Below, piece by piece: positions 1 through 64,000 of a stretch of 64,000 nucleotides of DNA (position 1 is its first letter; every line of letters starts with the position of its first letter). The notes below the pieces were generated by a model, which was given only the letters and a program-made list of their open reading frames with translations, did no database searches and was not told where the DNA came from. The position numbers and the translations under genes were made by a program. Origin of the DNA: Turicibacter faecis (GTDB lineage Bacteria; Bacillota_I; Bacilli_A; MOL361; Turicibacteraceae); NCBI RefSeq assembly GCF_037076425.1, contig NZ_AP028127.1, forward strand, positions 1,580,001 through 1,644,000. Reading direction: 5' to 3'.

Positions 1-66
1 CCAGGGTAACCGGTTCTTCGATCCAATTAAGTGATTCTGATCAAAGGCAACAATCAAGGAAATCAT
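1..66 (-). CDS. folA: Dihydrofolate reductase, N-terminal 22 codons only
   Basis: Reading leftward from the ATG at 66, the frame stays open to the window edge and gives a start of the form MISLIVAFDQN, then HLIGSKNRLPW. This is the classic DHFR N-terminus: a beta strand followed by the IG..N.LPW substrate/NADPH loop. DHFR reduces dihydrofolate to tetrahydrofolate in the cytoplasm. The start ATG overlaps the TGA stop of the upstream methyltransferase gene in an ATGA arrangement, which suggests translational coupling. The gene is cut by the window edge, so nothing can be said about the rest. The family call rests on 22 residues but the motif is very characteristic. Confidence 0.85.
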   Translation of the reverse strand, partial: MISLIVAFDQNHLIGSKNRLPW

Positions 67-872
67 AGGCTGTCCGCCTTCTTATTCATGTCCTCAATCT
101 CAATCACACCATAAAAAAAGTGACGCTTTTGATTTTGTCGAGAAATAGTAAACCCGAGCTTTTCAATGATAGGATTTTTATAACCCGATTTTACTACTAC
201 GCGTTTTTTAGCGACACGAATGGCCTCCTTCACATGGTCCTCCGTCATCACATCATAAGCAACGACCGGCTTAATGACTTTAATGCCCTGAGAACTTTCT
301 ACAGAATGATGAAACATAAAATCAAAATAAACGACATCGAAGGCATCATTTTCACAAGTGCGCAAATAATCTAAATTATCTGCTCGCACTAAAGAAACTC
401 GGTCAATCAGCGCCTTCCACTCCGGCTTTTCATACGCTGCAAAATAAGTAAGTCCTTCCCTAACCAAAACAAATAATGGGAAGCTTTTTTCTAATGACAC
501 CACTTTCCCCTGTGGTCCTACTTGATAATTAGCTACGAGCGTATCGCTTGCTAGTCCTAGCGTACAATCTAAAAAACTCATCCCCTCTTTAAGGCCACAT
601 GCCGTAACTAAGCTATCCGTTTGCCCACGTTCAAGCTGTTTAATACGGTGCATTGCCATATTAGGGTGGAAAAAGACCTCTTCTTGACCTTTCTCATAGT
701 AACTCAACCCTCTTTGGTTATTCACCACAAATAGTTGAGAATCCAAAGAATCAAGTAATGACTTTACGGTTTTTTTTCTTCTTGGCACAAACGGAATCGA
801 TAAATCATCTGCGAGGTGTTTTGCCCTTTGAACTAATTCCGCTGTTTCATCAAATGCTGTTGTAACAATCAC
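63..872 (-). CDS. Putative class I SAM-dependent methyltransferase (RsmJ/YpiP-like)
   Basis: A 269-residue cytoplasmic protein. Residues 98-112 (MSFLDCTLGLASD) form a glycine-rich SAM-binding motif I with the C-T-L-G-L-A-S-D pattern of the RsmJ-like SAM_MT family. VVSLEKS near 124-130 supplies the acidic end of strand 2, and VVYFDFMFH near 180-188 sits where the family has its D-P-x-F/Y catalytic motif. RsmJ methylates 16S rRNA in enterobacteria; the role of the Gram-positive relatives is not settled, so no substrate is assigned. The start is a GTG behind AGTGGTGATAAG. It overlaps folA by four bases and is therefore probably co-transcribed with it. The N-terminal 60 residues, basic around 30-40, are unassigned. 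Confidence 0.7.
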   Translation of the reverse strand: MIVTTAFDETAELVQRAKHLADDLSIPFVPRRKKTVKSLLDSLDSQLFVVNNQRGLSYYEKGQEEVFFHPNMAMHRIKQLERGQTDSLVTACGLKEGMSFLDCTLGLASDTLVANYQVGPQGKVVSLEKSFPLFVLVREGLTYFAAYEKPEWKALIDRVSLVRADNLDYLRTCENDAFDVVYFDFMFHHSVESSQGIKVIKPVVAYDVMTEDHVKEAIRVAKKRVVVKSGYKNPIIEKLGFTISRQNQKRHFFYGVIEIEDMNKKADSL

Positions 873-954
873 CTTATCACCACTCTTTTTAAACTCTTAT
901 CTTCTTATTGTGACAGATAACAGGCAAGAGTTCAAGTTGTTTTAGATGGGAACT

Positions 955-985
955 AAAAAATCGTCCTTTTACTGGACGATTTTTT
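955..985 (-). terminator. Rho-independent terminator of ssb
   Basis: The stem AAAATCGTCC/GGACGATTTT encloses a short loop and is flanked by A and T runs. It lies just after the ssb stop on the minus strand and could work in both directions. Confidence 0.8.
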
Positions 986-988
986 CAT

Positions 989-1372
989 TTATACCGAAGC
1001 TTCCTCCACTTTCATCTCTGTTAGTTCACTACTTTCTTTTATCGTTGATGTTTTCGTTTGAATAAACGATACCTTTTCTGCCACTACCTCGACCACCCGC
1101 AATGACTTATGATTAGGAATTTCATAAGTTTTGTGAACTAACCTTCCTTTAATTCCAATAATCGCACCTTTTCCACAATATTCTACCACGTTATGTGCTA
1201 AACCTTCCCACAAACTTACATTGATAAAATCAGTCTCATATTCGCCCGTCACTGAGTTTTTAAATGAACGATGAACCGCTAATGTTACCGTCGTCACTCG
1301 TTTCCCTTCCTGAGTCTCCATTAATTCCGGTTGACGGACTACCCGTCCAACTAAAACAACATTATTAAGCAT
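989..1372 (-). CDS. Single-stranded DNA-binding protein (SSB family)
   Basis: An OB-fold protein of about 127 residues. It opens with M-L-N-N-V-V-L-V-G-R, the SSB signature start, followed by strand patterns typical of bacterial SSB (TTVTLAVHRSFKN, TDFINVSLWEGLA, IIGIKGRLVHKTYE). SSBs coat single-stranded DNA in replication, repair and, for SsbB-type paralogues, natural transformation. The protein is shorter than replicative SsbA (about 170 residues) and ends in EEASV, without the acidic DDxPF tip used to recruit partner proteins. It is therefore probably an auxiliary SsbB-like form. A TTG directly upstream could extend it by one codon, but ATG at 1372 has the better spacing from AAAGGAGAA. 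It is monocistronic with its own terminator. Confidence 0.85.
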   Translation of the reverse strand: MLNNVVLVGRVVRQPELMETQEGKRVTTVTLAVHRSFKNSVTGEYETDFINVSLWEGLAHNVVEYCGKGAIIGIKGRLVHKTYEIPNHKSLRVVEVVAEKVSFIQTKTSTIKESSELTEMKVEEASV

Positions 1373-1548
1373 CAATATTCTCCTTTATTTTGTGTCTTCA
1401 TCTAACTATACGCAAAAAAACGACGATTTCCTTTTTTAATTTAACCTTTTTTATTCACTTCGTTCTCATAGGCTAAAAATTATTGAAAACGTATTCTGTC
1501 GATTTTTCTGCAAAGGACACAAAAAAGACATATTTTCTTGTCGAATTT

Positions 1549-1557
1549 TGATATAAT
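1549..1557 (+). promoter_or_regulatory. Extended -10 promoter for the candidate small RNA
   Basis: TGATATAAT is a perfect extended -10 element (TG-N-TATAAT). No good -35 lies 17 bases upstream, as is common for extended -10 promoters. The predicted start is near 1563, exactly where the first hairpin of the RNA begins. Confidence 0.55.
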
Positions 1558-1563
1558 AACAAC

Positions 1564-1766
1564 TGTATTCATGAACATCCCCCCCCGTTCATGTAATACA
1601 TTCCTTTCATTATTGTTTTTCATTCCATTTTTTAATTTTTACATCCCCTCATCAAACAAATGTATTGGGTTAAATTTTAACAAACTTTTTTTGTTAAAAT
1701 TCCAAAAACCTTATACTATTCCCCTCTGGGAGAATTAGTGCCCCCCACTAATTCTCCCCTTTTTTT
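1564..1766 (+). ncRNA. Candidate small regulatory RNA with C-rich loops
   Basis: A non-coding stretch on the plus strand with RNA-gene architecture. A perfect extended -10 is followed by hairpin 1 (1564-1600), whose 12-13 bp stem has a one-base bulge and whose loop carries eight C residues (1579-1586). A U/C-rich unpaired middle contains UCCCCUC near 1644. Hairpin 2 spans 1674-1700 (11 bp stem). UCCCCUC recurs near 1720, and the element ends in a 13-bp terminator hairpin (1728-1758) with a C-only loop and a U run. Exposed UCCCC motifs are the seed type of firmicute sRNAs such as staphylococcal RsaE, which pair with Shine-Dalgarno sequences (established for that family). A 66-codon open frame crosses the region, but it has no ribosome site and ends inside the terminator. 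That the RNA is expressed is an inference. Confidence 0.6.
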
Positions 1767-1824
1767 ATTTTCCTGACTAAATCTATTAAAATGCAACCTT
1801 TTGATAGGATGAAATAAATCTAAA

Positions 1825-1850
1825 AAAAAGCTCTCATATGAGAGCTTTTT
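1825..1850 (-). terminator. Terminator of the M16 peptidase operon
   Basis: The perfect palindrome AAAAGCTCTCATATGAGAGCTTTT has T runs on both sides. It overlaps the last codons of the downstream peptidase gene. Confidence 0.85.
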
Positions 1851-3138
1851 ACGATTGTTTAGGGAGTAATTTAAATGTGCTCATGCGATCTTCAATAAAA
1901 TATTCTTTCGCAATCGTTTGCAAATCTTGTAAACTTAACTCCTCTAAAATATCTAAGATTGAGAATAATTGAACACCATTAAAAGCATATTGTGTAAATT
2001 GATTTGCAATAAACTCAACTGAGTTTAAAGCTGATAGGAAGCGTCCAACTTTTTTATTTTTAATTCGTGTAAATTCAGACTCATCAATTGACATGGTTGG
2101 AATGGTTAAAAGCTTATCCTTAATACTTTTAGCCAATTCATCAGGGTAGCGTGTATCCCCTCCGACAATTGAAAATCCAAATGATAACTCACAATTTGTC
2201 TCATATGAGAACGTATCATTAATATAGCCTTTATCTAATAATTCTTCGTAGTACGTCGATGAACTACCAAATACTAAATCAAAGATAATATCTAATGCAA
2301 CTTCTTTTTTCAATAACGCACGTCCATCCTGATCGACGCTTGCATCTTTTACCCCAACAAATACTTTTGCTGTCCCAACTTCCATCTCCAACGTGCTTTC
2401 CTCACGAAAAACTTGTGGATTTTCTTTCGGATACTCACGAGGAATTGGGTCTTCTTTTTGATAATCTTTTTTCGCTTGATTTTCACGAACAAGTGCCATC
2501 ATTTCTTCAACATCAAAATCCCCGATTACAAATAAAAGCATATTTGATGGGTGATAGAATGTATGATAACATTCGTATAATAATTCAGCCGTAATGGGTT
2601 GAATCGACTCAACCGTTCCGGCAATATCAATTCTCACGGGATGAGTTTTAAACATGTTTCCAATGATTTCATAATATGCTCGAAAATCGGGATTATCATC
2701 GTACATCTTAATCTCTTGTGCAATAATTCCTTTTTCTTTTTCAACGGTTTGCTCCGTAAAATAAGGAGATTGGACAAAGTCGATGAGCGTCGTCAAATTC
2801 TCTTTTAAATCACTCGTACATGAAAATAAATAACAAGTTCTTGTAAACGATGTAAATGCATTAGACGAGGCACTATGTGCAGAAAATTTTTCAAACACAT
2901 CATAATCTTCTTTTTCAAACATTTTATGTTCAAGGAAGTGAGCAATTCCATCAGGCACTAATCTCATCTCATCTTGACCAATTGGAATAAAATGATTATC
3001 AATTGAACCGTATTTAGTCGTAAATGTCGCAAATGACTTATTAAAACCTGGCTTTGGAAGCATGTAAACTTCTAATCCATTTTCTAATTGTTCATAATAT
3101 AATTTTTCTTTTAATTGAGGAAACTCTTTAAATTCCAT
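1849..3138 (-). CDS. ymfH: M16 zinc metallopeptidase, catalytic partner (YmfH-like)
   Basis: A 429-residue member of the insulinase/pitrilysin-like M16 family. The inverted zinc motif H-F-L-E-H is at residues 67-71 and the third ligand glutamate at about 142 (IIAQEI), so the active site is complete. The protein has two M16 halves: the N-terminal catalytic half, and a C-terminal half from about 230 with the R/Y-type substrate-binding motif around TYYEELLDKGYIND. It belongs to the class of short M16 proteins that act as pairs of one active and one inactive subunit in bacteria. Its ATG overlaps the stop of the upstream inactive partner (TAATG), a strong sign of a stoichiometric heterodimer. The physiological substrate is unknown. 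Confidence 0.85.
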   Translation of the reverse strand: MEFKEFPQLKEKLYYEQLENGLEVYMLPKPGFNKSFATFTTKYGSIDNHFIPIGQDEMRLVPDGIAHFLEHKMFEKEDYDVFEKFSAHSASSNAFTSFTRTCYLFSCTSDLKENLTTLIDFVQSPYFTEQTVEKEKGIIAQEIKMYDDNPDFRAYYEIIGNMFKTHPVRIDIAGTVESIQPITAELLYECYHTFYHPSNMLLFVIGDFDVEEMMALVRENQAKKDYQKEDPIPREYPKENPQVFREESTLEMEVGTAKVFVGVKDASVDQDGRALLKKEVALDIIFDLVFGSSSTYYEELLDKGYINDTFSYETNCELSFGFSIVGGDTRYPDELAKSIKDKLLTIPTMSIDESEFTRIKNKKVGRFLSALNSVEFIANQFTQYAFNGVQLFSILDILEELSLQDLQTIAKEYFIEDRMSTFKLLPKQS

Positions 3139-4412
3139 TACTCGGCCACCTCTTTTCCTGTTAAGAAGAAGACTGTATCCTCTTTAATTTTTTTGGCTAC
3201 TGCAACAACTTGCTCAGCTGTCACGGCATTCACCGCTGCTACCCATTCTTCAACACTTAATGGATGTTTTAATAATTTATTTAATGCTTCGTGAGCCATC
3301 ATTCCTGAAGCTTGATCCATAGATTCTAATTTTGAATTAATTAAAGATTTTTTCGCTAAGTCTATTTCTTTCTCACTAAAATTACCAGACACCATATCTT
3401 TTAATTGCTCATCAATGATTTTAAGAGCCTTGTCATAATTTTGTGACTCAATCCCTGAGTATACATACATGACTCCTTTATAATTATCTAAGCGAGAGGC
3501 ACAGTAATAACAAAGCGATTCCTTCTCACGCACATTCATAAACAATTTCGAGTGCGCATATCCTCCAAAAATTCCATTGAATACGAGCAATGGTAAATAA
3601 TCATCATCGTCGATTCGTGTATGCGTACGATATCCGATATTTAATTTACCTTGTGAAATATCTTGAACCTCTTTAATGACCTTCACTTCTTGGATGACTT
3701 TATCTTCATGATCAATAACTTCTTGATTGACGCTTCGGTGAGCAAAGTTAAACTGTTTACTAAATATTTCATAAACATGTTGTGGGTCAATGTCCCCAAC
3801 AACTGCAACGCTAACTTGGTTATTGTTTAACATTTCCTCATACGTTTTCATTAAATTTTTCCCGTTAATTTCAGCTAAATCATCGGCATATCCAATCGAA
3901 TTGATACTAAACGTCTCACCTTGACACATGTTTTCAACGAGCTTTTGTAAAGAATATGAGACTTTATCATCATAAATCGACTCAATATATTCTTTTAATA
4001 AACGTTTTTCAATGTCAACCACTTGCTCCTTAAAAGCACCATCTACCAGCAATGGCTTTAAGATAACTTCTTTTAAAAGCGCGACTCCCTCTTCTAGTAA
4101 AGGCTCTTGGTGACCTAAAAATTTCTCATTTGCTAAAGAAAGATAGAATTTAATATTATGCGTTTTCCCTCTTTTCTCAACTGTCGTTGATAACGAAGCT
4201 CCATAGAGCGATTCTAGGTAAGTATTTAACGCCTTTTTCGAAGGATATTTCTCTGTTGCCCCACGTAAAACATAAGGTAATAATGAACGCTTCGTCACTG
4301 TGTCACGATTGATCTCCGACTGGAATGAAACTGAAATAAGATTCGTTTTAAATTTATCCGTTTTTATTGTTGTTAAAGTATAACCTAAATCATCAAATTG
4401 ACGAACTTCCAT
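3138..4412 (-). CDS. ymfF: M16 peptidase-like inactive partner (YmfF-like)
   Basis: About 425 residues, with start ATG at 4412 behind a clear GGTGG site. A longer frame continues upstream to 4532 but has no ribosome site and its extra 40 residues do not look like M16. The N-terminal half follows the M16 fold but has LPYVLRGATEKYP where the active partner has HFLEH, so the zinc site is absent. The C-terminal half keeps a recognisable M16 region (GGYAHSKLFMNVREKESLCYY), including the R-E-K-x-S-L-x-Y motif. It most likely forms the substrate chamber with the YmfH-like product encoded immediately downstream with overlapping stop and start codons. Confidence 0.82.
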   Translation of the reverse strand: MEVRQFDDLGYTLTTIKTDKFKTNLISVSFQSEINRDTVTKRSLLPYVLRGATEKYPSKKALNTYLESLYGASLSTTVEKRGKTHNIKFYLSLANEKFLGHQEPLLEEGVALLKEVILKPLLVDGAFKEQVVDIEKRLLKEYIESIYDDKVSYSLQKLVENMCQGETFSINSIGYADDLAEINGKNLMKTYEEMLNNNQVSVAVVGDIDPQHVYEIFSKQFNFAHRSVNQEVIDHEDKVIQEVKVIKEVQDISQGKLNIGYRTHTRIDDDDYLPLLVFNGIFGGYAHSKLFMNVREKESLCYYCASRLDNYKGVMYVYSGIESQNYDKALKIIDEQLKDMVSGNFSEKEIDLAKKSLINSKLESMDQASGMMAHEALNKLLKHPLSVEEWVAAVNAVTAEQVVAVAKKIKEDTVFFLTGKEVAE

Positions 4413-4690
4413 AGAGTCACCACCTATTTTTCTAATATGAATTAATACACGTATGTTTTGAAGAGAATTCGGCCATTTTATTAGTCCATTGATTGTTGTT
4501 AACAAAAAAAGCCATTTTAAACTAGTGGGCACACCTCACCTAAATCTCTTCAGATTTTCCTCATTAAACACGATAGAGTACACGTTAAAACTCACTCTTT
4601 CACTATTTTATGATTTGTTGCCTTCTTTTAGTCAGAACTTTCACTCTTTTTTAAAATTTTTCTTTTCATAAACATTCTTAAACTTGATAC
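4413..4690 (-). other. Non-coding gap upstream of the M16 operon
   Basis: About 280 bases with no supported gene. A TTAACA-N16-TAAAAT arrangement can be read on the minus strand near 4455-4500 as a possible promoter for the M16 pair. Nothing else stands out. Confidence 0.35.
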
Positions 4691-4723
4691 AAAAAGAACA
4701 ACCCCTTAGAGGTTGTTCTTTTT
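4691..4723 (-). terminator. Terminator of deoC-deoD
   Basis: Stem AAAGAACAACC/GGTTGTTCTTT with a six- to seven-base loop and flanking A/T runs, nine bases after the deoD stop. Confidence 0.85.
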
Positions 4724-4731
4724 AATTAAGA

Positions 4732-5442
4732 TTACGCTAACTCTAATGCAATCTCCATCATTTGCGTAAACGTATTTTGACGTTCTTCTGGAGTCGTTGC
4801 TTCATGTGTCACTAATGAGTCAGAAACAGTTAATAAACATAGCGCATTAACTCCTGCATAAGCCGCATTCATATATAAGGCAGCAGCCTCCATTTCAACC
4901 CCCATAACGCCCATTGCGCCCCATTTTTTCCATGAGTCTTTTTGAGCGTCATAGAATGTATCTGAAGATAAAATGTTTCCTACTTTAACTTCGATTCCTT
5001 TTTCTTTTGCAACATTTACAGCTTTATTTAATAATTCCCATGAGGCAATAGGTGCGTATGTTCCTGGAAGCTCATATTGAGCCGCATAGTTTGAATTTGT
5101 ACAAGCACCCATTCCAATTAATACGTCACGAATTTTAACATCTTCACGGATAGCCCCACAAGAGCCAATACGAATTAAATTTTTCACACCGTAAAAGTGA
5201 ATTAATTCATAAGAGTAAATACCAATTGAAGGGATCCCCATTCCAGAACCCATTACAGAGATTTTTTTCCCTTTATAAGTTCCTGTATACCCAAACATAT
5301 TACGAACAGTATTAAACTGTACCACGTCTTCTAAATACGTGTCGGCAATAAATTTAGCACGTAAAGGGTCTCCTGGTAATAAAATAGTTTCGGCAATTAA
5401 GCCAGGTTCACTACATTGAATATGCGGTGTAGGAATTGTCAT
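4732..5442 (-). CDS. deoD: Purine-nucleoside phosphorylase, DeoD type
   Basis: A 236-residue cytosolic hexameric-type phosphorylase that splits purine (deoxy)ribonucleosides with phosphate into base and (deoxy)ribose-1-phosphate. The order of motifs is that of DeoD: TPH start, [12 protein letters not shown] phosphate-binding loop, [23 protein letters not shown], then [10 protein letters not shown] (sugar-binding Met-Glu) and LLTVSDSL with the catalytic Asp. Length is normal. It follows deoC with a 29-base gap and has its own AAGGAG site. With deoC it forms a deoxynucleoside catabolism operon: DeoD releases deoxyribose-1-phosphate and DeoC splits deoxyribose-5-phosphate. The mutase DeoB that joins the steps is not in the window. 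Confidence 0.95.
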
Positions 5443-5471
5443 AAATCTCGCTCCTTACTTATGTATAAATT

Positions 5472-6134
5472 TTAGTATGCTGTCGTATTATCTTTTCCTT
5501 GAACTAAAGCAACTCCACCTGAAGTACCAATACGGTTTGCTCCGGCTTCTACCATCGCTTTCATATCATCTGATGTACGAACACCACCAGCTGCTTTTAC
5601 ACCTACAGTTTCTCCAACTGTTTGACGCATTAAACGCACATCTTCAACAGTTGCTCCGCCAGTTGAGAATCCAGTTGATGTCTTCACAAAGTGGGCACCT
5701 GCTTTCACTGACATCTGGCAAGCTTTTACTTTTTCTTCATCTGTTAATAAACAAGCTTCAATAATTACTTTAACTAGTGTACCGTTGGCTGCATCAACGA
5801 CACTTTTTACATCTTCGTACACTAATTCCCAGTCACCATCTTTCGCTGCACCAATATTGATAACCATATCAATCTCAGTTGCCCCTGCTTCAATGGCACA
5901 CTTTGTTTCGAATGCTTTAACTTCTTTAAACGTTGCCCCTAAAGGAAATCCAACAACTGTACAAACCTTTACGTCTGTTCCTTTTAACTGATCGGCACAT
6001 AATGAAACCCACGTTGGATTTACACAAACAGAAGCAAAATCATGCGCTTTTGCCTCTTCACATAACGCTAAAATTTGCGCCTTCGTTGTTTCAGGTTTTA
6101 AAACAGTATGATCGATATATTTACTCGCCTTCAT
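5472..6134 (-). CDS. deoC: Deoxyribose-phosphate aldolase
   Basis: A 220-residue class I aldolase (TIM barrel) that cleaves 2-deoxyribose-5-phosphate to glyceraldehyde-3-phosphate and acetaldehyde. The Schiff-base lysine is K151 in [15 protein letters not shown], the second essential lysine is K180 in [11 protein letters not shown], and ASVCVNP and VVGFPLG are the usual family blocks. I set the start at ATG 6134 because GGAGGT lies five bases upstream; an upstream in-frame extension of nine codons lacks a site. It is the first gene of the deo pair and is preceded by an extended -10 promoter. No DeoR gene is nearby. Confidence 0.95.
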
Positions 6135-6202
6135 AAGGTACCTCCTCATTACATTGATCAAAAACGATCTAAGCCTTCTTTAGTATAGCTGAAGTTTGAA
6201 AG

Positions 6203-6211
6203 ATTATATCA
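6203..6211 (-). promoter_or_regulatory. Probable deo operon promoter (extended -10)
   Basis: TGATATAAT on the minus strand gives a transcription start near 6196, about 60 bases before deoC. No convincing -35 is seen. Confidence 0.45.
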
Positions 6212-6261
6212 AAAAATAAAAATATTCTTTGTTCTGTTCATTTTCCCGTCTTTTAAAATAA

Positions 6262-6302
6262 AAAAATGAAGACGTCTTACAAACAACACACGCTTCATTT
6301 TA
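6262..6302 (-). terminator. Terminator of the AI-2E permease gene
   Basis: On the minus strand, stem AAAATGAAG/CTTCATTTT with a large loop is followed by a T-rich tract. Confidence 0.55.
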
Positions 6303-6368
6303 CCAAAAAACGTTTTATTTTAAAACAATTATTACAAAATAATTACAAAATCCGCCTAAGTCTTCCAC

Positions 6369-7454
6369 CTATTTAGTTCCCCGTTTTATCTGAATCGCGT
6401 ACGTCACTAACGTCCGTCCGACAAGAAAGACAGGAATTGCAAAAAAGATTCCCATCAGACCAAAAAAGCTTCCCGCAAGCATCATTAAAATCATAATAAA
6501 CAGAGGGTGCATATCTAAATTTCTACCAATAATAAAAGGTTGTAAAAAATTCCCCTCGATTGCCTGTAAAATTCCTAAAATAATAATTACAACAATGACC
6601 TTATTCCACGAAATAGACAATGCAAAGATAATAACTGGAATCGCACCGATAAATGGTCCAATGAACGGAATAAAATCGGTAAGACCGATTAAAAACCCAA
6701 ATAATAAAGCATAATCAATGCCTGCAAACATTAAGAGGACTGTTGCAATCAAAGACACACAGACCATCACTAAAAAGACCCCTCGAATATATTCACCTAG
6801 CGACCGATCTAAAAGTTGTGAAATTCTCACGACATGAGGACGATATTGACTAGGAAAAACTCCGACCAATCCTTTAACTATTTTTTCATAATCCTTTAAG
6901 AAGTAAAATAATGCAATTGGTACGATGACAATAAACATGAGCGAACCTATAATGGAGAAAATTAAATTAAAGGTAAAGCTACTTACTTCCTGAATGTGTT
7001 CAGAAATTGCCCCCATCCAAGAAGGATACTGACTAAAAAAGAACTCACTTAAATGAAGCCCCATCTCATGATCAAAAAGAAGTAATTGATTTTGAATGGC
7101 CGTTAAATAGGTCGGTAAATTTAAAATTAAATCATGAACCTCGCGTATCAATGTTGGCAAAAACCAAGAAATACCTCCATATAATCCCCCAAAAACTCCC
7201 CCATAAAATAAGGTAACTGAGATTACACGAGGCAATCGTAATCGTTCTATCCATAAAATAAGCGGATGAATTAAATAGGCCAGTAAAAAGGCCACGAAAA
7301 ATGGAAATAGACTACTAAATACTTCTCCCCAAATTTTTTTCCATACGGCGGATGTCTGAATGAATAAAAATAGGATTACTAAACTGACTAAAAAGGCCAC
7401 TGAATATAAAACATAACGTATCATCCGATGATGTTTATTAAAAAATTCATCCAT
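6369..7454 (-). CDS. AI-2E family permease (UPF0118; YdbI/YueF type)
   Basis: About 361 residues with seven or eight predicted membrane segments: a pair near residues 10-70, a central extracytoplasmic stretch, and a C-terminal block. The conserved family stretch FGFLIGLTDFIPFIGPFIGAIPVIIFAL is followed by ILQAIEGNFLQPFIIGRNLDMHPL. Members were named after the TqsA autoinducer-2 exporter, but Gram-positive ones are often Na+/H+ antiporter-like or of unknown substrate, so no ligand is assigned. Start ATG 7454 follows GAGGTGATAG; the in-frame GTG nine bases earlier is part of that ribosome site. It is monocistronic. A second family member lies at 40550-41629. Confidence 0.85.
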   Translation of the reverse strand: MDEFFNKHHRMIRYVLYSVAFLVSLVILFLFIQTSAVWKKIWGEVFSSLFPFFVAFLLAYLIHPLILWIERLRLPRVISVTLFYGGVFGGLYGGISWFLPTLIREVHDLILNLPTYLTAIQNQLLLFDHEMGLHLSEFFFSQYPSWMGAISEHIQEVSSFTFNLIFSIIGSLMFIVIVPIALFYFLKDYEKIVKGLVGVFPSQYRPHVVRISQLLDRSLGEYIRGVFLVMVCVSLIATVLLMFAGIDYALLFGFLIGLTDFIPFIGPFIGAIPVIIFALSISWNKVIVVIIILGILQAIEGNFLQPFIIGRNLDMHPLFIMILMMLAGSFFGLMGIFFAIPVFLVGRTLVTYAIQIKRGTK

Positions 7455-7635
7455 CTCTATCACCTCATTAACTCAAATCATTGCTACCCTTGTCTTTATA
7501 TTATAAGTTTATCAACCTCAATTATGCTTATTTTTCTCTATATCCATAAATATCTCGTTTACTAAGGAGCACAAGCTCTTCCGATAGTCGTAAAAAAAAT
7601 TTCTACTCCATTCCCTTTTTTAATAAACATCCTTA

Positions 7636-7668
7636 TTAAAAAGGCCCCACCTGGTAAAGTAGAGCCTT
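7636..7668 (-). terminator. Terminator of the RnfD-like gene
   Basis: A ten-base stem with two G-U pairs (AAGGCTCTAC/GTGGGGCCTT), followed by TTTTT on the minus strand. Confidence 0.6.
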
Positions 7669-7693
7669 CATCTAAGTTTCAATGGCGGTGTCC

Positions 7694-8725
7694 TCACCCC
7701 AACCGCTTCATTTGACCGACTAAAAAAACAAGTCCTTGTAAGAGCAGAAGCACCAAATAAGGAGCAATGACAAAGTGTACAAAATAACAACCAACAGCCG
7801 ATAACACCGCTGCACCTACCACATAAATATATTTAAATGAAACAATTCGAGAAAAGGTAACCGCATCTGGTAACAGAAAAATCCCACTTAATACGATCGA
7901 TCCATTCAGTAAAAAAAGTACCGTCAACCAAAGGGGTTGTCCGATTAAGATTCCCATTAATCCACCCGTTAAAATGTAGCCTAAAAAATAAACGACGACA
8001 ACCCGCCACTCAATGACGCGGCGTCGCATTAAAAACAAGGCACTAACACATAACGGAATAATTAACGTATAACTCATTCCCCCTTCAAATAAACCAAAAA
8101 TAACATTCGTCATCGAATAATAATGCTGTTTAAAAGCAGTCAATGATGAATGAAGCTCATAGACGGTCGTCCTATATGGGGCTGTCAATGAAGGTGAAAT
8201 ATCAGTTAATCCTAAATTATATTGAGTTGCCATAAGGCCAATTACACCTGCTACATAAGCAATCAAGACCGGGTGAAAGGTATAATAGGAATATCCATGA
8301 CGGGTATTTTGTGAAAAAAGGGCAACAACTGTTATGGCCACACAAAAAACAGAAATAGGTGCGTCTAAGGAAAACATTAAAATTAATAACATTGTGTTTA
8401 AAACCGTTGGCCTATGAAGTGGAAAAAGTAATCCTTCCTTTAATTGGCGCGGAAGTGTTCCCACTAAAAAAGCAGCTAACCAGTCTATTAGAAACGCATA
8501 ACCCACAATCCCCCCAAACTTCACAACGTGTACTTTTACTATTTCAAATGCTATCTTTTGACCTAACTGGCCAATCGTGGAATAATAAGCAAATTCCACA
8601 AATATCCCTAATAGAATTAAAAGAACAGTCACCATTAAAAAATGTTGCGTTTGGCATTTAACATAAACACGTCGCTCTTCATACTCCTTGGCTTTTTTCT
8701 TTATAACTTCTTGAATCCTTTTCAT
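7694..8725 (-). CDS. Orphan NqrB/RnfD-family membrane protein
   Basis: A 343-residue polytopic protein: a basic N-terminal helix (KRIQEVIKKKAKEYEERR), then about nine hydrophobic segments. The pattern of a first membrane pair, HRPTVLNTMLLILMFSLDAP, YTFHPVLIAYVAGVIGL and a late FLLPDAVTFSRIVSFKYIYVVGAA follows the NQR2/RnfD/RnfE family. RnfD normally carries covalent FMN on the Thr of an S/T-G-A-T motif. Here the corresponding loop reads DISPSLTAPYRTT, with no SGAT, so flavinylation is doubtful. No other rnf or nqr genes are near. It may be a stand-alone electron-transfer or transport protein. The family call is moderately sure, the function open. Start ATG follows GGGAGTGAGTT. Confidence 0.6.
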   Translation of the reverse strand: MKRIQEVIKKKAKEYEERRVYVKCQTQHFLMVTVLLILLGIFVEFAYYSTIGQLGQKIAFEIVKVHVVKFGGIVGYAFLIDWLAAFLVGTLPRQLKEGLLFPLHRPTVLNTMLLILMFSLDAPISVFCVAITVVALFSQNTRHGYSYYTFHPVLIAYVAGVIGLMATQYNLGLTDISPSLTAPYRTTVYELHSSLTAFKQHYYSMTNVIFGLFEGGMSYTLIIPLCVSALFLMRRRVIEWRVVVVYFLGYILTGGLMGILIGQPLWLTVLFLLNGSIVLSGIFLLPDAVTFSRIVSFKYIYVVGAAVLSAVGCYFVHFVIAPYLVLLLLQGLVFLVGQMKRLG

Positions 8726-8818
8726 GTTCGAATCAACTCACTCCCTTTTCAATCCATTCAAAATAATTATATTCTATCACGTTAATCCTTTTTTTGGTAT
8801 ATAAGTTGATGACTATTT

Positions 8819-8848
8819 AAAAAAAGATTAGCATGGCTAATCCTTTTG
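8819..8848 (-). terminator. Terminator of tcdA
   Basis: Minus strand stem GGATTAGC/GCTAATC(T) with a three-base loop and a long T run, about 70 bases after the tcdA stop. Confidence 0.75.
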
Positions 8849-8916
8849 AATAAATCTTCTTTCAATCATCAATGGAGACTCCTCATCTAACTTAACTTAT
8901 TTACATAAAGAAGCCC

Positions 8917-9678
8917 TTACTGTCCTTTACGTTGAATCGGAATAGATTTTGTTAATTCTCGAACCACATAACTTGCTGCAATCAACCCTGCAACACTTGG
9001 AACAAAAGCATTTGAAGCAGGCGGTAATTGTTGTTTACGAACTTCGCTCTCCTCCTTACCAACAACTTTCAACGTGTCTTCTCGACCAATAATTGGACTC
9101 TCTGTTGAATAAATAACTGGAATTTTCCCACTGATCTTTTCCTTCTTCAATTTTGTTCGAATCACCTTAGCGACTGGATCATACGATGTTTTCCAAATAT
9201 CTGCGATTTCAAACCGTGTCGGATCCAATTTATTAGCGGCTCCCATTGAAGAGATAAATTTAATCTTACGTCGCAAACATTGCTTAATTAAGTGAATTTT
9301 GAACGTAATCGTATCTGAAGCATCAACGATAAAATCAATCGGATAGTCAAAAAGTTGCGGTGCTGTTTCCTCATTATAAAACATATGGAGTTGAACCACA
9401 CGGCAGTTTGGATTAATCTCGGCAATTCGTTCGGCCATCACTTCAACCTTTGGTCTTCCTACCGTCTTAAGTGTCGCATGAATTTGACGGTTCACATTCG
9501 TTATATCTACTACATCCTTATCGATTAAAATGAGGGTTCCAACTCCTGTACGTGCCAATGCTTCCGCGGCAAAAGAACCTACACCACCAATACCTAAAAT
9601 CGCAACTGTACTATTTTTTAAAATTTCTGTTCCCTCGGGACCGTAAACTAATTCATTTCTAGAAAATTGATGTAACAT
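8917..9678 (-). CDS. tcdA: tRNA threonylcarbamoyladenosine dehydratase
   Basis: A 253-residue E1/ThiF-like enzyme that activates N6-threonylcarbamoyladenosine (t6A37) of ANN-decoding tRNAs with ATP and cyclises it to ct6A. The N-terminal FSRNELVYGPEG leads into the nucleotide-binding loop VAILGIGGVGSFAAEALARTGVG (about 29-50). DKDVVDITNVNRQ carries the ATP-binding Arg, DASDTITFK the conserved Asp, and a C-terminal IPVIYSTE..PP.S..FVPS..GL stretch is typical of TcdA/YrvM. Length is normal. Start ATG follows AAGGAG. In B. subtilis yrvM sits near hisS-aspS and the 6S-1 RNA gene; here the 6S-like RNAs are next to it, but a polysaccharide locus separates it from aspS. Confidence 0.93.
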   Translation of the reverse strand: MLHQFSRNELVYGPEGTEILKNSTVAILGIGGVGSFAAEALARTGVGTLILIDKDVVDITNVNRQIHATLKTVGRPKVEVMAERIAEINPNCRVVQLHMFYNEETAPQLFDYPIDFIVDASDTITFKIHLIKQCLRRKIKFISSMGAANKLDPTRFEIADIWKTSYDPVAKVIRTKLKKEKISGKIPVIYSTESPIIGREDTLKVVGKEESEVRKQQLPPASNAFVPSVAGLIAASYVVRELTKSIPIQRKGQ

Positions 9679-10090
9679 ATTTGTGATACTCCTTACGCTT
9701 CTATTTTTATAAACCGATTATACCGTTATTATCTTCAAATTACTACATATATACAAATAAATCGTCTCATTTTTCACCTTCTTTCTTCTTGTAAAACAGG
9801 ATGGCCTCACCCACACTAAATAGTTCATCATTTTTTTTATTTTTTTATCATAAAGATGTATTATTTTAAAAGACTCTGCTCATAATAGTATTGTCAAGAA
9901 GAGAAGTAAATAGACAGTGAGTATTTATTGAAGTTAAAATACTTATATTTCGGATTTAGAGTATGCAATATCAAGTCGCTGCCTATCCAATAATTTTATA
10001 TATCGTTGATATGTTCAATTCATTATTGCCCTTCTTGATGACGTATATTCTGAATTTCCCTACGTGGATTGTAACGAATATACTCTTCTA
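9679..10090 (+). other. Non-coding gap between tcdA and the 6S RNA copies
   Basis: About 410 bases with no credible gene on either strand. Sequence near tcdA is T- and C-rich on the plus strand. A weak AGTATTT/AAATACT hairpin lies around 9920-9952. The right end must hold the promoter of 6S copy 1: TATACT at 10079-10084, or TTGTAA-N17-TTAATC at 10069-10097, are the candidates, neither strong. Confidence 0.4.
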
Positions 10091-10103
10091 CTTAATCATC
10101 CCT

Positions 10104-10323
10104 AGATTGTGCGTATAGTGATTAGTTGTTGAATCCGAACATCTCTGATAAGGGAATCTGGCGTTCTAATATGGTGTTGAATGCTTAACCACTTCTTTGG
10201 TTAAGACTCCTAATATATTAGACAGGATACCCACCTGCTACCTTAGCGGGTTTTTATCCTAACACTTACGGCAATTTGGGCCCATTAAGTTAAGCACGAG
10301 AAATAATTCTCGTGCTTTTTTTA
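10104..10323 (+). ncRNA. ssrS: 6S-like RNA, copy 1 (with its terminator)
   Basis: A 6S RNA-type fold. The closing stem 10104-10120 pairs with 10263-10278 (AGATTGT, bulged G, CGTA, GTG against CAC, TACG, GCAATTT). An internal stem TCTAATAT/ATATTAGA encloses an apical hairpin CTTAACC/GGTTAAG. On the 3' side is the short hairpin ACCTGCTA/TTAGCGGGT that Gram-positive 6S RNAs carry beside the central bubble. The core is followed by an 11-bp terminator hairpin (10292-10312) and T7. Copy 2 shares the fold with compensatory changes. 6S RNA mimics an open promoter and binds sigma-A RNA polymerase (established). Location beside tcdA fits the B. subtilis 6S-1 locus. The promoter is weak, so expression of this copy is less sure. 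Confidence 0.78.
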
Positions 10324-10370
10324 GCTTTTTTGAACCCTCTATAAAATCATTTATTTATATCTGTAAACTC

Positions 10371-10399
10371 TTGTTTTTTATCTCAGAACATGATAGAAT
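10371..10399 (+). promoter_or_regulatory. Strong sigma-A promoter of 6S copy 2
   Basis: TTGTTT, a 17-base spacer and TAGAAT, with the extended TG-N before the -10. The predicted start near 10406 lies just before the closing stem. Confidence 0.75.
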
Positions 10400-10405
10400 T
10401 TAAAC

Positions 10406-10618
10406 AACATCTGAGGTATGCGTAAGGTGATTAGTTCTTTAAATCCGAACACTTCTGATAAGGGAATCCGATTCGCTAATACCGTGTTGAATGCCTAGCC
10501 TTTTCCGCCTAGGACTCCTAACGTATTAGATACGATGCCCACCTGCTAATTTAGCGGGTTTATATCCTAACACCTACGGTACTTCGGAGAAAACACAAGC
10601 CCCGGCTTGTGTTTTTAT
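10406..10618 (+). ncRNA. ssrS: 6S-like RNA, copy 2 (with its terminator)
   Basis: The second tandem copy, about 300 bases downstream of copy 1. The closing stem CTGAGGTAT, bulged G, CGTA, bulged A, GGTG (10411-10429) pairs with CACC, TACG, GTACTTCGG (10571-10587). The internal stem is CTAATAC/GTATTAG, the apical hairpin CCTAG/CTAGG, and the 3' bubble-side hairpin CCTGCTAA/TTAGCGGG. The sequence blocks CCGAACA, TCTGATAAGGGAATC, GTGTTGAATGC, ACTCCTAA, CCCACCTGCTA and TATCCTAACAC are shared with copy 1, while stems differ by paired changes, which is direct covariation evidence for structure. A terminator hairpin (ACACAAGC/GCTTGTGT) with a T run ends at about 10618. Its strong promoter suggests this is the main 6S gene. 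Confidence 0.83.
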
Positions 10619-10624
10619 TTTATC

Positions 10625-10667
10625 TAAAAAAAGAAGGTATCTGTCTAAATGACGATACCTTCTTTTT
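10625..10667 (-). terminator. Terminator of the polysaccharide operon
   Basis: A 15-base perfect stem (AAAAAAGAAGGTATC and its complement) with a 12-base loop ends in a T run on the minus strand. It also ends in a T run on the plus strand, so it insulates the 6S genes from the capsule operon. Confidence 0.85.
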
Positions 10668-11515
10668 TATTTTATCTTACAGTAAACCCAATCAATAATC
10701 TCACAATCGACATCACTATCAAACTTGCGAGCAAATAATTCTGGACTATCGAGCAGCAAATCGGCATCTGACATCGTATACGTCTTAGGATTAGCGCCAC
10801 CATCCCATTGAATTTCCCGAAGTGTTCGATTAATCACACTCTCTTTAAAGGGTGAATTTAAAATAAGGGTCTGTATAAAGTGCTCATCTGCACAAATCGT
10901 ATGTTTAAACTGGCGAATAAACTCCGGATGTTGTTGTAAATAATCAAGCACATACGTCACACAATCACCCGATAATGTAAACCAGTTTGCCCCCTTGTAA
11001 ACAGTAAACCCCTTTAAGTTAGGACGCATCGGAAATCTTTTATACAGGGAGGAAAGGAACGCATTCACCTTGGCAAGCGGACGAGCACGATTATATTTAC
11101 AATCTGTTAATAGATAATACCCCTTCACCCGCCAATAATCCTGATTTTTACGAACCTCTAAAAATTGATGCCCAACATATTGTTGAAGAAAACGTGTAAC
11201 CTCTTCCTTTGATTTAATAAATAAATCTTGTCCACTAATTAGGTGATAAAAATCATACGTTTTTCCTCTGGTTTGTTTTAATAACGCCACCATCGCTAAA
11301 ACCTGAGAATAACCACCCCAATGAATACTAATTCGTTGTTTAACAAAAAATACATGAGGATTTTCATTAAAATATTGACTTAACGAAACAAACATCTCCT
11401 CACTTTTTTGATCAATGTGAACATAGACCTGATGGTTTTCATCGGCAATCCATTCAATGAGCCGCTTCGTTTGCTCTTCATTTTTGTGTGCCATCATTAA
11501 AAAAGCTTGCTTCAT
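10667..11515 (-). CDS. GT14 family beta-1,6-N-acetylglucosaminyltransferase-like enzyme
   Basis: About 282 residues, of the Core-2/I-branching enzyme family (GT14). Family landmarks seen in order: FLMMAHKNEEQ at the start, VYVHIDQKS, the WGGYSQVLAMVALLKQ segment, YHLISGQDLFI, YKGANWFTLSGDCVTYVLDY, CADEHFIQTLI with the catalytic-type Glu, and PELFARKFDSDVD at the end. Bacterial members add sugar branches to surface glycans. No membrane segment is seen. It is the last gene of the polysaccharide operon. Start ATG 11515 follows AGGGTGAG at good spacing; an in-frame GTG three codons earlier sits within that site. Donor and acceptor sugars cannot be told. Confidence 0.82.
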   Translation of the reverse strand: MKQAFLMMAHKNEEQTKRLIEWIADENHQVYVHIDQKSEEMFVSLSQYFNENPHVFFVKQRISIHWGGYSQVLAMVALLKQTRGKTYDFYHLISGQDLFIKSKEEVTRFLQQYVGHQFLEVRKNQDYWRVKGYYLLTDCKYNRARPLAKVNAFLSSLYKRFPMRPNLKGFTVYKGANWFTLSGDCVTYVLDYLQQHPEFIRQFKHTICADEHFIQTLILNSPFKESVINRTLREIQWDGGANPKTYTMSDADLLLDSPELFARKFDSDVDCEIIDWVYCKIK

Positions 11516-11525
11516 TTTTCTCACC

Positions 11526-11996
11526 CTATTTTAAATATTTATCTAATCGTTGATCAATGAGCGATTCCATATTGCCCTTTTGTTGAAACTTTGCTGGCGT
11601 AAATTTTTTAGCACGCTCATACAACTCAAGAAAGTCCTCTCCGTCATGGTAAGTTAAAATACAGCCAAGTTCCTCTAATTTATTTGCCAACTCAATTTGA
11701 TGGTCGTTTACATGCTCCTGGTATTTTTTCAACCGCGGAACAGCAATAATTCTTTTTTGACTTTTCACACCTTGTAAAATCGAACCTGCCCCTGCATGCG
11801 TCACAATCAGATCAGCTTTCTGATATAACTTTTCCATCTCATCATTTGACGTAAAATCAAATAATTTCATTTTATTCGTTTTGTACTGATTATGCCCGGC
11901 TTGCACCACGACTTCTTCCTGATCGGCTACCTGTTCAACTAAACGGAGTAATCGCGTAAAATCTTGCTTTTGAGTTCCACATAAAACTAAAATCAA
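11526..11996 (-). CDS. pssE: Glycosyltransferase catalytic subunit, PssE/Cps14G-type (Alg13-like)
   Basis: I take TTG at 11996 as the start. It overlaps the stop of the upstream partner as TTGA, lies nine bases after AGGAGGG, and gives a protein of 156 residues that begins with the family pattern M-I-L-V-L-C-G-T-Q-K-Q-D-F-T-R-L. A longer frame reaches 12050 but has no support. The C-terminal GT28-type half contains LIVTHAGAGSILQGV and IAVPRLKKYQEHVNDHQIELA, the UDP-sugar binding region. By family analogy the Alg13-like subunit is catalytic and docks on the membrane-anchored Alg14-like partner, adding the second sugar to a lipid-linked repeat unit. Confidence 0.85.
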   Translation of the reverse strand: MILVLCGTQKQDFTRLLRLVEQVADQEEVVVQAGHNQYKTNKMKLFDFTSNDEMEKLYQKADLIVTHAGAGSILQGVKSQKRIIAVPRLKKYQEHVNDHQIELANKLEELGCILTYHDGEDFLELYERAKKFTPAKFQQKGNMESLIDQRLDKYLK

Positions 11997-12457
11997 AATA
12001 AACACCCTCCTACAATAGCATTCGGATAAACTTCTAATAATTCTTCCCATTGAATATAAAAATCCGTCGCAATCTTATACATCAATTTTCCACTCATTGA
12101 CGGGCTATGAACATTGGCAACCGTTTCAATATAGATAACCTTCCGTCCGAATAGACGACCATAAACACACATCGGAATAGTTGAATGAACACCCGTTGAA
12201 ACAATTACTTTTGGATTGTACTTCATAAAATAAATAAATGAAATGAGCCAAACGTAGAGATATTCAAAAATATAAATCCAACCATCATTCTTCGAACAAT
12301 ACATTAAATACTCAGTTGGAAAAACACTATCCTGAGAAATCTTCGTTTTCTCCGTGACAATCACGCCGTGATATTTTTCGATTAAATGACTTAACTGCAA
12401 CAGCTCCGTATAATGGCCGCCTGCACTTGAACAAAATAAAACTTTTCCTTTTTTCAC
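11993..12457 (-). CDS. pssD: Glycosyltransferase membrane-anchor subunit, PssD/Cps14F-type (Alg14-like)
   Basis: 154 residues. The glycine motif LFCSSAGGHYTELLQL at 7-22 is the hallmark of Alg14/PssD. A hydrophobic stretch (WIYIFEYLYVWLISFIYFM) near 60-80 probably attaches it to the membrane face, followed by KVIVSTGVHSTIPMCVYGRLFGRKVIYIET. It partners with the Alg13-like product of the next gene, with which it shares a four-base overlap, a typical sign of a fixed-ratio complex. In pneumococcal type 14 the homologous pair adds galactose to lipid-linked glucose; the sugar here is unknown. The start codon is GTG at 12457 behind GGTGATTAG. Confidence 0.87.
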   Translation of the reverse strand: MKKGKVLFCSSAGGHYTELLQLSHLIEKYHGVIVTEKTKISQDSVFPTEYLMYCSKNDGWIYIFEYLYVWLISFIYFMKYNPKVIVSTGVHSTIPMCVYGRLFGRKVIYIETVANVHSPSMSGKLMYKIATDFYIQWEELLEVYPNAIVGGCLF

Positions 12458-12471
12458 GTCTAATCACCGCA

Positions 12472-13446
12472 TTATTTTTTAAATTTAACCTTCGTCAGAT
12501 AAATGACCCTTGATAACATCTGATAAAACAATCGATTCGTACACTTGTAATATAGATGTTTTTTATCTTTTTTACTCATAAGATATCGATTTTTCTTCCA
12601 ATTGGGAAAACATTCATTTAACAAACGCCATCCCTCGTTTAAAATCCGCTCTCGGTCTTTTTTATCTCCTATTTGAGACGCCCTTAAAAATGAACTTCCT
12701 AAAAAATACTTTAATGTTAAATATTCGAGCTCCTCATGATATTCTTCCTCAAGACCATGACACTTATAAAAATCAAAAATATCATAAAAAACAGTTAACA
12801 TATCGCCCACTTTTGCATTTTGCGTATAAGTAATCGAATCTTGTCGTTGAACATAGTAAACAAGGGGTTCGGAAACATAAGCTATTTTTTTTATAAACGG
12901 GGCTACCCGGATGGAAAAGGAACTATCTTCATACCTTAATCCAACTGGAAATTCAATTCCTAATGTTTCAAACCAACTTCTTTTATAGAGCTTATTCCAC
13001 ACCGTAGGCATCATCTCAACGAGCATCTCTTTTGAATGATGGTAAGGTCCATCTATTTGACGCTTGAGTTGATCGGGGTATGCCCAATAAAAATCACACG
13101 TCGTTACCTCAGCATCCGCCTTCATCGCCGCGTCGTATAGCTTTTCAAACATCGTCTCATCTACGTAGTCATCACCATCAACAAACCCAAAATAATCTCC
13201 ACGCATATGTTTCATTCCATAGTTTCTTGCATCTGATAATCCACCGTTTGGTTTTATTAAACTTTTAATCTTATTTGGATAACGTGCTTGATAGCGTTCA
13301 ATAATCACATGCGATTCATCAGGAGATGAATCGTTAACAACAATAATTTCAATATCTTCGAGCGTTTGGTGAACCAACGATTCTAAACAACGCTCTAAAT
13401 AGTTCTCCACATTATAAACGGGTACAATGACACTTACCTTGGGCAT
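12472..13446 (-). CDS. Family 2 glycosyltransferase (capsule)
   Basis: A 324-residue GT-A fold enzyme. VSVIVPVYNVENYLERCLESLVHQT at the N-terminus binds the nucleotide, VVNDSSPDES and GLSDARNYGMKHMRGDYFGFVDGDDYVDETM hold the D-x-D-like metal site (DGDD near 92-95), and RYEDSSFSIRVAPF contains the E-D acceptor-side motif. The C-terminal 100 residues are basic and may lie on the membrane. This is one of three related GT2 proteins in the locus (others at 16244-17212 and 17388-18386), which share the N-terminal half and the WYED/RYED segment, so they probably arose by duplication. Start follows AAGGTGAAATC. The sugar is not predictable from sequence. Confidence 0.88.
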   Translation of the reverse strand: MPKVSVIVPVYNVENYLERCLESLVHQTLEDIEIIVVNDSSPDESHVIIERYQARYPNKIKSLIKPNGGLSDARNYGMKHMRGDYFGFVDGDDYVDETMFEKLYDAAMKADAEVTTCDFYWAYPDQLKRQIDGPYHHSKEMLVEMMPTVWNKLYKRSWFETLGIEFPVGLRYEDSSFSIRVAPFIKKIAYVSEPLVYYVQRQDSITYTQNAKVGDMLTVFYDIFDFYKCHGLEEEYHEELEYLTLKYFLGSSFLRASQIGDKKDRERILNEGWRLLNECFPNWKKNRYLMSKKDKKHLYYKCTNRLFYQMLSRVIYLTKVKFKK

Positions 13447-13455
13447 GATTTCACC

Positions 13456-15027
13456 TTATCTTTCTATATTAACATTTTTTACAGAAGTACATAAAAATAA
13501 GGTCATCGCAATAAATCCTAAATATAAATTGGTAAATAGTTCATCTATTACATGACCACTATAGTAAGCAGCTCCAAGCCCAACCCCTACCGATAAAAGA
13601 AGCATTAAGTTACTAAACTTAACAACCTTCTTAAACTGGAGTAATGCTCTAATGGTTGAAAGGAACACCAGTAATAAATAAGGACCAACAAATAAAATAA
13701 CTCCAACGAATCCCATTGTATAAAGTTGGCGCCATCCATCTTGTTCAAGGATCAATTCTCCTTCACTCAATCTCGAGAAGCCCATTCCTAACATTTTTTC
13801 CTTAGTATCCATCATATCCCATTTATACTCTGCAAATAATTTTTGTAATTTTCGTCCATCGCTTCGCTTTTCAAATGGCTCATTCAAAACAAAGTTCCAA
13901 AATTCTGGATCAAACTCAATCGGATAACTTTTATCGTAATAAATAGATGGGAACGTAAATAAATATGAGTTTTCCCTCAATACGGCAATCAACACAGCGT
14001 CTTTTCCCTCTTTATCATCGACGTGTTTTTGAAGTTGCTCCACTTGATTTGACATTTGGTTAATTCCGTCGGACTTCTCTTCTTCTTCCTTTAAATTTTT
14101 AATTAATTGCGTATTACTCTCCTGATATTTAATGGCTGGCGTATACGGATACACAACAACTGTTAAAGCAATCATCGCAATAATAATCATAAAAAACTTT
14201 AATCTAAAGGGGTTTAACCTTAAAACACTGCATCCAATATAACTAAACAATGCCGCAATAGCAACTAAAACAACACCGAGTGTAGCCACGCGTGTTCCGA
14301 TCATCATCATACAAAGTGAATGTAACATGATGAGTAGAACAATTGGCCATTTTTGTTTCACCTCGTATAAAACCTTATACAATAACGGCAATAACATAAA
14401 TAATAAGGCCCCTAACACGTTGGCCGCAGGGTACCAACCTTTTGACATAAGTAACTTAGGATCTAGTCCCTCACGATAACTTTCCGTAAACCACGAAATA
14501 AAGTTAGCTTCTGTCATTCCACCATAACTTCCTAGTGAAACATGAAAAATATTCGTTATAAAGATAACAGAACATGTAATAAGTGAGACACTGATCACTA
14601 ATTTATTAAGTGTCTCTTTTGTAAACTGGGCTAAATATGTGCAATACATCATTAAAAAAGGCAGCACCAGAATTAAAATGTATTTAATCTCTATTTTAAA
14701 GTCAGCCCTAAAATTAGCCGGTAAATGAATATCTAATTTTTTCATTCCAATAAGGTGAAAAACTGAATAAATTCCAATGACAAGAGCACAACCCAATAGG
14801 AATGGAAAAGATTTCTTCTTATTTTTATCAATAAAAAAGAACCCTATCATTGCTAAAACTGGAAGGCCTAAAAAACGAATAATCGTTGATGGAACGATAA
14901 GCCCATATCCCTTTAAAAAATCGTTTGCAAGATAATCCAGCTCAAGAATGGGCTGAATCACTAACAATACAAATACCGCTACTGAAAAAACCTTAACTCT
15001 ATCCATTTCTCTAAACCTATTTACCAT
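13456..15027 (-). CDS. wzy: Wzy-type polysaccharide polymerase / O-antigen ligase family protein
   Basis: A 523-residue integral membrane protein with about 11-12 hydrophobic segments and one large extracytoplasmic loop at about 290-430, rich in charged residues (NLKEEEEKSDGINQMSNQVEQLQKHVDDKEGKD, in part coiled-coil-like). A big periplasmic-side loop between late membrane segments is typical of Wzy/WaaL. In this context the likely job is block polymerisation of lipid-linked repeat units flipped by the Wzx homologue. LMIGTRVATLG in the middle holds an Arg often important in this family. Start ATG follows GGAGGGGACAT and overlaps the end of the upstream GT4 gene by 11 bases. Family sequences are very diverse, so the call rests on topology plus neighbourhood. 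Confidence 0.8.
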   Translation of the reverse strand: MVNRFREMDRVKVFSVAVFVLLVIQPILELDYLANDFLKGYGLIVPSTIIRFLGLPVLAMIGFFFIDKNKKKSFPFLLGCALVIGIYSVFHLIGMKKLDIHLPANFRADFKIEIKYILILVLPFLMMYCTYLAQFTKETLNKLVISVSLITCSVIFITNIFHVSLGSYGGMTEANFISWFTESYREGLDPKLLMSKGWYPAANVLGALLFMLLPLLYKVLYEVKQKWPIVLLIMLHSLCMMMIGTRVATLGVVLVAIAALFSYIGCSVLRLNPFRLKFFMIIIAMIALTVVVYPYTPAIKYQESNTQLIKNLKEEEEKSDGINQMSNQVEQLQKHVDDKEGKDAVLIAVLRENSYLFTFPSIYYDKSYPIEFDPEFWNFVLNEPFEKRSDGRKLQKLFAEYKWDMMDTKEKMLGMGFSRLSEGELILEQDGWRQLYTMGFVGVILFVGPYLLLVFLSTIRALLQFKKVVKFSNLMLLLSVGVGLGAAYYSGHVIDELFTNLYLGFIAMTLFLCTSVKNVNIER

Positions 15028-16204
15028 ATGTCCCCTCCACTAATTGATTAAATTGATCAATAATAACACTGTTTTTATAATGATAATTTTCTAAATTTTG
15101 ACGCATTGCGGTTAATAAAGACGGATTTACTAACACATTTTTCATTGCCTCATAAAATTTTTCCTCATTATTTTCTGTAACAAGCCCATATTGATCTCCT
15201 TTTAATTGTTCTTCGATTCCTGCAACCTCAGTTGCAATAACAGGCGTTTTGCAAATAAATGACTCAAACACAACGGTTGGTAACCCCTCATACCTTGACG
15301 GAAGTAAAAAACAGTCAGCAAGCTTAAAATAAGCAAATGGATTTTCCTTAAATCCAATGAGTTTGAAAGTTTCTTGACACCCAAACTCTTCTATTGCTTG
15401 ACGAAGTGCCGCTTCATCTTCACCACTTCCAATAATCATAATCTGATGATCAAACCCCTCACTCATAAGCCTACGGTGAATGTTAATTAGGCGATCGTAC
15501 CCCTTTTGTTCAACCAATCGACCAACACTTATAAATGTTAACGCGTCACCTTTAAATAATTTGACATATTCCTGTGGTACTTCTTGTTTTGATTTTTCTT
15601 TAATCATTTTTTCTTGAATGACGTTATGAATGACTTTAACCTCTTCTTTTAAACCAAAAACCTCTTGATAAGATTTCGCTGCAACCCTTGAAACAGCCAC
15701 ATTTTCATCGATCAATTGTAACACCTTTTTCATTAAAGGCATATGATTGGCTGAAAAATTTTGTTTTTTATAGTCTAAATGAACCCAATTAATCTTTTTA
15801 CGACTATTCCCATATGCCACAAAAATGGTACAAAAACCTTCCTTAAATGCGATTTCTACATCGTAAGAATCTAATTTCATTTTTTTCCGCTCAGCCTGAA
15901 TTTTTTTACCTATGCTTCCCGTCTTCATTAAAAAAAGTAAATATAATTTATTTAAAATTAAACGAAGATTTTTACTTTTTATCACCTGATTTAATGGTTG
16001 ATCAATGACCTTAAAGAAAGGCGACCCCTCAATAACACGAATGTTCGCTGGAATATCCTTTAACATCTCTCCGTGTTTATGTAAGACTAAAACATCTATT
16101 TCATGAGAGGTGTTTGCCCCTAATTCCTGCAATAAATTATTTAATACTCGAGAGACGCCTCCAAGTGTCATTTCATCTGTTACAAATAAAATTTTCTTTG
16201 ACAT
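15017..16204 (-). CDS. Family 4 glycosyltransferase (capsule)
   Basis: A 395-residue GT-B enzyme. The N-terminal KILFVTDEMTLGGVSRVLNNLL has the glycine-rich loop, and VAVSRVAAKSYQEVFGLKEEVKVIHNVIQ is the inter-domain region. FISVGRLVEQKGYDRLI is the start of the C-terminal nucleotide-sugar domain, and PSRYEGLPTVVFESFICKTPVIATEVAGIEEQL holds the E-x7-E retaining motif. GT4 enzymes transfer sugars with retention from UDP- or GDP-donors. It is part of the operon and overlaps the Wzy gene by 11 bases. Start ATG follows AGGAAGTG. Confidence 0.9.
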   Translation of the reverse strand: MSKKILFVTDEMTLGGVSRVLNNLLQELGANTSHEIDVLVLHKHGEMLKDIPANIRVIEGSPFFKVIDQPLNQVIKSKNLRLILNKLYLLFLMKTGSIGKKIQAERKKMKLDSYDVEIAFKEGFCTIFVAYGNSRKKINWVHLDYKKQNFSANHMPLMKKVLQLIDENVAVSRVAAKSYQEVFGLKEEVKVIHNVIQEKMIKEKSKQEVPQEYVKLFKGDALTFISVGRLVEQKGYDRLINIHRRLMSEGFDHQIMIIGSGEDEAALRQAIEEFGCQETFKLIGFKENPFAYFKLADCFLLPSRYEGLPTVVFESFICKTPVIATEVAGIEEQLKGDQYGLVTENNEEKFYEAMKNVLVNPSLLTAMRQNLENYHYKNSVIIDQFNQLVEGTYGK

Positions 16205-16243
16205 CGTTTCACTTCCTATCTTTGATTTATGACAAGGCGTAGC

Positions 16244-17212
16244 CTATTTCAATTTCTTTTTTAAGAAGTGTTTACCTGCTAATAACCATCGAACAATAAA
16301 AAATAATTTATACTTATACAAAGTTAAAATTAGACGATCTTTAAAAGAATACGTTTTAACATATTTATTTTTTAACCAATTTGGGTAATATTCATGCATA
16401 AAATCAATCGCTCGATTTAAATACTCCCCTGCATCTTTCACATTTAGTTGACGTGAACACCCATAAAATATTAAATTTTTGATGTATAAATATTCCACTT
16501 CTTCTTGATAATCCTCTTTAAAATGTTCTTTAATTAAGCCAAGTGCCGTATAGATATCCAAGCTTTTTGTTGAATACGTGTTCATGATGGATCCTTCACG
16601 TTGAAAGTACTGATAAAAAGGTTCATTAATCTTTACAATCTTAGAAGCGTTAGCTAAAACCATCGGGATACAACCTAAATCCTCATACCATATTCCGACT
16701 GGAAACTTAATATCTTCGAATAATGATTTTTTAAATAACTTATTACACGCACTGTTGTCAATCGTCAATAAAGAGGGATGAGTCTTCACACTTCCAGACT
16801 CAAAGTTCCCACAAGATACCGTCTCAATTCGCCCCCCGTCATAGACATTATTAAGATCACAAACCACAATATCCGCTTGAGTAGATAGAAGTAATTGATA
16901 CATCTTCTCGCACATGTCGTGACTAACCCAGTCGTCACTATCGATAAAGAGCACATATTCTCCTCGAGCGTAATGAAGACCGTGATTTCGGGCATCCGCT
17001 AGCCCTCCATTTTGCTTAATGATGGAGATTACCTGCTTAGGATAATCTTTAACAAATTCATCAATAATCACTTGGGATTGATCAGGACTTCCATCATTGA
17101 CACAAATAATTTCAATTTCCTTCATCGTCTGATTGACTAAAGAGTTTAAACACCGAGCAAGATATTTTTCTACATTATAAATTGGAACGATAATACTAAT
17201 GATTGGATTCAT
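16244..17212 (-). CDS. Family 2 glycosyltransferase (capsule), second copy
   Basis: 322 residues. ISIIVPIYNVEKYLARCLNSLVNQTM opens the GT-A domain, VNDGSPDQSQ binds the nucleotide, GEYVLFIDSDDWVSHDM has the D-S-D-D metal site, and WYEDLGCIPMVLANASKI the second acidic motif. The C-terminal end is basic (FIVRWLLAGKHFLKKKLK), which could anchor it at the membrane. Most similar by eye to the next gene upstream (17388-18386), with which it shares the INDGSPDQSQ and WYEDL blocks. Start ATG follows AGGATAAAAGA. A gap of 175 bases upstream breaks the tight spacing of the operon, without a clear terminator. Confidence 0.88.
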   Translation of the reverse strand: MNPIISIIVPIYNVEKYLARCLNSLVNQTMKEIEIICVNDGSPDQSQVIIDEFVKDYPKQVISIIKQNGGLADARNHGLHYARGEYVLFIDSDDWVSHDMCEKMYQLLLSTQADIVVCDLNNVYDGGRIETVSCGNFESGSVKTHPSLLTIDNSACNKLFKKSLFEDIKFPVGIWYEDLGCIPMVLANASKIVKINEPFYQYFQREGSIMNTYSTKSLDIYTALGLIKEHFKEDYQEEVEYLYIKNLIFYGCSRQLNVKDAGEYLNRAIDFMHEYYPNWLKNKYVKTYSFKDRLILTLYKYKLFFIVRWLLAGKHFLKKKLK

Positions 17213-17387
17213 TCTTTTATCCTACACTCCCTTCATTTACAACAGTTTTTTTAGCTTACCTACAATCAAGCAAAACTCACTTAAATAAGAGGTCGCATCG
17301 ACTTGTTTTATTGTTTTGATTAAACAAGACTCCGTATTCCTGACCTTGTCTTATATATACTCTACTTACAACTATATTTCCGATGAA

Positions 17388-18386
17388 CTAGGACCTAGCC
17401 GATTTCACTTTATTGACGGTATGTTGTTTAATAAACAAAATGGTTTTTAAAATGAGAAAATGTTTGTGATACAATAACTTGAACACTACCTTTTCTTTTT
17501 TAGATTGTTTCTGAATATACGGGTTCTCAACCCATTTTGGAAACTTTTTATTCATATAAGAAATCGCCTTTTTCAAATAAAGGTCACCATTCTCAAACTT
17601 TCGCCAATTCAAAAGACTAGTTAAAATAACGTGTTCAACATAAAGGAATTCTATTTCATCCTTATATTGATCGTAATATCCATTTGATTTATAATAGTCC
17701 TCTATAAGCTCAAGTACTTTATAAATATCTAATACTTTTTCATTTAAGGTTGCCATAATAGACCCTTCACGTTGAATATAGTGAACAAATGCTTCTTTAA
17801 CATGGGCAATTTTATTCGTATTCATGATAAGTCTTAACGTCGTTGCTAAATCTTCATACCATAATCCCTTTGGATAACGGATATCTGTCTTTAAAAATAA
17901 ATCTTTTTTATATAATTTATTCCAGGCAGATGGACCGCTTAACAACACGTTCCTCATAAAGTCAGTAGATTCCTGTCTTATCCCTGAAATATACAGACTT
18001 TCTTTTTCCTTCGTCTCCCAATCCATGACAAAGTCACAGATTACTAAATCGGCCTCTTGCTCTCTCGCCGCCCTATACATTTTTTCAATCATCTCAGGTT
18101 CAACCCAGTCATCACTGTCAATAAAGGCAACGTAATCTCCCGATGCAAGATTTAATCCATAATTTCTTGCATCACTTAATCCCCCATTTTCTTTTAAATA
18201 ACCTTTGACAAGGTGAGGGTATTTTTCGACGTATTCATCAACGATTTTTTGTGATTGATCAGGACTTCCATCATTCACACAAATAATCTCTATTTCTTGA
18301 AACGTTTGTGACACTAACGATTCTAAACACCGTTTTAAGTATTTTTCTACTTTATAAATAGGAACAATAATACTTACTTTCACCAT
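17388..18386 (-). CDS. Family 2 glycosyltransferase (capsule), third copy
   Basis: About 332 residues from ATG 18386, which follows AAAGGAGC at eight bases; an upstream in-frame ATG pair at 18428 directly abuts the flippase stop but has no ribosome site. KVSIIVPIYKVEKYLKRCLESLVSQTF, CVNDGSPDQSQ, GGLSDARNYGLNLASGDYVAFIDSDDWVEPEM and LWYEDLATTLRLIMNTNKIA are the GT2 landmarks, with the metal-binding D-S-D-D near residue 92. The C-terminus is strongly basic. It follows the flippase directly. Substrate unknown. Confidence 0.88.
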   Translation of the reverse strand: MVKVSIIVPIYKVEKYLKRCLESLVSQTFQEIEIICVNDGSPDQSQKIVDEYVEKYPHLVKGYLKENGGLSDARNYGLNLASGDYVAFIDSDDWVEPEMIEKMYRAAREQEADLVICDFVMDWETKEKESLYISGIRQESTDFMRNVLLSGPSAWNKLYKKDLFLKTDIRYPKGLWYEDLATTLRLIMNTNKIAHVKEAFVHYIQREGSIMATLNEKVLDIYKVLELIEDYYKSNGYYDQYKDEIEFLYVEHVILTSLLNWRKFENGDLYLKKAISYMNKKFPKWVENPYIQKQSKKEKVVFKLLYHKHFLILKTILFIKQHTVNKVKSARS

Positions 18387-18428
18387 TATAAAAGCTCCTT
18401 TAACTCTATCATTTTTATTAATCATCAT

Positions 18429-19952
18429 TTATTTGCGACGGAAAAACGGAATCTTCATTCTCCATACAAACTTTCTAAAATCTTCAAATAGGATATAGTA
18501 CGTCAAGGTATACATCAGAGTAATGATTGCCCCAATCCCACTTGTGACGATAAACCACATCAGCATATTAGAGACTCCGTTTGGAAATAGTCGCTTCCAA
18601 ATAAACATTCCGACTAATGTTAAAATAAACATCAATGCCGTCCGACTCATAACTAGGCAATAATATTTTTGAGCTGACATCTCAAACACTTTAGGATAAA
18701 CTAATTTCGCTGTCATCATTAAGTCAATGGCATAATACATGACAAACGTTCCTAATAAAATTCCTACAATTCCTAATGGCTTAATAAGAAGCAAAGAGAT
18801 TCCGAGATTGACAATAACTGATAAAATCGCAATCATTCGTGTTTCTTTAAATAAACCATTAACATCACGAAGAATCAATAACGGCTCTCGAGAAACAAGA
18901 TAATAAGTATTCATCGTAAATAAAAACACACCTGCATAAGATAACACATACATTTCATCTTTCATCCATAAGCGAACGAAGTCATTTGCCGTAATAAATA
19001 AAATACTTGAAACAATCGAACTTAAAAAGAAAGAGAAATTGGCATACTGCAAAAATGTTGAATACTTATGATCCTCATCACTTGAGAATAAGTTTCCGAA
19101 ACTATCCGCTGGCGCCTTAATAATACTATATAAAATCTTAATTAAACTCGAACAAATCATATTATAGGCATTATAGACATTTGTCATTAAAGGCGAAATG
19201 AAATAAGTTAACAATAAAGGATCCGTATTTGATAAAGCGACCCCGGCAATTCGATGAACAAAAACGTGCTTTGTATTCTCGAGCGTACTTAAGTCGCGGC
19301 CTTCCTTATTATCCCTCAAATAAGGATATAACTTCAACGCTTTCTCCCTCGAATAAGCATATGAAATGACCGTTAAAATTCCATCAATAATTAAAACAAC
19401 TTCAAAAGGAAGCCCCATTAACGCAATCACAATTGAAAATAAAGAACGTAAAACCGTAATAATTTGAATTCCTAAGTTTATTTTATAATATTGTTGGTCA
19501 GCCTGTACGACGATATTGGGTCCCATTAAGAAGTAAGAAATAACAACTGGGATAAGTAATAAAAAGTAGATACTATAAATCATAAAGGCTGAAATAGTAC
19601 CATCCTTTTGACTAATGAATAACGGTTGGACAATCCCTATAATAAACCCTAAAATTCCAATAACCAGCCCTATTTTTCTAAACAGAAATACTGCACCATT
19701 ATAGAGCTCAGTCACCCGCTTGTCATCTTTCTTTGCTAAAGGTTGATAGAGAATCTGTTGAAAAGCAATCCCAAATCCCCCTTCAACTAGACTTAAAACC
19801 CCCATTAGTTGAATCATTGTAGAGTAGAGCCCATTTATTGATCCACCATAAATACTTGAAAATAAACTGAACTTTATAATCCCCATAACGGGTAAAATTA
19901 AATTCGGTATTGTTGTCACAAGCATATTTAATAACGAATGTTTCATCCGCAT
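18429..19952 (-). CDS. wzx: Wzx-type polysaccharide flippase
   Basis: A 507-residue MOP-superfamily membrane protein with about 14 hydrophobic segments spread over the whole length, as expected for Wzx. The start (LLNMLVTTIPNLILPVMGIIKFSLFSSIYGGSINGLYSTMIQLMGVLSLVEGGFG) matches the family, in which the first helices carry a P-x-x-G and the second loop a G-x-x-G-L. It would move lipid-linked repeat units across the membrane for polymerisation by Wzy. It is the first gene of the glycosyltransferase operon, preceded by a strong hairpin that separates it from the LCP gene. Start ATG follows AGAGGTGATTTT. Confidence 0.88.
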   Translation of the reverse strand: MRMKHSLLNMLVTTIPNLILPVMGIIKFSLFSSIYGGSINGLYSTMIQLMGVLSLVEGGFGIAFQQILYQPLAKKDDKRVTELYNGAVFLFRKIGLVIGILGFIIGIVQPLFISQKDGTISAFMIYSIYFLLLIPVVISYFLMGPNIVVQADQQYYKINLGIQIITVLRSLFSIVIALMGLPFEVVLIIDGILTVISYAYSREKALKLYPYLRDNKEGRDLSTLENTKHVFVHRIAGVALSNTDPLLLTYFISPLMTNVYNAYNMICSSLIKILYSIIKAPADSFGNLFSSDEDHKYSTFLQYANFSFFLSSIVSSILFITANDFVRLWMKDEMYVLSYAGVFLFTMNTYYLVSREPLLILRDVNGLFKETRMIAILSVIVNLGISLLLIKPLGIVGILLGTFVMYYAIDLMMTAKLVYPKVFEMSAQKYYCLVMSRTALMFILTLVGMFIWKRLFPNGVSNMLMWFIVTSGIGAIITLMYTLTYYILFEDFRKFVWRMKIPFFRRK

Positions 19953-20009
19953 AAAATCACCTCTAATTCTATAGTCTTTCCTATCAAATGATTAAATATT
20001 AAACATTAT

Positions 20010-20049
20010 GAAAATGTGTGTCATAAAAGAATCTATGACACACATTTTC
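20010..20049 (-). terminator. Hairpin terminator after the LCP gene
   Basis: A 16-bp perfect stem (GAAAATGTGTGTCATA and its complement) with an eight-base loop. The T run after it is poor on both strands, so it may leak and let part of the transcripts run into wzx. Confidence 0.65.
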
Positions 20050-20062
20050 ATTTTAATGTTGT

Positions 20063-22075
20063 TTAATTCCCTTCTACGCCTAAAACACCTTGAGTTTCTC
20101 CTGATCCTGATGGCTGTTCCTGATCTGGCGTTAGAGACGGTTGATCGTCAGGTTGTACGGGTGTTTCATCTGGTACGACTGGAGTACTACTTTCTCCTCC
20201 ATTACCTGTTGTTGGCTCATTAGTCGGAGGGGTACTTGTATCTGGTGTGACTGGTCCTGGATAATTTCCTCCACCTGCACTCGGCTTATTTGAGACATTA
20301 CCTGAATCAGTCGTCCCATCTGTTTTATTTGAAGAAGCGTTCGATCCACCATGCGATGATGAACTTGGCACCTTGTTTAAAACGGGCGCATCTTCTTTTG
20401 TCGTACTATTTACTTTTTCAATATCTTTATCTTCCTGATTGAGGTCACTTACACTACGATCCTCTTCTTCAAACGGCATTGTTTCATCATAATAAGATTT
20501 AATCCATCTTCCATCGGGAGTTTCTTTAAACCCATTAAATGAGAATGTCGGTTGAATCGTTGGCGATTGCTCTCCTAAGTTGATCATCATTTGCTTACGA
20601 GCATCCGCAATTGCCCCTTTGTATGGGAAGGCATAGCTTAATTTAAATGAGTAATATGGATTAGATAAATAACCATATTCTGCGCTTAATACCATACTTT
20701 TAATGTAAATCATTTCCAACGGATTTAGCCCCGTTGAACCTGAAAGTAATCCTAACAAATATTGAATACCTGAGGTCATTTGATTCATTGAAATATTCGT
20801 TTCAATATTATTTCCTAACACATCTAATAAGTCTAAAAACTCACCTACTGTATCCATTTCCGTTAACATCTGATTAACAATACCTTCAATCACAAGTTGT
20901 TGATGCTCTGCACGGCCTAAATCACCTTTTGCTAACGTCTTACGATGACGTGAAAGTGCTAATGCCTGCTCTCCGTTTAATAATTGATAACCTTCCTCAA
21001 CCTTGATTAAATGCTCACCAAATTGACGATTACTGTCCTGTTCCTCAATAGTTACCGGAACATCCACATAAATTCCACCAATCGCATCAACTAACTCAAC
21101 TACCCCCTTAAAGTTAATCTTCACATAATAGGGGATATTTAGGTCAAACATTTTCTCTACTGTTTCCATTACACACGTTGTTCCCCCGTTATTTGAGTGG
21201 GTAATTTTATCTTTCGTGTTATTAAAACATGGAACCTCCACATAAGAATCCCTCGGTATAGAAGTCATCGTCACCGATAAATTTTTAGGATTGACTGTCG
21301 CTACAATTAAAGAATCTGCCAATGAAGCAGCACCTAACCCTTGTTCAGTTGAATCGACACCAATTAATAAAATCGAGAACGGATTCTCAATTAACGATGT
21401 ATTTGTAATTTTCGCATCTTCCTCTGTCGCTTTAAGCACTGTTTCTATCGTTGCTAACACCTTGGTCTCTTCTTTAATATTTTCAAAGCCTGATTGTCCA
21501 GAAAATAAAGTCGCATAATTATCTCCTACAATAATTGCATCAATTTTTTCAGAATATAAATCTTGAAGCATCGCAATCGGTGAATTATACTTTTCTACTT
21601 CCGCCTCATCACTCAACTTATTTTTCTCTAAAAATTGATCAATATTGTCTGAAACCTCTTCTTTAGTCATATTTAACGTTCCGATTTTATAACCCTCTAA
21701 ATCTTTGACCTTTTCAAATGATCGATTAGATAGGGTTACTAAACTATAATTAACCGTTGATTCATTCATTGTCATATTTGTCAATGAATTATACACGCGT
21801 GTATTAACATAGCCACCGTAACCTCCTAAAAGAAGTCCGATTACTGAAAGTGTTAAAAATACAACTGTCCCTTTTTTTGATTCAACTTTAATTGCGTATA
21901 ATCCGAACATTAATAAAGATAAGTATAATAAAATTAAAACTAAAATCACGTTGACACGTAATGAAAAATCAAACCCCGAATACTTATTAAGATAAATCGC
22001 ATTCCAAATAATCGGAACGATTGGAATCATCATAATTAATCGATAAATCCATTTTAATCCTTTTTTATTAAACAT
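20063..22075 (-). CDS. CpsA-type LytR-CpsA-Psr (LCP) glycopolymer transferase
   Basis: 670 residues. Three membrane segments at about 9-30, 38-62 and 69-92 are followed by an extracytoplasmic accessory domain (about 105-225, with ligand-binding-protein-like IGTLNMTKEEVS and SEKIDAIIVGDNYA). The LCP domain runs from about 230: FSILLIGVDS, SLADSLIVATVNPKNLSVTMTSIPRDSYV with the catalytic-type Asp and Arg, and RHRKTLAKGDLGRAEHQQL with the lipid-phosphate-binding Arg residues. The last 120 residues are Ser/Thr/Pro/Gly-rich low complexity. The three-helix plus accessory-domain layout is that of pneumococcal CpsA rather than one-helix TagU. LCP enzymes attach capsule or teichoic polymers to peptidoglycan. 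It follows the 230-residue gene closely. Confidence 0.9.
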   Translation of the reverse strand: MFNKKGLKWIYRLIMMIPIVPIIWNAIYLNKYSGFDFSLRVNVILVLILLYLSLLMFGLYAIKVESKKGTVVFLTLSVIGLLLGGYGGYVNTRVYNSLTNMTMNESTVNYSLVTLSNRSFEKVKDLEGYKIGTLNMTKEEVSDNIDQFLEKNKLSDEAEVEKYNSPIAMLQDLYSEKIDAIIVGDNYATLFSGQSGFENIKEETKVLATIETVLKATEEDAKITNTSLIENPFSILLIGVDSTEQGLGAASLADSLIVATVNPKNLSVTMTSIPRDSYVEVPCFNNTKDKITHSNNGGTTCVMETVEKMFDLNIPYYVKINFKGVVELVDAIGGIYVDVPVTIEEQDSNRQFGEHLIKVEEGYQLLNGEQALALSRHRKTLAKGDLGRAEHQQLVIEGIVNQMLTEMDTVGEFLDLLDVLGNNIETNISMNQMTSGIQYLLGLLSGSTGLNPLEMIYIKSMVLSAEYGYLSNPYYSFKLSYAFPYKGAIADARKQMMINLGEQSPTIQPTFSFNGFKETPDGRWIKSYYDETMPFEEEDRSVSDLNQEDKDIEKVNSTTKEDAPVLNKVPSSSSHGGSNASSNKTDGTTDSGNVSNKPSAGGGNYPGPVTPDTSTPPTNEPTTGNGGESSTPVVPDETPVQPDDQPSLTPDQEQPSGSGETQGVLGVEGN

Positions 22076-22087
22076 ATCTGCCCCTCC

Positions 22088-22780
22088 CTACTCTGATAAA
22101 ATTGCGTTAATGAATAAATCACCATCAACCTTGGTTAAAATAAATGTCGCTGTTGTTTGAAGACTCGTCTCCTCAGCAAGCCCCATCGGTTCATATGACC
22201 AATTTGCCTGAAGTGAGATACAATCAAGTTGTTCCATTTCATCCTCGTCGCCTTCGACTTCAATAACATCATTTAAATTAACATTTGTGATTTGCACCTT
22301 ATTAACGCTCATCAATGAAGAGGCATCTTCATTTTCCAAATAATAGTCTAACGTTTCATAATAACCATCAATCGCTTGTTTTTTAAACGCCGAACGCATC
22401 TCTTTATCAATAAATTGAACACCACCTACATCACTATGATTAACTTTATTGGTCCACGTGTAAAAGTCGGCAATAAAGTTTTTAACAATAGCTGTGGCAT
22501 ATGCTTGCGTCGTTTGTTCCGTCTGACTGTTCTGATAATCTTTTTGCGCTTCTAACAACTCATCAAAAATTTCCTTTTGATACCCTGTTGCAGTTTTTGA
22601 TAAATGATACTCTCTCTTCTCATTTTCAACCACCGGCGTACTAGGTTTTAATGATTCATTTGGTCCCCCGGCCATTTCCTTGACCTGATGAATAAGCATA
22701 CCAGTTAGCACCATTGTTGAAACAAAAAAAATACTCCCAAAAATAATAAATGGCTGTTTAATGATTTTTCTCATATTCAT
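22088..22780 (-). CDS. Membrane-anchored extracytoplasmic protein of unknown function
   Basis: 230 residues: one N-terminal membrane anchor (about 10-32, KQPFIIFGSIFFVSTMVLTGMLIHQV), a linker with prolines, then an extracytoplasmic domain. The region after 60 has a helical part (KEIFDELLEAQKDYQNSQTEQTTQAYATAIVKNFIADFYTW) followed by alternating strands ending in TFILTKVDGDLFINAILSE. This resembles an NTF2-like or VirB8/TcpC-like fold by pattern only. I do not recognise a family. It is 12 bases upstream of the LCP gene and first in that two-gene operon, so a role in cell-wall polymer attachment is a reasonable guess. Start ATG follows GGAGGGTGTAGGC. Confidence 0.7.
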   Translation of the reverse strand: MNMRKIIKQPFIIFGSIFFVSTMVLTGMLIHQVKEMAGGPNESLKPSTPVVENEKREYHLSKTATGYQKEIFDELLEAQKDYQNSQTEQTTQAYATAIVKNFIADFYTWTNKVNHSDVGGVQFIDKEMRSAFKKQAIDGYYETLDYYLENEDASSLMSVNKVQITNVNLNDVIEVEGDEDEMEQLDCISLQANWSYEPMGLAEETSLQTTATFILTKVDGDLFINAILSE

Positions 22781-22994
22781 GCCTACACCCTCCCTTTAAA
22801 CTCTGCCTTATGCTCTATGTCTGTTTGTTATTATAAATTACTTTCGCTATTCCTATAATGCAAATGCGATTATAAAAACGTGAGACATTACATGAAGAGA
22901 AATCATCTAGCACCATTTTACATGATTTAATGCTATTTGAAAACACTTAGCCATTTTTTTACACAAAAATGTACAATTTTATTCATATCCTTGC

Positions 22995-23023
22995 AAAAAA
23001 AGAGTGCCATCAGGCACTCTTTT
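22995..23023 (-). terminator. Terminator of hisS-aspS
   Basis: Stem AAAAGAGTGCC/GGCACTCTTTT with the loop ATCA and a T run on the minus strand, 40 bases after the aspS stop. Confidence 0.88.
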
Positions 23024-23062
23024 CGTCGATTTAAATCAAAAATTTTATTATTATAGGAAATC

Positions 23063-24820
23063 CTATTTCTTCAACTGAATACGTAACTCATCTAGTTGTG
23101 CTTCAGAAACCACACCTGGTGCCTCCGTCATCGGACATGATGCAGATGCATTCTTAGGGAAGGCAATAACATCGCGTAAACTTTGAGAACCCGTTAAAAT
23201 CATCGCAATTCGATCAAGTCCTAATGCTAATCCCCCATGTGGTGGTGTTCCATATTTAAAGGCGTTCATTAAGAATCCAAATTGTTCCTCTGCCTCTTCC
23301 TCTGTAAATCCAAGTGCCTTAAACATACGCTCTTGAATGTCTTTTTGGTAAATACGCAGTGATCCTCCACCTAATTCATATCCATTTAAAACGATATCAT
23401 AAGCTTGAGCCTTTGCCTGATGACCATCTGTATCAAACGTCGCTAATGTATCCAGACTTGGCATCGTAAATGGATGATGTGCTGCAAAGAAACGACCAAG
23501 TTCCTCGTCATATTCAAATAGCGGCCAATCAATGACCCATAAGAAGTTAAATTTCGATTCATCAATTAAACCTAATTCTTTTCCTAAATGTAAACGAAGT
23601 GCTCCTAAACTATCAGCAACAACCGATTTTTTATCAGCGACAAATAATAACAGGTCTCCTGTTTCAGCTTGCGTCGTTTGTTTAATACGCTCGATTTCTT
23701 GTTCACTGAAGAACTTAGCGATTGGCCCGTTGAATCCCTCTTCAACAACTTTCATCCATGCTAAACCTTTTGCTTTATATTTTTTTACATAATCGGTTAA
23801 TTTATCAATGTCTTTACGTGAGAAACGATCCGCAGCCCCTTTGACACATAAAGCTTTAACTTCGTTTCCTGCCTCAATCGTTTGCGCAAAAACTGAAAAT
23901 CCGCAATTTGCCACTGCATCATTTAAAGCAATTAATTCCATTTCAAAACGTGTATCTGGTTTATCAGACCCAAAACGTCCCATTGCCTCTTCATAACTTA
24001 AGCGTGGGAATGGACGTGGAATATCTAAACCTTTCACATCCTTCATCATCTTGACTAGCATTTCTTCAATCATATTCATTATCTCTTCTTGCGTTAAGAA
24101 TGAGGTTTCAATGTCAATCTGCGTAAACTCAGGTTGACGATCCGCACGTAAATCCTCATCACGGAAGCAACGAGCAATCTGGTAATAACGTTCAAATCCA
24201 GATACCATTAATAACTGTTTAAAAATTTGTGGTGATTGTGGTAGCGCATAAAATTCCCCTTCGTGCACACGACTTGGTACTAAGTAATCACGCGCCCCCT
24301 CAGGAGTTGATTTATTTAAGTAAGGTGTTTCTACCTCAATAAAATCGTGTCCGTCTAAATAGCTACGAATTGATTTTAAAATATTGTGACGTAAAATAAA
24401 ATTTTTCTGCATAACAGGGCGTCTTAAATCTAAGTAACGATATTTTAAACGCGTATCTTCTAAAGCATCCGTTTCATCAGCAATAATTAACGGTGTCATT
24501 TCCGCCTCAGAAATAATCGTCAACTCATCTAAAACAACCTCAATATCTCCCGTCGGCATATTTGGATTTTTACTTTGACGCTCTGTAACCTCACCCTTAA
24601 CAGCAACAACATACTCATTACGTACCTTATTCGCAGCTTCCAACACCTCTGGTTTTGCTGTTTCTGGATTAACAACTAATTGTGTCATTCCATAACGGTC
24701 ACGTAAATCAATAAAAATAAGTCCACCTAAATTACGTGTTTTGGCAACCCATCCTTTTAATTCAACAATCTGGCCTACCTGTTCAATTCTTAATTCTCCG
24801 TTATTATGTGTTCGATTCAT
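23063..24820 (-). CDS. aspS: Aspartyl-tRNA synthetase
   Basis: A 585-residue bacterial-type class II synthetase. The N-terminal OB-fold anticodon domain ([30 protein letters not shown]) is followed by motif 2 ([21 protein letters not shown]), the bacterial GAD insertion domain at about 290-420, and motif 3 ([13 protein letters not shown]). It charges tRNA-Asp. Length is normal for the bacterial form. The gene follows hisS with 15 bases between and is the second gene of the operon controlled by the T-box leader. In B. subtilis the pair has the same order. Confidence 0.97.
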
Positions 24821-24835
24821 TTAATTCACCTCTTA

Positions 24836-26200
24836 CTAATGTTGACATCCGCAGCTTGAACCATTTCCATGGCCCCCACAACATTCATAATCCTCACCGT
24901 GTCCATGACCTCCACAGCAACCTGCGTGATTTTTCTGCTGATCTTCTAAAATATAATCAATAATTAAAGCAACCGGAATCGTTTGTTGTGTTCCCGTTTG
25001 ATTATTTTTTAGGTTAATCATTCCTTGTTGTAGTTCATCATCACCTAAAATCGCAGTATAACGAGCATGGTGACGATCTGCTTGTTTAAATTGTCCCTTT
25101 AAGTTTTTCCCTAGATAATCTGTTTCACAAATTAATCCGCGTGAACGTAAGTCTAATAATAAACGAGACCCAAACATTTTAGCATCTTCACCTAATGTTA
25201 TTAAGAAGAAATCTACTGCGTCATCACCGCCTACTTGAATTCCCTCGGCCTCTAAAGCAAGTAACAAGCGTTCTAACCCCATCCCAAATCCAATAGCTGG
25301 AACTGTTGGTCCACCAAGTTCGGCAACCAATTTATTATAACGCCCTCCTCCACACAATGTATTTTGAGCTCCAAATCCTTCAATATCAGCTTGAATTTCA
25401 AAAATGGTATGCGTGTAATAGTCAAATCCTCGAACTAGAGTCGCGTCGTATTCATAGTTAATTCCCATTGATTTTAAATATTGTTGCACCTTTAAGAAGT
25501 AGGCACGATCCTCTTCGACTAAATGATCGATTAATTGAGGTGCGGTTTTCATAATCTCCTTCTCACGGTCTACTTTACAATCTAAGACACGAAGGGGATT
25601 CTTCTCCAAACGAACTTGACAATCCGCGCATAATTCATTCTGGTGTCCCTCAAAGTGATTAAGGAGTGCCTGACGATAATTTTCACGGCTTTGGGTATCT
25701 CCTAGTGAGTTTAGTTTTACTTTAATATTTCGTAATCCTAATACTTTATACAACGTAACAGCCAATGAAATAACCTCAGCATCTAGTGCTGGATCCGCGC
25801 TTCCAAATACCTCTGTTCCGAACTGGACGTGTTGGCGATAGCGTCCCTTTTGTTGACGCTCGTAGCGGAACATTGGCGCAATATAAAATAGTTTTTGTAC
25901 CATTTGGTCTGCATATAACTTATTTTCGATATAACTACGTACAACGCCCGCTGTACCCTCAGGACGTAATGTCATCGAGCGATCACCACGATCTTTAAAA
26001 TCATAAGTTTCTTTTGAGACAACATCCGAAGTTTCTCCCGCTGAACGATGATAGAGACCGGTACTTTCAAACATCGGTGTACGGATTTCCTTATAATTGA
26101 AAATTGAACAAATTTCTCGGATAAGACTTTCGATATTTTGCCAACGTGCACTTTCTTTCGGTAAAACATCGTAAGTTCCCTTTGGTTTACTAAAGTTCAT
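24836..26200 (-). CDS. hisS: Histidyl-tRNA synthetase with Cys/His-rich C-terminal tail
   Basis: 454 residues, class II synthetase. PKGTYDVLP at the start, motif 1 region (IRTPMFESTGLYHRSAGETSD), motif 2 (MFRYERQQKGRYRQHVQFGTE), the histidine-binding LVRGFDYYTHTIFE, motif 3 (PAIGFGMGLERLLLALE) and a C-terminal anticodon domain. Normal HisRS ends near residue 425; this one adds a short extension with two C-C-G-G-H-G repeats and a final C-G-C-Q-H. In total it carries six Cys and four His in 28 residues, clearly a potential metal-binding tail. Start ATG follows AGGAAGGAG. It is the first gene after the T-box leader. Confidence 0.96.
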   Translation of the reverse strand: MNFSKPKGTYDVLPKESARWQNIESLIREICSIFNYKEIRTPMFESTGLYHRSAGETSDVVSKETYDFKDRGDRSMTLRPEGTAGVVRSYIENKLYADQMVQKLFYIAPMFRYERQQKGRYRQHVQFGTEVFGSADPALDAEVISLAVTLYKVLGLRNIKVKLNSLGDTQSRENYRQALLNHFEGHQNELCADCQVRLEKNPLRVLDCKVDREKEIMKTAPQLIDHLVEEDRAYFLKVQQYLKSMGINYEYDATLVRGFDYYTHTIFEIQADIEGFGAQNTLCGGGRYNKLVAELGGPTVPAIGFGMGLERLLLALEAEGIQVGGDDAVDFFLITLGEDAKMFGSRLLLDLRSRGLICETDYLGKNLKGQFKQADRHHARYTAILGDDELQQGMINLKNNQTGTQQTIPVALIIDYILEDQQKNHAGCCGGHGHGEDYECCGGHGNGSSCGCQH

Positions 26201-26271
26201 GTTAAAGCTCCTTCCTAGTTATTACTGATGATGACTACTTCATTATTTGGTACTCCTACAAGTTAAGCATA

Positions 26272-26526
26272 AAAAAAGCCCCTAGATAAAATTCTAAGGA
26301 CGTAATATACGCGGTACCACCTTAATTGCCATCGTCTATCAAACGACAACCACTTTCAAACGTTAACGCCGCCTACGGATATCTCTACTATAACATTCAA
26401 GATACCTTCTCACAAGTGTCTATCTATTATGTATTCGTCGAAGCTTCCAGCCTAGGCTTCGTTCTCTGTTACGACTTCCATTCTAGCCTCTCTTGATCAT
26501 TGAATTTATATTTATAGTTGACCATT
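26272..26526 (-). promoter_or_regulatory. T-box leader of hisS-aspS
   Basis: The minus strand carries the invariant T-box AAGGTGGTACCGCG at 26323-26310, followed by a terminator (CCTTAGA/TCTAGGG and T7, 26303-26272) that competes with it. Uncharged tRNA binding to this box opens downstream genes. Stem I lies in the first half of the leader. A candidate specifier stretch, GACAC at 26420-26416, contains both GAC (Asp) and CAC (His), which would suit an operon encoding both synthetases. Which triplet sits in the specifier loop needs folding. About 60 bases separate the terminator from hisS. Confidence 0.92.
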
Positions 26527-26532
26527 TTCTTT

Positions 26533-26561
26533 ATTATAATACATTTTCTTTTAAGATTCAA
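26533..26561 (-). promoter_or_regulatory. Promoter of the hisS T-box leader
   Basis: TTGAAT, a 17-base spacer and a perfect TATAAT on the minus strand. It overlaps the end of dtd and starts the leader near 26526. Confidence 0.75.
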
Positions 26562-26991
26562 TCATTAACGTCGTTGGACCGACATTTGTAAATGAAACAT
26601 TCATCATAGCCCCAAACACACCAGTTTCAACAGTTATACCATACTTATCTCTTAATAACTGATTAAACTGTTCATACAAGGGTTGGGCTACTTGTGGAGG
26701 AGCCGCTTGAATAAAGCTAGGGCGATTCCCCTTCTTTGTATCTCCATATAACGTAAATTGAGAGATTGAAAGAATTGATCCCGCTTCATCTTGAATTGAT
26801 TTATTCATCTTACCAGCCGCATCCTCAAAAACTCTAAGATTCGCTACCTTCTTAGCACAATACTCCACATCCGCTAACGTATCCTCATGTGTCAATCCGA
26901 CAAGTAAAACGAATCCATAATCAATTGCACCTACTACCTGATCATCGACCGTAACACTTGCATTTCTTGCCCGTTGAACGACTACTTTCAT
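26551..26991 (-). CDS. dtd: D-aminoacyl-tRNA deacylase
   Basis: 146 residues from ATG 26991, nine bases after GAGGTG. The protein begins [17 protein letters not shown], holds the catalytic S-Q-F-T-L-Y-G-D block near residue 78, and ends with [10 protein letters not shown], the Gly-cisPro region; the usual N-D-G-P-V-T reads N-V-G-P-T-T here. Dtd removes D-amino acids (and glycine) wrongly attached to tRNA. It lies 16 bases after rel in the same order as in B. subtilis. Its stop region overlaps the promoter of the next operon. Confidence 0.93.
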
Positions 26992-27007
26992 TAAAACAAA
27001 CACCTCA

Positions 27008-29200
27008 CTACTGTAAAATACGCTCTACGCTAAAAACATCTTTAACACGTTTAATCGTATTAACAATTGATAACAATTGTTCAATATTACGCACCGAAAA
27101 TGACATATTGATAATCACTGTATCCGCAGATGCCTGCGCGTTCAATTCCGTAATATTTGTATTGATGGTTGCTAACCTTTGAATAATATCCCCTAAAACA
27201 TTTTTACGGTCAAGTGCGACAACCTTAATTTTAGCATTGAACGTATTTCGATGCTCATCATCCCATTCAACAGGCACCAATCGACCATTCATTTTTGCAT
27301 TATGACATTCCGCATGATGAATTGTGATCCCGCTTCCCTTTGTAATATAACCAACAATCGGATCACCTGGAACTGGATTACAACATTTAGCAATGCGTAA
27401 ATCAACATTGTCTAATCCATCGACAATAATTCCAAAACGATTTTTTGCTTTTTTACGTTGTCCCTCTTTGACTTTCGCAGCATCATTAATCTGCTGAATA
27501 AGATCCGTCTCATTAACCTCTTTTCCATCCGATAAATAACGTTCTAAAATTGTCTTCGGAACGAGGCGACCACGACCGATTTGATAGTACAATTCCTCGA
27601 GTTTATCAACATTTTGTTTTTTATAAATTTTTAAAAGCTTTTGAGTATCAATGGAATTAATGGATAAATCCTTTGACGCAAGCTCTTTTGCAAATAATTC
27701 CTCACCTTTACGTGTATATTCCTCACGTTTTGTTCGATTAAAGTACTGACGAATTTTATGGCGCGCCTGCGAAGTTTTCACTATATTTAGCCAATCTTCA
27801 CTCGGTCCAAATGAATTACGTGACGATTTAATTTCTACAATATCACCTGTTTTTAATTGATAATTTAATGTCACAATTTTTCCATTTACAATCGCCCCTG
27901 TTGTCTTATGCCCCAGGTTTGTATGAATTCGATAAGCAAAGTCAATTGGGGTTGATCCAGGTGGAAAATCAAACACATCACCATTTGGAGTGAATACATA
28001 AACATTCGCATTAAAAATGTCATCTTTAACTAATTTCATTAACTTTTCAGCATCGTTGACTTCTTCTTGATAGGCAATCAGTGTCTCATACCATTTTAAT
28101 TTGTCTTGAATTTCCTTTTGTTCCTGCTTAGCCGTCACTTGACGATTTTCCTTATACGCCCAATGTGCAGCAACCCCTTGCTCTGCAATTTCGTCCATCT
28201 CTTTTGTTCGAATTTGCACTTCAAACACATGGCCATTTGGACCGATAATAGTTGTATGTAAAGACTGGTACATATTAGGCTTCGGCATTGCAATATAATC
28301 CTTAAAACGATTTGGAATCGGTTTAAAATTTGCATGAATAACCCCTAGTGCCGAGTAACATTCAGGAAGCGAATTAACGATTAAGCGAAGAGCTAACAAG
28401 TCATAAATTTCATCAAATTCTTTTTCGCGCGTTTGCATTTTCTTATACACACTATAAATATTTTTAATACGTCCCTTAATTTCAAAGGGAATATGATACT
28501 CCTCAAGAGCGGCTTTTATCTCTTCTTCCATCTCTCGAATTTGTTCCTCACGCTCATGTTTCTTTTGTTTAATTAATTGAGCAATTCGATAAAAATCTTC
28601 TGGCTTTAGAAAGCGTAACGACGTGTCTTCAAGTTCTGCCTTTACTCGATACATCCCTAATCGATGCGCAATTGGAACATAAATTTCCATTGTTTCATGG
28701 GCAATTGCACGTTGTTTCTCTGGAGGCAAAAATTTAAGTGTTCGAATATTGTGCAAGCGGTCGGCAAGTTTCACTAAAATAACACGGATATCCTTACTCA
28801 TAGCTAATAGCATCTTCCGATGATTTTCCGCCTGTTGCTTTTCTTTTGACTTATAGGTTAACTTTGTTAGCTTTGTGACACCATCAATAATTTCGGCAAT
28901 TTCATTATCAAATAATTCAGCAATTTCTTCTTTAGTAATATCTGTATCTTCTATAATATCATGAAGCAATCCTGAAGCAATCGTTCGTGGCCCCGTTTGC
29001 CATTTCGTAAGAATATGAGCCACCTCAATGGGATGAATAATATAAGGTTCGCCTGATTTTCGTAATTGATCTTTATGTTTCTGAAAGGCAAGTTCAAAAG
29101 CACGTTCAATCACCGCAATACTCTCTGGATTTTTAATATACGTTTTAGCTTGCTCTAAAACATGATCAATAGATATCTCATATCCGTTTAATTGATACAT
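27008..29200 (-). CDS. relA: Bifunctional (p)ppGpp synthetase/hydrolase Rel
   Basis: About 730 residues. HD hydrolase domain near 45-190 ([42 protein letters not shown]), synthetase domain near 230-350 ([46 protein letters not shown]), then TGS ([27 protein letters not shown]), helical, zinc-finger/RIS ([33 protein letters not shown]) and C-terminal ACT domain. It senses uncharged tRNA on the ribosome and makes or destroys the alarmone. Both active sites look intact. ATG 29200 is better spaced from AGGAG than the ATG two codons earlier. Two hairpins separate it from apt. Confidence 0.97.
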
Positions 29201-29304
29201 AAACATTACTCCTATTATTTAATCTACTTAATTTTATTATAAAGCTAAATTTGTCATTTGTTTCATGAAAGACATAATTTTTTAAAAATATTTACTAGGA
29301 TGAA

Positions 29305-29328
29305 AAAAAAGGATGATTATTCATCCAA
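29305..29328 (-). terminator. Second hairpin between apt and rel
   Basis: Stem GGATGA/TCATCC with loop ATAA and eight T on the minus strand. It follows another terminator, so it may be a back-up or an attenuator for rel. A TATAAT (minus strand, near 29242) downstream of it may be the rel -10 box. Confidence 0.6.
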
Positions 29329-29377
29329 CCTTTCCTATCATTTAATAATTTTTTCATACTTTTTAAAAGTTTAACAC

Positions 29378-29418
29378 AAAAAAAAGGAAGAATGCAACAC
29401 AAAATGTGCCATTCCTCC
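29378..29418 (-). terminator. Terminator after apt
   Basis: Stem GGAGGAATG/CATTCTTCC with inner imperfect pairing and a run of eight T on the minus strand, 24 bases after the apt stop. Confidence 0.75.
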
Positions 29419-29441
29419 CTTAGCTTTTCAATTATTTTGAA

Positions 29442-29954
29442 TTAATATTTCATTAATGACAAAACTTCATAGTTTTCTAACAATTTTCGACCGTTTAACT
29501 CTTCTAATTCAATTAAAAAAGCACACCCTACAACAACTCCACCTAATTGTTCAATTAGCTTAACTGTTGCTTCAACCGTTCCACCAGTTGCTAATAAATC
29601 ATCTACAATTAAAACACGTTGTCCTGGCTTAATTGCATCTTTATGCATACATAATGTATTTGACCCATATTCGAGATCATAATTAAAAGACACCGTTTCA
29701 CGTGGTAATTTTCCTGGTTTACGAACAGGGGCAAACCCAATTTTTAACTCATGGGCAACCGGACATCCAAAAATAAATCCTCGGGCTTCAGGTCCAACAA
29801 TAACCTCGGCCTGCTGTTTTTTTGCAAATTCAACCATTTTTTGCGTCGCATAATTATATGCCGCGCCGTCTGACATTAATGGTGTAATATCCTTAAATTG
29901 AATTCCTTCCTTCGGAAAGTTAGGTACATTCGCTACATAGTCTTTAAGATTCAT
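29442..29954 (-). CDS. apt: Adenine phosphoribosyltransferase
   Basis: 170 residues. It starts with [25 protein letters not shown], has the core [15 protein letters not shown] and the PRPP-binding [13 protein letters not shown] at about 118-130. It salvages adenine with PRPP to AMP. Length and motifs are normal. The start overlaps the recJ stop by 11 bases, so the two are translated from one message, as in many firmicutes. Confidence 0.97.
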
Positions 29955-32169
29955 CAGTCATTTCCTCCCTAGCTGTTGTAAAAATATGTTTTAATTCTGT
30001 CCACGTTGTTAATTCAAAAAATTCAAGCATCTTCAATTTTGAATTTTGGAGTTGATACGTTGCAGCCTCTGATAAATCGCGCTTTGCGATGCAATCGGGT
30101 AAAAAAACAGAACCATTTTTTATTATAACAAGTTCCACTTCAAAAAACACCTGTAAAATAAATAATAATTCATTTTTGCTAATTCCCAGTCTTAAAAAAT
30201 AATTCATCATTTGGTGGTTTAGCGTGATAGGGGCATGTTGTTTAATCACCCGATAAACGGTGACAAATTTCTCACGACTAGCAAACGTTATATTCGAATC
30301 GATAGGCGCTATAACAATATTATTAGGCTTTTTCTCTCGAATGAGTCCTATTAATTCTTCCTTTGAATTCGGTAGTTGATCAATAACTAATGTTTCAATA
30401 TGATTTTCATCTTTCGCCTTTGCATAAGACGTTGCCAAGAACAAATCATCTTTTCGTTGTTCATACGCCTGTTTATTACGCAAATCGATTAATTGAAACT
30501 CCTCACACAAAACGTCAACAAAGTGAAATTGAACATTTCGATGCCCATTCCATTCATTAATTTTCAGTTCTCCTACAAAACTAAACCGTGTATCTTTCGT
30601 CAAATAAGTCGATAAATGGGCTTGATTAAAGGCAATGCCTTCCAGACAATTTCCATCTTGTTCGAGTGTAAATTTTAAATGCTGCATTTTGTTTCCGATG
30701 ACTTTTACGTTGCTTACATATACATCTCGCATTTCAAATAAGGGTGGGCGATTCCCTTCTCCAAAGGGAGCCAGGCACTGCAATTGATCAACGAAAGAAA
30801 CATCTAAATCTGAGATAGGTAAGCATAAATCAACGGTAAGAGAGGGCTTAAGATCCGTATCTTTTAAAAGTTCATTCATTTGATTTTCAAGAGGTTGAAG
30901 ATTTTTTTTATCAAATGTAATTCCTGCTGCCAAGGCATGTCCACCAAAGCGTTCTATCAGTGATTGACATTGCGTTAATAATTCAAATAAATGGTATCCT
31001 TCTACCGCTCGTGCCGACCCTTTAATAAAACCTTCGTGATCATCTGTCACTACAAAGACAGCCTTCTGCCACTGCTTTGCTAAACGCCCAGCTACAATTC
31101 CAAGTATCCCCTCATGCCAATGAGGAGCATATAGAATTAACGCCTTTTTCACTGCTAAAGTCTCCTGATCTACCATTTTCATCACTTCTTCTAATACTTG
31201 TTGTGTTGTCTTTTGCCGTTCGGTATTAATTTGTTCAATTTGTTGAGCCAGCTCCGTCGCCTCATCTTGATCCTCACAAATTAAACACTTTACAGCTAGC
31301 GTCGCCTCATCCATACGACCAGGAGCGTTTAGGCGGGGACAAATCTCAAACCCTACGTTAACCTCTGTTACCTCGTTCTTATTCGTATTGGCCATCTCCA
31401 TAATGGCATTCAATCCCTCAATCTCTGTTTCCTTTAAGGCGGCAAGACCTCTTTTCACAATCGATCGATTTTCATCAATTAACGGGACAACATCACCAAT
31501 GGTTCCAAGCATGGCAATAGCATAATAATCCTCAGGAATGACTTCCTCTAGTAATGCCTCCGCTATCTTCAACGCAACCCCCGCGCCTGATAAGTGATGA
31601 AACGGATAATTTTTATCAAGCTCCGGATGCAAGATAGCATACGCGCGGGGAAGTGTTTCCTTTACCTGGTGATGATCTGTAATAATAAGATCTACCCCAT
31701 GTTCCATCAACAATTCCGCCTCTTCAATTCCGGCAATTCCGTTGTCTACCGTAATGACTAATTGAAAACCATCCTCTATTGCCTGCATAAACGCTTCTTT
31801 ATTCGGGCCATATCCCTCATAAAATCGATTTGGAATATAATAATCAACCAAAGCTCCTAGCTCGCGAAGACAACGAACTAAAATAGATGTTCCAGTTACC
31901 CCATCTGCATCGTAATCGCCATAGACTAGAATCGGTTGTCCCTCATCTATGGCCGTATTAAGTCGCATAATAATTTTAGACATTTGCGAAAACAATAACG
32001 GATCGTGGTGAACCGGCACTTGATGGTTAAATGTTGCAAGATTTTCCGGTTCTACTAACTTTCTAGATAAAATAAGACGTTCAATCGCCGGGTGGAGTTC
32101 ACCTCTCTCTCCCTGCATACTTTCGTCTAATATGTCACATTTTCTCCAATTCATCATCGATTTAAGCAA
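29944..32169 (-). CDS. recJ: Single-stranded-DNA exonuclease RecJ
   Basis: 741 residues, 5'-3' exonuclease of the DHH superfamily used in recombination and repair. The DHH motifs are present: [14 protein letters not shown] near 80-93, [19 protein letters not shown] near 160, and IGDVVPL. The DHHA1 domain carries the GGHALAAGI motif near 415, followed by an OB-fold. The last 170 residues match the firmicute-type extension. The start is TTG at 32169, well spaced after GAGGAG; the ATG pair four codons later is too far from it. It heads recJ-apt and is divergent from spoVB with 82 bases between. Confidence 0.95.
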
Positions 32170-32251
32170 AAGTATCTCCTCACCTTCATATTTTAAAATT
32201 CTTATTCATAGACTTAAGCAAAATCATAACTAAAGTATAGGTGAAAAAATT

Positions 32252-33799
32252 ATGAAAAAACAAAACGTCGTACAAGGAACATTTATTCTCGTTATAGCGG
32301 GACTCATCACCAAGGTCCTAGGAATGATTAACCGCGTCATGGTGACACGTCTACTTGGTGAAGATGGAATTGGAATCTATATGTTAATTGGGCCAACCCT
32401 CATGTTACTTACAACCTTTGCAAGTATCGGTCTTCCAATTGCTATTCCAACCCTTATTTCTCGCGCCAACGAACGCCAAAAAAAGGTTTTATCTGTATCA
32501 CTCATTATTGCTATGGCTTCGAGTTTACTCATTAGTATCTTATTGTTTTTTATTGCCGAACCATTAGCCGTTTATTTACTCAAGGATGAGCGAACTTATC
32601 TACCCTTGATTTCCATTGGTCCACTACTCTTTTTTGTTTCACTTTCAACTATTTTCAAGGCCTATTTTCAAGGAGAACAGAATATGTTCCCATCAGCCAT
32701 TTCAACCCTAGTGGAACAAGTTATCCGGATGGTTTTCTCTGTTCTTTTTATCTCATGGCTACTTCCACACGGAATTGTATTCGGAATTGTTGGAACAATT
32801 TGGGCATCAATTGCAGGAGAGTTTTCTTCTATCTTAATTCTTATTTTTCTATTCTTTAAAAACATCAAGCATAACCATCAGGGGGCAAACTTAAGACCGA
32901 TTCATCTAAGCCCTCAGAACTTTAAAGATGTATTAGCTATTTCATTACCGGCAACAGGAAGTCGACTCATCGGATCATTCTCGCATTTTCTTGAACCCAT
33001 CGTTGTTGTCCAATGCCTTTTCAAAATTGGTTATAACAGTGCACAAAGTGCGAAATTATACGGAGCCGTTTCCGGTTTTGCCCTGCCTATGGTTCTCATG
33101 CCTTCGTTTATCTCAAATGCAATTACTCAAGCAATCGTTCCACCAATTAGTCAGGCATTTGCTAATAAAAGATATGATAGAATTTATTCGCATCTTAATA
33201 ACGCCTTCTTGATCTCATTCTTACCAAGCGGAATTTATACCGTTTTATTGATGCTATTTCCAACCGAATTAATGAATCTACTTTATGGCTCTTCAACCGG
33301 GGCAAATTACCTCATTCTAATGGCCCCTGTCTTCTTACTCCTTTACTTTCAAGCACCACTCACTTCTACCTTACAAGCAATTGACGAGGCGAATCAAGCG
33401 ATGAATACGACTTTCATCTCCTCAGTTATAAAGATTATTATGATGATTATTTTGCTTCAAATTCCAAACCTAAATATTTATGGGTTAGTTATTTCTGTTT
33501 TGTTTAATGTTATATTTGTAACCGGATGGCACTTTCTTCTAGTAAGAAAACATATCGGTTACCGCATGAATCTACGTTCCGTTTTCAATGCAACATTAAT
33601 CATCGGAATTACGTTCATGCTTGGTTCCTATTTAAAATTAGCTTATACCTTCCATACCAATCAATTTCTTAATATGATTATTATTTGCTTTATCGTGGGC
33701 ATTTCGTACTTATTTTTACTTTTTGTCTGCGGTCTATTTCCCACTCAGGTCAGTGATGGAAAGCGGATCAAACGACAAGCTAATTATAACACGAAATAA
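32252..33799 (+). CDS. spoVB: SpoVB-like MOP-superfamily lipid flippase
   Basis: 515 residues with about 14 membrane segments. The start VVQGTFILVIAGLITKVLGMINRVMVTRLLGEDGIGIYMLI is the SpoVB pattern. SpoVB is needed for spore cortex peptidoglycan in B. subtilis, probably as a lipid II flippase at the forespore membrane; related YtgP/MurJ-like proteins act in growth. Neighbouring YetF- and YrzE-type genes keep the B. subtilis order around spoVB, which favours the sporulation assignment. It is one of few plus-strand genes. Start ATG follows AGGTG. No sigma-E-like promoter could be identified with confidence. Confidence 0.85.
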   Translation: MKKQNVVQGTFILVIAGLITKVLGMINRVMVTRLLGEDGIGIYMLIGPTLMLLTTFASIGLPIAIPTLISRANERQKKVLSVSLIIAMASSLLISILLFFIAEPLAVYLLKDERTYLPLISIGPLLFFVSLSTIFKAYFQGEQNMFPSAISTLVEQVIRMVFSVLFISWLLPHGIVFGIVGTIWASIAGEFSSILILIFLFFKNIKHNHQGANLRPIHLSPQNFKDVLAISLPATGSRLIGSFSHFLEPIVVVQCLFKIGYNSAQSAKLYGAVSGFALPMVLMPSFISNAITQAIVPPISQAFANKRYDRIYSHLNNAFLISFLPSGIYTVLLMLFPTELMNLLYGSSTGANYLILMAPVFLLLYFQAPLTSTLQAIDEANQAMNTTFISSVIKIIMMIILLQIPNLNIYGLVISVLFNVIFVTGWHFLLVRKHIGYRMNLRSVFNATLIIGITFMLGSYLKLAYTFHTNQFLNMIIICFIVGISYLFLLFVCGLFPTQVSDGKRIKRQANYNTK

Positions 33800-33829
33800 C
33801 AAAAGAAGTAGCAACTTTACTTAAAGTAG

Positions 33830-33861
33830 AAAACGTCGTCAAAATTAACGGCGTTTTTTTT
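33830..33861 (+). terminator. Terminator of spoVB
   Basis: Stem AACGTCG/CGGCGTT (one G-U) with eight T on the plus strand, in the convergent gap with the DUF421 gene. Confidence 0.7.
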
Positions 33862-34513
33862 CATTTAAATTTAAGGATTCTCGCGTAATAAACTGAAGTT
33901 CCTTTCCATCAAATGCAGCATAGTAAACCTCTTTTACTCCAAAAATCCCTTTTTTATCCATTTGTTCTTCTACCCATTTTTCCGTTTTATGAATTTTTAA
34001 TAAATTTTCTTTTTCAATACCTCCGGATGTAATAATAGGAAGTGGACAATAGGTAACATCTTGCCTTTTAAAGGAAGAGAGTTGTCCATTTGACTCTAAA
34101 ATGGCATACTCAACCTCAAAAACAGATGAAATATTATTTGCCCGTAATTGGAGCATGAGGTCATCAAAAGTATATCGTTGTTTTCTCATCTCATGGATAT
34201 TAATTCTTCCCTGATGAATAAGAATGGACGGCTTCCCATCAACAAACTCCCGAATTTTTTTGTATCGTAACGTAATAAAGGCGGAAGTAAATTGCAAAAT
34301 TCCAAGTAATCCAATGGCTAATAAAACCTCATGAATGGGACGTTCTAGATTATCAATTGCCATTGCTGCAATCTCCGCCATTAAAACAGAGACCACTAAA
34401 TCGAGCAACGTCAATTGACCAATTTCCCTTTTTCCCATTAACTTAAACACGATTAATAGGACAATATAAAAAAGCGTCGTTCTATATATCACATTATAGC
34501 AATTAAGATCCAT
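33845..34513 (-). CDS. DUF421 membrane protein (YetF/YrbG family)
   Basis: 222 residues. Two or three membrane segments in the first 80 residues, with LMGKREIGQLTLLDLVVSVLMAEIAAMAI, the most conserved block of the family. The soluble part has G-K-P-S-I-L-I-H-Q-G-R-I-N, the MRKQRYTFDDLMLQLRANNISSVFEVEYAILESNG block, and a second domain from about 160. Spore germination or stress roles are suggested for some homologues; the biochemical function is not known. Its place next to spoVB is as yrbG in B. subtilis. Confidence 0.85.
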   Translation of the reverse strand: MDLNCYNVIYRTTLFYIVLLIVFKLMGKREIGQLTLLDLVVSVLMAEIAAMAIDNLERPIHEVLLAIGLLGILQFTSAFITLRYKKIREFVDGKPSILIHQGRINIHEMRKQRYTFDDLMLQLRANNISSVFEVEYAILESNGQLSSFKRQDVTYCPLPIITSGGIEKENLLKIHKTEKWVEEQMDKKGIFGVKEVYYAAFDGKELQFITRESLNLNEKKRR

Positions 34514-34615
34514 ATTTTTCCCTCTATTTCAATCTTTTATCCTTAAAGTTACATAATCATTTCAATTGGTTCATAAAGTTACTAATGAATACACATAGTC
34601 ATAGGAGTTGAGAAT

Positions 34616-34990
34616 ATGTCAGAAAAACTAGGAAAAGCATTACTAGACGGATTGGCATTCATTGTTATTAGTATCCTCATTTTCGGTCTACTTATAACAA
34701 CAATTGCTTATTTTGGATGGGTCTCAGTCGGGTTACTCGGAAACATCATCTACGCTGCTTTTGTTATTACCTTTTTCACGGGGACTGCTATTATTTCTAA
34801 AAAATTCGCTGAAAAAGGATGGTTAATCGGTATTTGTGTTGCTTCGGTTATGGTATTATTAAGCCTTCTATTTTATACCATCGGTGTTGAGGCACCTTTA
34901 AGCCTACAATTTTACATTCGAAGCATTATCACCTTTGTCATTTGTATTGCAGGGGGAATGATTGGGGTTAATTTACCAACTAAAAAATAA
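34616..34990 (+). CDS. TIGR04086-family four-helix membrane protein (YrzE-like)
   Basis: 124 residues forming four hydrophobic segments (about 10-35, 40-60, 68-88, 97-118) with short loops, the last helix ending in ICIAGGMIGVNLPTKK. This fits the small TIGR04086/YrzE membrane family, and its location between yajC and the YetF-like gene is the same as that of yrzE in B. subtilis. Function unknown. Start ATG follows GGAGTTGAGAAT. It is monocistronic and ends in a bidirectional terminator shared with yajC. Confidence 0.8.
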   Translation: MSEKLGKALLDGLAFIVISILIFGLLITTIAYFGWVSVGLLGNIIYAAFVITFFTGTAIISKKFAEKGWLIGICVASVMVLLSLLFYTIGVEAPLSLQFYIRSIITFVICIAGGMIGVNLPTKK

Positions 34991-35026
34991 AAAGAGGAAG
35001 AGCCTCGTATCAGGCTCTCCTCTTTT
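34991..35026. terminator. Bidirectional terminator between the YrzE-like gene and yajC
   Basis: A 14-bp stem with one bulged A (AAAGAGGA-AGAGCCT against AGGCTCTCCTCTTT), with A and T runs on both sides, between two convergent genes. Confidence 0.88.
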
Positions 35027-35289
35027 TATTTTTCTACTTTACGAGCGATTGCGTGACGTTCAAAAATCCATTTTTGACCCTCGTCATTAATTAACGTCAC
35101 CACTTCTTCTTCAATTGAATGAATACGTCCATGAATTCCTCCAATAGTTACAACTCGATCCCCTTTAGATAAACTATTTTGCATCGTTGTTACTGCCTTA
35201 CGACGTTTGTTTTCTGGGCGAATCATAAAGAAGTAAAAAATCGCCCCTAATAACACTAGTTGAATAGCTAACATAACTGTTTGATTCAT
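35026..35289 (-). CDS. yajC: Preprotein translocase subunit YajC
   Basis: 87 residues. An N-terminal membrane helix (AIQLVLLGAIFYFFMIRPENKRRK) is followed by the small beta-rich domain with SLSKGDRVVTIGGIHGRIHSIEEEVVTL. YajC associates with SecDF in the Sec translocon; secDF is not in this window. It is last in ruvA-ruvB-queA-tgt-yajC, the common firmicute order. Start ATG follows AAAGGGAG. Confidence 0.95.
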   Translation of the reverse strand: MNQTVMLAIQLVLLGAIFYFFMIRPENKRRKAVTTMQNSLSKGDRVVTIGGIHGRIHSIEEEVVTLINDEGQKWIFERHAIARKVEK

Positions 35290-35393
35290 TATAAACCGCT
35301 CCCTTTCTTACTCGTCAACAAACTTATCATTGATGACTTTATTTATCTATCTCCATAAATCACTGAAACCTTTCAATGACACATGGCCTATGC

Positions 35394-37596
<2,203 letters not shown>

Positions 37597-37672
37597 AACA
37601 CACCAACTTTCTATGTTGCAAAATTTATCACTATGTATAAATTATCTACCAAATATCGTTATTTTTCAATCT

Positions 37673-38677
37673 TTATTTTAACGGATACGGGACGTTCAAA
37701 TGTTCACAAGCTTGAGGAGTAATCACCCGACCACGAGGGGTTCGCTTGACAAATCCTAATTGTAACAAATATGGCTCATAAACATCTTCCAGTGTTTGGG
37801 GCTCCTCCCCAATTGACGCCGCAATAGCCTCAATTCCACACGGCCCTCCATTAAATCGTTCAATAATCCCCATTAAATACTTGTGATCAACATAATCTAA
37901 TCCTAGTGAATCTATGTCTAAACGGTCCAATGCTAACTTTGCAATATCATGTGTAATGATACCATCCCCTATAACTTGTGCATAATCGCGCACACGTCGA
38001 AAAAGACGATTAGCAATACGTGGGGTTCCTCGCGAACGCCGCGCTAGCTCTAAAGAAGCTTGATCATCAATCGGTGTATCATAAACAATCCCTGTTCGTT
38101 TTACAATGGATTGGAGTTGCTCTTCCGTGTAGTATTCTAAACGATTCATAACACCAAAGCGGTCGCGAAGTGGAGCTGATAAATCCCCTGCACGCGTCGT
38201 TGCACCTACTAATGTAAACGGAGCCAAGTCCACACGGATAGAACGGGCGGAATCATCTTTTCCGACAACGATATCGAGCACGTAATCTTCCATCGCTGGG
38301 TATAAAACCTCCTCGATACTTTTAGGTAAACGATGAATCTCGTCAATGAATAAAACATCTCCAGGTTCTAGAACCGATAAAATAGCAGCTAAATCACCAC
38401 TCCGTTCAATCATCGGCCCTGAAGTCGTTTTAATATTAACTCCCATTTCATTTGCGATGATCGTCGCTAAAGTCGTTTTTCCAAGACCTGGTGGGCCAAA
38501 AAGCAACACGTGGTCTAATGACTCATTTCTACTTTTTGCCGCGTCAATAAAAATTCTTAAGTTCTCTTTCACAGCCGTTTGGCCAATATACTGATTTAGA
38601 CGCTCAGGGCGCAAACTTAATTCTGATTCATCTTCTCTCATTTCATCCGGCGTCACTAAGCGTTCCTCTATCATCAT
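37673..38677 (-). CDS. ruvB: Holliday junction branch migration ATPase RuvB
   Basis: 334 residues. Walker A ([14 protein letters not shown], about 59-72), Walker B ([11 protein letters not shown], about 106-116), sensor 1 (LVGATTRAG), arginine finger region ([14 protein letters not shown]) and a C-terminal winged helix ending in [16 protein letters not shown]. RuvB hexamers pump DNA through the RuvA-bound junction. Two adjacent ATG codons are usable. It directly abuts the small gene that lies between it and ruvA. Confidence 0.97.
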
Positions 38678-38881
38678 CTAACCTTCTTTCCTATTTATTT
38701 TGGCACATTCTGATAAAACAATACCAAAATTTTCTTTTAATAATCGTTCACCTTGATCGGTTAAGTAATATTTAATTTCATGATTTTTATCCATCTCTAA
38801 GTGCAAAATGCCTTGATCAAGACAATATTGAACAAAAGCTCCCCCTATTCCAAACGGATTAACTTGCTGTCCTTTCCCCAT
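38678..38881 (-). CDS. Small winged-helix-like protein between ruvA and ruvB
   Basis: 67 residues that I do not recognise. It starts MGKGQQVNPFGIGGAFVQYCLDQGILHLEMDKNHEI and continues KYYLTDQGERLLKENFGI. The pattern helix, I-L-H-L-E, beta turn, Y-Y-L-T-D-x-G-x-x-L-L is typical of the last helix and wing of winged-helix domains. The ribosome site AAGGGGGAT is strong, and the gene sits in frame spacing of 14 bases from ruvA and touches ruvB, so it is co-expressed with them. It could be a DNA-binding accessory of RuvAB or an unrelated passenger. In B. subtilis ruvA and ruvB are adjacent. Confidence 0.7.
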   Translation of the reverse strand: MGKGQQVNPFGIGGAFVQYCLDQGILHLEMDKNHEIKYYLTDQGERLLKENFGIVLSECAKINRKEG

Positions 38882-38895
38882 TTTAAATATCCCCC

Positions 38896-39456
38896 TTATT
38901 TAACCAATAATTGCAATCCCTTTTTAATAATCTCATCAACGGAAGCCGTTGTATCCTTGAAGGCCGTCCTTACCTTCGTTAATTCCTTATCCCCATAACC
39001 AAGCGCCTGTAATGCCTCAATGGCCTCCGTTAAACCAGGATTCGTAAATAATGGACCTTCTGGAATCACAAGCTTCCCTTTTAAATCCAATATAATTTGT
39101 TGGGCTGTCTTCGGACCAATTTTAGGAAATTTGCATAAATACTTCGCATCACCATTTTCAATAGCCTGACGTAAGCCATTCATGTCTTTCATCGCTAAAA
39201 TTGCACAGGCTGTCTTCGGACCGATTCCACGAGCACTAATTAAATTAATAAATAAATCATGCTCCTCTAGGGTTCTAAACCCATACAAACTAATTTCATT
39301 CTCGGATACCACCTGATGTGTAAAAACCTGAACAGCTTCTCCCTTTTTAAACTCATACGGATTCGCTGTATGAACCTTATACCCGATTCCGTTAACCTCA
39401 ATGACAACAAAATCCTTTCCACCATACGATGTGTGTCCCTTTAAATAAGCGAACAT
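38896..39456 (-). CDS. ruvA: Holliday junction-binding protein RuvA
   Basis: 186 residues. N-terminal OB fold (MFAYLKGHTSYGGKDFVVIEVNGIGYKVHT), two helix-hairpin-helix motifs (LISARGIGPKTACAIL and LCKFPKIGPKTAQQIILDLKGKL) and the C-terminal RuvB-binding domain (LTEAIEALQALGYGDKELTKV). It is first gene of the operon, with AGAGGTGATTTGAA before the ATG. Confidence 0.96.
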   Translation of the reverse strand: MFAYLKGHTSYGGKDFVVIEVNGIGYKVHTANPYEFKKGEAVQVFTHQVVSENEISLYGFRTLEEHDLFINLISARGIGPKTACAILAMKDMNGLRQAIENGDAKYLCKFPKIGPKTAQQIILDLKGKLVIPEGPLFTNPGLTEAIEALQALGYGDKELTKVRTAFKDTTASVDEIIKKGLQLLVK

Positions 39457-39553
39457 TTCAAATCACCTCTTTATCGCCCATTATAACATAAAAAGAGACA
39501 GCTAAAAAGAGGAGAAAAACAAACATTAGTTCTATGGTTGCAAGTTATAAACT

Positions 39554-39598
39554 AAAAAAAGTGTTAACTCAATCACGGACTGAATTAACACTTTTTTT
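39554..39598 (-). terminator. Terminator of the formate/nitrite channel gene
   Basis: Stem AAAAAGTGTTAA/TTAACACTTTTT around a partly paired loop, T-rich on both strands. Confidence 0.8.
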
Positions 39599-39607
39599 AT
39601 AATCGAT

Positions 39608-40399
39608 TTAATGATTTTTATGTCTATAAGAGTGAATGAAATTATAGTAATATGGAATAACGATGACAAATCCACCAATAATGTTACCAATTGTTGCAAT
39701 AAATAGGTTCCAAGCCATCCCTGCATAAGAAGCATCTGCCCCTAAAACTTTCCCCATTCCTAAAACAAACATATTGGCAATACAGTGTTCTACTCCCATT
39801 AATGCAAAGACCGCAACAACTAAAATACTTAAGATACATTTACCTGCCACGTCTTTAGCCGCGTATGCCACGTAAACTCCACCAGCAATTAAAATATTAC
39901 ATAAAATTGCACGGAAGAAAATTGCTGATGTCGATAAGCTAACTTTTGCTTCTGCTAAATGGCGAATATTCTCAGCAACATGAGGGTTCACACCATTTGT
40001 AAATAACTCTGCACCTGCTAACAAACCAATTCCAAGTAAAACTCCCAAGAAGTTTCCAATCCAAACTAAAACTAAATTTTTAATAAACGCACCTAATTTT
40101 ACTTCTTTTTTAAAGTAAGCCTTACCGATTAATGTATTTCCAGTGAACAAGTCAGCTCCTGTTAATAAGATTAAAATTAAGGCAACAGGGAATAAAAATG
40201 CCCCCACAATTTTTCCTGCATATGGGTCTGTCATTTGTCCGTAAACAAGTAAATAAACCGTATACCCTAATGCGATAAATAACCCCGCTAACATTCCCGA
40301 AACAAGAACGACACTGTCTTTACGCGCTACCTTATACTTTCCAACTTCAACAACTTCATTTGCAATTTCCTTAGCCGATAACATACGTGGCTGTTGCAT
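39608..40399 (-). CDS. Formate/nitrite transporter family channel
   Basis: 263 residues, six membrane segments. Family features: a KDSVVLVSGMLAGLFIALGY first helix, the broken helix LLTGADLFTGNTLIG (residues about 80-94), VWIGNFLGVLLGIG, RAILCNILIAGGVYVAYAAKDVAGK with the C-N signature, FALMGVEHCIANMF with the central histidine that protonates formate or nitrite, and IIGGFVIV. In an anaerobic fermenter, formate export is the likely role (inference); no pfl or nitrite gene is next to it. Start ATG follows GGAGGAATTGGT. Confidence 0.9.
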   Translation of the reverse strand: MQQPRMLSAKEIANEVVEVGKYKVARKDSVVLVSGMLAGLFIALGYTVYLLVYGQMTDPYAGKIVGAFLFPVALILILLTGADLFTGNTLIGKAYFKKEVKLGAFIKNLVLVWIGNFLGVLLGIGLLAGAELFTNGVNPHVAENIRHLAEAKVSLSTSAIFFRAILCNILIAGGVYVAYAAKDVAGKCILSILVVAVFALMGVEHCIANMFVLGMGKVLGADASYAGMAWNLFIATIGNIIGGFVIVIPYYYNFIHSYRHKNH

Positions 40400-40454
40400 A
40401 CCAATTCCTCCATTTACTAATACATTAACTTTTCTTTTTTATAATTCCTTTAAT

Positions 40455-40483
40455 AAAATACCACTTTTCCATCATTTTTTCAA
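40455..40483 (-). promoter_or_regulatory. Promoter of the formate/nitrite channel gene
   Basis: Minus strand TTGAAA, a 17-base spacer and TATTTT with an extended TG-N before it. The start falls near 40448. Confidence 0.5.
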
Positions 40484-40549
40484 ATGTATTTGGCTACTTT
40501 TTTATTCGTAAAGCGCTATTTTATACTTTTGAGGACGATATACCTAAAC

Positions 40550-41629
40550 TTATCTTTTTAAACGTTTCTTTAACATTAACTCATAAACCTCTTTCATAAC
40601 CGCCGATATAGGAACAGCCAAAAAGACTCCGATAAAACCAAAAAGGGATCCCCCTAAAATAACAACAGAAATAATCCAAAGAGGAGATAAACCAACAGAA
40701 TCCCCCATAATTTTAGGTCCTATCACATTTCCGTCCAGTTGCTGTAAGACAAAAATGAAAATGGCGACCCAAATCGCACGAATGGGATCGATCATCAACG
40801 TCATACCAATCGGAAAAATCGCTCCAATGATAGGACCGAAATACGGAATAATATTGGTGATAAAAACAATAAAAGAAAACAATAAAACATAGGGTACCTT
40901 CAAGACCGAAAAACCGATTAGCGCAAGCAGACCAACAATTAATGAATCCAATAACCGGCCTACCATATAATCTTGAAACGTATGATAAGTAAATCGGGTA
41001 AAATAAAGAACCCGTTCTTCTTGCCTTGGAAAATAGCCTGCTAAAAAACGTTGGAACGAACAAAAAACCTTCTGTTGATCGATGATTAAATAAATTGAAA
41101 TAGTAAAACCTAAAAACCATTGTAAAATCTCGGCTAACACGCCTATCAGTGAGGACCATAAAGAAGTCGATAACTGATTCACAATGCGAAATGTACTTTG
41201 ACTAATACTTTGGATATTTTCCTCTATATATGCCAAAATCTCATTCCAATACGGAATTCTCTCTATCACCTCATAGCCAAACTGATTTGAATCTAAAGAT
41301 CGAATATGTTTCGTGATTTCCATAATACACTCAGACACTCCAACTAAACACGATGGGATAATTAAGCCAACACAACAAAGGACTCCCCCTACCATAACCA
41401 AATACGCATTAAAGATACTTAACCCACGAGAACATTTTAGCCGTCTTTCAAACCAAAGGACAATAGGGTTCGTTAACGCGACTAAAATAGCTCCAATCAA
41501 AAATGGCTTAAAAATCCCTACAACGGACCCTATCAGACGATAAAAAAACTCGGGATAGCCGGTTAGGCGATAAAATAAAACCCCAAAAATAGTTAAAAAT
41601 AGACTATACTTTACTGTTTCCTTCGTCAT
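40550..41629 (-). CDS. AI-2E family permease, second copy
   Basis: About 359 residues from ATG 41629 behind AGAGGTGAGAGGG. Seven or eight hydrophobic segments, a large loop at about 100-150, and the family core VPYVLLFSFIVFITNIIPYFGPIIGAIFPIGMTLM followed by FVLQQLDGNVIGPKIMGDSVGLSPLWII. This is a relative of the permease at 6369-7454, with the D-G-N-x-x-x-P signature kept in both. The transported molecule cannot be inferred. It is monocistronic. Confidence 0.85.
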   Translation of the reverse strand: MTKETVKYSLFLTIFGVLFYRLTGYPEFFYRLIGSVVGIFKPFLIGAILVALTNPIVLWFERRLKCSRGLSIFNAYLVMVGGVLCCVGLIIPSCLVGVSECIMEITKHIRSLDSNQFGYEVIERIPYWNEILAYIEENIQSISQSTFRIVNQLSTSLWSSLIGVLAEILQWFLGFTISIYLIIDQQKVFCSFQRFLAGYFPRQEERVLYFTRFTYHTFQDYMVGRLLDSLIVGLLALIGFSVLKVPYVLLFSFIVFITNIIPYFGPIIGAIFPIGMTLMIDPIRAIWVAIFIFVLQQLDGNVIGPKIMGDSVGLSPLWIISVVILGGSLFGFIGVFLAVPISAVMKEVYELMLKKRLKR

Positions 41630-41782
41630 CCCTCTCACCTCTAACTTTATTTCCTGTATTATGGTCAAAGAAGAGAGGGTTAAATCAACTGCTTTTATTT
41701 ATTCAGCAAAACACTGCAGGAAACCCATTACAAAAAGTTAACGAATTTTATTTTCTCACAATTTATTACATGGCATAACCTT

Positions 41783-42646
41783 CTATTTTTTCACCCGCAC
41801 GCGGTTTGGCGACTGAGGATTCTCCCTCAACACACGATATAAAATTCGATACGCATCCTCACTGCCTAAATCCATATAATACTTCAACACTTCCGGTCTA
41901 AAATCAAACGATCCATAAATTCCGTTCCCCAGCTCTTTACTCGGAAAAATTTCAATAATTCTTTTTCCTTCAATCGAGGACTTTCCAATTCTTGAACGTG
42001 GATCCAAATAAACAACAATAATAGTCTCACAATCCGTTGATAATAAGGGGCGAAGAGGAGCCAACTCCGATTTCATTGGATCAACATAATTAACCCCTTC
42101 AATCGAAACAGGTTCGTATAATCCTGGCACGGCAGTTGTCGCTAAAAGAACACCTTTCATCTGGTGATAAGAAAGATCATTCAATTTAAAAAAACGTCGT
42201 CGTGAAGACTTAGACTCCTTACAGGAAATATAAAGATCACGATGATCCTCTTGAATTGAAACAGGATTTAAATAATAACGAAAAACTTTATCAAACCCCT
42301 TCCTTTTTAAAGGTAAGCCAACCTGATTAGCCATGCCTGCTAGATTCATCATCCCCATAAAAGAAGGGATTTTTCGATAATTTATAGAATCTACAATTTG
42401 ATTCATTCGATTCATATTTTCTTTGCTGATTGAAAAAATAGAAGACCACGGGCAATTGAGCCAAAACTTTTCCATTTCTTCTGGCGTATATTGCAAAAAT
42501 AACGCACCATTGACTCCTCCAATGGAAGATCCTGCCACGGCATGGATATGGGATAATAGTCCAAATTCCTCAAGCACACGCAGAACACCAACCTGATACG
42601 CGCCCTTTGCCCCACCTCCGCATAAAACTAAACCTATTTTTTTCAT
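41783..42646 (-). CDS. Patatin-like phospholipase (RssA/YchK type)
   Basis: About 287 residues. KIGLVLCGGGAKGAYQVGVLRVLEE gives the oxyanion loop (CGGGAKG, 9-15), and AVAGSSIGGVNGAL the G-x-S-x-G nucleophile elbow with Ser41. The catalytic Asp normally lies in D-G-G/A; here the stretch is GVNYVDPMKSELAPL, so the Asp is present but the following glycine is replaced by Pro. Activity may be altered. It probably acts on membrane lipids; no membrane segment is predicted. Start ATG 42646 follows AAGGAGGGATAGC. It is different from the patatin at 60037-61074. Confidence 0.82.
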   Translation of the reverse strand: MKKIGLVLCGGGAKGAYQVGVLRVLEEFGLLSHIHAVAGSSIGGVNGALFLQYTPEEMEKFWLNCPWSSIFSISKENMNRMNQIVDSINYRKIPSFMGMMNLAGMANQVGLPLKRKGFDKVFRYYLNPVSIQEDHRDLYISCKESKSSRRRFFKLNDLSYHQMKGVLLATTAVPGLYEPVSIEGVNYVDPMKSELAPLRPLLSTDCETIIVVYLDPRSRIGKSSIEGKRIIEIFPSKELGNGIYGSFDFRPEVLKYYMDLGSEDAYRILYRVLRENPQSPNRVRVKK

Positions 42647-42742
42647 GCTATCCCTCCTTTCCATCTAACATAAAATATGACAATGTTCACCTAACAGTAC
42701 CTACCCGCCCAAACTTTTTTAATGTTCTACCTCCACCGCACA

Positions 42743-42783
42743 TAAAAAAAAGTTAGTATAAACTATTCGTTCATACTAACTTT
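42743..42783 (-). terminator. Terminator of the unrecognised two-gene unit
   Basis: Stem AAAGTTAGTATGAAC pairing with GTTTATACTAACTTT, then eight T on the minus strand. It overlaps the end of the upstream coding region. Confidence 0.75.
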
Positions 42784-43861
42784 CCTGTTTTGATAAATTT
42801 CCAAGCACAAAGGCATTGGCTACTTTTTTCATTTCTTTTGTTGAATTGAGCGTACAAAAATGTGGTTGCCCATTAAAGAAGGCCGTTTGATAACCCACAT
42901 GCTCATCTTGCAAATATTTCGATAACTCTCTTCCAAGAGGCCCACTTGCAAACTTCATCACAAATATAGATTGACCTTGCCATCGGTTAGCGCGTTCATC
43001 CATTGATTTAACATACGTGTCAATCTCATCAAAACATCCGAGACACCCCTCACACTGTTTCCGCTTCCCGCTTAAATGCCGCGCAATACACGGCGTCGGA
43101 GTTAAGGCCATTAAATGATTTTTCTCCTGAAAATGGTGACAATACTTTACATAATCAAAAATAGCCCTTTGTGACAGCGAACGATCCCCCTGATATTGCG
43201 ACTTTAAATCCACCGTTTCTAACCAAACGGCTACTCGGTCTGGTAATAGATGATAGTTGAAGAAGGCGTAAAAGTGGTACGGATGAAACCATCCTCGAAT
43301 TGATTTCTCATTCATCCATTTAAACCCATGCATCAAATCAAACTTTTCAACACCATACGGAGTAAAACAGCGGTCCTTTAACTCTTCCTTTAATCCCCGC
43401 AACCCTGGCTGTATCACCGCGGGAATTGGAACTAACTGAACCTTATTTGCGATGAGGTTGCCCTCGATATACCGTTTAAATAAATTAGTTTGGCTTTGAA
43501 GGGCATCCTCATTTCCTTCAACAGAAAAAATATGAATCGTTTTACCTTTAAAATATTTTTCAAAGGCATGAATCAAGCCGAATACATCGCCCCCAGACCC
43601 GGTGGCCATCGCTAAAACATTGATTGTGTCTAACGAATGATAAACCGAAAAAATTTCAGATTGATTAAAGAGGTCACTATAAACTTCGTAAGATTGACGA
43701 TAACTCATCGGAAACTGTTCGATGAGACAAGCTACAATTTTTTCCTTTGAATTATGTAAATTGTCTCGTGTATTCCCTTCTCTTTGCACCTCGTAATCAA
43801 TCGGCAAATCATTTGCCCATTCTTGAATCACTTCATATAACGTCGGATTTAAATGTCTCAT
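42776..43861 (-). CDS. Unrecognised Rossmann-like protein with a Cys cluster
   Basis: 361 residues, no signal or membrane segment. Residues 80-92 (INVLAMATGSGGD) followed by IHIFSVEGNEDAL at 109-121 look like strand 1, a glycine loop and strand 2 with an acidic end, as in SAM- or dinucleotide-binding Rossmann folds. Near the C-terminus is a cysteine set C258, C270, C273, C276 (C-x11-C-x2-C-x2-C) that could bind zinc or an iron-sulfur cluster. I cannot name the family. It follows the 96-residue gene by 18 bases, and the pair has its own terminator, so they form a two-gene unit. A methyltransferase-like enzyme is one possibility, with low certainty. Confidence 0.6.
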   Translation of the reverse strand: MRHLNPTLYEVIQEWANDLPIDYEVQREGNTRDNLHNSKEKIVACLIEQFPMSYRQSYEVYSDLFNQSEIFSVYHSLDTINVLAMATGSGGDVFGLIHAFEKYFKGKTIHIFSVEGNEDALQSQTNLFKRYIEGNLIANKVQLVPIPAVIQPGLRGLKEELKDRCFTPYGVEKFDLMHGFKWMNEKSIRGWFHPYHFYAFFNYHLLPDRVAVWLETVDLKSQYQGDRSLSQRAIFDYVKYCHHFQEKNHLMALTPTPCIARHLSGKRKQCEGCLGCFDEIDTYVKSMDERANRWQGQSIFVMKFASGPLGRELSKYLQDEHVGYQTAFFNGQPHFCTLNSTKEMKKVANAFVLGNLSKQES

Positions 43862-43879
43862 GGTTCCTCATCCAATCTC

Positions 43880-44170
43880 TTATTCAGCCGCTCTTAAACG
43901 GTCGACTTCAAAATACATCGAAACTTGAACAAACCCTGATTGATTCGATGGATTAATTTCATTATAAGGAAAATAAGCGGTCATTTCATTATACAGAGCT
44001 GTTCGCTCCATCGCAAACTCAATCTGTTGCGGATAATTAATTTTTGCTAATTTACAAAAATAATTAAATTTATCCATGGCACCTAATGGATCCGTATAAT
44101 AACGATCAAAATATACTTGTTCATCGGGTTGCACAACAACAACGCGAACACGTTTAAAACTTCTCTCCAT
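43880..44170 (-). CDS. Small protein of unknown function (96 residues)
   Basis: 96 residues. It starts MERSFKRVRVVVVQPDEQVYFDRYYTD, with a predicted beta strand, followed by a helical middle (AMDKFNYFCKLAKINYPQQIEFAMERTALYNEM) and a final strand (FVQVSMYFEVDRLRAAE). No known motif, signal peptide or membrane segment. It is translated just before the Cys-cluster protein and probably works with it. Ribosome site AGGAGGGTAAATT is good, so expression is likely. Confidence 0.6.
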   Translation of the reverse strand: MERSFKRVRVVVVQPDEQVYFDRYYTDPLGAMDKFNYFCKLAKINYPQQIEFAMERTALYNEMTAYFPYNEINPSNQSGFVQVSMYFEVDRLRAAE

Positions 44171-44290
44171 AATTTACCCTCCTTCTTTTAACCTGACTGT
44201 ATTATTATCCTATTGTTTAAAAAGAAGAAATATGCCCCAAAAACAACGAGCTTTTTCTTACACCCTCACCCTGCATCAAATGAACGGCAT

Positions 44291-44320
44291 AAAAAAAGGC
44301 GAAGAAATTCTTCGCCTTCT
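44291..44320 (-). terminator. Terminator of the sucrose operon
   Basis: Stem AAGGCGAAGAA/TTCTTCGCCTT with a minimal loop and T7 on the minus strand, 18 bases after the scrK stop. Confidence 0.88.
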
Positions 44321-44337
44321 ACCTATACCAATTTTTA

Positions 44338-45285
44338 TTACATCGCAATTTCATCCCATGATGGAATAGAGTCTAACGCTCCCAATTTTGTTGTTGTTAA
44401 CGCACCTACTTTATTCGCATTTTGGGTAAACTCGACTAACATTGCTTCATCCGTTAAAATTTCTTTCGGATTGTTTAAGTTCGCAATTTGGGATAATAGT
44501 GCTCCGATAAAAGCATCACCTGCTCCTGTTGAATCAATCATGTTAACTGGGACACTCTCAACTTTATAAATTTTATTAATTGAGATGAGGGACCCCTCTT
44601 TTCCAAGTGTTAACGTTACAATTTTAGCCCCTAACTCATGCAATGCTAAAATCATTTTCTGATGATCCGTTTCCCCCGTAATAATCTGTCCTTCTTCCTC
44701 TGATACTTTAATCAAATCAACCGATTTAATTACTTCCTTACAATGTTTAATAAACAATTCCTTTTTATCATGATAAAGTGCCTCGCGATAATTTGGATCA
44801 AATGAAATAAACTTATGATTCTCGATAGCAAATGAAATAAATGACTTATAAACCTCATAAAGTTTATCTCCTAATAAGGCCGTTGCACTCCCTAAATGAA
44901 CAATTTTACAATCCTTAAATGCTTCAAAGTCAATTTGATCAGGTGATAGATTTCCATCTGCCCCTCGCATGAACTCAAAATCGCGTTCCCCTTGCTCATC
45001 GATTGAAACATAGGCAATTGTCGTTCCAAGCGTTTCATCCTTAATCACGTGTTTTGTTCCTACTTGATAACGCTCAAGTGTATCCATTAAAAACTTACCG
45101 AACGAATCCTTTCCAACCGCACCCACAAATTCAGCCGATGCACCTAATTTAACAAGCGCTGTTGCTACATTTGCAGGAGCCCCTCCTGCCTTCTTTTGAA
45201 AACGTTCTACGTCTACTAACTTCTTACCATTTTCAAGCGAAATAAAATCAATTAACACTTCACCTGGACAAATTACCTTTGCCAT
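44338..45285 (-). CDS. scrK: Fructokinase (PfkB family)
   Basis: About 315 residues. The start VICPGEVLIDFIS, the sugar-binding KKAGGAPANVATALVKLGASAEFVGAVGKDSFG, FDPNYREALY, the KVSEEEG block and the catalytic VNMIDSTGAGDAFIGALL (Asp in GAGDAF) mark a ribokinase-type fructokinase. It phosphorylates the fructose released by ScrB to fructose-6-phosphate. ATG 45285 follows AGAGGTG; an 11-codon extension runs into the scrB end. It is the last gene of scrA-scrB-scrK. Confidence 0.94.
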   Translation of the reverse strand: MAKVICPGEVLIDFISLENGKKLVDVERFQKKAGGAPANVATALVKLGASAEFVGAVGKDSFGKFLMDTLERYQVGTKHVIKDETLGTTIAYVSIDEQGERDFEFMRGADGNLSPDQIDFEAFKDCKIVHLGSATALLGDKLYEVYKSFISFAIENHKFISFDPNYREALYHDKKELFIKHCKEVIKSVDLIKVSEEEGQIITGETDHQKMILALHELGAKIVTLTLGKEGSLISINKIYKVESVPVNMIDSTGAGDAFIGALLSQIANLNNPKEILTDEAMLVEFTQNANKVGALTTTKLGALDSIPSWDEIAM

Positions 45286-45299
45286 TATTACACCTCTTT

Positions 45300-46772
45300 C
45301 TAAACATTTAATCCCCATTTGGTTGTCTTCAATTGTACCATTCCATCCGTAAAGAATTCAATGCCTGCGCTTTCAATTTTTGTAAAAATTCGTGTAGAAA
45401 ATACTTCAAGCCCATCATTTACAAAAATTTCAATAGAGGAAACATCAACAAAAATTTGTAGTTTCAATTGTTTTTCATCAAAGTGACATTTTCTCACCGT
45501 TCCATATTCATCCCCACATGTACGTCCTGATTTTGAACGATCTAACACAAGTTTTCGATTGATTAAATCGTAATAAAAGACCGTTTCTTCGTTATCACCT
45601 TTACGAAGTTTAATCCCGACAACTTGAGCTTCAATCTCGGTAAACTCAGCCGTTAGTTCATAAACAATTCCGTTAATTTTTTCAAAAGAGATTGATTCCT
45701 GTTGCAAAAGGTGCGTGACGGTATGCGCTTCTTTTCGCAATTGCTCTAGTTCTTTTATCGGACGTTGCCATAATCTATTCTCCTCCACGATTAATTCACG
45801 TGGAATCGTCAAACAATGTGCCCAACCATTTTCATCACTCACACAATCAACACCTGGTAGACCAAACCAACCAACTAAAATCCTTCTTCCACTTGGATCT
45901 TGCATCGTTTGAGGAGCGTAAAATTCAAATCCACGATCTAACTCAACAAAACTCCCATGTTTAAATACACCATTCTGCCAATCAATTTCTTCCCCAATCA
46001 AATACCCCGATTGAAAAATATTATTATAAAGATCTCCCTGTGATTCCATTCCCTGCGGTGAAAGAATCATGACCCCCTTCCCGTTTTGGGTGAAATAGTC
46101 TGGACATTCCCACATAAATCCATTTCCTTTAAATGAGGTTTTCACCTCACCCTTGTAGGTCCATTCCACTAAGTCTTTTGACTGATAATAAACAACAGTT
46201 CCTTGATTTCCTTCTAGCTCAGCACCAATAAGACAATAATACATGTCTCCTACTTGAAAAACTTTTGGATCCCTAAAATGCTCGGTTACCTGATAAGGCC
46301 TATTTTTAATTACCGGTTCCTCATATTTCATTATCTTCCCTTCTTTGTTCATCACTGCCAAACATTGCGTTGGATACCTAACCCAATCTTTATCACGCGC
46401 ATTTCCCGTATACATTAAATACAACTGGTGGTCCTTTTCAATGGCCGTTCCTGAAAAGACGCCATGACTATCAAAAGGACGATCAGGTTCTAAGGCGATT
46501 CCTTCGTTTCTCCAATGAACTAAATCCTTCGATACTGTATGATACCAGTACTTCACCCCATGAACGGGTCCTAGTGGAAACCATTGATAAAACAAATGGT
46601 ACTCCCCATTGAAATAACTAAATCCATTTGGATCATTTAATAACCCTGTGACGGGCTGAATATGATACATTTGTCGATACGGGCAATGTTTCACCTGATC
46701 AATTAATTTCCCATATTCTTCTTTCGAGACTTCTTCAATTCGTCGATAACGTTGCTCTGTTGTCCACTCCAT
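45300..46772 (-). CDS. scrB: Sucrose-6-phosphate hydrolase (GH32)
   Basis: About 490 residues. GH32 motifs: PVTGLLNDPNGFSYFNGEYHLFYQW with the nucleophile Asp (N-D-P-N-G), VFSGTAI, EHFRDPKVF with the transition-state Asp (R-D-P), and MWECPDYF with the acid/base Glu (E-C-P). A C-terminal beta-sandwich contains the LQIFVDVSSIEIFVNDG block. It cleaves sucrose-6-phosphate to glucose-6-phosphate and fructose in the cytoplasm (no signal peptide). ATG 46772 follows AAAGGAG by eight bases. It is located between the transporter and fructokinase genes in one operon. Confidence 0.96.
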   Translation of the reverse strand: MEWTTEQRYRRIEEVSKEEYGKLIDQVKHCPYRQMYHIQPVTGLLNDPNGFSYFNGEYHLFYQWFPLGPVHGVKYWYHTVSKDLVHWRNEGIALEPDRPFDSHGVFSGTAIEKDHQLYLMYTGNARDKDWVRYPTQCLAVMNKEGKIMKYEEPVIKNRPYQVTEHFRDPKVFQVGDMYYCLIGAELEGNQGTVVYYQSKDLVEWTYKGEVKTSFKGNGFMWECPDYFTQNGKGVMILSPQGMESQGDLYNNIFQSGYLIGEEIDWQNGVFKHGSFVELDRGFEFYAPQTMQDPSGRRILVGWFGLPGVDCVSDENGWAHCLTIPRELIVEENRLWQRPIKELEQLRKEAHTVTHLLQQESISFEKINGIVYELTAEFTEIEAQVVGIKLRKGDNEETVFYYDLINRKLVLDRSKSGRTCGDEYGTVRKCHFDEKQLKLQIFVDVSSIEIFVNDGLEVFSTRIFTKIESAGIEFFTDGMVQLKTTKWGLNV

Positions 46773-46792
46773 CTGACACACTCCTTTGCAAT

Positions 46793-48232
46793 CTAACCTT
46801 TGACTTTTTTATTAAACATTCGCGCTAACATGAGCGTTGCGATAAATCCAACGACAAATGCGATACCTAAAGTCACCATATATTGAAACATTGATTCTGG
46901 ACGAATAACGATCACACCAGGTAACCCAGCAGGCCCTGGTGAAACAGATAAGACCTTCATAAAAGTTCCATAAGCCGCTGCTACTGCTGAACCAACTAAT
47001 GCCCCAATAAACGGATATTTTAACTTCAGATTAACCCCAAAGACTGCCGGCTCAGTAATACCAAGTAACGCCGACACTCCCGATGCCGAAGCTAATCCTT
47101 TCATTTTAGTATCGTTTTTCATCAAATACATCACCGCTAACGCCGCTGCTCCTTGGGCGACATTCGAGGCAGCAACGACAGCGAAAGTAGGTGATCCACC
47201 TAGTGTCCCAATATTCGCTAAAATCTGAGTTTCTGCTGTAACTAATGAGTGATGCATTCCCGTAATCACTAATAACGGATAAGCTACCCCATAAATAGCC
47301 CCTCCAACAGGACCTAAAGAGAAAAATAACCACATGACTGCCTCAGTTAATCCGTCCCCGACGATTCGCATGATAGGACCTATGACGATAAACGTAAGAA
47401 CAGCCGTTACTAGCACAGCAACTAACGGGGTAATAATATTATCAAACATAGCTGGAACGATTTTTCGTGTTTTACGTTCGACTTTTGCTAACACAAATGC
47501 CGACACAATAATTGGTAAAACTGTTCCCTGATACCCCACCTTTGCGATTTCAAATCCAAAAACATTCCAAACAGGTATCGTCTGATCTAATAAAGCCTGT
47601 CCATAGCTATAGCCATTTAATAAATCTGGATGAATCATAATGGCCCCGATAACAGCCCCTAATACAGGCGTTCCTCCAAAAATCTTCACCGCCGAAAACC
47701 CAATTAAAACAGGTAAAAAGGTAAAAGCTGCATTTGAAAATAAATTAATCATCTCTGCTAAGTCTGCCATTTGCGGATAAGCTTCAATCAAAGACTTCCC
47801 TTCGATAAACAAACCTTGTGCAGTTAAGACATTATTTAGTCCCATGAGTAATCCAGCCGCAACTAAGGCAGGTAAAATGGGAACAAAAACATCGGCTAAT
47901 GACTTAAGTACTCGTTGAAAAACGTTCATTTTTGCCCCAGCTACCTCTTTTAGTTCCTCTTTTCCAATTTCTTGAATCCCAGTCTGTTTCAGAAATTCTT
48001 GATACACCTGATCGACGATTCCAGTCCCTAATATAATTTGAAACTGTCCTCCATTATTAAACGTTCCCTTCACTAACTCTAACGATTCAATTTGTTCAAC
48101 ATCTATTTTTTGATCCTCACACACGACAATCCGTAAACGTGTGGCACAACTTGCGACTCGAACAACATTCTCTTTCCCTCCAACAAGGAAAAGGATTTGA
48201 CTCGCCGTTTCTTGATATTTTTGTTGTTTCAC
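46793..48232 (-). CDS. scrA: Sucrose-specific PTS transporter subunit IIBC
   Basis: 479 residues. The IIB domain (1-90) carries the phosphorylated Cys29 in VASCATRLRIVV and GTFNNGGQFQIILG. The IIC domain (about 105-475) has roughly ten membrane segments with VLGAVIGAIMIHPDLLNGYSYG, ITGMHHSLVTAETQIL and GITEPAVFGVNLKLKYPF, the sucrose/trehalose class signature. There is no IIA domain, so a glucose-type IIA from elsewhere must supply phosphate. Sucrose arrives inside as sucrose-6-phosphate for ScrB. It is the first gene after the promoter and two operators. Confidence 0.94.
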   Translation of the reverse strand: MKQQKYQETASQILFLVGGKENVVRVASCATRLRIVVCEDQKIDVEQIESLELVKGTFNNGGQFQIILGTGIVDQVYQEFLKQTGIQEIGKEELKEVAGAKMNVFQRVLKSLADVFVPILPALVAAGLLMGLNNVLTAQGLFIEGKSLIEAYPQMADLAEMINLFSNAAFTFLPVLIGFSAVKIFGGTPVLGAVIGAIMIHPDLLNGYSYGQALLDQTIPVWNVFGFEIAKVGYQGTVLPIIVSAFVLAKVERKTRKIVPAMFDNIITPLVAVLVTAVLTFIVIGPIMRIVGDGLTEAVMWLFFSLGPVGGAIYGVAYPLLVITGMHHSLVTAETQILANIGTLGGSPTFAVVAASNVAQGAAALAVMYLMKNDTKMKGLASASGVSALLGITEPAVFGVNLKLKYPFIGALVGSAVAAAYGTFMKVLSVSPGPAGLPGVIVIRPESMFQYMVTLGIAFVVGFIATLMLARMFNKKVKG

Positions 48233-48257
48233 ATGATTCCCTCCTCTAGTTCACTTA

Positions 48258-48306
48258 AAATGAAACGTTTCATTTTTTAGGTTAAAAAATATGAAACGTT
48301 TCATTT
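48258..48306 (-). promoter_or_regulatory. Two ScrR operators
   Basis: Two identical palindromes ATGAAACGTTTCAT (48260-48273 and 48291-48304), with centres 31 bases apart, three helical turns. Both carry the central AACGTT of LacI-family sites. They lie just downstream of the predicted start site, so bound repressor would block transcription and may loop. Confidence 0.85.
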
Positions 48307-48315
48307 TTCATCTTC

Positions 48316-48344
48316 AGTATACTACGGGAAAGACCCCCTGTCAA
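48316..48344 (-). promoter_or_regulatory. Strong sigma-A promoter of the sucrose operon
   Basis: Minus strand TTGACA, a 17-base spacer and TATACT. The expected start near 48308 is just before the first operator. A degenerate cre-like AAAACGCTT sequence lies upstream at about 48356-48366 and may link the operon to catabolite control. Confidence 0.85.
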
Positions 48345-48376
48345 TAACAAAATGTAAAACGCTTCCTAACTTTCTT

Positions 48377-48414
48377 CAAAAGAAAAGGATACCCTGATTA
48401 ACAAGCTATCCTTT
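48377..48414 (-). terminator. Terminator of scrR
   Basis: AAAGGATA/TATCCTTT with a 15-base loop, followed by a T-rich tract; it overlaps the scrR end. Confidence 0.6.
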
Positions 48415-49386
48415 CGTTGTCTTTCCTTGGAAAAGCTGAACAGGCAATAATACCTCATGGGAAACCTCTCGTTTATTAATTAAGGCGATCACCCCATTAA
48501 CGCTCATTTTAGCGATTTCTTCAATCGGCTGACAAATCGTTGTAATTTTAATTTCATCCGTTGCTGAAGATTTAATTCCATCAAAACCAATAATCTGAAC
48601 ATCTTCTGGAATCCTCTTCCCATTTTTTGTTACGTAGTCTATCACCTGAAAGGCGTAATCATCCGTTACTGCAAATATTCCATCAATCGTTGATGTTTCG
48701 ATGACCTCTTTTTTTAAAAATAATTCTAAATTTCTCTGAAAAGTTTCATGATGCCCCTGATCATCAAATATCAGATAGGATTTTTGATGTCTTTCGCAAT
48801 AGTCAACAAAACCTTTTCTCCGATTTCTTGTGGCATTATCTTTCTTTGATCCGTGCCCAATAAAACAAACGGATTGACAACCTACATCGTCTAAATGCTT
48901 GGCCGCCAAAGCTCCTCCCGAAAAGTTATCACTACTCACATAGGGAATGTTATCATTAAAAAAACGATCAATACTAATTAATGGTATACTGTTAGAAATA
49001 TAAGACTCAATATCACTATAAGTAACCGTAATAATTCCATCCACCTGATTTTGTTTCGCCATTGTAAAATAAGCAAGTTCTGTTACGTAATCTCCCTCTG
49101 AATTACAAAGAATCATTTTATATTGTTTTTCCCTTAAATAACGTTCAATATGAAAAGCTAATTCCCCATAAAATGGATTCCATACTGTTGGAATAATAAG
49201 TGCAACAGTATGAGTACGGTTAACTTTTAAACCACGTGCATAAATATTAGGTTCATAATTTAATTCTTTAATAGCTAGCTCAACAGCCTGTTTTGTTTTC
49301 GGCTTCACCGCGATATTATTAATTACCTTTGACACTGTTCCAACAGAAACTCCTGCTCGCTTTGCTACCTCTTTAATCGTTGACAC
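48406..49386 (-). CDS. scrR: LacI-family sucrose operon repressor
   Basis: 326 residues. The HTH IKEVAKRAGVSVGTVSKVINN at 4-24 and hinge ELNYEPNIYARGLKVNRTHTVALIIP precede a periplasmic-binding-protein-like ligand domain (GIITVTYSDIESY, YVSSDNFSGGALAAKHL, IFAVTDDYAFQVIDY, IIGFDGIKSSATDEIKITTICQP). It likely binds the two ATGAAACGTTTCAT sites in front of scrA and is released by a sucrose-derived sugar phosphate. It lies upstream of scrA on the same strand, with its own terminator. Confidence 0.93.
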   Translation of the reverse strand: MSTIKEVAKRAGVSVGTVSKVINNIAVKPKTKQAVELAIKELNYEPNIYARGLKVNRTHTVALIIPTVWNPFYGELAFHIERYLREKQYKMILCNSEGDYVTELAYFTMAKQNQVDGIITVTYSDIESYISNSIPLISIDRFFNDNIPYVSSDNFSGGALAAKHLDDVGCQSVCFIGHGSKKDNATRNRRKGFVDYCERHQKSYLIFDDQGHHETFQRNLELFLKKEVIETSTIDGIFAVTDDYAFQVIDYVTKNGKRIPEDVQIIGFDGIKSSATDEIKITTICQPIEEIAKMSVNGVIALINKREVSHEVLLPVQLFQGKTTKG

Positions 49387-49464
49387 GTTAAACTCACCTT
49401 TTTCTGACTTTATTATTAATTAGATTATACCATTCCTCACGGACAAACATTCAGAATATGTCAT

Positions 49465-49503
49465 AAAAAAACACCAATCGCTTATAAAAAACGAATTGGT
49501 GTC
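49465..49503 (-). terminator. Terminator of the SEC-C gene
   Basis: ACACCAATTCG pairing with CGATTGGTGT around an A/T loop, T7 on the minus strand. Confidence 0.75.
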
Positions 49504-49512
49504 TTAACTATT

Positions 49513-50664
49513 TTATCGTCCACAACATTTTTTGTATTTTTTACCACTCTCGCATGGGCATGGTTCATTGCGACCTACTTTTGTCGATTTAACTGGATTA
49601 ATCATCGGTACAATCATTGGTGCACTCTCTGATTGTTGACTATCTTTTAAGTCGATTTGACGGAATCCTTTGTTTTCCCACGTACGGGCGTGGTTATAGG
49701 CATCCGTTAATAATACCATTAATTGTTGACTTGTCCCATATGCACCAATTTCAACCCCACGGTCCTCTAGTAACATAAAGGCGTATTTAGGTTGATACTC
49801 GTAGGCAAAAGATACGCCAATTGCATCTGTAATCTCATGTGCCTCCTGATCATTATGAACAATATGCTCAAAAATAAACGCTTCTACTTTTTCAAGCTCC
49901 TCTGTCCAATCTCCTTGATCCGTTCCGAATTTTAAAACTTCCTCTTTGGTCGGCATATAGTATGGCTTATCTTGATGAAGATCGTATAACTTAACCGCCT
50001 CCATCTCTGAATCCATGAGTAATGCGTCGCTCACAAATAAAGGCCCAAACGACTGAACATCCCCTTTAAAGGTTAATTTACAAAACAGCACATTTAAGGC
50101 TTCCTCAGGGGTTAACTCTCCCTCTTCGTATTGATTAAAGACAGTTACTAATTGATTAAACTCACACACACCATATAAATTAACAAGAGCCTTCATATAA
50201 AGATAAATTAAATCTGCACGGGCTTTAGTCGCCTCTAACGTTGTTAAATCAATGGCTTTGTATGCCTCTTTAACCACTTCAGGCATGACATAGACAACTT
50301 CCTTATCTTTCATCACCGGCAAAACGTAACCTAAACGATATAACACAAGGACACATCCACTTAATGTCGCATCTTGTGTTACATACGCTTCGTTTGCTAA
50401 CATGACAAAATCACTCATCATTAATTCATCAAATCCGCAAAGAATATACTCAAGTCGGTTAGCATCACTAATCGTCTCTTTAATACGCTCGATGAGTCCA
50501 CCTTTCGCTAAAGCCGAACACCCCTTTAAACCATGGGCATCCACAATTGACTTTAACTGTGTTTTCTTTAATTTATTTAAAATCGTCTCGAAACTTTCTG
50601 TATACTCACATTTAATGACATTCGAAACCATTGATTCTTTCACCATATCATTGATATTTTGCAT
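49513..50664 (-). CDS. SEC-C motif protein with N-terminal SAP/Rho-N-like domain
   Basis: About 383 residues, start ATG 50664 after AAGGTGGG. The C-terminus VGRNEPCPCESGKKYKKCCGR is a full SEC-C zinc motif (C-x-C-x8-C-C), as at the tail of SecA. The region near 25-60 (LNKLKKTQLKSIVDAHGLKGCSALAKGGLIERI) has the helix-turn-helix pattern of SAP/Rho-N nucleic-acid-binding domains. The middle is largely helical with no recognised motif. The function is not known; SEC-C tails often bind ribosomes or partner proteins. It is monocistronic. Confidence 0.8.
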   Translation of the reverse strand: MQNINDMVKESMVSNVIKCEYTESFETILNKLKKTQLKSIVDAHGLKGCSALAKGGLIERIKETISDANRLEYILCGFDELMMSDFVMLANEAYVTQDATLSGCVLVLYRLGYVLPVMKDKEVVYVMPEVVKEAYKAIDLTTLEATKARADLIYLYMKALVNLYGVCEFNQLVTVFNQYEEGELTPEEALNVLFCKLTFKGDVQSFGPLFVSDALLMDSEMEAVKLYDLHQDKPYYMPTKEEVLKFGTDQGDWTEELEKVEAFIFEHIVHNDQEAHEITDAIGVSFAYEYQPKYAFMLLEDRGVEIGAYGTSQQLMVLLTDAYNHARTWENKGFRQIDLKDSQQSESAPMIVPMINPVKSTKVGRNEPCPCESGKKYKKCCGR

Positions 50665-50744
50665 CAGTAATCCCACCTTACAAAAGAAAAGTCAACTCAA
50701 CCTAGCGAACGTTAAACATCCGCCCTTTTGAGTCGCAAGATTCG

Positions 50745-50840
50745 TTAGCAATCGCCAACCTCAATCACCATGATTAATGCATAGCACGACTCAACCCAAA
50801 CGATTCCATTTTTAAAATAAGACATTGACGTCTTAATCAT
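50745..50840 (-). CDS. Possible 31-residue hydrophobic peptide
   Basis: ATG to TAA on the minus strand, MIKTSMSYFKNGIVWVES then CYALIMVIEVGDC. The middle is hydrophobic, suggestive of a tiny membrane peptide. The ribosome site (CCGGGAA) is weak and there is no family match that I know. It lies within an otherwise non-coding gap of more than 500 bases upstream of the SEC-C gene. Chance occurrence is quite possible. Confidence 0.25.
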   Translation of the reverse strand: MIKTSMSYFKNGIVWVESCYALIMVIEVGDC

Positions 50841-50851
50841 TTCCCGGATTC

Positions 50852-50917
50852 TTTTGGTTTTGATGGCGCACACCTTACTTCATGACCTTATTTCTTTATA
50901 CAACTCCAAAACCAAAA
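50852..50917. repeat. Inverted repeat in the gap before the M50 gene
   Basis: TTTTGGTTTTG (50852-50862) and CAAAACCAAAA (50907-50917) form an 11-bp stem with a 44-base loop. The wider gap 50665-51246 otherwise shows no gene other than the doubtful 31-codon frame and, at the right end, the promoter and leader of the M50 gene. Confidence 0.55.
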
Positions 50918-51063
50918 CATCGACTTGTATTTCTTCATCTATGTTCTGATGATTCATGCCGTGTACAACACTTGATAAACGTGCCAATTATCCATTAAAA
51001 AATGAAAACTAATCGTATTATACAAAAAAAAAGACGTTAAATAAATGATTTTGTTGTATTTTT

Positions 51064-51092
51064 TTGAAATCTTATATCACTTTTTGTAGAAT
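51064..51092 (+). promoter_or_regulatory. Promoter of the M50 protease gene
   Basis: TTGAAA, a 17-base spacer and TAGAAT. The start near 51099 would give a 148-base untranslated leader. Confidence 0.6.
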
Positions 51093-51164
51093 AGCGAACA
51101 GATTTTCCATTTATTTCATCATCCCAACGAACATTTATCCAAATAATCTAAAATATAGGAATAT

Positions 51165-51240
51165 CCCCCCTCCCCTAAACGTCATGATTACTAAAATACA
51201 TGCATATAGTATAGTAATATCACCATAAAAAAAGGGGGGG
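51165..51240 (+). promoter_or_regulatory. Leader with C-run complementary to the poly-G ribosome site
   Basis: CCCCCCTCCCC at 51165-51175 can pair with the unusual Shine-Dalgarno of seven G at 51234-51240 (UCCCCCCU with AGGGGGG), hiding the ribosome site of the M50 gene in a long hairpin. The seven-G site itself is a poor match to AGGAGG and is unusual in this window. Confidence 0.5.
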
Positions 51241-51246
51241 AATTTT

Positions 51247-52071
51247 ATGGCCGTTTTTTGGTATGTTTTAGTTGCTTATCTGAGCATTTTTATTCATGAA
51301 CTTGGACACTATACATCAGCCTATCTTTTCGGTATTAAGGCCACAGACGTTATTACGGGAATGGGATTTAAATTCTTCACGTTTAAAACAAAATCCACGA
51401 CATTCCGATTCAACATTATTCCTGGTGGAGGCGTGACCATCTATCCGCAAAATCAGGAATTAACTCTTTCACGTTTAAAACAGTTTATCGTCCTAGGTTC
51501 TGGAGTCACCTTTAACTATATAGCCGCTGTTTGTGCGACTACACTCTACCTTAAAACATCACCGATTGCTGGATTTTTGGCTTTTAATCAAATGATTATT
51601 AATTTTATAAAGACACTCTTTACCCTCTTTTCTATCGATCATTTTTTGGCACCCCATGTTGGAATGGCAGAATCAATTGGAATGATCGCCAATCAATTTA
51701 CAACGGGACAATTTGTTCTCTTCATTTTTATTTTTATGAATCTTCTTCTGTTTCTCTTTAACTTACTTCCTATTCCTTACTTTGACGGAGGACAGATGAT
51801 TTCCCTTTATACGGATCCGATTCTTCAAAGGATAGGACTTTCAGAAGCAGTGTTAGAACAAATTAAAATTTTAATTAATCAATTAATCGGAATACTACTT
51901 CTCATCGCTGCCTGCTTACCTTTAATCAACGAGGCCTACCACCGTATCATTAAAACATATTTATCAGAACATGACATGATAAAGTGGGCCCTGATCGTCG
52001 TTGGGTTCTTATTGATTAAACGACTCGTTTCACCACTTATCTCATCACATAAAAAGAAAAAAAGAGTCTGA
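51247..52071 (+). CDS. M50-family site-2 protease-like membrane metallopeptidase
   Basis: 274 residues. The zinc motif HELGH is in the first membrane helix (IFIHELGHYTSAYLFGIK, about 17-21), and the third ligand in LFNLLPIPYFDGGQM near 177-191, the N-x-x-P-x-P-x-x-D-G-G variant of M50. At least five membrane segments. There is no PDZ domain, so it resembles the smaller SpoIVFB-type or YydH-type site-2 proteases rather than RseP. Substrate unknown. It is alone on the plus strand, with a long leader and a G-run ribosome site. It converges with the ECF S-component gene, and both stop codons are inside a shared terminator. Confidence 0.85.
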   Translation: MAVFWYVLVAYLSIFIHELGHYTSAYLFGIKATDVITGMGFKFFTFKTKSTTFRFNIIPGGGVTIYPQNQELTLSRLKQFIVLGSGVTFNYIAAVCATTLYLKTSPIAGFLAFNQMIINFIKTLFTLFSIDHFLAPHVGMAESIGMIANQFTTGQFVLFIFIFMNLLLFLFNLLPIPYFDGGQMISLYTDPILQRIGLSEAVLEQIKILINQLIGILLLIAACLPLINEAYHRIIKTYLSEHDMIKWALIVVGFLLIKRLVSPLISSHKKKKRV

Positions 52072-52091
52072 GTTTTTTACTCAGACTCTTT
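52061..52091. terminator. Bidirectional terminator built from both stop regions
   Basis: AAAGAGTCTGAGT/ACTCAGACTCTTT, a 13-bp perfect stem. The TGA of the M50 gene lies in the left arm and the TGA of the ECF gene in the right arm. Confidence 0.88.
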
Positions 52092-52569
52092 TCATGACCT
52101 TAGATAAAATTGGAAGTAAAAAGATTGTAGCCAGAAAAGTGCTCACACCGTTTCCAACAGACGTCTGAAATCCCAATAATAAGTGTATCCCTAATGCCCT
52201 ACCTGTCATACCACTTAAGAAAATAAAGGGAAGGTCAATCAGAGTCCCCGATAAAAAGGCACCTAAAAACCCTAAACACGCAACAACATATTCTGACCTT
52301 AGACGCCGGCCAATCAAATGATAGATAATCGCGTAGGTTGGAAAAATAAGCACATACATCAGCGTCCATGGTTGGGCTCCATAAACAAGAACAATGAGTA
52401 AACACGCGATTAAGACAGATAAAATAGCTTGTCGTTTAGGTAAAGATATCCCATAAAGTAAAACGGTAAAGTTAAACAGTTCGACATAGAGGACCAGTGA
52501 GCCACAATGATAAATGATAAATAGCAAGGAAGCCAAAGCGGAAATCCTCGCAAGCTCTCTAACCTTCAT
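52081..52569 (-). CDS. ECF transporter S component-like membrane protein
   Basis: 162 residues, six hydrophobic segments. The N-terminal MKVRELARISALASLLFIIYH is the S-component signature (short basic start then A-L-x-A-L pattern), and YGAQPWTLMYVLIFPTYAIIYHLIG and GTLIDLPFIFLSG form later helices. S components bind a vitamin or trace compound and use a shared EcfAAT module that is not in this window. It overlaps the upstream DUF4430 lipoprotein-like gene by 11 bases, an association seen for cobalamin- or related-compound uptake sets; the ligand is not determined. Confidence 0.75.
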   Translation of the reverse strand: MKVRELARISALASLLFIIYHCGSLVLYVELFNFTVLLYGISLPKRQAILSVLIACLLIVLVYGAQPWTLMYVLIFPTYAIIYHLIGRRLRSEYVVACLGFLGAFLSGTLIDLPFIFLSGMTGRALGIHLLLGFQTSVGNGVSTFLATIFLLPILSKVMKRV

Positions 52570-53017
52570 TTTCGCCCCCTAGCAGGGAACTATAGTGGAA
52601 AGTCACCTCATCTTTATCAAAAAGGGGAAGTTGATCAGCACTAGGGGCCTGACCAAGAGGCATGACGATTCCCTGCTCTTTTGACTCATATTGATAAAGC
52701 CAAAAAGGACCCGAGGGACCATTGTCTTTCGCACTCAAACCTAAAATTCCTGTAATGTATAGTCCGTATTTAGATTCCTCAGCCTCTAACTGTAATGCTT
52801 CATGATTTTCTCTTAAAAATTCACCCAAGGAACTTGCATTTGTCTTAAACACTTGATGATCAAGTAAAACCGATGAGGTTTGTTCATCAATTACCGTGAG
52901 AACAAGCTCCTTTTCTTCTCGTTCACCATCAGTTGGCGAGAAGGTATAAGTCAACGTAACCCCGATCACGATAACCGCGAAAGCGATAAGTATCTTTTTG
53001 AAGTTCAACACAGTCAC
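52559..53017 (-). CDS. Extracytoplasmic DUF4430 protein
   Basis: About 153 residues, start GTG at 53017 five bases after AGGAG (a GTG two codons later is also possible). The N-terminal helix LNFKKILIAFAVIVIGVTLTYTF anchors it to the outer face of the membrane; there is no Cys lipobox. The domain ends with GPFWLYQYESKEQGIVMPLGQAPSADQLPLFDKDEVTFHYS, the DUF4430 pattern shared with the C-terminal domain of transcobalamin-like proteins. It probably captures a ligand for the overlapping S component (inference). Confidence 0.75.
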   Translation of the reverse strand: MTVLNFKKILIAFAVIVIGVTLTYTFSPTDGEREEKELVLTVIDEQTSSVLLDHQVFKTNASSLGEFLRENHEALQLEAEESKYGLYITGILGLSAKDNGPSGPFWLYQYESKEQGIVMPLGQAPSADQLPLFDKDEVTFHYSSLLGGENEG

Positions 53018-53220
53018 ATCCTCTCCTAAAATAAAACATTTGACCCTAAACTCCCTTATTATAGCGGAACAACGAAATATACACAATAATAAATACTTTT
53101 TTCAATCAAACTGTATGTTTATTGAAAAAGTGAACCATACTAAAGTTGGTACACTTTCATATTTTTCAATGTGTCACCGGGCGATGAGGCGCTTGTGTTG
53201 ACGATGAAATGCTTCCTTCA

Positions 53221-53252
53221 AAAAAACACTGATGGGATTTTCAGTGTTTTTT
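53221..53252 (-). terminator. Terminator of the lipoprotein gene
   Basis: AAAACACTGA/TCAGTGTTTT, loop TGGGATT, T- and A-rich flanks. Confidence 0.8.
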
Positions 53253-53253
53253 T

Positions 53254-54057
53254 CTATTCCTCTTTAAAGTATTGATCAAGACGAACATCATAGACAACAC
53301 GCACCCATTGTCCTTTATCCTGATACGTGTAACTCACCCGTTTAAATTGATAATCCTTCCATTTTTTCTTTGATAAATTTGACGTTGTTAATAGGGAGCT
53401 TTGTTGATTCCCCCCAATTTCTAATGGGTGATAAAGGGTATGGGTCTCACCTAAATCGTCCTCAAATGTATACATTATATTTTGAATCGCATGTGAAGAA
53501 TTGTTCTTTAAATACGTTTGAAGCTTAACCCCTGCCCCTTCCGGTGCAAACGTTGGATTAACAAATTCAATATCGTCAACTTTTACCTTAGGGTTAATCG
53601 TCTCGCGTTCAGTAGATTCACTATACGTATAAAAATCGCGTCCGACATCATACATCACCACGGTCTCTTGATTCTCCTCATCAATCATTTTAATAGTAAA
53701 GCGAGTCTTTTTTAAATCTTTCAATTTTAGACTCTGTGGCCCAACGCAGCGAATCCATCCGCTCGTATCCCCAGGTTTTAACGTATCCTGGGTCACAATG
53801 GTCGTATGTTGCCCATCTTTTAGTTCAACCTCAATGGTCACACCTTGAACCGTGTGTTTTGAACGATTTTTTATTTTTGCTTGATAAACGGCTACCTCGC
53901 TTCCTTCTTCTCGTTCAAGTGATACATCAACTAGTTCAATTTCTTCAATCTGAATATAATGACGATTCGCCTTCCCGTCCTCTGCCTCCATCTCACATCC
54001 AAACAAAACCAAGATTAACATACATGCGAACGTAAGATATATCCATTTGAGTTTCAT
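53254..54057 (-). CDS. Lipoprotein with two similar beta-domains
   Basis: 267 residues. Signal peptide with a lipobox L-V-L-F-G-C (Cys21), so the mature protein is lipid-anchored outside. Two related segments follow: IEEIELVDVSLEREEGSEVAVYQAKIKNRSKHTVQGVTIEVEL at about 35-78 and VDDIEFVNPTFAPEGAGVKLQTYLKNNSSHAIQNIMYTFE at about 160-200, each with the pattern strand, N/K-x-S, H-x-I/V-Q-x-I/V. Such repeats resemble Ig-like or DUF4352-type modules. The function is not known. It is monocistronic between an aldo-keto reductase and the DUF4430 gene. Confidence 0.75.
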   Translation of the reverse strand: MKLKWIYLTFACMLILVLFGCEMEAEDGKANRHYIQIEEIELVDVSLEREEGSEVAVYQAKIKNRSKHTVQGVTIEVELKDGQHTTIVTQDTLKPGDTSGWIRCVGPQSLKLKDLKKTRFTIKMIDEENQETVVMYDVGRDFYTYSESTERETINPKVKVDDIEFVNPTFAPEGAGVKLQTYLKNNSSHAIQNIMYTFEDDLGETHTLYHPLEIGGNQQSSLLTTSNLSKKKWKDYQFKRVSYTYQDKGQWVRVVYDVRLDQYFKEE

Positions 54058-54128
54058 CCCTTTTCACCCCTTTTTAGCCTTTACTATTAAAATGACCCTA
54101 AATCTTTTTTTTATACTCACCACAAATA

Positions 54129-54162
54129 TAAAAAGGTAGGAACATCGGTTCCTACCTTTTTA
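54129..54162 (-). terminator. Terminator of the aldo-keto reductase gene
   Basis: AAAAAGGTAGGAAC/GTTCCTACCTTTTT with the loop ATCG, directly at the end of the gene. Confidence 0.88.
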
Positions 54163-55134
54163 TAACAAATGCTTTCCTAATCCACTATTATATAAATGAT
54201 ACCACTGCTCTTTAGTTAACGAGATACGTGTTGCCTCACAAGCAGCCTTTATACGCGATGGGGTCTTTGTTCCCACAATCGGCTGAATATGAGCCGGATG
54301 GCGAAGTAACCAGGCAATCATAATAGCCTCAAAACTAACCTCGTATTCCTTTGCATAACGTTCAATCGTTTGAACTAATGTAGGATACACTTCTCTCCCT
54401 TCCTTCGTTGCTAATTGCCCACCTGCAAGGGGAGACCAAGCTTGAATCGTTAATTGATTCAAACGGCAATATTCAAAGGTTCCATCATTTCGATAATTTC
54501 CGGGATTCACTGCACAATTTACGTTTAATCCCTCGTCAATAAGTTGAGACTGAACTAACGAAAGTTCTAATTGATTCGTCACAAGCGGATCACTTAAATA
54601 CGATTGTAATAAAGCTATCTGGGCTGCATTATGGTTACTCACCCCAAAATAACGGACCTTTTGTTGTTCCTTTAAATCACGAAATGCTCTCGCTACCTCC
54701 TCAGGTTCAACTAAGGCGTCGGGACGATGAAGTAATAACGTATCTAAATAATCCGTTTTCAAACGTTTTAAAATACCATCAACCGACTTCATAATATAAG
54801 CATAACTTAAATCATAGTGGGGAGCAGAGCCCATAAATAAGTCATCCGCCAATCGAATCCCACACTTAGATTGAATATAAATTGACTCTCGGTCCACAAG
54901 ATTAGCCTCCCAAATCGCAGAAAAGGCGCTTTCCGATTTGCCATTTTTATAAATATCCGCATGGTCAAAAAAATTAATTCCTTGCTCAAGTGCTGCCTCT
55001 ACCGCTTTAACAGCTGTTATTTCGTCTTCTTTTGTCATCCCTTCACTCTTATTCCAAGATCCCCCTAGTCCCATACAACCGAGGGCAATTTGAGATACCA
55101 TTTGGTCACTCATTCCTAGTTTAAATTTTTCCAC
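54160..55134 (-). CDS. Aldo/keto reductase (YdhF-like)
   Basis: 324 residues, TIM-barrel NADPH-dependent oxidoreductase. IALGCMGLGGSW at 16-27, the catalytic NFFDHADIYKNGKSE (Asp and Tyr), YIQSKCGI (Lys), LLLHRPDAL (His), KVRYFGVSNHNAAQI, and the C-terminal cofactor-binding IQPIVGTKTPSRIKAACEAT. All four catalytic residues are present. Substrate unknown. Monocistronic. Confidence 0.92.
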   Translation of the reverse strand: MEKFKLGMSDQMVSQIALGCMGLGGSWNKSEGMTKEDEITAVKAVEAALEQGINFFDHADIYKNGKSESAFSAIWEANLVDRESIYIQSKCGIRLADDLFMGSAPHYDLSYAYIMKSVDGILKRLKTDYLDTLLLHRPDALVEPEEVARAFRDLKEQQKVRYFGVSNHNAAQIALLQSYLSDPLVTNQLELSLVQSQLIDEGLNVNCAVNPGNYRNDGTFEYCRLNQLTIQAWSPLAGGQLATKEGREVYPTLVQTIERYAKEYEVSFEAIMIAWLLRHPAHIQPIVGTKTPSRIKAACEATRISLTKEQWYHLYNSGLGKHLL

Positions 55135-55183
55135 GTCTCATTCCCCAATTCTTTCTCTATTTTTATTTCATCTGCTCTCCTCA

Positions 55184-56164
55184 TCATTCACCATGATATG
55201 ATTCTTCTGTCGCCCCTTCATGATGTTCCTGAACGGATGGTTCCTGTTGTTCCTGATTTTGATTCAATTGATTTAGCATAGAATCTGATTTATACGGAAC
55301 ACGTCCCGACGGAATCAATTGAGAAGCTGGTCCCACGTGATGATCTTGATCATCAAAAAAGATATGAGCATTAAAGGCCTTCAATACTTTATCCTTTGCA
55401 ACCCCTCCTAGGAAGAACATCTCATCAACCTTACATCCCCATTTACGTAACGTTAAAATAACGCGTTTATGCGCTGGAGAATTTCTAGCCGTAACAATCG
55501 CGATTTTGACAAGCGTATCTTCTTTTTCTTTTATTTTCGATAATGTTTTTAAAAGTTTGGCGAATGGCCCTTCATTCATTGCATTTTCCGCATTTTCATT
55601 TTCATTTTCATAAAAGGCCTCCAATCCCTTTTGCTTATAAATTAACTCCGATTCATCCGAGAAAACAACAGCATCTGCATCGAATGCAATACGGATTTCT
55701 TTTTGATTAGGGTGGTAATCTCTTGGAGTATCATAAACAAGTGCTGCTGCAACCCCCTGATCAATGGCATCTTGAACTTCCTTTTCATTTCGTGATAAAA
55801 ACAGATCAATATTAAAAGCTCCTAAATAAGGATGTTTTGCCTCACCCCCAGTAAATGCCCCACGTACAATATCTAACTTATACTCTGCAATACTATTAAA
55901 TACTCTTAAGGCAGTTTCCGGACTATTACTTGATAAAATAATCACCTCAACGATAGGCTCTTCGAATTTCTCATTTAAACCTAGTAACGCCTCCACCAAT
56001 GGAAAGGCCGTTCCTTTAGCTAAAACAGTATTCTCATTCTCTATTTGATAACGCGTATAGGCCTCAATTCCTTCTTTTTCAAAAATCGTATTTTCATATT
56101 CTAAATCAAATAATGCTCGACTTGAAATTGCCACAACTAACTTGTCACTTAAATCATACGCCAT
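55184..56164 (-). CDS. Cytosolic 5'-nucleotidase (NT5C1/cN-I family)
   Basis: About 326 residues from ATG 56164 after AGAGGTGATTGAG. The family order is visible: LVVAISSRALFDLEYE, IVEVIILSSNSPETALRVFNSI, RGAFTGGEAKHPYLGAFNIDLFLS, the active-site IRIAFDADAVVFSDESE (HAD motif I, D-x-D near 167-169), VKIAIVTARNSPAHKRVILTLRKWG and the final AHIFFDDQDHH (motif IV). It dephosphorylates nucleoside monophosphates. A tail of about 30 residues rich in Gln and Glu (NQNQEQQEPSVQEHHEGA) is unusual. A degenerate paralogue follows just upstream on the strand (56245-56943). Confidence 0.9.
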   Translation of the reverse strand: MAYDLSDKLVVAISSRALFDLEYENTIFEKEGIEAYTRYQIENENTVLAKGTAFPLVEALLGLNEKFEEPIVEVIILSSNSPETALRVFNSIAEYKLDIVRGAFTGGEAKHPYLGAFNIDLFLSRNEKEVQDAIDQGVAAALVYDTPRDYHPNQKEIRIAFDADAVVFSDESELIYKQKGLEAFYENENENAENAMNEGPFAKLLKTLSKIKEKEDTLVKIAIVTARNSPAHKRVILTLRKWGCKVDEMFFLGGVAKDKVLKAFNAHIFFDDQDHHVGPASQLIPSGRVPYKSDSMLNQLNQNQEQQEPSVQEHHEGATEESYHGE

Positions 56165-56244
56165 CTCAATCACCTCTTTTTACATTTTATGGGATAACCA
56201 CTTAACCTTATTATAGCGATTTCTTTTTACTTTATCAACTCATG

Positions 56245-56943
56245 CTAAAAGGCAATATTTAAAATACACTCTGCATTAGGGAGAGGTTTGAGCGCCTCTT
56301 GAGAGCAGGCGGAAAAATAAACCGTCGGCGAATAGAGTTCAATTAAATCCTCTCCCTTTCCTGATGCGATAAAACACATCGCATTAATCTTACAATTTGA
56401 TTCTTTAAAAAGTTCTAGCACCAGTCGGTCAACACTACACGTGCGTGTCGTCATTAATTCAACCGATATCGGATACTTTTGTTGCTGTAAATATCCAATG
56501 AGAGGCAACCACTTTCCAAGGCCCGGATACGTTATCTCATCTAAAAATAACCGATGATCAAAAATAAAACTTAAGGTTTCCTTATATCCCTGTCTCGTCA
56601 AAAGTCCAGAAAGAATTCCGCTTTCTTTCATCTGCCTAATACCTTTTTCATCAAATGACAAATAAACCTCAACTTCAAGCGCGTGTAAATATGAAACCGT
56701 CGACTCCCCCCCGGTAAAAATAAGCTGATTAATATTTAACCCGTAATAAGATAAACTGTCAAAAACGATAGAGGAAATGGATGGATCGTGCATGGAGAAG
56801 ACAAACAATTCAACAACTTGATGATTTAACCCCATCAACCGCTGACAAAAAGGCAATAAAAGGCCTGGATTATAACAATTGTGTTCATTAATCTGCATCT
56901 CAAAAATAGCATCTAAATCTACGCCAATATTCAATCTCTCCAT
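56245..56943 (-). CDS. Divergent 5'-nucleotidase paralogue, altered active site
   Basis: 232 residues, clearly related to the product at 55184-56164: SMHDPSISSIVFDSLSYYGLNINQLIFTGGES matches SSNSPETALRVFNSIAEYKLDIVRGAFTGGEA, and ISVELMTTRTCSVDRLVLELFKESNCKINAMCFIASGKG matches the later block. The catalytic FDAD is FDHR here and the final FFDD is YFSA, so the known active site is lost. In contrast, the N-terminal SSRALF of the family reads DLDAIF here, itself a D-x-D motif. It may be a regulator of the active enzyme, a new phosphatase, or decaying. It precedes its paralogue by 80 bases. Confidence 0.75.
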   Translation of the reverse strand: MERLNIGVDLDAIFEMQINEHNCYNPGLLLPFCQRLMGLNHQVVELFVFSMHDPSISSIVFDSLSYYGLNINQLIFTGGESTVSYLHALEVEVYLSFDEKGIRQMKESGILSGLLTRQGYKETLSFIFDHRLFLDEITYPGLGKWLPLIGYLQQQKYPISVELMTTRTCSVDRLVLELFKESNCKINAMCFIASGKGEDLIELYSPTVYFSACSQEALKPLPNAECILNIAF

Positions 56944-57102
56944 CTATTTTCGCTCCTCTAAACTATGTATCATAGTATATGATAGCCCCTCTCTCCTTTA
57001 GAACATCCATTTAAAAATATCTGTCATGGCTAAGCATTTAACCTTACTTTCGCGAGTGACTAGCAGTTTTGTGAAAAAAACTCATGACGGCTACTACAAT
57101 AT

Positions 57103-57150
57103 AAAAAAGCCTAAGACGTTTTATAACTCTAGAATAAATCGCCTTAGACT
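57103..57150 (-). terminator. Terminator of the DUF1540 gene
   Basis: AGTCTAAGGCG pairing with CGTCTTAGGCT (G-U allowed) around a 21-base loop, followed by T6. Confidence 0.65.
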
Positions 57151-57183
57151 CATGAAAAATTTTAATGACGTTTACAATCTCTA

Positions 57184-57495
57184 TTATTGTTCAAATGTTT
57201 CACAACTTGCTGTTACTTCGTTAATTTGAACATCATGCGCATGACATTTATGCTTTTCATTATGTTTGCATTGGCATGCTCCGCATTTAATATTAGTTAC
57301 GCCTGCTTTTTTAGGTGCTGCATTAAATTCCATTGCAAATTCAGCGTCTGCTCTTAAATCTTGATCGGCAAAACTTTTACACATGGTTTCATCTGTTGTC
57401 ACCGCGTGTGCACCACGTACATTTACCACACCCGCATAACAGTTTCCGTGATTATCATTATGTACACAATTATGTGCTCCACATTTAATTGCCAT
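57184..57495 (-). CDS. Double DUF1540 cysteine-rich protein
   Basis: 103 residues from ATG 57495 after GGGAGGTTTTAAC. Two copies of the DUF1540 module, CGAHNCVHNDNHGNCYAG near 5-22 and CGACQCKHNEKHKCHAHD near 72-90, each followed by a late Cys (TMCKSF, ASCETF). DUF1540 proteins are common in spore-forming firmicutes and probably bind metal through the Cys and His residues; some are made in sporulation. No biochemical role is settled. Monocistronic. Confidence 0.88.
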   Translation of the reverse strand: MAIKCGAHNCVHNDNHGNCYAGVVNVRGAHAVTTDETMCKSFADQDLRADAEFAMEFNAAPKKAGVTNIKCGACQCKHNEKHKCHAHDVQINEVTASCETFEQ

Positions 57496-57639
57496 GTTAA
57501 AACCTCCCATTTAAATAAATAACCTCACGTACATTATCTTCCCTTTTTTTTTTACTTTTTATTCTTTGAACTCTCTATATATTCGACAAAAAAACGTTTT
57601 ATTTTCAAAAGCATCGCCCTTTTCAAACCTTTTATGAAA

Positions 57640-57648
57640 TGCTAAAAT
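57640..57648 (+). promoter_or_regulatory. Likely promoter of the NSS transporter gene
   Basis: TGCTAAAAT is an extended -10 box. Start near 57655 gives a leader of about 118 bases that contains the six-codon ORF. Confidence 0.4.
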
Positions 57649-57732
57649 AGACTCACTTTTATGAATTTAAACCATGAAGTAGGTACTGTAGGTGGGTAGG
57701 TTTAAAGAAGTATAAAAGGAAAGAGGAGTGAC

Positions 57733-57753
57733 ATGAAAAAAGATGTCAAGTAG
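57733..57753 (+). CDS. Six-codon leader ORF before the NSS transporter
   Basis: ATG AAA AAA GAT GTC AAG TAG (M-K-K-D-V-K) preceded by GAGGAG at ideal spacing, ending 19 bases before the transporter ATG. It may be a translated leader peptide or simply a chance codon series. Confidence 0.35.
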   Translation: MKKDVK

Positions 57754-57772
57754 AATGGTAGGAGGTTTTTTT

Positions 57773-59131
57773 ATGAGTCAAGAAACAATAACACAAAAGC
57801 GTGATGGATTTAGTTCACGGTTTGGATTAATTGCCGCCGCTGCAGGATCCGCAGTTGGTCTAGGTAACATTTGGAAGTTCCCTTATATTGTTGGAGAAAA
57901 TGGGGGATCTGCTTTTATTCTCATTTATTTAATTTCTATTCTCGGAGTAGGGCTTCCTGTACTATTAGCAGAATTTATTATTGGACGACGCGGTGGAGCA
58001 AACGCCGTGCGATCATTTAAAAAATTAGCACCAAATACGAAATGGCCTGTTATTGGATGGTTGGGTATCATTGCCGCTTTTATGATTCTTGGATTTTACA
58101 CCGTTATTGCAGGATATACGATTCACTACTTTTTATTAAGCTTAACAAACGCTTTTTCGGGCATGTCTTCTGAGCAAATTACCCAAACTTTTCATCATTT
58201 TTCATCGGGACATACGCCTATTATTTATACGATTATATTCACTCTCTTAGCAGTTGTCGTTCTATTCGGTGGAATTAAGGATGGTATTGAAAAATATACT
58301 AAAATTTTAATGCCAGGACTAGTTGGAATCATTATCTTACTTGTGGTGAGAGCTATTACACTTCCTGGTGCAGCTGAAGGGTTAAAATTTTTATTTAAAC
58401 CTGACTTTAGTGAAGTGTCGATAAATTCTATTTTAGACGCACTCGGTCATTCATTCTTCTCTTTAAGCGTCGGGATGGGAACGATGTTAACTTATGGATC
58501 TTACATTAGTAAGAAGGAAAACTTATCAACGGTGACTTGCTCCATAGCCGTGGCCGATACGATGATTGCTCTACTCGCAGGGGTAGCTATTTTTCCGGCT
58601 GTCTTCGCATTTGGAATTGATCCAACGTCCGGACCAGGTCTTGTATTCATTACATTACCAAATGTCTTCTTACAAATGCCAGGTGGAAATATCTTTGGGG
58701 CCCTCTTCTTCTTACTCTTATTTATCGCCGCTTTAACCTCTGTTATTTCGATCTTTGAGGTTATTATTACGTATGTGACCGAAGAGCTAAATGTTAATCG
58801 CCAGAAGGCCTTAAAATTAACCAGTATTGCCGTCATCATTATCGCAATCTTCTGCTCTTTATCACAGACACCAAATACAACCCTTTCTTTTAATGGGAAT
58901 ACATTATTTGATTGGATGGATTTATTATCGGCTAATGTGATTCTGCCGATTGGAGGGTTGCTTATCATTAGTTTCCTCGGATTTATCATGAAAAAAGATG
59001 AAGTAGCCGATGAATTACAGCAAGGGGCCTGCTCCATTAAAACAACGATGATTTATTTAACAATCACTAAATTTATTGCACCGCTTGCGATTGCTATTGT
59101 CTTCTTAACAGGAATCCAAGCCCTCTTTTAA
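57773..59131 (+). CDS. Sodium-dependent NSS/SNF-family transporter
   Basis: About 452 residues with 11-12 membrane segments. FGLIAAAAGSAVGLGNIWKFPYIVGENGGSAFILIYL is the signature of the family's first two helices, with the substrate- and sodium-binding GSAVGLGNIWKFPY. KWPVIGWLGIIAAFMILGFYTVIAGY is the third region, and HSFFSLSVGMGTMLTYGSYI the unwound helix 6. Bacterial NSS proteins import amino acids with sodium. Start ATG 57773 follows GTAGGAGGTTTTTTT; a ten-codon upstream extension has no support. The substrate cannot be told from sequence. Confidence 0.93.
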   Translation: MSQETITQKRDGFSSRFGLIAAAAGSAVGLGNIWKFPYIVGENGGSAFILIYLISILGVGLPVLLAEFIIGRRGGANAVRSFKKLAPNTKWPVIGWLGIIAAFMILGFYTVIAGYTIHYFLLSLTNAFSGMSSEQITQTFHHFSSGHTPIIYTIIFTLLAVVVLFGGIKDGIEKYTKILMPGLVGIIILLVVRAITLPGAAEGLKFLFKPDFSEVSINSILDALGHSFFSLSVGMGTMLTYGSYISKKENLSTVTCSIAVADTMIALLAGVAIFPAVFAFGIDPTSGPGLVFITLPNVFLQMPGGNIFGALFFLLLFIAALTSVISIFEVIITYVTEELNVNRQKALKLTSIAVIIIAIFCSLSQTPNTTLSFNGNTLFDWMDLLSANVILPIGGLLIISFLGFIMKKDEVADELQQGACSIKTTMIYLTITKFIAPLAIAIVFLTGIQALF

Positions 59132-59145
59132 TAAAAAGCGAATTT

Positions 59146-59192
59146 ATACGGTATGAAGTCTCTATTCAACGGGACTCATACCGTATTTTTTT
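59146..59192 (+). terminator. Terminator of the NSS transporter gene
   Basis: ATACGGTATGA/TCATACCGTAT with T7 on the plus strand. Confidence 0.85.
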
Positions 59193-59216
59193 GAATGCGT
59201 TTGGTATTATAAGAGG

Positions 59217-59833
59217 TTATGGGCGATGCTTGAACTTAGGCTTAGGTAAAACACAGGCTAAGGGATAGTTACGCCTAATACGACGACTGCATTTATGATT
59301 AACAATCCATCCGTATTTGTTAAGTAATGCCTGTTTAATTCTTCTTACACCCTAGATCCCATTCGAATCATTAAACACGTCTAAAATTAAACGATAAAAC
59401 TCCTCGTCACGATCAACACGGGGTGTAGCATATCTTTTTAAGCAAGTATAATAGCCTGATGACGAAACAAAGGTTAAGCTAAATAAGACGGCTAAGGGAA
59501 AGTTCTTTGGCATGCTCATGAATAAATTCAAATTCATCTTGTGTCCTTAGCCCCCCTTTTTTTCTCTTGATTGACTTTTTTAATAATAAATGGTGTTCAC
59601 GTAAATATTCCACTTCTTTTTCAAAGATCCTCAGTTTTGTTTTAGGACGCCCTGTGGCCTTTTTGCCTCGTTAGTCAATGAAAGCCAGTTCACCTTGATC
59701 CTAATAAACTTTCGCCCAAACATAAATACGCTTTGGATCTTGGATTTTCAATTGTTCACAAATAAAGTTTAACGGCATGAAGTTTTAATTCCTTGGAATA
59801 AGTAAAGTGGCGATTAATCTTGTTGGCTTGCAT
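59217..59833 (-). pseudogene. Remnant of an IS3-family transposase (OrfA and start of OrfB)
   Basis: On the minus strand an intact start (ATG 59833 after GGAGGT) gives INRHFTYSKELKLHAVKLYL, the start of an IS3 OrfA helix-turn-helix, then a stop. Further in-frame pieces read RPKTKLRIFEKEVEYLREHHLLLKK, the OrfA zipper region. The second frame gives FVSSSGYYTCLKRYATPRVDRDEEFYRLILDVFNDSNGI, a stop at 59352, and GVRRIKQALLNKYGWIVNHKCSRRIRR, the HTH_21 part of OrfB. The DDE integrase domain is missing. Multiple stops and truncation show an inactive fossil. Confidence 0.85.
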
Positions 59834-59840
59834 AAGAAAA

Positions 59841-59922
59841 AGTACCTCCGTAGTAGACCCAAAAGCGATTCTATCATCATTGATAGTGTCGCTTTTATTT
59901 TTTTGTCTACGATGAAGGTACT
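59841..59922. repeat. Nested inverted repeat at the head of the IS3 remnant
   Basis: An outer imperfect pair, AGTACCTCCGTAGTAGAC with GTCTACGATGAAGGTACT, encloses an inner hairpin AAAAGCGA..CTATCA/TGATAG..TCGCTTTT (59861-59896). The left arm contains the transposase ribosome site on the minus strand, so read-through transcripts would hide it. This is a known protective design of insertion sequences. Confidence 0.65.
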
Positions 59923-60036
59923 AGACCCTATCTCTTCTTCATTCCTTTTAAAAGTGCCCCTTTTTTGAGGTGTTTGACTACCTATAAAAAGAAGAAGGTG
60001 GTGTAAAACTAGCCCCCAATTCTTCTTTACCATTGA

Positions 60037-61074
60037 TTATTTTGAGACTTTTAAGTCGTGATTCAGACAAAGTTGACGAACAAAACTTTTCAATTGTTCA
60101 TCATACTCTTCAACCATCCGCTCTCCTACTGCCTCTAGCGCCAAGATATTTTTTATACTTACATCATCCATGGCATGGCTCACTCCAAAACTTCCTAAAT
60201 TCGGTTCAATTCGAACATATTGACTTCGAATATGATGGCGTTGATAAAGTTGTACCAATTGATGATCGACCGTTTGTGACCCTACTGAGCCATAAATATG
60301 AATTAGCGGAACAATCCAGCCGACTTTTCCCCATCTTTTAGAATGCTGATACTGATAAGTTTGATCCCTTGCCCCTGTTCCAAGAGATAGAATCATAATA
60401 TCATCTGTATCGGAATATCCTTCAAATTTACACGCCTCAATATACGCACATAATGTTGGGTTATTCGCAACCAATCCCCCATCTATAAACGTGTGTGAAT
60501 GATGATGGACAGGGTTTAAGACATTTTTTACCGGAAAATAAGTTGGAGCAGCTGTTGAGGCCCGAATGACATCTTTAACAAGTAAATCACGGCTCTTATC
60601 TTTAATAGCCGTTACTTGATTGAAAAATACCGCCTTCCCGCTTTCAATATCATAACTCGGGATTAAACACGGTTTTAATAGCTCCGATAGCCTTAAATCA
60701 CCTATATATTCGGTAAGGATGTCCTCTAACCGATTCTCTTTATATAACGGATTTAGCAGCCCAAAGTAGTCAAAAAACTTTGTTTTCCAAGAACGTTGAA
60801 ATAATTTGGCCCCTTCATTTAAATATAAATCTAACGCTTGCTGGGCTGTATATTTGGCCATCTTCCTCTCACCATCACTTGGGCATAAATAGAGCCCTGT
60901 TAAAATACTCCCTGTACTTGTTCCCGCGATTAAATCGAAATAATCACTAATTCTTGCTTGAGGATTTCGACTGTACTCCTGCAACAACTTCTCCAATCTT
61001 ACTAAAATTTTTGCAGGAATGATTCCGCGGATTCCTCCCCCATCAATCGATAAAATACAGATTTTCTTTTTCAC
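60037..61074 (-). CDS. Patatin-like phospholipase (CapV/plant patatin-like)
   Basis: 345 residues. ILSIDGGGIRGIIPAKILVRLEKLL has the oxyanion motif DGGGIRG (11-17), DLIAGTSTGSILTGL the nucleophile Ser53, and HTFIDGGLVANNP the catalytic Asp198. The complete set and length match the patatin subgroup that includes bacterial CapV effectors and plant patatins. No CD-NTase or other CBASS gene is next to it here, so defence is unproven; a lipid-turnover hydrolase is equally possible. No signal peptide. Start ATG follows AAAGGGGGAGTTTACGTG. It differs from the RssA-type patatin at 41783. Confidence 0.87.
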   Translation of the reverse strand: MKKKICILSIDGGGIRGIIPAKILVRLEKLLQEYSRNPQARISDYFDLIAGTSTGSILTGLYLCPSDGERKMAKYTAQQALDLYLNEGAKLFQRSWKTKFFDYFGLLNPLYKENRLEDILTEYIGDLRLSELLKPCLIPSYDIESGKAVFFNQVTAIKDKSRDLLVKDVIRASTAAPTYFPVKNVLNPVHHHSHTFIDGGLVANNPTLCAYIEACKFEGYSDTDDIMILSLGTGARDQTYQYQHSKRWGKVGWIVPLIHIYGSVGSQTVDHQLVQLYQRHHIRSQYVRIEPNLGSFGVSHAMDDVSIKNILALEAVGERMVEEYDEQLKSFVRQLCLNHDLKVSK

Positions 61075-61228
61075 GTAAACTCCCCCTTTTCACATCAGAT
61101 TTAGCCTACTATTAACTATATGCATTAAAACAAAAAAATACAGTTTTCTCCGTCTATATATACAAAATTGCCATTTGCATCTTATTCAGATACCTAAAAA
61201 CCACGTTTTTCCCGCTTAAATCATAAAA

Positions 61229-61280
61229 ATCAAACCCATAGAAGCCACACCACTATGCGTGTCGTTCCTATGGGTTTGAT
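61229..61280 (-). terminator. Terminator of the CDF transporter gene
   Basis: ATCAAACCCATAG/CTATGGGTTTGAT with an inner partly paired loop and T5 on the minus strand. The 249-base gap 61075-61323 shows nothing else. Confidence 0.75.
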
Positions 61281-61323
61281 AAGACTCCCCTCCTAAATAG
61301 ACGAGATGAATGATCGGGTTCAT

Positions 61324-62232
61324 TTATAAAATATCTGGCAATAACTCAATATAAAAATCGTTGAACTCTTCCGCCAATGAAACCTCCAACAAATCTTGGA
61401 CTTTTGAATAGAGTGTAACAGATATAAATTCATCCATCGGTAAAATATAAATTGAAATCCACACTTTTCTTCCCGTACGAACTACATCATAGGTTGCTTC
61501 TTCTAATCCATAATACGTTAAAATAGGTTCACATTTTTCCTTGATAATCCTCATTGTTTCCTCTTCCGGGGCCATTAAGAAAATATCTCTCATAGCTGTT
61601 ACAACGGCACGGATAGGTAGGGGTAATACAAAAAATGATAAAAAAATGGCAATCACCTGATCTAAATAGGGAAGCATGCGCTCAAGCCATGGATGATGAA
61701 TTAACGCTGGCAAGAAAAAAGCAAGGGCCATTCCAAAACTAGCCACCGCATCAATCGTCCACTCCATAATTTCTGTTCTTAAAATTGGCGAATTCGCCAA
61801 ACGATTCATCCTTCTTAAAATTAACATCACGGCTCCTCCAAGAACCGTCGCAAATAACTCAAAGTAGGCAATCGGTAAAAATTGAACATCTCGTCCGCCG
61901 TGAAACATAATCTGAACATTATTTACGATTAATGCAACGGTTACCGAAACAAGAACAAATCCCTTAATCGCAATAAATAATGACTCAACTTGAGAATAAC
62001 CATACGGCTGTTTTTCACTCACTGGTTTATAAAGAAGCGGAACTAATTTTAATGAAAATAAAATCATAACAAGCTCCGACGTATCATAAACCGAATCCAT
62101 TAAAACAGCCTGAGACTTTGATAAAATAGCGACTAAGAGCTCAACTAGTACAAATAAAATACCCGCTCCTAAAGAAATCTTTAATGCAACCTGTTCTTTT
62201 TTCTCTTCTAGGCGTCTATTCATTTCTTTCAC
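61324..62232 (-). CDS. Cation diffusion facilitator-family transporter
   Basis: 302 residues, six membrane segments in the first 210 residues followed by a cytoplasmic domain (MRIIKEKCEPILTYYGLEEATYDVVRTGRKVWISIYIL). The usual metal site in helix 2 (H/D-x3-D) is represented by AVLMDSVYDTSELVMI, and that of helix 5 by IMEWTIDAVASFGMAL. KQPYGYSQVESLF matches the family loop between helices 2 and 3. CDF proteins export divalent metals such as Zn, Mn, Fe or Co in exchange for protons; the ion cannot be told. GTG at 62232 fits AAAGG better than the ATG three codons later. Monocistronic. Confidence 0.85.
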   Translation of the reverse strand: MKEMNRRLEEKKEQVALKISLGAGILFVLVELLVAILSKSQAVLMDSVYDTSELVMILFSLKLVPLLYKPVSEKQPYGYSQVESLFIAIKGFVLVSVTVALIVNNVQIMFHGGRDVQFLPIAYFELFATVLGGAVMLILRRMNRLANSPILRTEIMEWTIDAVASFGMALAFFLPALIHHPWLERMLPYLDQVIAIFLSFFVLPLPIRAVVTAMRDIFLMAPEEETMRIIKEKCEPILTYYGLEEATYDVVRTGRKVWISIYILPMDEFISVTLYSKVQDLLEVSLAEEFNDFYIELLPDIL

Positions 62233-62418
62233 AACTTTCCTTTTCTACAATCTATATTGAATTATACTCGCCTCATCAAGAAAATTTGATTTTTTCTTTT
62301 TTCTATTTTAAAACAAAAATAGACAATACGACCTCTAAGTTATCCTCGATTTCTATGGTTATGATTGAACCGCTTAGAGATCTTCAATTTAAAGCTATTT
62401 CCGTGAATATGAAAACGC

Positions 62419-62445
62419 AAAAAAGGCGTCCCTGAGGACACCTTT
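62419..62445 (-). terminator. Terminator of the tRNA-Leu gene
   Basis: GGTGTCC/GGACGCC with loop TCAG and T6 on the minus strand, 13 bases after the tRNA. Confidence 0.75.
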
Positions 62446-62457
62446 CATGATATAAAT

Positions 62458-62541
62458 TGGTGCGGGTAACAGGAGTCGAACCTGCACACCGAAGGTACTA
62501 GAGCCTAAATCTAGCGCGTCTGCCAATTCCGCCATACCCGC
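62458..62541 (-). tRNA. tRNA-Leu (anticodon UAG)
   Basis: The minus strand folds as a class II tRNA: acceptor GCGGGTA/TACCCGC with the discriminator and encoded CCA, a D arm GGCGGAATTGGCAGACGC, the anticodon stem CTAGA/TCTAG with loop TTTAGGC, a long variable arm (TACCTTCGGTGT) and the T arm GCAGGTTCGACTCCTGT. The anticodon UAG reads CUN leucine codons. It has its own terminator. Confidence 0.95.
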
Positions 62542-62645
62542 CATTCACTTACATTTTTATTATACCAAATTTGAGGTAAAAATCAACCCTGAAACTGCTA
62601 TTTTTTCTTTAAATTTTCTTTTAAATAACTTAGGGGAAATAGCCC

Positions 62646-64000
62646 CTAAGTTATTAACCCCCGATCTAGTTTTTCAATTTGATCTAAAATAGGTTGTAAC
62701 GCCTTTTCCTGATTGCGATAAAAAACACTTCCGCGAAGGTGTATAAATGTCCATCCGGCTCTTTCAAGAACACGTTGACGTTCCATCTCCTGTTCAATCT
62801 TTTCAACGCCATAGAACGTATCGCCATCACACTCGATCGCTAATCTGTAACGTCCACTCTCAATCACAAGGTCCATCTGATATTTTCCAATAGATACTTT
62901 AGATTTAACAGCATAACCGTAAGACTCTAACGCCTTTTTCACATCACACTCTAACATCGTCTCGCACTCGCGACTCACTAATTCATACATAGGTTTCGGA
63001 TGCTGACAATACGCTAATAATTCATATCTTAAATCCTCAGATGACAACTGGCTCAATGTTACCGAATGATACAGTCGCATTTGAGAACGGGCTCGACTTG
63101 CCGCAACATTGAATCGTTGCGTATACATTTTCTTATTTAATGCGTTATATCTCATATTGGGTGCGATAACAAGCGATAAAAACATCACGTCACGCTCATC
63201 CCCCTGAAATGAATAAGCATCACCACAAATAATTTGACGTTCAACCATTACCTTCTCGCCAATTGCGTCTAACAGTAACCGCTGAATTAACTTAGCCTGT
63301 TCCCCTCCTAATAACGAAATAACCCCGATACTCTTACCTTCATAATTCTTATTTTCAACACAAGACTTAATATCTTCAACAATACGGATGGCCTCGTTAA
63401 GATTCGTCTTTCGCTCATCACGCGCACCATTCTCAACGTAAATAGACATGACAGGTTGCCCGATCCGCTCTGATAACTCAGGTAACTTTAATGGAATCAT
63501 CTCATTAAAATAGGCGAGCTTATTTGAAAAACCTATGATTTCAGGAACACAACGAAAATGTTCCTTTAACATCAACTTCCCTTTACTTGAAAAAACTCGA
63601 CATGCAATATCATAAAGTGATGTTTTCAAATCATATGTATTGCCATTTTCAATATTATATAAATAACGATCCATTAAACTTTTAACTGAGGCATCCGAAA
63701 TTCCAGGCATCACGGGACTAATCTGTTGATCGTCTCCGACAATAACCACACGCTTCCCACGCATTAATAGCGGTAAGCTCAACACATTACATTGGCTACT
63801 TTCATCAATAATTACGACATCAAATAACTCCGGATTCACCTTGAAGTTTTCAATGGCCTCCTTAGCGGGCATGATCCAAACCGGAATTGCACTTTGACAC
63901 TTTTCCATTTCAAGCCTTGCCTCTCTCCTAAACTTTTGAGCTTGGCGCCCCGTTCCCTTTCCAATACGATTCATGACTTGCATCCATGTTTGCAGAGCAC
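62646..64000 (-). CDS. Superfamily 1 helicase with C-terminal endonuclease domain, partial
   Basis: The C-terminal 450 or so residues of a large protein whose start lies beyond the right edge; the frame is open at 64000. Seen are Walker B (FDVVIIDESSQ), motif III (RVVIVGDDQQISP), motif IV (LMLKEHFRC), motif V (GDAYSFQGDERDVMFLSLV) and motif VI (FNVAASRARSQM) of Upf1-like SF1 helicases. A Vsr/PD-(D/E)xK-type nuclease domain with the pattern MDLVIESGRYRLAIECDGDTFYG and a long C-terminal helix follows. Walker A is out of view. Such fusions are common in defence islands (for example DUF4011-helicase-Vsr proteins), which is a family inference and not shown here. Confidence 0.85.
   Translation of the reverse strand, partial: ALQTWMQVMNRIGKGTGRQAQKFRREARLEMEKCQSAIPVWIMPAKEAIENFKVNPELFDVVIIDESSQCNVLSLPLLMRGKRVVIVGDDQQISPVMPGISDASVKSLMDRYLYNIENGNTYDLKTSLYDIACRVFSSKGKLMLKEHFRCVPEIIGFSNKLAYFNEMIPLKLPELSERIGQPVMSIYVENGARDERKTNLNEAIRIVEDIKSCVENKNYEGKSIGVISLLGGEQAKLIQRLLLDAIGEKVMVERQIICGDAYSFQGDERDVMFLSLVIAPNMRYNALNKKMYTQRFNVAASRARSQMRLYHSVTLSQLSSEDLRYELLAYCQHPKPMYELVSRECETMLECDVKKALESYGYAVKSKVSIGKYQMDLVIESGRYRLAIECDGDTFYGVEKIEQEMERQRVLERAGWTFIHLRGSVFYRNQEKALQPILDQIEKLDRGLIT

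Follow-up and report, generated by a model that had tools for sequence, protein, structure and literature searches.

The window analysed here, a stretch of 64,000 nucleotides from Turicibacter faecis (NZ_AP028127.1, positions 1,580,001 to 1,644,000), carries hisS and aspS behind a single T-box leader. This leader contains the pentamer GACAC, in which an Asp codon (GAC) and a His codon (CAC) overlap. Does it respond to tRNA-Asp, to tRNA-His or to both? Both the GACAC motif and the idea that the two tRNAs are sensed together are already in print. GACAC in the specifier loop is given as characteristic of hisS-aspS T-boxes in an excerpt of PMC5313534, which credits Gutierrez-Preciado et al. 2009 with the suggestion that the motif interacts mainly with aspartyl-tRNA, the operon then being unresponsive to uncharged histidyl-tRNA. 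An excerpt of PMC4342826 ascribes to the same authors the suggestion that two alternative structures allow both tRNAs to be sensed. The S. aureus hisS-aspS element is called a histidine T-box in the relevant part of PMC7927825. As far as the excerpts of PMC5313534 and PMC4342826 go, the T-boxes of 2009 share operon and specifier-loop pentamer with the leader described here and do not differ from it in kind; the present material is a Turicibacter-like genome and its relatives.

Architecture of the hisS-aspS leader

A search with the Rfam covariance model RF00230 matched the leader at 26509-26293 on the minus strand over its full length (model positions 1-219; 115 bits, E 1.1e-24), above the gathering score of 93. 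Stem I, T-box core and terminator were all matched, and no departure from the RF00230 T-box was found in the window's leader. The scan of the own genome gave 14 T-box matches, this leader included. Upstream on the same strand, a consensus scan found a promoter-like -35 hexamer TTGAAT (26556-26561) and -10 hexamer TATAAT (26533-26538), together 10 of 12 consensus bases with a spacer of 17 and sigma-70-like by sequence. The UGGU of the T-box bulge lies at 26319-26316 in the covariance model alignment, with U26316 opposite the tRNA discriminator base. It is followed by an intrinsic terminator able to compete with the antiterminator, a hairpin of 9 pairs (26301-26278) with a U tract at 26277-26271; hairpin and U run together fold at -11.9 kcal/mol (z -4.69).

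Downstream on the minus strand lie hisS (24836-26200; histidine--tRNA ligase, 454 aa; TIGR00442, 490 bits) and aspS (23063-24820; aspartate--tRNA ligase, 585 aa; TIGR00459, 821 bits), both above the NCBIfam cut-offs. HisS shares 94% identity with its counterpart in Turicibacter sp. UBA7094.

GACAC is read at 26420-26416 on the minus strand. The preliminary description had located it in the specifier loop of a hisS-aspS T-box, with GAC and CAC overlapping by a two-base shift, and covariance model, gene calls and minus-strand sequence bear this out. The model aligns the pentamer to the specifier segment, with GAC (26420-26418) in the specifier position, followed by A26417 and then by the basal helix of stem I; it offers no other triplet, and a different specifier was rejected on this ground. 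The outcome that the preliminary description had named as its refutation, another triplet placed in the loop by the model, thus did not occur. GAC thereby matches the amino acid of aspS, the second gene of the operon. The overlapping CAC (26418-26416) reaches into the helix: both the model alignment and our helix finder pair CUUG (26416-26413) with CAAG (26495-26492), so that C26416, with which CAC ends, begins the basal helix and has G26492 as its partner. When the 100-nt stem I segment is folded by itself, its minimum-energy structure lacks this helix. GACAC as such is common in the window (69 observed, 55.4 expected, sd 6.9); it was nevertheless rejected as a chance pentamer, its position in the leader being conserved. 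The placement of GACAC, not its mere presence, carries the weight.

Specifier regions upstream of hisS in relatives

A T-box core with at most two mismatches was found within 1000 nt upstream of hisS in 71 of 118 loci, leaving 69 leaders after removal of two duplicates. For 14 of these the finder had misplaced the specifier or given none, and its position was assigned by eye. Another ten leaders linked to hisS were read, likewise by eye, from covariance model alignments, namely from ten of the twelve hisS-upstream stretches L358-L369; no T-box match was found in the other two (L365, L368), nor in the eight stretches L350-L357. The comparison set consists of close relatives from one class, with no named Bacillus leader among them. 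A gene for aspS follows within 500 nt of hisS in 62 of the 69 by tblastn. As for the other seven, genome coordinates place aspS next to hisS in four (L028, L029, L042, L160), aspS lies about 1.4 kb downstream in two (L074, L111), and L069 has a reading frame beside hisS that resembles aspartate--tRNA ligase, judged by eye from its likeness to aspS_nondisc proteins. In many relatives (L021, L049-L060, L069, L070, L073, L086 and others) an extra reading frame, acetyltransferase-like or nitroreductase-like by eye, stands between T-box and hisS.

The specifier regions of the 69 leaders read GACAC (59), GACAU (6), GACAA (3) and GGCAC (1); with the ten additional leaders the counts are GACAC 68, GACAU 6, GACAA 3, GACGC 1 and GGCAC 1 (n=79). 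The GGCAC leader, L063, belongs to one metagenome-assembled genome and has kept CAC upstream of hisS while losing GAC.

GAC is thus present in 68 of the 69 leaders, CAC in 60. These figures bear on the claim of the preliminary description that the T-box answers both tRNAs, for which a comparison of specifier loops had been proposed. In such a dual-specificity T-box, a two-base shift would offer GAC to tRNA-Asp or CAC to tRNA-His, and both synthetases would rise when the cell is starved of Asp or of His. The operon does encode both enzymes, GACAC stands in 59 of 69 hisS-linked leaders and L063 retains CAC alone; sensing of both tRNAs had been suggested for hisS-aspS in the excerpted PMC4342826, and overlapping codons have a precedent in C. 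acetobutylicum (part of PMC4052509). Yet the nine leaders without CAC retain hisS and aspS, aspS coming after hisS in all of them, so the second codon is not kept wherever both genes are controlled. On the HisS tree, presence or absence of CAC requires at least seven changes, which implies that CAC came or went repeatedly while hisS-aspS stayed.

The fifth base of the pentamer was compared with its predicted partner. The helix finder, which demands pairing but accepts G-U, put an A opposite the U in all six GACAU leaders. With a pairing-blind anchor set on AGUA, an A lay opposite in five of the six GACAU leaders, and opposite the C 24 rows had G, 8 had A and 5 had U (n=37); these counts are noisy because some rows are visibly mis-anchored (for example L018, in the promoter). 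The partners G and A were distributed differently between C and U rows (Fisher p 0.003, kinship ignored). A stricter anchor held 28 of the 69 leaders and no GACAU row. Judged from these alignments, the U-A pair of the GACAU leaders is a compensatory change, and the fifth base acts like part of a helix. A helix position for the C of CAC, filled by U-A in relatives, counts against dual sensing.

According to an excerpt of PMC7583486, a conserved purine comes 3' of the specifier, and sources of specificity besides the specifier are noted there as well. GAC satisfies this rule because A comes next. CAC breaks it, since CAC enters the helix by one base and is then followed by U. Of the 59 GACAC leaders, 50 have a U after CAC, 7 have a C and 2 have a purine, in both cases A. 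For a shift to CAC, no more than a single G-C pair would have to be given up. The conserved unit is GAC plus A plus helix, and CAC follows from that architecture.

CAC in T-boxes of other specificity and upstream of aspS

A CAC overlapping the specifier is not confined to histidine-related operons. Among ten other T-boxes of the own genome aligned by the covariance model, three have the form NNCAC (L002 CUCAC, L005 AACAC, L011 UUCAC). Helix finder and model mostly agreed on these ten; L009 was misplaced by the finder, and L006 and L010 differed. In another own-genome T-box, L007 (1693-1806, plus strand), a second T-box core about 100 bases past the first suggests a tandem or duplicated antiterminator.

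As a null set we used 114 T-boxes from the own genome and from relatives (100 of them), of which 67 were placed confidently, the window's own excluded. Thirty of these 67 have an NNC specifier, in 23 cases followed by A, and 15 of the 23 continue with C according to the helix finder. NNCAC was seen with specifiers for Leu, Asn, Phe, Tyr and Arg. NNC specifiers are thus followed by A and often then by a helix-opening C, so that CAC often comes with T-box architecture. CAC is still commoner in hisS-linked leaders (69/79) than in the other NNC-A T-boxes (15/23; p 0.026, kinship ignored).

The second comparison concerned aspS leaders without hisS. T-box matches were absent from 11 of the 20 aspS-upstream stretches searched, and the set comprises eight leaders, five from these stretches (L330-L333, L339) and three others (L090, L103, L117). 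L334-L337 (family f5) were excluded: their T-box core comes without a canonical stem I and instead with a conserved GAACAATCTGACAAATTGGGAG segment that has a GAC triplet near the core. The eight leaders carry GAC or GAU at the specifier place. CAC is rarer in them (3/8) than in hisS-linked leaders (69/79; p 0.003, kinship ignored). Taken at face value, the enrichment in both comparisons speaks for a dual T-box. However, GACAC heads aspS without hisS in L330, L331 and L332, where hisS is about 5 to 13 kb away, and the three aspS leaders with GACAU come from genomes that group as a single clade in the HisS tree, close to hisS-linked leaders with GACAU. The difference in CAC between hisS-linked and aspS-only leaders therefore looks at least partly phylogenetic.

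The two-codon T-box of C. acetobutylicum (Saad et al. 2013) likewise has overlapping codons in one specifier loop; as excerpted in PMC4052509, it reads tRNA-Asn and tRNA-Glu for a transamidation operon and was tested experimentally. Our leader shares with it a pair of overlapping codons, GAC and CAC in GACAC, whose tRNAs belong to the pathway under control. The second codon is, however, not limited to operons needing it, as NNCAC occurs with unrelated specifiers and upstream of aspS without hisS. In the T-box of Saad et al. the codon shift is reportedly one base; GACAC, unlike it, needs a shift of two bases that runs into the basal helix.

The tRNA probably read by the leader

Among the 69 hisS-linked leaders, 43 end the antiterminator UGGN in C and 26 in U; none has G or A there. 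In the own genome, tRNA-Asp has G73 in all five genes read and tRNA-His has C73 with G-1 in both genes. A C or U at this place suits tRNA-Asp and not tRNA-His, because C pairs and U wobbles with G73 and neither pairs with C73; the U of UGGU in the window is compatible with tRNA-Asp G73 by wobble. TBDB accepts a G-U wobble at UGGN and exempts His T-boxes from the discriminator rule.

These bases weigh against a T-box specific for histidine, in which CAC would be the true specifier and GAC incidental. Such a T-box would agree with hisS being the first gene, with the CAC of L063 and with the name given to the S. aureus element in the excerpt of PMC7927825. GAC is nevertheless better conserved than CAC (68/69 vs 60/69), the placement by the covariance model, the purine rule and UGGN all point to GAC, and aspS leaders without hisS carry GAC or GAU at the same place. 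We rejected CAC as the sole specifier on these grounds and consider a His-specific leader very improbable.

The G that would pair with C73 of tRNA-His is found in 0 of 69 UGGN motifs, which also counts against the dual-specificity T-box. With the CAC base in a helix, CAC absent from 9 of 69 leaders and UGGN suiting tRNA-Asp, the response to both tRNAs put forward in the preliminary description finds no support, and we regard it as unlikely. Were it true, a single RNA would link both synthetases to either of the two tRNAs. The comparative tests favour Asp alone. With good confidence, we interpret the leader as a T-box riboswitch of the canonical, transcription-attenuating kind, with uncharged tRNA-Asp sensed via GAC and hisS-aspS under its control, the CAC overlap probably being a by-product of the leader's folding. 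What is observed comprises the T-box match, the placement of GAC, the helix with its compensatory change, UGGU, the terminator, the operon order and the tRNA discriminator bases; from these we infer that the leader binds tRNA, that antitermination takes place in the cell and that hisS is co-regulated.

In the proposed mechanism, the GUC anticodon of uncharged tRNA-Asp would pair with the GAC specifier, and UGGU would bind the 3' end of the tRNA, G73-CCA, through pairs of which the last is a G-U wobble. The bound tRNA-Asp would hold the antiterminator and block the terminator at 26301-26278, and RNA polymerase would then read into hisS and aspS, with hisS co-regulated as a passenger. A variant in which this main response is joined by a weak response to tRNA-His, by opening of the C-G pair at the top of the basal helix, seems to us rather doubtful; it retains a small probability because CAC is enriched, L063 keeps CAC without GAC and the shift costs one G-C pair. 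Weak His sensing would imply that CAC is kept above background in hisS-linked leaders and that GACAU and GACAA lineages have lost the His response.

The tempting dual-specificity interpretation of GACAC is thus corrected by the comparison of leaders. A CAC overlap does not amount to dual specificity without tests of covariation and of the discriminator base, because the conserved A and the helix C often supply CAC free. The natural GACAU and GACAA leaders offer a ready comparison set.

Two observations concern other parts of the window. The C-terminus of HisS (24839-24925, minus strand) has a tail rich in Cys and His, CCGGHGHG...CCGGHGNGSSCGCQH, which may be a metal-binding extension; at least four Cys within the last 40 residues were found in 28 of the 118 HisS proteins of related loci. 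In addition, there are two tandem 6S RNA matches on the plus strand (10096-10286 and 10405-10594; 76 and 80 bits), about 120 bases apart.
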